Source of the DNA: a virus
Virus record (IMG/VR): IMGVR_UViG_3300010885_053907
Span: 1-20,030 of that record
Strand: one strand, 5' to 3'
Length of the DNA stretch: 20,030 nucleotides
The translations under genes were made by a program, and so were the position numbers. Below the pieces are notes generated by a model. The model was given only the letters and a program-made list of their open reading frames with translations, did no database searches and was not told the DNA's origin. Positions 1 through 20,030 of this stretch are shown piece by piece. The first letter of the stretch is position 1. Every line of letters starts with the position of its first letter.

Positions 1-183
1 AAGTATGGATTGCACCGACATATTTGTTACTTTGAGGATACTACTGTATGGCATGGTGATATCTATGACATCAAAAACGGTGGTCTTATGAATCCTCCTA
101 TGGAACTTACCAATTATAAAACCTACGAAGAAGCAGAACTTGAATGTCTTAAAAAATTAATAGAAATAGTAAAAACAAAATAA
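1..183 (+). CDS. Hypothetical phage protein, C-terminal 60 residues only
   Basis: Frame 1 is open from the window edge to TAA at 181-183, so this is the 3' end of a gene whose start lies outside. The visible part has an aromatic/histidine-rich stretch (HRHICYFEDTTVWHG) and ends in a charged helix (YEEAELECLKKLIEIVK). That style of tail is common in small phage proteins of unknown function. The next ATG follows the stop by one base, suggesting the same operon. I do not recognise the family. Confidence 0.6.
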   Translation, partial: KYGLHRHICYFEDTTVWHGDIYDIKNGGLMNPPMELTNYKTYEEAELECLKKLIEIVKTK

Positions 184-184
184 C

Positions 185-619
185 ATGAAACAAAGAATAT
201 ATTTAGATGATATCAGAACACCAATCAATCCAAATAACGAATGGGTAGATGGTATTCCTAATTGGATTATAGTTAGAAACTATGATGAGTTCGTAACCAA
301 AGTAAATGAAATTGGGTTAGAGAACATTGAATTAATCTCTCTTGACCATGATTTAGGCGATAGCGCTATGAAAGAATGGCATACAAATGTATATCGTAAC
401 TATACATTAGATTATAATAATATAACTGAGAAAACTGGTTATGATTGTGCTAAATGGTTAGTTGAGCAATGGTTAGATGGCAAACCAGTAGTTGATGTAT
501 ATACGCATTCGGCAAATGCTATTGGAAGTGCTAATATTATGGGTCTTATTAATAATTACAGGCATATTAACAAATTGCCACAAAATTGTGTTAGAGTACA
601 AATTGAACATACAGTATGA
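185..619 (+). CDS. Cyclic-phosphate-processing receiver (cREC) domain protein
   Basis: A 144-residue protein that looks like one receiver-type domain. The acidic pair is LDD at residues 7-9, a core strand ends in ISLDHDLGD (51-59), followed by TGYDCAKWL (84-92) and a late HSANAIGSANI stretch (108-118). This pattern matches the cREC family, which comparative genomics places in RNA-repair and conflict loci and predicts to act on cyclic phosphates at RNA ends. No kinase or output domain is attached, so two-component signalling is unlikely. It overlaps the next gene by 4 nt (ATGA) and lies two genes upstream of a P-loop kinase, with an RNA ligase 3.4 kb further on. Family call is fairly firm; substrate is inference. 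Confidence 0.75.
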   Translation: MKQRIYLDDIRTPINPNNEWVDGIPNWIIVRNYDEFVTKVNEIGLENIELISLDHDLGDSAMKEWHTNVYRNYTLDYNNITEKTGYDCAKWLVEQWLDGKPVVDVYTHSANAIGSANIMGLINNYRHINKLPQNCVRVQIEHTV

Positions 620-879
620 TTATAGGAAATAAATTATTACAAGCATTAACATTAGTGTTGGTAGTTATGGTAGCGGTTATGGTAATCTTTAAAGTAGCTG
701 ATATGTTACCTGAGCATCAAGTTAAGATAACTTATAGTGTAGGTGGCGAACAACGCGTTTATATTGTAAAGTCTAGTTCAATATCACGTAACACTAATAG
801 TGGATGTATTACATTTACGGATAATATTGGACATAGTCATACAATATGCGGAACATTTGAAACAGAAATAATAAAATGA
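616..879 (+). CDS. Small single-pass membrane protein
   Basis: 87 residues. A hydrophobic segment at about residues 7-27 (LLQALTLVLVVMVAVMVIFKV) should form one membrane helix, with little ahead of it. The remaining ~55 residues are polar and probably a small beta-rich domain. It overlaps the upstream cREC gene and the downstream kinase gene by 4 nt each, so translation is probably coupled. The family is not recognised. It could be an anchored signal peptide or a small inner-membrane protein. Confidence 0.6.
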   Translation: MIIGNKLLQALTLVLVVMVAVMVIFKVADMLPEHQVKITYSVGGEQRVYIVKSSSISRNTNSGCITFTDNIGHSHTICGTFETEIIK

Positions 880-1268
880 AAGAATTAATATTATTAAGAG
901 GGTTGCCAGGGTCCGGTAAGAGTACATTAGCTAAGACAATAGCAACTAGCGGATACCATTTTGAGGCAGATATGTTTTTTATGAAGGATGGCGTATATAA
1001 ATTTGACCCTACAAGAATAGAAATGGCCCATAATTGGTGCAGAACCCAAGTCATGCAAAGTATGGCTATTGATTTAAATTTAATCGTCGTATCAAATACA
1101 TTCACTCAAGAATGGGAAATGGATGCGTATTACAGCTTAGCTAAACAGTATGGTTACCAAGTACATTCAGTTATTGTTGAGAATAGACATGCAGGAGTAA
1201 ATACTCATAATGTACCTGAAGATAAATTGGAAATAATGAAAAATAGATTTGAAATAAAACTAATATGA
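876..1268 (+). CDS. P-loop kinase, polynucleotide-kinase-like (N4BP2-like type)
   Basis: 130 residues. Walker A is GLPGSGKST at residues 9-17. An EADMFF stretch (30-35) follows, where the acidic residue of Pnk-type kinases sits. VSNTFTQEWEMDAYYSLAKQ and then VIVENRHAGVNTHNVP resemble the second strand and lid region of small polynucleotide-kinase-like P-loop proteins. The domain is complete but minimal: no phosphatase half like that of T4 Pnk is fused to it. It probably phosphorylates a nucleotide or a nucleic-acid 5' end. Neighbours are a cREC protein upstream and an RNA ligase downstream, which favours RNA. A small-molecule kinase cannot be excluded. Confidence 0.75.
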   Translation: MKELILLRGLPGSGKSTLAKTIATSGYHFEADMFFMKDGVYKFDPTRIEMAHNWCRTQVMQSMAIDLNLIVVSNTFTQEWEMDAYYSLAKQYGYQVHSVIVENRHAGVNTHNVPEDKLEIMKNRFEIKLI

Positions 1269-1459
1269 AAAAAACAGTTATAAATTTTTGTGTAGCACTA
1301 ATATTCATTAGTAATATTCTGTTTACATTACATTTATTTGGTATATGGGGCATCTTTGGTATCTTACCGGTACCAATAACATACCCATTATGGGTATATG
1401 CAATACCATATGTAATATTTTCATTTTCGTTATTATTTTTTTATTTAAAAAATGATTAA
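1265..1459 (+). CDS. Small two-helix membrane protein
   Basis: 64 residues, almost wholly hydrophobic, with likely membrane helices at about residues 6-30 and 42-61 separated by a short proline-containing turn (GILPVPITYP). It ends in the charged KND. It overlaps the kinase gene by 4 nt and is the last gene before the promoter at 1474-1505. No family recognised. A small lysis or host-takeover membrane peptide is possible, but nothing here shows it. Confidence 0.5.
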   Translation: MKKTVINFCVALIFISNILFTLHLFGIWGIFGILPVPITYPLWVYAIPYVIFSFSLLFFYLKND

Positions 1460-1473
1460 ATCTTAAAAAAAGA

Positions 1474-1505
1474 TTAGGAAATATGAAATGTTTTCCTTAT
1501 CTTTA
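1474..1505 (+). promoter_or_regulatory. Phage promoter, TTAG-N20-TATCTTTA
   Basis: TTAG at 1474-1477 and TATCTTTA at 1498-1505 are separated by exactly 20 nt, matching the pattern repeated through this window and the Bacteroidota -33/-7 layout. GTATA follows the -7 box, as at most other sites. It serves the gene starting at 1527. Any start upstream of the -7 box would lie inside promoter sequence. Confidence 0.75.
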
Positions 1506-1526
1506 AGTATAATATTAAAAAGAAAT

Positions 1527-1871
1527 ATGAAAACAATCGCACAACAATTAAACTGTAAAGTTTTTCCTTTAGAAATTTATGACTATAATAACAATTTAAT
1601 TTATAGCGAAACTACCGACGGAGTTTGGTATAAAAGTGAAGCTGGCGAAAATTTTTGGTATAGGCACGAACACGATTCGAATAATAATGTAGTTTATAGC
1701 GAAAATTCTAAAGGATTTTGGATAAAATACGAATACGATTCGAATAATAATTTAATTTACTGGGAAAGTTCTGATGGAGAATGGAGAAAACAAAAATTCG
1801 ATTCCGATAATAATTTAACGTATGGCGAGGATAATAACGGAGTTATATACCCCCAATTAACAAAAGAATAA
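1527..1871 (+). CDS. 21-residue repeat protein (YDSNNNLIY-x-E type)
   Basis: 114 residues from ATG 1527. An in-frame ATG at 1488 exists, but its first 13 codons are the -7 promoter region, so 1527 is the better start. After about 18 residues come three clear 21-residue units and a partial fourth: YDYNNNLIYSE, HDSNNNVVYSE, YDSNNNLIYWE and FDSDNNLTYGE, each followed by a DG-x-W-type turn. Ten extra residues (AGENFWYRHE) separate units 1 and 2. The look is of short beta-hairpin repeats, distantly like YD/RHS repeats, found in Bacteroidota phage proteins. Function unknown. The DNA repeats at about 63 nt. tRNA-Leu follows within 15 nt. Confidence 0.7.
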   Translation: MKTIAQQLNCKVFPLEIYDYNNNLIYSETTDGVWYKSEAGENFWYRHEHDSNNNVVYSENSKGFWIKYEYDSNNNLIYWESSDGEWRKQKFDSDNNLTYGEDNNGVIYPQLTKE

Positions 1872-1885
1872 AGGGGTATTTAAAT

Positions 1886-1990
1886 AGTCAGGTGGCGGAA
1901 TGGTAAACGCTTGGTCTTAACAACCTATTAATAAACCTCTCTGAGGTTGTAAACCCGTTTGGGATACAGGTTCGAATCCTGTCCTGGCAC
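1886..1990 (+). tRNA. tRNA-Leu (TAA) with enlarged variable region
   Basis: T arm acagg/cctgt around TTCGAAT (1966-1982), acceptor 1886-1892 with 1983-1989 (first pair A-A mismatched), anticodon stem ttggt/accta around CTTAACA (TAA at 1918-1920). The variable region is 38 nt (1928-1965) and holds two hairpins, AACCTC-tct-GAGGTT and CCC-gttt-GGG. The second is a normal leucine variable arm; the first is extra. A second tRNA-Leu(TAA) of normal form lies at 12621. Confidence 0.75.
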
Positions 1991-2007
1991 AAAATAAATA
2001 AAATAAT

Positions 2008-2598
2008 ATGAATTTAGTAGGAGGAAAGTATTTTAACGAAGGCGAATATTGGTGTATTGAACAGCATTCAAATACCAATCATTTTTACGACACATATTTG
2101 CCGTATCAGTTCCATTTGCAAATGGTTGCTCAGGTATATGAAGATTTTAAACATCTTTTACCTAAAAATTTAATAACTTTAGAAGAAGAAGAATATCCTA
2201 ATAGTTGGATATTAACAGATATCACTCATCGAGTAGTTAGAATGGCTTGTTGGGGGCATGATTTAATCGAAGATACTAGAACATCTTATAATGATGTTGA
2301 TGCTAAGTTAGGCGTACAAGTTGCAGATATCGTATATGCAGTTTCTAATGAAAAAGGTAAGTCTCGTAAAGAACGTGCTAATGACAAATACTATGAAGGT
2401 ATTAGAGAAACTCCAGGCGCTGTATTTGTTAAGTTATGCGACAGAATTGCTAATGTTCAATATTCAAAAATGACTAAGTCAAGAATGTTTGAGATGTATA
2501 TAAAGGAGAATATCAATTTCATGGTTAGTTTAGGTAGACAAGTTAGTAACGACTATGAAGAAATGTATCAATACTTAATAAACTTATTTAATAATTAA
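2008..2598 (+). CDS. HD-domain phosphohydrolase, RelA/SpoT-hydrolase-like
   Basis: 196 residues. The metal ligands of an HD domain are visible: H36 in QFHLQMV, the HD pair H84-D85 in CWGHDLIEDT, and D145 in KLCDRIANV. The HDLIEDT and KLCDR-x-N sequences are those of the (p)ppGpp hydrolase half of RelA/SpoT and of small alarmone hydrolases, so nucleotide pyrophosphate or phosphate removal is likely. No synthetase domain is present. It starts just after tRNA-Leu and leads a run of three genes with 3-nt gaps. It could quench the host stringent response. HD phosphatases also act in RNA-end repair, so that is an alternative. Confidence 0.75.
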   Translation: MNLVGGKYFNEGEYWCIEQHSNTNHFYDTYLPYQFHLQMVAQVYEDFKHLLPKNLITLEEEEYPNSWILTDITHRVVRMACWGHDLIEDTRTSYNDVDAKLGVQVADIVYAVSNEKGKSRKERANDKYYEGIRETPGAVFVKLCDRIANVQYSKMTKSRMFEMYIKENINFMVSLGRQVSNDYEEMYQYLINLFNN

Positions 2599-2601
2599 GA
2601 T

Positions 2602-3186
2602 ATGGAAAACAACTTTAAACAAATAGCAGATTTCCTTACATTTGATAATGAAGATGATTTTTATCATTTACAAATCTTAAAGCGTAAGAAAGAAAATCCT
2701 GAAATTGGGTCTAACTCTTATGTAATTAGAACCTATTGCATACGTTCTAAAGAGCATTTAATAGAGAAAATGGTTGAGATTATTAATTTATGCACCCAGA
2801 ATAATGCTCGTGCTTATATCAATTTAAACCGTAGGTCATTTGAACGAGCAGCATTCCATACCTTGAAAAAAGTTACGGACATTATAATGAATAAAGATTA
2901 TAAGTCAGTTCGTAATGCTTTTGAATCTGTATGTGGGGAGTATGGAAGCGGTAAGGATAAGTTTTGGATTGTTGATATTGATACTAAAGATGAATTAGTT
3001 GTACATAGAATCGTACACATAATTGATACCGACTTAATGCCAGAAGGTAGTAAGTATCAATTTTGCATTCCAACTAAAAACGGATACCACTTAATAACAA
3101 CATCATTCAATATGGCTGAGTTTAAGGAAAAGTGTCCTGATATTGATGTACACAAAAACAATCCTACAATATTATTTTGTAGTTAA
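2602..3186 (+). CDS. Hypothetical protein with primase-like (AEP) motifs
   Basis: 194 residues, 3 nt after the HD gene. Seen: a hydrophobic strand ending in D125-x-D127 (FWIVDIDTKD), then PTKNGYHLI with H163, then DVHKNNPTILF near the end. This order resembles archaeo-eukaryotic primase motifs (hhDhD; sxH; hD). An earlier AYINLNRRS strand fits the same fold. Length is short, with no zinc finger or helicase. I rate AEP-like as a hypothesis. A structure prediction matching the primase palm would settle it. Otherwise it is a conserved phage protein of unknown function. Confidence 0.5.
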   Translation: MENNFKQIADFLTFDNEDDFYHLQILKRKKENPEIGSNSYVIRTYCIRSKEHLIEKMVEIINLCTQNNARAYINLNRRSFERAAFHTLKKVTDIIMNKDYKSVRNAFESVCGEYGSGKDKFWIVDIDTKDELVVHRIVHIIDTDLMPEGSKYQFCIPTKNGYHLITTSFNMAEFKEKCPDIDVHKNNPTILFCS

Positions 3187-3189
3187 AAC

Positions 3190-3375
3190 ATGAAGACAAT
3201 AGATGATTTTATTAAAGATCTTCAGAGAATAAGTGAAGATAAAAGAAAGTTACCGTTAGTTATTCAATGTCCAAATGGAGAATTAACTTCGCCATCAATT
3301 AAAATGATGTGGGATGAACCGATGGAAACATTTCAACATGGCCCTGATAAAATGATTATTACTTATAAAGATTAA
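3190..3375 (+). CDS. Small conserved phage protein, unknown function
   Basis: 61 residues: an N-terminal helix (MKTIDDFIKDLQRI) with KRKLPLVIQCPNGE and a C-terminal strand (KMIITYKD). The LPLVIQCPNGE segment reads like a short beta domain seen in small phage proteins. The gene is 3 nt after the primase-like gene and probably co-transcribed. No catalytic residues are evident. Confidence 0.55.
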   Translation: MKTIDDFIKDLQRISEDKRKLPLVIQCPNGELTSPSIKMMWDEPMETFQHGPDKMIITYKD

Positions 3376-3421
3376 AAATATGGAAAATAATAACAGAACA
3401 TATTTATTATAAAATATTATT

Positions 3422-4063
3422 ATGGCTGTTGTTTATTTACACAAAACTTTGGACACTGATTTAGTTTTTTATATCGGTATTGGTAAAACTAAAAAAAGGG
3501 CATTTAGCAGAAGTACACGAAATATATTATGGTCAAATATAGTTTCTAAACACGATTATATGGTGGAGTTATTATATGAAGACATATCTTGGGAAGAAGC
3601 AAGTATACACGAAAAGAGATTAATTAAAGAGTATGGTCGACGTGATATCGGTACAGGATGTTTAGCTAATATGACTGATGGCGGTGATGGTGCTGCAAAT
3701 TTGTCTGCTGAATCTCGTAAGAAAATATCTGATACATCAACCGGTCGTATTAAGACATTAGAGTGTAGATTAAAGCTAAGCGCTAAAACTAGCGGGGAAA
3801 ATAGTATAATGTATGGTAAGAAAGGGCCATTACATCCTAAATTTGGAAAAAAGTATACATTTTCTGCTGAGCATAGACAAAAACTTTCGAAAGTTAGATT
3901 AGGTAGAAAATATACTGAGGAACATAAACAAGCAATGCGTGTACCAAAAGGCCCTCAAGAAAGTAAAACTTGTCCGCATTGTAATAAGGTAGGGGGCAAT
4001 GCAATGTTGCGTTGGCATTTTGATAATTGTAAAAATAAAAATAAAAATATAAGTTATGAATAA
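3422..4063 (+). CDS. GIY-YIG-type homing endonuclease with NUMOD3 repeats
   Basis: 213 residues. The N-terminus has the GIY-YIG-like pair VYL (4-6) and YIG (17-19), then R and W positions and an E-rich helix (EEASIHEKRLIKEYG). From about residue 95 there are NUMOD3 DNA-binding repeats (SAESRKKISDTSTGR, GKKGPLHPKFGKK, SAEHRQKLSKVRLGRKYTEEH). A C-terminal finger has C184, C187, H199 and C203. This is the architecture of free-standing phage homing endonucleases such as Seg/Mob-type proteins. It overlaps the RNA ligase start by 8 nt and was probably inserted between the small-protein operon and the ligase. Confidence 0.85.
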   Translation: MAVVYLHKTLDTDLVFYIGIGKTKKRAFSRSTRNILWSNIVSKHDYMVELLYEDISWEEASIHEKRLIKEYGRRDIGTGCLANMTDGGDGAANLSAESRKKISDTSTGRIKTLECRLKLSAKTSGENSIMYGKKGPLHPKFGKKYTFSAEHRQKLSKVRLGRKYTEEHKQAMRVPKGPQESKTCPHCNKVGGNAMLRWHFDNCKNKNKNISYE

Positions 4064-5201
4064 ACTCGAGAACGCTAATAGTGTGTGCTTCGTAGCACGA
4101 ATTAATGAAATTAAACCAATACCTGGCGCGGATAATATTGAACAAGCCGTTGTAGGTGGTTGGAATTGTATTATACAAAAAGGACAATATGCTGAGGGCG
4201 GTTTAGTAGTAGTAGCTACTACAGATGCTGTTATACCTCAAGAATTATCAGATAATTTAAACGTAACCAACTACTTACGTAAAGGTGGACGTGTTCGTAC
4301 CGTTAAGTTGCGAGGAGTGTATTCTGAATGCTTAATTATACCATTAAAATATATTCCTAAGGGTAATATTAATTCATATACTGAAGGTAAAGATATGATG
4401 GAGGTAATGAATATCTTTAAATACGAACCACCAGTAAAGCAAATTCAATTAGCGTCAGGTAAAAAAGTTACTTATAGCGAAAATCCTAACTTTTTAATAT
4501 ACTATAAATTTCCAAACTTAAAGAATGTATCTGGAATGTTTACAGAAGAAGATTCAGTTCAAATTACTCGAAAGCTTCATGGAACAAATGCTCGGTATGG
4601 TATAGTATTAAAAACTAAATTATCATTTTGGGATAAAGTAAAGAAATTTCTTTATCTTGCAGATGAATGGATTGATTATGAGTATGTAGTCGGTTCTCAT
4701 AATGTAGAAAAAGGTAGCGATTCTCAAGGATTTTATGATACAAATGTTTGGTATGAAATAGCAAATAAGTATCAAATTAAAGAAAAGCTTTGGAAGTTCG
4801 TTAAAGAAAATTATAGCTCTGAGGAATTAGGGGCTGGATTATCTATGTATGGTGAAATTTACGGAGCTGGTATTCAAAAGAACTATGATTATGGTTTAAA
4901 AAATATTGAGTTTGCAATATTCGATGTTATGTTAAATGGAAAATATTGCCCAGTATTTTATACTAAAGTATTTGCATCTCATGGAGTAGAATTACTTCAC
5001 GTACCGGTATTATATGATGGGGTATGGTCTCAAGAAATTCAGGATAAATATACATTCAATAACTTTATTGAAGGTACTAAAGTTCCGCACGAAGGTATTG
5101 TAATTAAACATATAAATGGCGAAAGAAGTAAAGTAGCTAAAGTAATTAATCCGGATTACTTAATTTACGGAGAGAAGCATAATATAGGAGATAGTCATTA
5201 G
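4056..5201 (+). CDS. RNA ligase, Rnl5/DraRnl-like
   Basis: 381 residues. Motif I is KLHGTN with lysine K173 as the nucleotidyl acceptor. Later motifs: SHNV, YGEIYGAGIQ, IEFAIFDV, EGIVIKHI, and a final VAKVIN near motif V. About 130 residues precede the catalytic core and resemble the N-terminal OB-like module of Deinococcus RnlA (IKPIPGADNIEQAVVGGWNCIIQKG). That family seals nicks with a 3'-OH RNA strand. In the window it joins a P-loop kinase, a cREC protein and many tRNAs, so tRNA or mRNA repair is the likely job. The gene overlaps the homing endonuclease upstream and runs into the T5orf172 gene one base after its stop. Confidence 0.9.
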   Translation: MNKLENANSVCFVARINEIKPIPGADNIEQAVVGGWNCIIQKGQYAEGGLVVVATTDAVIPQELSDNLNVTNYLRKGGRVRTVKLRGVYSECLIIPLKYIPKGNINSYTEGKDMMEVMNIFKYEPPVKQIQLASGKKVTYSENPNFLIYYKFPNLKNVSGMFTEEDSVQITRKLHGTNARYGIVLKTKLSFWDKVKKFLYLADEWIDYEYVVGSHNVEKGSDSQGFYDTNVWYEIANKYQIKEKLWKFVKENYSSEELGAGLSMYGEIYGAGIQKNYDYGLKNIEFAIFDVMLNGKYCPVFYTKVFASHGVELLHVPVLYDGVWSQEIQDKYTFNNFIEGTKVPHEGIVIKHINGERSKVAKVINPDYLIYGEKHNIGDSH

Positions 5202-5202
5202 T

Positions 5203-5745
5203 ATGATTAATCAAACGTTTGTTAATGTAAGCGATATACATTTATATATTAAAGTACCAGGTCATTTATGGTATACTGCTACTCATTATACACACGTACC
5301 AAGTACAGACCCTGAATATCCATATTATAATGATGAAAGTAGATATGGGTGGATGGATGTTGTATATTTAACAGACCCTATTATAGATCCAACCGGAGTG
5401 ATGAGAAGCCCCGAATGGATTTATGTATTAGTAAATAAATCAATGCCCGGAATGGTAAAGATTGGTTTAACTACGACGTCTGTTGATCAACGCGTTAAAG
5501 AAATAAACGGTGCTACAGGAGTACCTACTCCTTGGATAGATGTTTATAAATTTAAATGTTATGGGTCTAAATATCTCGAAAGAGAAGTACATCAATATTT
5601 AGCAGCTCATCGAGTAGCTTCGAATAGAGAAATGTTTGCCGTAACAACAATGTATGCTCAAGAAGTGATTGAAAAGTTAGGAGAACCGTATACAAGTTTT
5701 TTATATGTAGATCAAAAAAATCCTGAAATAAATTTGGAAAATTGA
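5203..5745 (+). CDS. T5orf172-domain protein (GIY-YIG superfamily)
   Basis: 180 residues. From residue 72: IYVLVNKSMPGMVKIGLTTT, then R97 in DQRVKEINGATGVPTPW, then a conserved ERE-x-HQYL helix and REMF. These are the marks of the T5orf172/MUG113 branch of the GIY-YIG fold. The first 70 residues are tyrosine/proline-rich and not recognised. Nuclease activity is plausible, but the domain is also found in proteins of unknown role. It starts 1 nt after the ligase and closes that operon. Confidence 0.75.
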   Translation: MINQTFVNVSDIHLYIKVPGHLWYTATHYTHVPSTDPEYPYYNDESRYGWMDVVYLTDPIIDPTGVMRSPEWIYVLVNKSMPGMVKIGLTTTSVDQRVKEINGATGVPTPWIDVYKFKCYGSKYLEREVHQYLAAHRVASNREMFAVTTMYAQEVIEKLGEPYTSFLYVDQKNPEINLEN

Positions 5746-5764
5746 AAAGTATTCTTTATCTTTA
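5733..5764 (+). promoter_or_regulatory. Phage promoter, TTTG-N20-TATCTTTA
   Basis: TTTG 5733-5736 and TATCTTTA 5757-5764, 20 nt apart. It lies over the stop codon of the T5orf172 gene and ends five bases before the ATG at 5770, so the transcript would have almost no leader. Confidence 0.75.
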
Positions 5765-5769
5765 AGTAT

Positions 5770-5988
5770 ATGAAAATAATTAGATATTGCAGCGAATGTA
5801 ATGAACTTATTCCGGAAGGGAGATTAAAAGCTAAACCGGATGCAAAAACTTGTATTAAACATAGTAATACAGTAAGATACTCCGGTAGGATGATTGTTCA
5901 TCATAAAACGGGTAATGAAATTGAAATTTATAAAGACCCAAAGTTAGCAAAAGAAATGTTTAGATTAGATACAACAAAAGGAAGATAA
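5770..5988 (+). CDS. Small DksA/TraR-like zinc-finger protein
   Basis: 72 residues. C7-x2-C10, then PEGRLKAKPDAKTC with C28 and H31: a four-ligand finger spaced like the C-terminal finger of TraR/DksA proteins, whose IP-x-x-RL-x-A-x-P-x-x-x-x-C text it closely resembles. It lacks the coiled coil of full DksA, so binding in the RNA polymerase channel is doubtful. A DNA- or protein-binding adaptor is also possible. It is transcribed from its own promoter with an apparently leaderless start. Confidence 0.65.
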   Translation: MKIIRYCSECNELIPEGRLKAKPDAKTCIKHSNTVRYSGRMIVHHKTGNEIEIYKDPKLAKEMFRLDTTKGR

Positions 5989-5994
5989 TATATT

Positions 5995-6348
5995 ATGGAA
6001 AATAAAAATAAAAATCAAAACGGCAAAGTGCCTCAACAAGGAAAGGCTCCGCAAAAAGGTAATTTTAATCGTAGAGAAACATTACCAGGTCAATTCGCTA
6101 ACGATTTTCAAGGTAGAATCATAAATAATCGTTGCTATGGTTATAAAGCTAGCGATTATTCATGGGAGATACTTTTCAAGAAGACTCCAGAGGAGAAAGT
6201 TAAAACAAAAAAAGAAATTGCTAAGTATAAAGGATTAATGTCCGCATATTATGGTAGTGATTGGAAAAGTAGAAAAGGTGATAAAGCCGTTACTAATGTG
6301 CCGGTTAGAGTTAATAAACAAACAATGTTATTTGAATTAATCCCATAA
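5995..6348 (+). CDS. Hypothetical basic protein with disordered N-terminus
   Basis: 117 residues. The first ~30 are lysine/asparagine/glutamine-rich (QQGKAPQKGNFNRRE) and likely disordered. A folded part follows with NRCYGYKASDYSWEILFKKT and SAYYGSDWKSRKGDK. High positive charge suggests nucleic-acid contact, but no named domain is seen. It follows the zinc-finger gene by 6 nt. Confidence 0.5.
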   Translation: MENKNKNQNGKVPQQGKAPQKGNFNRRETLPGQFANDFQGRIINNRCYGYKASDYSWEILFKKTPEEKVKTKKEIAKYKGLMSAYYGSDWKSRKGDKAVTNVPVRVNKQTMLFELIP

Positions 6349-6355
6349 AAAATAT

Positions 6356-6628
6356 ATGTTCTATACAGCAAAAGTAGTTGTCGAGTTTGAAACAGACAAC
6401 GGTAAAGTAAAAAAAGTAAGCGAAAGCTATTTAGTAGAAGCTTCATCAGTAACGCATGCAGAGTCTATTGTTCATAGAGAATTTTCTAAAGAGCAAAGAG
6501 ACTTTGAAGTAAAATCCGTAACTCAATCTAGATATTTAGATGTATTTTTTGAAGACGCATCAAAGAATAGTGATAGAGTTACAATCGATTCACAAGAACG
6601 TAAACGTACAGACGAATGGCCAGAGTAA
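6356..6628 (+). CDS. DUF4494 family protein
   Basis: 90 residues. MFYTAKVVVEFETDNGKVKK, then ESYLVEASSVTHAE and DFEVKSV match DUF4494, a small family found in Bacteroidota and their phages. Function unknown; the fold is probably a small alpha/beta sandwich. It overlaps the next gene by 13 nt. Confidence 0.75.
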   Translation: MFYTAKVVVEFETDNGKVKKVSESYLVEASSVTHAESIVHREFSKEQRDFEVKSVTQSRYLDVFFEDASKNSDRVTIDSQERKRTDEWPE

Positions 6629-6918
6629 AAAAGAACCATTACAAAATTGGACAAACGATTGTATTTATTTGGTCTGGTAAAAGGCGCATGGGTGTAATTG
6701 AAGAGCGTAGACCAAAAAATAAAAAAATCTTTTATAATGTGCGCGGTGATGATGGTAAGCTATACGAAGGTATGCACGTTGATGATTCAGAAGTAGCAGC
6801 AATTCTTTCTCACGAAACTAGAATTGTTGGAGAATCATTAGAAAAGAAAAAATTATCTAAACCCGAATACGAAACGGAAGAATTTGAAAGTTTAGACGAT
6901 AATCTTGAAGATAGTTAA
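6616..6918 (+). CDS. Hypothetical SH3-like protein with acidic tail
   Basis: 100 residues. YKIGQTIVFIWSGKRRMGVI, then FYNVRGDDGKLYEGMHVDD: short strands and turns as in small SH3-like barrels. The last ~30 residues are acidic (EYETEEFESLDDNLEDS). It is the last gene before the tmRNA, 15 nt downstream. Family not recognised. Confidence 0.5.
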   Translation: MARVKKNHYKIGQTIVFIWSGKRRMGVIEERRPKNKKIFYNVRGDDGKLYEGMHVDDSEVAAILSHETRIVGESLEKKKLSKPEYETEEFESLDDNLEDS

Positions 6919-6933
6919 TAATTATCTTCAAAT

Positions 6934-7313
6934 GGGGCTGACAGGAATTGATTGGCAGTTGTAGTTCTTTATGTGATGCAGGTAGAGTTAGTATTGGAAA
7001 CTCTTTAATAACCTATATAGAAAAATAAACGACGAAAAGTCAACTTTTACTTTCGAAGACGCTATGTCTTTCGTAGGTGCAGATTTAGCAGTAGCTGCTT
7101 AATCTCAACGGGCGAAGGAAAAATGCCTAGGAACAGAATCTTCCACCGAGGTGGCTAGTCATTGAACCTAATATCGAATGATACATTGTTTAGCGATTGA
7201 CGATGTTGAAGAACCAATCGAATATTTTGTTAGTTTAGAAAAATTAAATAAACCTGTGAATGAATGTATTGGAGTGCCTGAGCAAGACGAGGGTTCGAAT
7301 CCCTCCAGCTCCA
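6934..7313 (+). ncRNA. ssrA: tmRNA (transfer-messenger RNA)
   Basis: The 5' end GGGGCTGAC and the 3' part CAGCTCC pair as a 7-bp acceptor stem (6934-6940 with 7306-7312) with a G3-U70 wobble, the alanine identity element. The T arm is gaggg/ccctc around TTCGAAT (7289-7305). CCA is not encoded in full (ACCGA). The tag frame contains NDEK directly after the likely resume codon (ATA at 7025) and runs through FEDAMSFV to GADLAVAA and TAA at 7100-7102, about 24-25 codons. The gene is one-piece, not permuted. It would rescue stalled ribosomes during infection. Confidence 0.92.
7025..7102 (+). other. tmRNA tag-peptide reading frame
   Basis: Codons AAC GAC GAA AAG echo the start of the E. coli tag (NDEN). 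The frame then continues for another ~20 codons and ends GCT GCT TAA. Many tags have about ten residues, so this one is long. The end -LAVAA is like the Clp-recognised -ALAA. The resume codon is inferred by analogy; ATA at 7025 is the best candidate. Confidence 0.75.
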
Positions 7314-7323
7314 CCGAGTAAAA

Positions 7324-7335
7324 AGTTCTTTGAAA
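7324..7335 (+). promoter_or_regulatory. boxA-like antitermination site, copy 1
   Basis: AGTTCTTTGAAA resembles boxA of rRNA leaders (consensus near TGYTCTTTAACA; Bacteroidota rRNA leaders carry similar GTTCTTTGA text). The identical 12-mer recurs at 7956-7967, just ahead of the long non-coding RNA. Both copies follow or precede a structured RNA, fitting NusB/S10-type antitermination. Similarity is by eye only. Confidence 0.4.
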
Positions 7336-7347
7336 TATCAGCAAATG
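7328..7347 (+). repeat. Inverted repeat, left arm
   Basis: CTTTGAAATATCAGCAAATG pairs with 7734-7754 over 20 bp with one bulged T and one G-T wobble. It flanks the 7376-7726 gene and overlaps boxA-like copy 1. In RNA it would form a stalk enclosing the gene. Confidence 0.8.
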
Positions 7348-7375
7348 ATTATTTTCATTTAAAATTAAAAAAAAT

Positions 7376-7726
7376 ATGGAAACATTATCATTTGCTTTTG
7401 GAATGCTCGCGATGATTGCTATTATATTAATAGCAATTGTTGTTATAGGTATTGTAAAGGTGTTTAAACAAGATAAAATAAACGTTAATACAAATTCAAC
7501 TATGGACGAAATAAATAGTAGCTTGAATAGACGTATTGATGATATGGATATGAGTTTAGATCGTCGATTCGACGATTTATATCGTGAACTAGAATCTAAA
7601 ATCGAACGCGTGGATTCAGAAATGGATTTAAGAATTAATGAAACAGTTAGTTACATTGATTCGAGAATAGACAAATTACAAAACAATATTAAAGAAAAGG
7701 GGTCAAAGGAGCTCCTTAAAGGTTAA
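7376..7726 (+). CDS. Membrane-anchored coiled-coil protein
   Basis: 116 residues. One membrane helix at about residues 7-29 (FGMLAMIAIILIAIVVIGIV), then a polar stretch and a long amphipathic region (about 40-105) with repeating RRIDDMD / RRFDDLYRELESKIERVD text, typical of a coiled coil. No enzyme motif. Topology is probably N-out/C-in, with the coil in the cytoplasm. The gene sits alone inside a long inverted repeat between the tmRNA and the large non-coding region. Partner unknown; a scaffold or spanin-like role is only speculation. Confidence 0.65.
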   Translation: METLSFAFGMLAMIAIILIAIVVIGIVKVFKQDKINVNTNSTMDEINSSLNRRIDDMDMSLDRRFDDLYRELESKIERVDSEMDLRINETVSYIDSRIDKLQNNIKEKGSKELLKG

Positions 7727-7733
7727 TAAATAA

Positions 7734-7754
7734 CATTTTGCTGGTATTTCAAAG
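7734..7754 (+). repeat. Inverted repeat, right arm
   Basis: CATTTTGCTGGTATTTCAAAG is the partner of 7328-7347. It is followed by TCTTTTTATTT, so the stalk could also end transcription. No target-site duplication is seen outside the arms, which argues against a simple transposon. Confidence 0.8.
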
Positions 7755-7800
7755 TCTTTTTATTTAAAAATGAATAATTTATAAGATTTTTTAAAAAAGA

Positions 7801-7832
7801 TTTGGTATTTCGAGATATTTATCTTATATTTA
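7801..7832 (+). promoter_or_regulatory. Phage promoter, first of a tandem pair
   Basis: TTTG 7801-7804 and TATATTTA 7825-7832, 20 nt apart, followed by AGTATATTA. It lies about 95 nt upstream of a near-copy at 7895-7926. Both drive towards the large non-coding region. Confidence 0.7.
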
Positions 7833-7894
7833 AGTATATTAAAAAATAAGAAATAAGTAAGAAAATAAAAAATCTTTAAAAAAATAAAAAAAAG

Positions 7895-7926
7895 GTTGTT
7901 TATTTGAAATATTTATATTATATTTA
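7895..7926 (+). promoter_or_regulatory. Phage promoter, second of a tandem pair
   Basis: TTG 7896-7898 and TATATTTA 7919-7926, 20 nt apart, followed by the same AGTATATTA as the first promoter. Doubling of the promoter suggests strong expression of the RNA downstream. Confidence 0.7.
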
Positions 7927-7955
7927 AGTATATTAGAAATTAAGAAAAAAAGATT

Positions 7956-7967
7956 AGTTCTTTGAAA
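7956..7967 (+). promoter_or_regulatory. boxA-like antitermination site, copy 2
   Basis: AGTTCTTTGAAA is identical to copy 1 at 7324. It lies about 30 nt after the second -7 box, that is, within the 5' leader, where boxA sits in rRNA operons. Confidence 0.4.
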
Positions 7968-7968
7968 A

Positions 7969-8860
7969 TATTATTATCCATTCGATTATGTGCTAAGAGC
8001 TTCGGCTCGACCCAATAATTGATAAATGATAATCGGCGGCATATAGTCGTTAAATAAACTATGAAAGTAGTATAAAGTGAATTGGTTTGACTGAACCAGT
8101 TTGCGGCTTCGAAAGAAGCTTAAGTATGCAAGTGAGATATCATTGGACCTTTAGTATCGAGGGTAACACTGTAGAGAAAGTGGTTTGATGACTGGCCTAT
8201 GTGGGTAGGTTGGTTGAGTTCGGAAGAGCAATAAAAATAACTCATAGAATATTTGCAAAAAGTATATTTATCCAAGTATATTATTGCGTTATTCAATATA
8301 AGAGAAATCTTAAAATCGAAAGATATGTAGATGTACAGGTGGTGCTGTTATTTACCTTATTTATAATCTACCAAGATTATTTATTCGAAGAATTCTTAAA
8401 ATATGAGAATGGGGACATTCTAGAGAGTAGTTAAGTATCTACCCTAACAAAATTGGGGCTGGCTTATTGACAGGCCACTACTTTCAATCATCCACAAGTC
8501 ACAAACTTATTTGCATTATGATTGCAAAATCTAAAAATAAATAAGCATAAGTGCTTGTCAGCTACGGACGAAAGATGCCTACATAGTAATGAGTTGTTCA
8601 TTGCCACTAAAGGTCGCAAGCCAATAGTGATTTTACGGAAAAGTTTATAGCCTCGCAAGGGTTAATCAGGTCGGCAGATTTGAATAGATAGAGTAAATAG
8701 AGAGTAGTCCAAATAAATGTAGCTCAAAGAGTGGTTCACTTAAATAACCGGCATTGCTAAGATAGGTTTCAAAAGAATCTGGACAAATTGGGAAACAAAA
8801 TAATCCAATAAAAGATTTAGCATTAAAAGGTATAGTCTCAGCCTTATTTAAAATAAAAAA
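7969..8860 (+). ncRNA. Candidate large structured non-coding RNA (~0.9 kb)
   Basis: About 890 nt with no credible gene between tandem promoters and a tRNA. Hairpins read by eye: CGATTAT/ATAATCG (7983-7989 with 8029-8035) enclosing GAGC-UUCG-GCUC (7997-8008); an 8-bp stem 8080-8087/8094-8101; GCTTC-GAAA-GAAGC (8106-8119, GNRA loop); a 10-bp stem 8191-8200/8205-8214; CTTATTT/AAATAAG (8506-8512 with 8539-8545); CACTA/TAGTG near 8615. Known ornate RNAs of phages (GOLLD, ROOL) have this size and sit beside tRNA genes. I cannot match their consensus from memory. A new class is equally possible. About 8230-8430 is AT-rich and may be a variable insert. Confidence 0.55.
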
Positions 8861-8862
8861 TG

Positions 8863-8934
8863 GCGGGTGGCGCGGTTGGATCGCGAAGAGTCTCATAAGC
8901 TCTTATAAACCAGGATCGATACCTGGACGTCGCA
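8863..8934 (+). tRNA. tRNA with CAT anticodon (Met or Ile2), weak acceptor stem
   Basis: T arm ccagg/cctgg around ATCGATA (8910-8926), D stem CGCG/CGCG (8871-8874 with 8882-8885), anticodon stem agagt/gctct around CTCATAA (CAT 8894-8896). The acceptor pairs only with one bulge (8863-8868 with 8927-8933). It lies directly 3' of the large non-coding RNA. Initiator, elongator and lysidine-Ile types cannot be told apart here. Confidence 0.65.
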
Positions 8935-8950
8935 ACGAATTTAACATTTT

Positions 8951-8971
8951 CCGGTAATAAAACTTAACCGG
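8951..8971 (+). other. Hairpin overlapping a GGAGG
   Basis: CCGGT (8951-8955) pairs with ACCGG (8967-8971). Its 3' arm runs into GGAGG (8970-8974), 15 nt upstream of the ATG at 8990, so the stem could mask that purine site if it is used at all. Confidence 0.4.
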
Positions 8972-8989
8972 AGGCATATTTATTAATAT

Positions 8990-9112
8990 ATGAAACTTAG
9001 AAACATACATACAACATCATTACAAGGGTTTAAATATCCTGTTAGCGGCCAAGCTTCTTGGTCGATGATTAATGATGCTGAATATGTACATAATCGAGGA
9101 ATTCATATATAA
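8990..9112 (+). CDS. Small 40-residue hypothetical protein
   Basis: ATG 8990 to TAA 9110-9112. The peptide begins MKLRNIHTTSLQGFKYPVSG and contains ASWSMINDAEYVHNRG. Start context ATATATG is like the neighbouring genes, and a strong terminator follows 41 nt later, which supports it as a real transcription unit. There is no recognised family. Short length keeps confidence low. Confidence 0.4.
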   Translation: MKLRNIHTTSLQGFKYPVSGQASWSMINDAEYVHNRGIHI

Positions 9113-9152
9113 GAAAATAAAACAAAATTAATTTTTTTACATATTAATATTT

Positions 9153-9182
9153 AAACCTCGGACATTAAATCCGGGGTTTTTT
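9153..9182 (+). terminator. Intrinsic terminator
   Basis: AACCTCGGA (9154-9162) and TCCGGGGTT (9170-9178) form a 9-bp stem with a 7-nt loop, followed by TTTTTT. It ends the transcript carrying the large RNA, the CAT tRNA and the 40-residue gene. Confidence 0.9.
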
Positions 9183-9230
9183 ATTGTATATGGGGGTTAA
9201 AGTTAATCGTATACGAGCTTTAATTAGTAT

Positions 9231-9322
9231 TTAGATATAATATACCTAAAAGAAATAAAGAGCTTATATGAGCCTTTAAAATGCTTTATATAAGTAATTG
9301 ATTTATAATTAGATATAATATA
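9231..9322 (+). repeat. Direct repeat TTAGATATAATATA, two copies
   Basis: The same 14-mer occurs at 9231-9244 and 9309-9322, 78 nt apart, in an otherwise gene-free AT-rich gap between the terminator and the tRNA promoter. Each holds TATAAT. It could be a binding site or a second promoter type; no function is shown. Confidence 0.5.
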
Positions 9323-9353
9323 TTGAAAATCAAATAGAAAAAATTAAATAAGA

Positions 9354-9385
9354 TTAGGATAATTGAAATGTTTTCCTTATCTTTA
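9354..9385 (+). promoter_or_regulatory. Phage promoter for the first tRNA operon
   Basis: TTAG 9354-9357 and TATCTTTA 9378-9385, 20 nt apart, followed by TGTATA. The first tRNA starts 20 nt downstream. Confidence 0.75.
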
Positions 9386-9405
9386 TGTATAGGAAATTAA
9401 TTAAT

Positions 9406-9478
9406 GGGGTAGTAGCAAAGATGGTATATGCGCTGGTCTGAAAAATCAGAGATATTGGATCGTTACCAATCTACCTCA
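9406..9478 (+). tRNA. tRNA-Phe (GAA)
   Basis: Acceptor GGGGTAG with CTACCTC, T arm attgg/ccaat, anticodon loop CTGAAAA (GAA). All four arms are present. CCA is not encoded. Confidence 0.9.
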
Positions 9479-9488
9479 CAAAAAATAT

Positions 9489-9559
9489 ACGGATATGGTG
9501 CAATGGTAGCATACGGGTCTCCAAAACCTTTGATCTAAGTTCGAATCTTAGTATCCGTG
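9489..9559 (+). tRNA. tRNA-Trp (CCA)
   Basis: Acceptor ACGGATA with TATCCGT, T arm ctaag/cttag around TTCGAAT, anticodon loop CTCCAAA (CCA). Discriminator G. Confidence 0.9.
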
Positions 9560-9566
9560 CAATTAT

Positions 9567-9638
9567 TGTGATGTAACTCAGAGGAAGAGTGTTTGCCTGT
9601 TAAGCAAAGAGCCGAGATTTCGAAATTCTCCATCACAG
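9567..9638 (+). tRNA. tRNA-Asn (GTT)
   Basis: Acceptor TGTGATG with CATCACA (perfect), anticodon stem TTTGC/GCAAA around CTGTTAA (GTT). The T stem has one T-T mismatch. Discriminator G. Confidence 0.9.
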
Positions 9639-9649
9639 CAAATAAATAA

Positions 9650-9721
9650 GGGACGACGCCCAGGGTTGGTCAGACGGTCTGTAAAACCGAACTGCATAGT
9701 GCTCGAGTCACTTCCGTCCCA
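9650..9721 (+). tRNA. tRNA-Tyr (GTA)
   Basis: Acceptor GGGACG- with -CGTCCC (six pairs, seventh A-C), anticodon loop CTGTAAA (GTA), T loop CTCGAGT with a 4-bp stem. The variable region is short, unlike the long arm of most bacterial tRNA-Tyr. Confidence 0.8.
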
Positions 9722-9758
9722 CAGAAAATTAAAATAAAATGAAACGAAAACGTTAGAA

Positions 9759-9789
9759 GTGCATTGCTATATCAGAGTATAGAGTGCAC
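9759..9789 (+). other. Hairpin spacer between tRNA-Tyr and tRNA-Lys
   Basis: GTGCA (9759-9763) pairs with TGCAC (9785-9789) and CTATA (9767-9771) with TATAG (9778-9782), separated by a small internal loop and capped by TCAGAG. It may be a processing signal or a small stable RNA. Confidence 0.5.
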
Positions 9790-9803
9790 GAATTAAAAAA
9801 TAT

Positions 9804-9891
9804 GCACCTATGGCTCAATTGGTAGAGCAACTGGCTTTTAACCAGTGGGGTAGACGTAAGTCCGTTGAGGGTTCGAGTCCCTCTGGGTGCA
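9804..9891 (+). tRNA. tRNA-Lys (TTT) with an extra GNRA hairpin in the variable region
   Basis: Acceptor GCACCTA with TGGGTGC, anticodon stem ACTGG/CCAGT around CTTTTAA (TTT), T arm gaggg/ccctc. The variable region is 20 nt (9847-9866) instead of about five and contains GAC-GTAA-GTC, a short stem with a GNRA loop. Class I tRNA-Lys normally lacks such an arm. Confidence 0.85.
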
Positions 9892-9919
9892 CAAGTTTAT
9901 TTATTGATTTTTAACATAT

Positions 9920-9988
9920 TGTGCCAGATCAAGCCTCTTGCGAAAGTAACGTAATCTGCCTCCGTAACCGAAAGGGTACGCCGGAGGA
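9920..9988 (+). ncRNA. Structured inter-tRNA RNA with two GNRA-capped stems
   Basis: CAGAT (9925-9929) pairs with ATCTG (9954-9958) and encloses CTT-GCGA-AAG (9937-9946). Next, CCTCCG (9959-9964) pairs with CGGAGG (9982-9987) and encloses CC-GAAA-GG. The two domains abut. It is not a tRNA: there is no anticodon or T arm. A riboswitch or stable small RNA is possible, but I match no known class. Confidence 0.6.
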
Positions 9989-9993
9989 AATTA

Positions 9994-10066
9994 GGTCTAT
10001 AGGTCAAACGGTTAAGATATCTCCCTGTCACGGAGTATGGAACGGGTTCAACTCCCGTATAGACCG
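9994..10066 (+). tRNA. tRNA-Asp (GTC)
   Basis: Acceptor GGTCTAT with ATAGACC (perfect), anticodon loop CTGTCAC (GTC), T arm acggg/cccgt around TTCAACT. Discriminator G. Confidence 0.92.
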
Positions 10067-10077
10067 CTAAAAAATAT

Positions 10078-10134
10078 AGCGTAGTAGCCTAATGGTTGAG
10101 GCACTTCATTGACTAAGATGTATTCGGTTCGATA
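10078..10134 (+). pseudogene. Interrupted tRNA-Val-like gene (GAC), 5' part only
   Basis: 5' acceptor AGCGTAG, D arm GCC-taatggttga-GGC, anticodon loop TTGACTA (GAC at 10111-10113) with a weak stem, then TTCGG and a T loop TTCGATA. The 3' T-stem and acceptor partners (expected CCGAA and CTACGCT) are absent; AT-rich sequence and the ATG of the homing endonuclease follow 22 nt later. The 3' part is not found after the endonuclease either. Confidence 0.65.
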
Positions 10135-10155
10135 TATTTATAATAAAGAACCTTT

Positions 10156-10815
10156 ATGAATAAATGTAAAAAATGTAATTTAGAATTTCATCCTGTTAAA
10201 GGATTAATAAATTATTGCTCTTTGAAATGTAGAAATAGTAGAATATTTACAGAAAATTCTTGTAAATTAAAATCTGATGCAAATCTAGGAAAAGTATCAT
10301 CTGATTTTACGAAAATAAAAAGACAAAAAACTAATATAGAAAGATACGGTGTATATCATCATAATTATAAAGGAGATGCTGCTTTTGAAAATAGAATATG
10401 TAAGGTATGTAATATATTATTTAAGATAAGAATTTCCTCACCTAAGAAAACGTGTTCTAGGATATGCAGAATTACTGCTAGCACGTCTCGTACTTATAGA
10501 AACGGTAGTAGAAAGACTATTTACTATAATGGTATTATTTTAGAGTCTAGTTGGGAATTAGAAATAGCACAACTATTAGACTTATTACAAATAGAATGGG
10601 TACGTCCTAAACCTATGAAATGGTTTGATAGTTCAAGTAAGGAACATTTATATTATCCGGATTTTTATTTGCCTAAATATAATATATATCTAGATCCAAA
10701 AAATCCATATTGTATGGAAAGGGATAAAGAAAAAATGGAATATATAGGACGATATATTAAATTAATATACGGTCCATTAGATTTTATTAAACAATATATC
10801 TCGAGTATGGTGTAA
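10156..10815 (+). CDS. Zinc-finger PD-(D/E)XK homing endonuclease
   Basis: 219 residues. Two cysteine fingers: C4, C7, C21, C25 and C82, C85, C100, C104. The nuclease core follows: ESSWELEIAQLL (130-141, with the early glutamate), YYPDFYLP with D169, and LDPK with D180 and K182. This fits PD-(D/E)XK homing enzymes such as I-Ssp6803I, which targets a tRNA gene in cyanobacteria. It lies inside the tRNA array, right after a broken tRNA-Val-like gene, and its last codons overlap tRNA-Pro by 16 nt. It probably entered by homing into a tRNA gene. Codon use is AT-rich like that of its neighbours. Confidence 0.8.
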   Translation: MNKCKKCNLEFHPVKGLINYCSLKCRNSRIFTENSCKLKSDANLGKVSSDFTKIKRQKTNIERYGVYHHNYKGDAAFENRICKVCNILFKIRISSPKKTCSRICRITASTSRTYRNGSRKTIYYNGIILESSWELEIAQLLDLLQIEWVRPKPMKWFDSSSKEHLYYPDFYLPKYNIYLDPKNPYCMERDKEKMEYIGRYIKLIYGPLDFIKQYISSMV

Positions 10816-10873
10816 TCAGTGTAACACACTAAGTTTGGGACTTAGAGATGCAGTTCGAATCTGATACTTGAGA
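10800..10873 (+). tRNA. tRNA-Pro (TGG)
   Basis: Acceptor CTCGAGT with ACTTGAG, anticodon stem CTAAG/CTTAG around TTTGGGA (TGG, G37). The T stem has one or two mismatches. Its first 16 nt are also the end of the homing endonuclease gene, so ribosomes could reach the tRNA sequence. Confidence 0.85.
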
Positions 10874-10878
10874 CAAAT

Positions 10879-10924
10879 GGCCAAATACCTGAGTAAATAT
10901 CATATGAAATAGTATGAGGTGGCC
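10879..10924 (+). other. Hairpin spacer between tRNA-Pro and tRNA-Gly
   Basis: GGCC/GGCC, ACCT/AGGT and CATA/TATG stack as an interrupted stem over 10879-10924, with an 8-nt loop. It fills nearly the whole spacer. Confidence 0.5.
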
Positions 10925-10931
10925 GCCAATT

Positions 10932-11003
10932 GCATCACTAGCTCCAATGTAGAGCGCTTCCTTGCCAAGGAAGAGGTTATCAGTTCAAGTCTGATGTGGT
11001 GCT
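10932..11003 (+). tRNA. tRNA-Gly (GCC)
   Basis: Acceptor GCATCAC with GTGGTGC, anticodon stem CTTCC/GGAAG around TTGCCAA (GCC), T arm atcag/ctgat. Confidence 0.92.
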
Positions 11004-11014
11004 CTAAAATATAT

Positions 11015-11087
11015 GGGGCTATGGTATAGATGGCGAACACAGTAGCTTTGCAAGCTTCAGTCCCGAGTTCAAACCTCGGTAGCTCCA
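11015..11087 (+). tRNA. tRNA-Ala (TGC)
   Basis: Acceptor GGGGCTA with TAGCTCC including G3-U70, the alanine identity pair. Anticodon loop TTTGCAA (TGC), T arm ccgag/ctcgg. Confidence 0.92.
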
Positions 11088-11094
11088 CAAAAAT

Positions 11095-11168
11095 GGCGAG
11101 TTGGTAGAGTTGGTTTCTTACGGAGCTCTCATAAGGCTTAGACATAGGTTCGAATCCTATACTCGCTA
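11095..11168 (+). tRNA. tRNA-Met (CAT)
   Basis: Acceptor GGCGAGT with ACTCGCT (first pair G-U), anticodon stem gagct/ggctt around CTCATAA, T arm atagg/cctat. It is the second CAT tRNA of the window. One of the two may be an Ile2 or initiator type. Confidence 0.85.
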
Positions 11169-11170
11169 CG

Positions 11171-11227
11171 ATAAAGCAAATTTTGCATGATAAACCAATT
11201 ATCTTTATTATGCAAAAACTGCTTTAT
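11171..11227 (+). terminator. Long 22-bp hairpin closing the first tRNA operon
   Basis: ATAAAGCA (11171-11178) pairs with TGCTTTAT (11220-11227), and a 14-bp inner stem (11181-11194 with 11204-11217) follows after a 2-by-2 internal loop. The apical loop is 9 nt. There is no proper T run, so it may be an RNase III-type processing stem or attenuator rather than a standard terminator. A promoter follows 26 nt later. Confidence 0.6.
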
Positions 11228-11252
11228 TAAGATTAAAAAACTTAAAAAAAGA

Positions 11253-11284
11253 TTAGGAAATATGAATTGTTTTCTTTATCTTTA
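11253..11284 (+). promoter_or_regulatory. Phage promoter for the second tRNA operon
   Basis: TTAG 11253-11256 and TATCTTTA 11277-11284, 20 nt apart, then AGTATATTA. tRNA-Gly(TCC) starts 18 nt after the -7 box. Confidence 0.75.
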
Positions 11285-11301
11285 AGTATATTAAAAAATA
11301 A

Positions 11302-11373
11302 GCATCATTAGCTCAGAGGCAGAGCGGGGGTTTTCCAAACCTCAGGCCGAGATTTCAAAATTCTCATGGTGCT
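11302..11373 (+). tRNA. tRNA-Gly (TCC)
   Basis: Acceptor GCATCAT with ATGGTGC, anticodon stem ggggt/acctc around TTTCCAA (TCC). The T stem has one mismatch. Confidence 0.88.
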
Positions 11374-11376
11374 CGC

Positions 11377-11466
11377 ATTTATGAATAAGTTAGCAGCCTA
11401 AACAATGACGGAAGGCTGTAAGCTGTGAAGCTTTGGAGGCGCGAATAATAGTAACGCCTCCTAAAT
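11377..11466 (+). ncRNA. Structured inter-tRNA RNA, three-hairpin domain
   Basis: Closed by ATTTA (11377-11381) with TAAAT (11462-11466). Inside: CAGCCT/AGGCTG (11394-11399 with 11413-11418), AAGCT-GTGA-AGCTT (11420-11433, GNRA loop) and GGAGGCG/CGCCTCC (11435-11441 with 11455-11461). It has the size of a tRNA but no anticodon arm or T loop. Confidence 0.6.
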
Positions 11467-11471
11467 TAAAT

Positions 11472-11542
11472 TCTCGTTTCGTCTAACGGCAGGACAAATG
11501 GTTTTGAGCCATTGAATCGAGGTTCAAATCCTTGAGCGAGAA
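11472..11542 (+). tRNA. tRNA-Gln (TTG)
   Basis: Acceptor TCTCGTT with AGCGAGA, anticodon stem AATGG/CCATT around TTTTGAG (TTG), T arm cgagg/ccttg. Confidence 0.9.
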
Positions 11543-11550
11543 CATAAAAT

Positions 11551-11624
11551 GCTGCTATGGCGCAATTGGTTGGCGCAGGATGCTTATACCATCAAGGTTA
11601 TGGGTTCAAGTCCCGTTAGCAGTA
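11551..11624 (+). tRNA. tRNA-Ile (TAT)
   Basis: Acceptor GCTGCTA with TAGCAGT, anticodon loop CTTATAC (TAT at 34-36), T arm atggg/cccgt. A UAU anticodon reads AUA directly; most bacteria use a lysidine-modified CAU tRNA instead. Confidence 0.85.
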
Positions 11625-11634
11625 CAAAATTAAT

Positions 11635-11708
11635 GTTCCGTTGGACAAATTGGTTAAGTCACCTCCCTTTCAAGGAGGAGATTGCGAGTTCAAATCTCGT
11701 ACGGAATA
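11635..11708 (+). tRNA. tRNA-Glu (TTC)
   Basis: Acceptor GTTCCGT with ACGGAAT, anticodon stem CCTCC/GGAGG around CTTTCAA (TTC), T arm gcgag/ctcgt. Confidence 0.92.
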
Positions 11709-11711
11709 CAA

Positions 11712-11760
11712 AGTCTTAGGAGTAATTACCTTAAGAGCTCGCAGGTTCGAAACTGCAGAA
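11712..11760 (+). other. tRNA-like remnant with a T arm
   Basis: A hairpin near 11715-11733 (CTTAGG with CCTTAAG) is followed by GCAG-gttcgaaa-CTGC (from 11741), which looks like a T arm. No D arm or acceptor closure is found. It may be a decayed tRNA or a spacer hairpin that happens to resemble one. Confidence 0.35.
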
Positions 11761-11850
11761 TGATTATGGTGTATGGGGCACAGTAGAACGAGTATAGGTT
11801 TGGAACCTAAAAAGGGAAGCAGGATTAAGGTTCAATTCCTTTTTAATCAG
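11761..11850 (+). tRNA. Atypical tRNA-like gene (TGG read in the anticodon loop)
   Basis: Acceptor TGATTA with TAATCA, D stem GTG/CAC, T arm (t)aagg/cctt around TTCAATT. The anticodon stem TAGG/CCTA encloses TTTGGAA, giving TGG, but A37 after G36 is unusual for proline. About 11 extra nt lie between D and anticodon stems, and the variable region is about 15 nt. It may be a degenerate, suppressor-like or misread serine (GGA) tRNA. Identity is unresolved. Confidence 0.5.
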
Positions 11851-11862
11851 CAACAAAAATAT

Positions 11863-11935
11863 GTCGATGTGGATGAATGGTTTAGTCACCAACCTGATAA
11901 GTTGGGCAATGTGAGTTCAAATCTCACCATCGATA
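11863..11935 (+). tRNA. tRNA-Ile (GAT)
   Basis: Acceptor GTCGATG with CATCGAT, anticodon stem CCAAC/GTTGG around CTGATAA (GAT), T arm gtgag/ctcac. Confidence 0.92.
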
Positions 11936-11943
11936 CAATAAAA

Positions 11944-12015
11944 GCTCGATTAGTTTAATTGGTAAAACTCTTGTCTTGTAAACAAGGGTCATCGGATCGT
12001 AACCGGTATTGAGCT
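11944..12015 (+). tRNA. tRNA-Thr (TGT)
   Basis: Acceptor GCTCGAT with ATTGAGC, anticodon stem CTTGT/ACAAG around CTTGTAA (TGT), T arm atcgg/ccggt. Confidence 0.9.
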
Positions 12016-12019
12016 CGAT

Positions 12020-12094
12020 AAACTTATATCCTACATTGATTATTAGTGGCTAGCTAAAGGGGGTCTTAACGTATTGCAAGTCGTTAGTAAGTTT
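12020..12094 (+). ncRNA. Structured inter-tRNA RNA, closed by a 7-bp stem
   Basis: AAACTTA (12020-12026) pairs with TAAGTTT (12088-12094). Inside, TAACG (12067-12071) pairs with CGTTA (12082-12086). It fills the spacer between tRNA-Thr and tRNA-Val. Confidence 0.55.
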
Positions 12095-12098
12095 AAAT

Positions 12099-12174
12099 AG
12101 TTACTTCGCTTAGTTGGTTTTAAAGCATCACTCTTACAAAGTGAAGATCATGTGTTCGAATCACATAGTGACTA
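12099..12174 (+). tRNA. tRNA-Val (TAC)
   Basis: Acceptor AGTTACT with AGTGACT, anticodon stem TCACT/AGTGA around CTTACAA (TAC), T arm atgtg/cacat. Confidence 0.92.
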
Positions 12175-12178
12175 CAAT

Positions 12179-12278
12179 ATATATAACTCAGGCTGTGAAA
12201 CAGTGTGATGGTCGACGACGTAAGTAATACACTTAAAGACCGTGGCTCGTATGAGGAAGAATGTCGTATGTTATATAT
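12179..12278 (+). ncRNA. Structured inter-tRNA RNA, closed by a 9-bp stem
   Basis: ATATATAAC (12179-12187) pairs with GTTATATAT (12270-12278). Inside are CTGT-gaa-ACAG and GGTC/GACC stems. It fills the spacer between tRNA-Val and tRNA-Ser. No tRNA arms are present. Confidence 0.55.
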
Positions 12279-12282
12279 TAAT

Positions 12283-12366
12283 GGAGAGTGTCCGGCTGGC
12301 GCGAGGAACTTGTCTTGAAAACAAGCGGGTGTAAAAGCTTCCGGGGTTCGAGTCCCTGACTCTCCG
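12283..12366 (+). tRNA. tRNA-Ser (TGA)
   Basis: Acceptor GGAGAGT with ACTCTCC, anticodon stem CTTGT/ACAAG around CTTGAAA (TGA), long class II variable arm, T arm cgggg/ccctg. Discriminator G, as serine requires. Confidence 0.92.
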
Positions 12367-12371
12367 CAATT

Positions 12372-12444
12372 GGGCGTGTGTCTGAGTGGTTTAGGTGCCG
12401 ATCTGCAAAATCGTGTTACATTGGTTCAAATCCAATCGCGCCCT
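12372..12444 (+). tRNA. tRNA-Cys (GCA)
   Basis: Acceptor GGGCGTG with CGCGCCC, anticodon loop CTGCAAA (GCA), T arm attgg/ccaat. Discriminator T, typical of tRNA-Cys. Confidence 0.92.
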
Positions 12445-12471
12445 CAAAGTAAGGAAGTAGTAAATTAAGTG

Positions 12472-12523
12472 GTGGCGAGATGCTTAATGATGTGAAACTT
12501 AGACCCTTATGAAGTCTTGCCAC
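12472..12523 (+). ncRNA. Hairpin domain between tRNA-Cys and tRNA-Ser
   Basis: GTGGCGAGA (12472-12480) pairs with TCTTGCCAC (12515-12523): 9 bp with one G-U, enclosing 34 nt. It ends three bases before the next tRNA. Confidence 0.55.
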
Positions 12524-12526
12524 AAT

Positions 12527-12612
12527 GGAGAGTAAAGCAACTAGGATGTTGTCACCGCCTGCTAAGCGAGTGGTTCAGTAAAACGGATTTGTTTCGATTA
12601 CAATGCTCTCCG
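12527..12612 (+). tRNA. tRNA-Ser (GCT)
   Basis: Acceptor GGAGAGT with GCTCTCC, anticodon loop CTGCTAA (GCT), class II variable region, T arm TTGT/ACAA around TTCGATT. Discriminator G. The acceptor is shared with tRNA-Ser(TGA). Confidence 0.85.
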
Positions 12613-12620
12613 CAAAAAAT

Positions 12621-12704
12621 GCTCCGATGGTGGAATTGGTAGACACGCAGGACTTAAAATCCTGTCCCCGAAAGGGGGTGCAAGTTCGATTCTTGTTCGG
12701 AGCA
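12621..12704 (+). tRNA. tRNA-Leu (TAA), normal form
   Basis: Acceptor GCTCCGA with TCGGAGC, anticodon stem CAGGA/TCCTG around CTTAAAA (TAA), variable arm CCCC-gaaa-GGGG, T arm gcaag/cttgt. A canonical partner to the enlarged tRNA-Leu(TAA) at 1886. Confidence 0.93.
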
Positions 12705-12725
12705 CAATGAGTAAGAGGTACTCAG

Positions 12726-12891
12726 AGTCTTTAATCTAAGACTTAAACAATAGATAGGGTATTGGACCGGACATCCTTAAACGCCGGCCTCGTGGGAATA
12801 AAGCTGGAAAATCATCCTTGCTCCCAGTAATGGTTGAAGTTTTCAAGGTGTAAGAACCACAGGGTTACAAATAGGAAACCGGAAATATCTA
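12726..12891 (+). ncRNA. Structured inter-tRNA RNA, multibranch (~165 nt)
   Basis: A hairpin AGTCTT/AAGACT (12726-12731 with 12738-12743) is followed by a domain closed by TAGATA (12751-12756) with TATCTA (12886-12891). Inside: GG(a)CCGG/CCGGCC (12764-12770 with 12784-12789), TGGGA/TCCCA (12793-12797 with 12822-12826) and TTGAA/TTCAA (12834-12838 with 12842-12846). No tRNA, RNase P or other known RNA is recognised. Confidence 0.6.
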
Positions 12892-12921
12892 CTTACTTAT
12901 AATCTCAGAGTAGGGAATTAT

Positions 12922-13008
12922 GCCCCAATGATGGAATGGTAGTCATGCCCGCCTTAGAAGCGGGTGCGAAGTAATAGTAGCGTGAGAGTTCAAATCTCTC
13001 TTGGGGTA
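12922..13008 (+). tRNA. tRNA-Leu (TAG)
   Basis: Acceptor GCCCCAA with TTGGGGT, anticodon stem CCCGC/GCGGG around CTTAGAA (TAG), class II variable arm TGCG/GCGT, T arm gagag/ctctc. Confidence 0.92.
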
Positions 13009-13010
13009 CG

Positions 13011-13210
13011 AAATAAGTGAGTCTATCGCTGGAAACAGAGGAAGTTCGCGACTGCAAAACCTACTGCAGGAGATGTTGATTAAATTCCATCGTTATAACC
13101 GCACAAGCAGCAACACAAACAGATCTAGAGTGTCGGTTTCTTAATAATGATCGGGTTGTGGCAAAGATAAATGATAGAAGAGATACAAAATCGCGGCTAT
13201 TAACTTATTT
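13011..13210 (+). ncRNA. Structured inter-tRNA RNA (~200 nt), closed by an 8-bp stem
   Basis: AAATAAGT (13011-13018) pairs with ACTTATTT (13203-13210) and encloses 184 nt, in which CTGCA/TGCAG is one internal hairpin (about 13056-13072). It fills the whole spacer between tRNA-Leu and tRNA-Arg. It holds no open frame of note and no tRNA arms. Confidence 0.55.
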
Positions 13211-13215
13211 AAATT

Positions 13216-13288
13216 AATCCTATGGTGCAACGGAATAGCATACGCCCCTTCTAAGGGTTTGATACAAGTTTGAATCTTGTTAGGATTA
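13216..13288 (+). tRNA. tRNA-Arg (TCT)
   Basis: Acceptor AATCCTA with TAGGATT (perfect), anticodon loop CTTCTAA (TCT), T arm acaag/cttgt. Confidence 0.9.
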
Positions 13289-13305
13289 CAACTTAAAACC
13301 GATTC

Positions 13306-13398
13306 GGGTTAAAGAATAAGAGGGAACCTGCGACTATGTATCGTAAGATAAATTAGACAAAACTTTACCCTTCACATTAGGTGTTATCGGTGACCTAA
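13306..13398 (+). ncRNA. Structured inter-tRNA RNA, two stems
   Basis: GGGTTAAAG (13306-13314) pairs with CTTTACCC (13363-13370) with one bulged T, followed by TTAGGT (13377-13382) with ACCTAA (13393-13398), loop 10 nt. It fills the spacer between two tRNA-Arg genes. Confidence 0.55.
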
Positions 13399-13404
13399 TA
13401 ATTT

Positions 13405-13477
13405 GCTTTCTTAGCTCAATGGATTAGAGCACTCGGCTACGGACCGAGAGATAGGAGTTCGAATCTCTTAGAGAGCA
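13405..13477 (+). tRNA. tRNA-Arg (ACG)
   Basis: Acceptor GCTTTCT with AGAGAGC, anticodon stem CTCGG/CCGAG around CTACGGA (ACG; A34 is normally edited to inosine by host TadA), T arm aggag/ctctt. Confidence 0.92.
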
Positions 13478-13495
13478 CATTAAGTTGATTAACAT

Positions 13496-13570
13496 GGTGT
13501 TTATAGTGTTAGCGGTTAGCACGTATGTTTGTGGTACATAAAGCGATCGGTTCGAATCCGACTAAACACA
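13496..13570 (+). tRNA. tRNA-His (GTG)
   Basis: Acceptor GTGTTTA with TAAACAC (perfect), with an extra G at -1 (13496) as tRNA-His needs. Anticodon stem TATGT/ACATA around TTGTGGT (GTG). Last tRNA of the array. Confidence 0.92.
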
Positions 13571-13603
13571 CTATAACAATAATTATAAGAAAGGAGATCG
13601 GTT

Positions 13604-14074
13604 ATGAACCTACAATTTAAATCTTTAAGTACGCATGAAAACGTAACGGATATATTAGAATATATCAATAACATATTACGTTTTAAGCCAGATACTAAAC
13701 TGTATGTTGGTACTGACTCGCAAAATGGTAAACGCTGCACTATATATGCTACGGTTGTTGTTATGCACTTTAATGAAAATGATTCCGGTAAAGGTGCTCA
13801 TGTAATCTTTGCAAAAGAAATTTTACCTAAGATTAAAGATAAATATACTAGATTATGGGGTGAGGTAGAACGTTCTGTTGAAGTTTCAAACATGTTAAGA
13901 GATGGTGGATTATCTATTAAAAATATTGATTTAGATTTTAATGAAGATCCAAAATATCAATCAAATACGATTTTACGTTCAGCAGTTGGTTATGTTGAAG
14001 CGTCTGGATATGAAGCTAGATGGAAGCCACATGATGCGTATAGTGTTAGAGTAGCAGATCAAATTTGTAAATAA
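13604..14074 (+). CDS. RNase H-like DUF458 (YkuK-type) protein
   Basis: 156 residues. KLYVGTDSQN near residue 33 (acidic residue of the first strand), a hydrophobic second strand (TIYATVVVMH), LWGEVERSVEVSNML with a core glutamate, then IKNIDLDFNEDP and late acidic or histidine residues (KPHDAYSVRVADQ). This order matches the DUF458/YkuK family, which adopts an RNase H-like fold with unproved activity. Unlike most genes here it has a GAAAGGAG purine site 9-10 nt before ATG. It follows tRNA-His by 33 nt, so it may be read from the tRNA transcript. RNA processing is a reasonable but unproven role. Confidence 0.8.
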   Translation: MNLQFKSLSTHENVTDILEYINNILRFKPDTKLYVGTDSQNGKRCTIYATVVVMHFNENDSGKGAHVIFAKEILPKIKDKYTRLWGEVERSVEVSNMLRDGGLSIKNIDLDFNEDPKYQSNTILRSAVGYVEASGYEARWKPHDAYSVRVADQICK

Positions 14075-14075
14075 T

Positions 14076-14270
14076 ATGGAAACAAATAATATTTTATATG
14101 ATTATGTATTATGGAATAATACGTATGAAGGTGTTTGGTATGCTATTAAACGGGAGCATATAACAGCCTATTTCGCCGGAGGTGATTATCGTGACATGAT
14201 TCCCGAAGGAGGATATATAAAAGCTGATGATTTAGATAGTCTAATAGACATTATCTTTTTAGTTAATTAA
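14076..14270 (+). CDS. Small conserved phage protein, unknown function
   Basis: 64 residues, starting one base after the DUF458 stop. The text YDYVLWNNTYEGVWYAIKRE, followed by YFAGGDYR and DDLDSLIDII, looks like a small alpha/beta domain shared by phage proteins of Bacteroidota. No catalytic residues. It ends just before a strong terminator, so it closes this unit. Confidence 0.6.
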   Translation: METNNILYDYVLWNNTYEGVWYAIKREHITAYFAGGDYRDMIPEGGYIKADDLDSLIDIIFLVN

Positions 14271-14278
14271 AAATAATA

Positions 14279-14304
14279 AAGCTCGATTTATTTCGGGCTT
14301 TTTT
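14279..14304 (+). terminator. Intrinsic terminator
   Basis: AAGCTCGA (14279-14286) pairs with TCGGGCTT (14293-14300) over 8 bp with one G-U and a 6-nt loop, followed by TTTTTT. Confidence 0.9.
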
Positions 14305-14320
14305 ACTGTTTAAATGTACG

Positions 14321-14351
14321 TTGTTAGATAATTATATTAAATTTATTTAAC
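14321..14351 (+). promoter_or_regulatory. Possible degenerate phage promoter
   Basis: TTG 14321-14323 lies 20 nt before TATTTAAC (14344-14351), three bases before ATG 14355. Spacing and position match the other sites, but the -7 box deviates. A promoter is needed here because a terminator lies just upstream. Confidence 0.35.
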
Positions 14352-14354
14352 AAT

Positions 14355-14945
14355 ATGGCATACACAAAAGAACAAATCGAAGCCGCAGTTAAATCAAAAG
14401 GATATGTTTGGTTTGAAGGCGCAAAAGATTATGATTTAAACATCGTAGGAGTTAGAAACTCTGCGACAGGTAACAAAGTTACTAACGTTTTTGATGATAC
14501 TATGACAGTATCTTACAAAGTTAACGGACAATGGGTATTTAAACAATGGCAATGTACAACCGACCCGGGTACTAAAGGAGTAAAAGAATTTCATAATGCA
14601 AATGGAGTTGCTCGTTTAGTAGAAGGACAATACAGAGGTTCACATACTATTGGATTACACCAAGGTAAATACGAAGCTTTAAAACAAGCTAAACCAGTAA
14701 AAGTATATAGAGATGCTAACAAAGACATGACTTATGATGAAACTAAAACTGAAACGGGTGTTTTTGGTATTAATATACATAAAGCTGGAGCTGATTCTAC
14801 TTATGTTGAAAATTGGTCAGAGGGCTGTCAAGTATTTAAAAAATCGGCTGACTTTGATTCGTTTATGGTAATTGCTAAAGAAGCAGCAAAAGTGCATGGA
14901 GCTTCTTTCACTTATACATTAATTGAAAGCGCAGATATTAAGTAA
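14355..14945 (+). CDS. L,D-transpeptidase-like (YkuD-type) cell-wall protein
   Basis: 196 residues. Near residues 139-161, GINIHKAG is followed by ENWSEGCQVF, the histidine...S-x-GC arrangement of the YkuD catalytic site (HxX14-17[ST]-x-GC). Upstream, HTIGLHQGKYEAL and KVYRDANKDM fit a phage cell-wall enzyme seen with such domains. The nucleophile would be the cysteine of EGCQ. No signal peptide is visible, so export would need a holin. It probably cuts or remodels peptidoglycan (endolysin or virion lysin). It stands alone between two terminators, suggesting independent control. Confidence 0.65.
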   Translation: MAYTKEQIEAAVKSKGYVWFEGAKDYDLNIVGVRNSATGNKVTNVFDDTMTVSYKVNGQWVFKQWQCTTDPGTKGVKEFHNANGVARLVEGQYRGSHTIGLHQGKYEALKQAKPVKVYRDANKDMTYDETKTETGVFGINIHKAGADSTYVENWSEGCQVFKKSADFDSFMVIAKEAAKVHGASFTYTLIESADIK

Positions 14946-14970
14946 AATAACTTAAACTAATTGATAATCA

Positions 14971-15000
14971 AACAGCGACCTAAAAAATCGCTGTTTTTTT
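14971..15000 (+). terminator. Intrinsic terminator
   Basis: AACAGCGA (14971-14978) and TCGCTGTT (14988-14995) form a perfect 8-bp stem with a 9-nt loop, then seven T. Confidence 0.93.
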
Positions 15001-15008
15001 ATTTTTTA

Positions 15009-15040
15009 TTAGGAAATTTGAAATATTTTCTTTATCTTTA
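15009..15040 (+). promoter_or_regulatory. Phage promoter, TTAG-N20-TATCTTTA
   Basis: TTAG 15009-15012 and TATCTTTA 15033-15040, 20 nt apart. Only AGT separates the -7 box from ATG 15044, so the thioredoxin message is probably leaderless. Confidence 0.8.
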
Positions 15041-15043
15041 AGT

Positions 15044-15310
15044 ATGTTAGATATATTATATTTTTCTGCACCCTGGTGTGGACCTTGCAGAGCTATGAAG
15101 CCAGCAATTGATAAATTTGAAGAAACTTTAGACACTACTAAAGTAAAAATTATACGAGTTGATGTTGATAAAGATTCTGACTTAGTATCTTTATATGATG
15201 TACAATCTGTACCAACATTTGTATTTGTTAAAGACTTTAATAAAGTAGATTCATTTACAGGAATTAAACCTATTAAGGATATTCAAACTATTGTAGAAAA
15301 ATGGAGCTAA
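15044..15310 (+). CDS. Thioredoxin
   Basis: 88 residues, slightly shorter than cellular thioredoxins. The active site WCGPC is at residues 11-15 after the strand ILYFSAP, and the cis-proline is in SVPTFVFV. Redox role in the cytoplasm: it reduces disulfides, for example in ribonucleotide reductase. Other phages carry thioredoxins for nucleotide supply. The stop overlaps the hpt start by 10 nt, so the two are translationally coupled. Transcription starts at or very near the ATG. Confidence 0.93.
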   Translation: MLDILYFSAPWCGPCRAMKPAIDKFEETLDTTKVKIIRVDVDKDSDLVSLYDVQSVPTFVFVKDFNKVDSFTGIKPIKDIQTIVEKWS

Positions 15311-15813
15311 CACTTATATCTAAGGAAAAAATTCAATCAAGAATTAAAACTTTAGCAAATGAAATTAACAAAGACTATTCAAAAAATAATAATCTTGTGT
15401 TTGTGTGCGTATTACGCGGCGCTTTTTTATTTTTCTCTGACCTAGTTCGTGAACTTAATTCTGATGTTGATATTGAATTTATTCAAGTATCAAGTTATGA
15501 AAATGGAACGGAGAGTCAAGGATTAACTATTAAATCAATATTAAGTAATAATGTAAAAAACAAAACAGTATTTCTTATAGATGATATTGTAGATACCGGT
15601 AATACCTTAAAAAGCTTATCTTCTATTTATAAAGATTTGGGAGCAACAGATGTTAAAACGGTAACGTTAATATGTCGACCTGAAAGTAAAAATCTTGTAG
15701 ATTATTATGGATTTGTAATTGGAGATGAATGGATTTATGGATATGGATTAGATTTACAAGGCAAAAAAAGAACTTTATTAGATATTAAATATATTGAACA
15801 AAACATCGATTAA
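15301..15813 (+). CDS. hpt: Hypoxanthine (hypoxanthine-guanine) phosphoribosyltransferase
   Basis: 170 residues, close to the usual length. VCVLRGAFLFFSDLVREL (PPi loop), IEFIQVSSYENGTESQG (flexible loop region), the PRPP-binding signature VFLIDDIVDTGNT at about 93-105, and a C-terminal purine-binding part (GDEWIYGYGLDLQGKKR). It converts hypoxanthine or guanine with PRPP to IMP or GMP, so it salvages purines released from the host. It is coupled to thioredoxin by a 10-nt overlap, suggesting a nucleotide-supply pair. Confidence 0.93.
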   Translation: MELTLISKEKIQSRIKTLANEINKDYSKNNNLVFVCVLRGAFLFFSDLVRELNSDVDIEFIQVSSYENGTESQGLTIKSILSNNVKNKTVFLIDDIVDTGNTLKSLSSIYKDLGATDVKTVTLICRPESKNLVDYYGFVIGDEWIYGYGLDLQGKKRTLLDIKYIEQNID

Positions 15814-15814
15814 T

Positions 15815-16087
15815 ATGGATAACGAAAGAATAAAAAAGATTATTTTAGAAATGTATACTGGTCAAGTAAATATGCAAGATGCCGTAGATTTAATTACAGA
15901 ATATATGATAGAGAAAAAAGGTTCTGTAAATCAGCAAGTATTACAGTATATAATTAATCAAGCAAATCCATTTGCAGCACAAATGCTTCAGCAAGCTGTA
16001 GAAATTGCTAAAAATCACTTTGAAGTAACAAGAGTTATGATAACAAGGGTATCAAAAGCAGATGGTACTTTTATATTTGCATTTTAA
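15815..16087 (+). CDS. Hypothetical helical protein, unknown function
   Basis: 90 residues from ATG 15815, one base after the hpt stop. A longer reading from TTG 15794 would overlap hpt and is less likely. The text is helix-rich (MDNERIKKIILEMYTGQVNM, AAQMLQQAVEIAKNHFEV) and ends in a strand (DGTFIFAF). No family recognised. It is co-transcribed with trx-hpt and precedes the phosphoesterase by 12 nt. Confidence 0.55.
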   Translation: MDNERIKKIILEMYTGQVNMQDAVDLITEYMIEKKGSVNQQVLQYIINQANPFAAQMLQQAVEIAKNHFEVTRVMITRVSKADGTFIFAF

Positions 16088-16099
16088 TAATATTTCAAA

Positions 16100-16768
16100 A
16101 TGAAATTAGTTTTAATTAGCGATACACATACAAAACATGAAGATTTAGTATTACCTCAAGGTGATATCTTAATTCATTCAGGAGATTTTACTGGAAGAGG
16201 TAAACCTTACGAAGTAGAAGAATTCTTTGGTTGGTTAGAACGCCAATCAAAAAATTTCAAGCATGTCATTTTTATTGCCGGTAATCATGATATGTGCTTT
16301 GAATATAAAAGTACATGGGTTGTAAATGCAATAAAATCTTTACCAACAAATGTACATTACTTAGAAGATTCAGAAATTATAGTTGATGGAGTTAAATTTT
16401 ATGGCGCCCCATGGCAACCCCAATTTTTTAATTGGGCGTTTAACTTACCAAGAGGAAAGGCGTTAGAAGAAAAATGGGAAATGATTCCAAATGATACTGA
16501 TGTACTTATTACTCACGGCCCTCCAATGTATATGTTAGATTATACCGTAAGAGATATGTGGAATGTAGGATGTTTAGCTTTATATAATAAAGTACTACAA
16601 ATTAAACCAAAACTTCATATATTTGGTCATATTCATGAAGGGTATGGAGTAAAAGAACATGAAAATATTACATTTGTAAATGCAAGTAGCGTATCAGTTG
16701 GGTATTTATTAATAAATAAACCTATTGAGATTGAATATGATAAAAAAAATGGTATAGAATTTTTATAA
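16100..16768 (+). CDS. Calcineurin-like metallophosphoesterase
   Basis: 222 residues. Metal-binding motifs are in order: D8-x-H10 (ISDTH), GD at 28-29 (HSGDFT), GNHD at 61-64, THGPP, and FGHIHEG. It resembles the UPF0046 type of phosphodiesterase. Substrates could be nucleotides or 2',3'-cyclic phosphates. The latter would fit the RNA-end theme of the window, but nothing here proves it. It ends the trx-hpt operon, and its last codons form part of the terminator. Confidence 0.88.
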   Translation: MKLVLISDTHTKHEDLVLPQGDILIHSGDFTGRGKPYEVEEFFGWLERQSKNFKHVIFIAGNHDMCFEYKSTWVVNAIKSLPTNVHYLEDSEIIVDGVKFYGAPWQPQFFNWAFNLPRGKALEEKWEMIPNDTDVLITHGPPMYMLDYTVRDMWNVGCLALYNKVLQIKPKLHIFGHIHEGYGVKEHENITFVNASSVSVGYLLINKPIEIEYDKKNGIEFL

Positions 16769-16783
16769 TTTTATACCTTTTTT
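16751..16783 (+). terminator. Intrinsic terminator overlapping the phosphoesterase stop
   Basis: An 11-bp stem (16751-16761 with 16767-16777: GGTATAGAATT with AATTTTATACC) and a 5-nt loop, then a T run. The left arm and stop codon are inside the coding sequence, so coding and termination share DNA. Confidence 0.85.
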
Positions 16784-16815
16784 CTTGTTTATTTGAAAAG
16801 TGCACCTTATATTTA
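16784..16815 (+). promoter_or_regulatory. Phage promoter
   Basis: TTG 16785-16787 and TATATTTA 16808-16815, 20 nt apart. It directly follows the terminator T run and serves the four-gene unit starting at 16836, with a leader of roughly 15-20 nt. Confidence 0.65.
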
Positions 16816-16835
16816 ATAAAAAATAAATAAAAATT

Positions 16836-17105
16836 ATGAGAACATATAAAACAGTTGAAACTGATGTTGATGTAGAAATAGAATTAGAAGATGTAATTGA
16901 TTTTATTACGAGTGGTGCTGGTGGGAAAGACTTACAAGAAATTTTCGAAACAGTATGCGATGAATTAGGTATGAGTCAATCATCTATTAATTCGAGTATT
17001 GAATCTACCCAACGTTATGATGATTTAATGGAAGCAGTTAATAATGCAGTTAATCGTCACGTGGATTTAAGAGTAATGGCTGATATTATTAATGCATTAA
17101 AATAA
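16836..17105 (+). CDS. Hypothetical acidic protein, unknown function
   Basis: 89 residues. Acidic N-terminal strand (VETDVDVEIELEDVIDFI), then helices with GGKDLQEIFETVCDELGM, SQSSINSSIES and a final helix (DLRVMADIINALK). It is the first gene of a unit of four unknowns, and the next starts one base after its stop. No motif of known chemistry. Confidence 0.55.
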   Translation: MRTYKTVETDVDVEIELEDVIDFITSGAGGKDLQEIFETVCDELGMSQSSINSSIESTQRYDDLMEAVNNAVNRHVDLRVMADIINALK

Positions 17106-17106
17106 T

Positions 17107-17448
17107 ATGAAATTAGAAACAGTTAAAAAGCGAGTAAAAAAATACTACCCGGAGGCGAAATCTTATAAAGAATTAGGATTATATTACATAGGCATTCCAG
17201 ATACAATAGATGATATTATTATAAATTTATTTGATGAATATTTTATTCAATCTACCGAAACAGAAGAAGAAGCATGGAATAAAGCGCTTCTTTGTTGTAA
17301 GACTACTCAAAACTTTAATAGAACACACCCGGATAGACTTGATGAGATAGATGAAAGGAAACATAATCTTCTTAAAACTAGAGCAAGTAAAATACATACG
17401 ACTCGAGCTCAAAATAAACTAAAGTCAAAGATATTTATTAATGATTAA
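17107..17448 (+). CDS. Hypothetical protein, unknown function
   Basis: 113 residues. MKLETVKKRVKKYYPEAKSY and YKELGLYYIGIPDTIDD give a mixed fold. The middle (TEEEAWNKALLCC) is a helix and the end is strongly basic (RASKIHTTRAQNKLKSK). The basic tail hints at nucleic-acid or ribosome contact. Second gene of the 16836 unit. Confidence 0.55.
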   Translation: MKLETVKKRVKKYYPEAKSYKELGLYYIGIPDTIDDIIINLFDEYFIQSTETEEEAWNKALLCCKTTQNFNRTHPDRLDEIDERKHNLLKTRASKIHTTRAQNKLKSKIFIND

Positions 17449-17459
17449 TTGAATTATTA

Positions 17460-17735
17460 ATGGCAATAGACTTATCGGTAGTATTTAATGATTTAAATAT
17501 TAAAACTAAAATGGGCGAATCTTATAATAAACTATCACCTAATGGCGATACTTTAAAAAAATCTACATTAGATAAGTTATATAACTTACAAGCTCACTTA
17601 GAAAATTTAAATGACATTACAAATGTATCTATAATAGATCTTGTAATTGAGTATATAGAAGTACATGATAAATCATTATCAGAAGATACTAAAAATATTC
17701 TTAATGAAATAGCACTAAAAACTAAATTTAAATGA
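17460..17735 (+). CDS. Hypothetical helical protein, unknown function
   Basis: 91 residues, mostly helical (LDKLYNLQAHLENLND, IIDLVIEYIEVHDK). Overlaps the next gene by 4 nt (ATGA). Third gene of the 16836 unit. No family recognised. Confidence 0.5.
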   Translation: MAIDLSVVFNDLNIKTKMGESYNKLSPNGDTLKKSTLDKLYNLQAHLENLNDITNVSIIDLVIEYIEVHDKSLSEDTKNILNEIALKTKFK

Positions 17736-18190
17736 CAGCACCATCTTATGTTTATGACAATATTTTTTTAAATGAAGTTGATTATAAGTTTTTTCAAGGC
17801 TTACCGGTAAGAGAGAAGCTTATTTTTTTATATGATCTTTGTTTAGAAGTAGAAAATTTTAATGAAGAATTTGAAGATGAATATGAAACCATTAATGAAG
17901 AAGATGGTGTTTTTCTACCTAATAAACTTTTAAAATTTCTCGAGCAAGCTTCATATGACCAAAACTATGTTCATATATTAATGTTACCTGATGCATTAGT
18001 CATTTCCGGAAATTTAGAAACTGCATTAGAATCTACCAAAAAATATTTATTTAATGATGGTTATATTTTTACGATTGATAATGAAGTACAACATTTATTA
18101 GATAAAGAAGTAAAACAGCTTCAAGCATATTTTAAGTATGTAGAAGTACATAAATTACTTTCTATCATTTATCCTACCAGTTTAAATTAA
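17732..18190 (+). CDS. Hypothetical acidic protein, unknown function
   Basis: 152 residues, acidic in the middle (NEEFEDEYETINEEDG), hydrophobic strands near HILMLPDALVI. The stop codon TAA is the first part of the terminator stem at 18189. Last gene of its unit. No motif recognised. Confidence 0.5.
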   Translation: MTAPSYVYDNIFLNEVDYKFFQGLPVREKLIFLYDLCLEVENFNEEFEDEYETINEEDGVFLPNKLLKFLEQASYDQNYVHILMLPDALVISGNLETALESTKKYLFNDGYIFTIDNEVQHLLDKEVKQLQAYFKYVEVHKLLSIIYPTSLN

Positions 18191-18212
18191 GCCCATACGT
18201 TGGGCTTTTTTT
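18189..18212 (+). terminator. Intrinsic terminator overlapping a stop codon
   Basis: AAGCCCA (18189-18195) pairs with TGGGCTT (18201-18207), loop TACGT, then seven T. The first two A are the end of the TAA stop of the upstream gene. Confidence 0.92.
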
Positions 18213-18223
18213 ATGTAAATAAA

Positions 18224-18255
18224 TTAGGTTTTTTGAATTGTTTTCCTTATCTTTA
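18224..18255 (+). promoter_or_regulatory. Phage promoter, TTAG-N20-TATCTTTA
   Basis: TTAG 18224-18227 and TATCTTTA 18248-18255, 20 nt apart. Only TGAT separates the box from ATG 18260, so the message is probably leaderless. Confidence 0.8.
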
Positions 18256-18259
18256 TGAT

Positions 18260-19180
18260 ATGATAAGAAATTTAGGTTATGCATGTATTAATACTACTTT
18301 ACAAAAAAGTAAGATTACTACTAATCGAGGTATGAAACAAGCTACGTTTAAGGCTAAAGGCCTTCCGTATGCGTCTGAACTAGCATTAAAAAATGTTATT
18401 GATTTAGAAAAAGTTATTCATTGGAATGAAGCTAATGACATTAAATTTTTTCGTATTAGCAGCGACATTTTTCCGTGGTGTAGTGAGTATGAATTTAATC
18501 AATTACCAGACTTTCCGCAGATTAAAGAAGTTATGGAGCGCATTGGTAAGTATATACGCCTTCATAGACACCGAATAACCGCTCATCCTGGCCCTTTTAA
18601 TTTATTAGCATCACCTAATGAAGCTGTAATTAAAAAGACTCTTATTGAGCTTGAAAATCACTCCAAAGTATTTGATTTATTAGACTTATCTGATTCTCCA
18701 TATAACAAGATTAATATACATATAGGAGCTACGTATAACAATAAAGAAGTTGCAGCGCAGACTTGGGTAAAGAATGAAAAGCGTTTAAGTATGCATACTA
18801 GATCTCGATTAACAGTAGAAAATGATGATAAAGCATCTATGTTTTCTGTTAAAGATTTATATGATATGGTTTATTCTGAATGCGGAGTCCCTATTGTATT
18901 TGATTATCATCATCATCAATTTTGTACAGGCGGTTTATCCGAATTCGATGCTCTTAAATTAGCTTCTAGCACATGGCCATTAGATGTAATTCCAGCAACT
19001 CATTATTCTGAAAGTAAATCATTACATTTAAATGACCTGAAAATTAAACTGCAAGCTCATAGTGATTTAATTAATGGCCCTATTAATTGTCATGACTTAA
19101 ACATTGATGTTATGATTGAAGCTAAGTCTAAAGAGTTAGCATTATTAGAATTTAGAAAAAAATATTTTATAAAAGATTAG
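18260..19180 (+). CDS. uvsE: UV-damage endonuclease (UvdE/UVDE family)
   Basis: 306 residues from ATG 18260. The family begins near MIRLGYACIN, as here (MIRNLGYACINTTLQ). A start at 18200 would translate the promoter and is rejected. Motifs along the TIM barrel: FFRISSDIFPW, RLHRHRITAHPGPFNLL, INIHIGATYNNKE, RLTVENDD, VFDYHHHQF and ATHYSES: the histidines, glutamate and aspartates bind the metals. The enzyme nicks 5' of UV photoproducts to start repair. Length is close to the family norm. It is a single-gene unit with its own promoter. Confidence 0.93.
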   Translation: MIRNLGYACINTTLQKSKITTNRGMKQATFKAKGLPYASELALKNVIDLEKVIHWNEANDIKFFRISSDIFPWCSEYEFNQLPDFPQIKEVMERIGKYIRLHRHRITAHPGPFNLLASPNEAVIKKTLIELENHSKVFDLLDLSDSPYNKINIHIGATYNNKEVAAQTWVKNEKRLSMHTRSRLTVENDDKASMFSVKDLYDMVYSECGVPIVFDYHHHQFCTGGLSEFDALKLASSTWPLDVIPATHYSESKSLHLNDLKIKLQAHSDLINGPINCHDLNIDVMIEAKSKELALLEFRKKYFIKD

Positions 19181-19298
19181 GAAATATGATAAAATCTAAT
19201 TATAATAATAGTGGGATAAAATAAGAATTGGAACCACAATATATATATTATTATTAAATAAATAATATTTATATAATTATATTAAATATAAATCAGTC

Positions 19299-19487
19299 AT
19301 GAGATACAAAGCACAAACACAAACAAAACTGGAAGCAGTTAACAATCAATTATTATCAATCGTAAAAGGATTAGATACTCACACATTATCTGCTACACAA
19401 GTTGCTGCTGAAATTCAACAAGTAAGAAGTAAAGTAGAAAATATTATTTCTTTAATAGAGCTTGAGCCGCTAGATTATGGTTATTAG
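19299..19487 (+). CDS. Small hypothetical coiled-coil-like protein
   Basis: 62 residues, almost entirely amphipathic helix (TKLEAVNNQLLSIVKGLD; ATQVAAEIQQVRSKVENIISLIE) with a polar break, ending LDYGY. A helical hairpin is likely. The 118 nt upstream are very AT-rich and hold a partial promoter match: TTAG 19177-19180, 20 nt, then TATAATAA at 19201. Function unknown. Confidence 0.5.
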   Translation: MRYKAQTQTKLEAVNNQLLSIVKGLDTHTLSATQVAAEIQQVRSKVENIISLIELEPLDYGY

Positions 19488-19578
19488 ACGTTTTTAAGGG
19501 GCGTACATAAAAAATTAATATACCTTAATAAAAGAATACCATATTTAATTTTTCTTATTTTAAATCAATTAAAAACGT
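19488..19578 (+). repeat. Inverted repeat ACGTTTTTAA / TTAAAAACGT
   Basis: The ten bases 19488-19497 are the exact complement of 19569-19578, 71 nt apart, starting just after the stop of the small coiled-coil gene. A nested TTAAGG/CCTTAA pair (19494-19499 with 19523-19528) shares part of the left arm. The gap has no gene. Confidence 0.6.
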
Positions 19579-19579
19579 T

Positions 19580-19610
19580 AAATCTTCATTGTTAATAGCA
19601 GTGGAGATTT
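19580..19610 (+). terminator. Possible terminator hairpin before clpP
   Basis: AAATCTTCA (19580-19588) pairs with TGGAGATTT (19602-19610), 9 bp with one G-U, loop 13 nt. The following T-rich text is broken by A and G and overlaps the -33 box of the next promoter. Confidence 0.45.
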
Positions 19611-19611
19611 A

Positions 19612-19643
19612 TTTGTTTATATACGAATTTTTCTTTATATTTA
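19612..19643 (+). promoter_or_regulatory. Phage promoter for clpP
   Basis: TTTG 19612-19615 and TATATTTA 19636-19643, 20 nt apart. Only GTT separates it from ATG 19647, the shortest gap seen with 15044. Confidence 0.75.
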
Positions 19644-19646
19644 GTT

Positions 19647-20030
19647 ATGATACCTAGAAAATCAGGAAAAAATATTTATGGCGAGGCTATAGATAATTCT
19701 AAAACAGAAAATACTCAAAAAGAAACTGAGACAGTTTATGATGATTCATATGAATATGACATAAACTCCGCGGAGTATTTATTTAAACAAATTGAATACG
19801 GTTTTAATGTTAATCAGGAAATAATTTATTTACATTCTCCTATTAAAGATGGCGAAACATTATATAGCATAATGACTGCTATTAATATATTTTTACATTA
19901 TCGTACAGAGGAAGATGTAAATAGACCTATAACTATTTCATTAAATTCTCCAGGAGGAGACATATATGAAATGAATGGAATTATAGATTACATTAATTCA
20001 TTACCTTTTAAAGTAAATATAGTTTGCAGG
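19647..20030 (+). CDS. clpP: ClpP-like serine protease, N-terminal 128 residues
   Basis: Open to the window edge. After ~60 polar residues (possible propeptide or adaptor-like tail) comes EIIYLHSPIKDGETLYSIMTA, then PITISLNSPGGDIYEMNGIIDYI, the ClpP core with the oxyanion/SPGGD stretch. The fold continues at FKVNIVCR; the catalytic serine would lie just beyond the window. Phage ClpP proteins often serve as prohead or maturation proteases, so nearby structural genes are likely. It could instead work with a host Clp ATPase. Promoter text three bases before ATG suggests a leaderless message. Confidence 0.88.
   Translation, partial: MIPRKSGKNIYGEAIDNSKTENTQKETETVYDDSYEYDINSAEYLFKQIEYGFNVNQEIIYLHSPIKDGETLYSIMTAINIFLHYRTEEDVNRPITISLNSPGGDIYEMNGIIDYINSLPFKVNIVCR

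Follow-up and report, generated by a model that had tools for sequence, protein, structure and literature searches.

A full-length GOLLD RNA in a tRNA-rich viral sequence, bordered by tandem promoters, a boxA-like leader site and a tRNA-like element

GOLLD RNAs have been described as the association of a conserved 3' region with a less conserved 5' region (PMC12286853). The GOLLD of env-38 forms, at nanomolar concentration, RNA-only 14-mers arranged as a hollow cage, in which a contact between L20 and J13/15 joins different chains, as seen by cryo-EM; GOLLD expression rises at lysis and ribosomes are bound by GOLLD in pull-downs (PMC12286853). The sequence analyzed here, a 20-kb IMG/VR virus record of 20,030 nucleotides hereafter referred to as the window, had received an initial annotation in which a long structured RNA at 7969-8860 was read as a GOLLD, a ROOL or a third class. 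It contains 24 tRNAs and a tmRNA, and thus has a genomic setting characteristic of GOLLD, in a phage or prophage and close to tRNA genes.

Identity and extent of the RNA

Comparison of the whole window with 4227 Rfam families (cmscan) revealed a GOLLD match (RF02032) at 8423-8844 on the + strand, with 250.6 bits (E 1.4e-70) for a gathering cut-off of 150 bits, and spanning positions 1-416 of the 416 of the model, i.e. its full length. Besides GOLLD, only the tmRNA and tRNAs passed the gathering score, and neither ROOL nor OLE matched at this score anywhere in the window. ROOL, OLE and a new class were rejected on this basis, and the affiliation of the RNA to the known GOLLD class is settled.

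The nearest named relatives of the window, identified by blastn, are two uncultured huge phages, LR756502 (642 kb; 86% of the query covered, 65% identity) and LR745206 (635 kb; 35% covered, 71% identity), Acinetobacter phages giving a short match. GOLLD was above the cut-off in all three loci examined (the two huge phages and an Acinetobacter phage), with 275 and 287 bits in the huge phages, which share the same 5' domain. A motif scan of IMG/VR retrieved 61 loci and a second scan many more. The nhmmer profile built on the 5' half of the window and of the two huge phages matched more than 50 other viral-contig loci, including almost all of the 61 loci with enough upstream sequence. As this 5' half is found together with GOLLD 3' domains in nearly all of these loci, the 5' domain belongs to the same RNA, whose real extent is about 7986-8845 (~0.86 kb), close to the range initially annotated.

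This co-occurrence also bears on the proposal that the RNA represents a third class of giant ornate RNA, distinct from both GOLLD and ROOL. Such a class could be advocated from the fact that RF02032 models the 3' domain of GOLLD only, leaving the 5' half without any Rfam model, and from the absence of a consensus recognizable by eye. With a 3' half matching the full GOLLD model far above the cut-off, a 5' half travelling with GOLLD 3' domains and a published GOLLD that already includes a less conserved 5' region, it is now hardly credible.

The features defining the RNA are the following:
7986..8422, + strand, GOLLD 5' domain (nhmmer profile matches, covariation), called cap domain by analogy with env-38
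8423..8845, + strand, GOLLD 3' domain (RF02032 match, covariation), called ring domain by analogy with env-38
7997..8008, + strand, hairpin GAGC-UUCG-GCUC of the leader, at the 5' border of the GOLLD RNA (folding)

Covariation and the inter-chain contact

The alignment comprised 38 distinct full-length homologues sharing less than 95% identity with each other and 62-94% with the window. The four ORFs lying inside the GOLLD region are interrupted by in-frame stops in 27-33 of them, which led us to reject a protein-coding reading and agrees with the absence of credible gene noted initially. The covariance-model and homologue searches suggested by the initial annotation thus gave a full-length GOLLD and homologues with covarying stems and no codon-like conservation.

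The consensus fold of these homologues includes 226 pairs, with 96.2% of the cells paired and 154 pairs showing two-sided changes. When partners were slid by 1-3 columns, 38-42% of the cells were paired and 57-84 pairs had two-sided changes, an excess of the real fold that is partly due to the derivation of the consensus structure from the same alignment; shuffled controls reached 79% and at most 132 pairs. Two-sided changes and contacts outside the nested structure are therefore stronger evidence than the pairing excess. The support for the 5' domain (121 pairs, 96.6% paired, 86 with two-sided changes) equals that for the 3' domain (102 pairs, 95.9%, 68). The window sequence alone is also more stable than its shuffles, with a minimum free energy of -211.2 vs -185.7 +/- 7.1 kcal/mol (z -3.6). 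The strong hairpins reported earlier were all located, namely the UUCG hairpin, the 10-bp stem (8191-8200/8205-8214) and the GNRA-type loops, among which GAAA at 8063-8066 and GGAA at 8222-8225 are invariant in the 38 homologues and the loop at 8318-8321 is GAAA in 37 of 38.

Three contacts outside the nested structure covary, all of them in the 3' domain, which also holds a variable linker:
8471-8474/8554-8557, + strand, long-range 4-bp helix (covarying: CGGA/UCCG, UAAG/CUUA, CAGA/UCUG, others)
8575-8579/8750-8754, + strand, long-range 5-bp pseudoknot helix (covarying: GUGAC/GUCAC, AUGCC/GGCAU, GUGUC/GACAC, others)
8545..8546, + strand, J13/15 linker side of a probable inter-chain kissing contact (covariation; assigned by position)
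8616..8617, + strand, L20 loop side of the same probable contact (covariation; assigned by position)
8486..8544, + strand, A/U-rich variable linker, poorly conserved in the alignment

The 2-bp contact 8545-8546/8616-8617 covaries in 38/38 homologues (GC/GC in 20, GG/CC in 16, UC/GA in 2) and, according to its position, is probably the L20-J13/15 kissing contact, bridge B7 of the env-38 GOLLD. The candidate L21a dinucleotide of bridge B8 (8654-8655) is CG in 35 homologues, GU in 2 and UA in 1; it could pair with itself and varies little. By analogy with env-38 (PMC12286853), the variable linker would occupy the place of the disordered interior linker. Cage assembly in this group is supported by the covariation of the two domains and of the contact expected between chains, and, from the literature, it is very likely that the GOLLD of this phage forms cages, these being proven for the env-38 GOLLD only.

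A decayed, non-functional relic is very improbable since pairing is maintained throughout the molecule, the tertiary and quaternary contacts are intact and the promoter block described below is conserved as far as loci L047 and L060. We consider with high confidence that the region encodes a complete, functional two-domain GOLLD of the cage type.

Promoters, boxA leader and 3' boundary

The elements flanking the RNA are the following:
7801-7832 and 7895-7926 (block 7793..7950), + strand, two putative Bacteroidota-type promoters, TTG-N20-TATATTTA (repeat, pattern match)
7957..7967, + strand, boxA-like antitermination site GTTCTTTGAAA in the leader, its core conserved across GOLLD loci
8860..8934, + strand, degenerate tRNA-like element with anticodon CAT (ARAGORN; same position in many relatives)

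The tandem promoters and the boxA-like site of the initial annotation were both retrieved just upstream of the GOLLD. The former correspond to a 64-nt direct repeat (7793-7856 and 7887-7950), 81% identical and with copies 94 nt apart, each carrying TTG-N20-TATATTTA, the Bacteroidota promoter form. A sigma-70 assignment was dropped in favour of this pattern, as a sigma-70 promoter scan gave no excess over shuffles (8 found vs 8.9 expected). The Bacteroidota pattern alone is not rare in this AT-rich window (5 on the + strand vs 2.2 expected), and for this reason the promoter case rests on the duplicated block and on the position relative to boxA elsewhere: a promoter of this type lies 110 nt or less upstream of boxA in 39/54 loci, vs 5.8% at random positions. 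In L047, the sequence further upstream of the conserved block differs.

A related motif, TATCTTTAAGTATATTA, recurs at positions 1498, 5757, 7825, 7919, 11277 and 15033 of the window, before genes and a tRNA, its copies being preceded by TTG, TTTGG or TTAGG about 20-24 nt upstream. With 10 matches at up to 3 mismatches in the window vs 1.6 expected, it is probably a phage-wide promoter element.

Of 58 dereplicated GOLLD loci with at least 1 kb upstream, 54 have the boxA core TTCTTT[GA]A at a distance of 600-1000 nt from the downstream 3' motif, in most cases 700-800 nt, for about 5 of 58 expected from a background of 0.093 per 400 nt. Its usual position is just before the GOLLD 5' domain. The core is missing in 4/58 loci, and GOLLDs located within tRNA arrays (L002 and the Acinetobacter phage L004) have no boxA immediately upstream. 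The boxA preceding GOLLD is identical to that preceding 23S rRNA in Bacteroidota. In the fetched bacterial loci, mostly of Bacteroidota, GTTCTTTGACATATTG occurs 51-403 nt before the 23S rRNA start at about 49/121 sites, as counted with a loose 23S rRNA regular expression whose false positives may reach a few percent by hand estimate, and before 16S rRNA at 0/86 sites. Moreover, the G/A variant of the GOLLD-leader boxA, present with A as GTTCTTTAAA in other GOLLD loci, equals a published functional boxA, GTTCTTTAAAA, which raised the transcription of a synthetic CRISPR array about tenfold (PMC7862264).

The proximity of TTCTTTGA to GOLLD and to the promoters in nearly all loci could alternatively mean that it belongs to the GOLLD fold or is a phage-specific promoter element, instead of a Nus-recruiting boxA. 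We regard this as unlikely given, in addition to the identity with the Bacteroidota 23S rRNA boxA and the match of its G/A variant to GTTCTTTAAAA, that its spacing from the first GOLLD stems is variable, by tens of bases, and that its location after the promoters makes it part of the transcribed leader. An rRNA-like antitermination through this boxA is thus probable, as judged from sequence. The promoter and boxA types both support the initial suggestion of a Bacteroidota phage, and Bacteroidota are most likely its hosts. In L017, L020, L023, L046, L065 and relatives, a small hairpin, TCGGAAACGTCCGA, lies between promoter and boxA, at the place that a boxB would take.

On the other side of the RNA, the initial annotation had placed its end at a tRNA. 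An element does start at 8860, 14-15 nt after the GOLLD 3' end, and folds into a cloverleaf-like structure, but it is degenerate, with an irregular acceptor stem, and is absent from the Rfam tRNA hits of the window at the gathering cut-off. Among 56 distinct loci, a CAT tRNA is present 5-40 nt after GOLLD in 11 and another tRNA in 2, while 3 have a tRNA-like element with a CTCATAA anticodon loop, 3 a shorter hairpin (five in a 37-locus set) and 29 a T-run with no tRNA. A strict scan for the 3' motif (AAAGGTGTAATCTCAGCC) found nothing.

GOLLD is known near tRNA islands, and the tRNA following it could be a mere neighbour from such an island, without any role in 3'-end formation. The loci with a T-run and no tRNA are compatible with this explanation, to which we attribute somewhat less than an even chance. 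Against it, the tRNA located 5-40 nt after GOLLD is the sole one detectable in the fetched stretch of 8 loci, the anticodon is CAT in 11 of the 13 ARAGORN tRNAs found right after GOLLD vs 27/163 of all tRNAs of these loci, and some of these elements are too degenerate for ARAGORN, yet keep their position. We propose that the tRNA-like element at 8860 is a 3'-processing signal.

In L005, L012, L025, L028, L029 and L064, a conserved hairpin, CGCAA...AGAGG-TTCGTTT-CCTCT-A-TTGCG, is found just 3' of GOLLD, in tRNA-rich phages. It resembles a minihelix made of a tRNA acceptor and T-arm and is perhaps a reduced RNase P substrate, with a loop devoid of the canonical T-loop A.

The GOLLD gene is embedded in a region (window 6934-13571) grouping the tmRNA (tag DEKSTFTFEDAMSFVGADLAVAA) and the 24 tRNAs, which cover nearly all amino acids. 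This array is interrupted by a putative endonuclease gene (10156-10815), and a second tandem pair of AT-rich repeats (TTAGATATAATATA; 9220-9251 and 9298-9329), preceded by a terminator-like hairpin (9153-9179), lies before the tRNA-Phe group. Upstream of the array are encoded an RNA ligase (phrog_968; 4056-5201) and an ATPase/kinase similar to polynucleotide kinase (876-1268), a pair fitting the expectation for phage tRNA repair. A UV-damage endonuclease (UVDE)-like protein (18200-19180) is 45% identical to one of the huge phage LR756502.

Proposed expression and comparison with known systems

From these elements, the host RNA polymerase would start at the tandem promoters and the boxA of the nascent leader would recruit NusB/S10, turning the polymerase Rho-resistant as on rRNA operons, which would allow the 0.86-kb untranslated RNA to be completed; transcription possibly runs on into the tRNA array. 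The RNA would fold into its 5' cap and 3' ring domains and self-assemble into a hollow 14-mer cage similar to that of env-38, through contacts such as 8545-8546/8616-8617. A cut by RNase P before the tRNA-like element would set the GOLLD 3' end, a step for which we see even odds and which would be dispensable in loci with a terminator. Late in infection, the cage might sequester ribosomes, tRNAs or the linker, any specific cargo being doubtful.

Overall, we suggest, with a probability of about 0.55, that GOLLD genes in Bacteroidota phages have the layout of a small rRNA operon. A Bacteroidota promoter would be followed by a boxA ensuring Nus-dependent antitermination, then by the giant untranslated RNA, whose 3' end would be formed by RNase P where a dedicated CAT tRNA-like element, often degenerate, is present, or else by a terminator; the phage would thereby borrow the host rRNA transcription mode to mass-produce the cage RNA. 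In the searched library, which lacks many subscription papers and did not return the 2009 GOLLD description, no paper linking GOLLD RNA with boxA was found, and these two features of GOLLD genes, the boxA of the leader and the tRNA-like 3' boundary, are possibly unreported.

The homologues gathered here add to GOLLD a set of full-length members whose phages probably infect Bacteroidota, and the two domains of these RNAs covary strongly. With a boxA in the leader and a tRNA-like element or a terminator at the 3' boundary, the completion and trimming of a long untranslated phage RNA receive an explanation open to testing, and the boundaries found indicate which transcript should be cloned for structural studies.

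The env-38 GOLLD (PMC12286853) and that of the window share the sequence and structure of the 3' domain over the full model, a separate 5' domain, an internal variable linker, a length of ~860 nt, a contact at the L20-J13/15 position, a GAAA loop, a tRNA neighbourhood and a phage origin. They differ by the tandem Bacteroidota promoters and rRNA-type boxA leader present here, in a probable Bacteroidota phage, and by their tRNA context, since the env-38 GOLLD is described downstream of a Met-tRNA whereas a degenerate CAT tRNA-like element lies directly 3' in the window. ROOL has the same scale and the same association with phages and tRNAs, and is also an RNA-only cage, formed by an 8-mer; its sequence and secondary structure are distinct from those of GOLLD (PMC12286853), in line with the lack of Rfam ROOL match in the window. 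The order of promoter, boxA and long untranslated RNA is shared with the boxA leaders of rRNA operons and CRISPR arrays, the boxA itself having the same sequence as the one that precedes Bacteroidota 23S rRNA, but here this boxA would lead a phage cage RNA.
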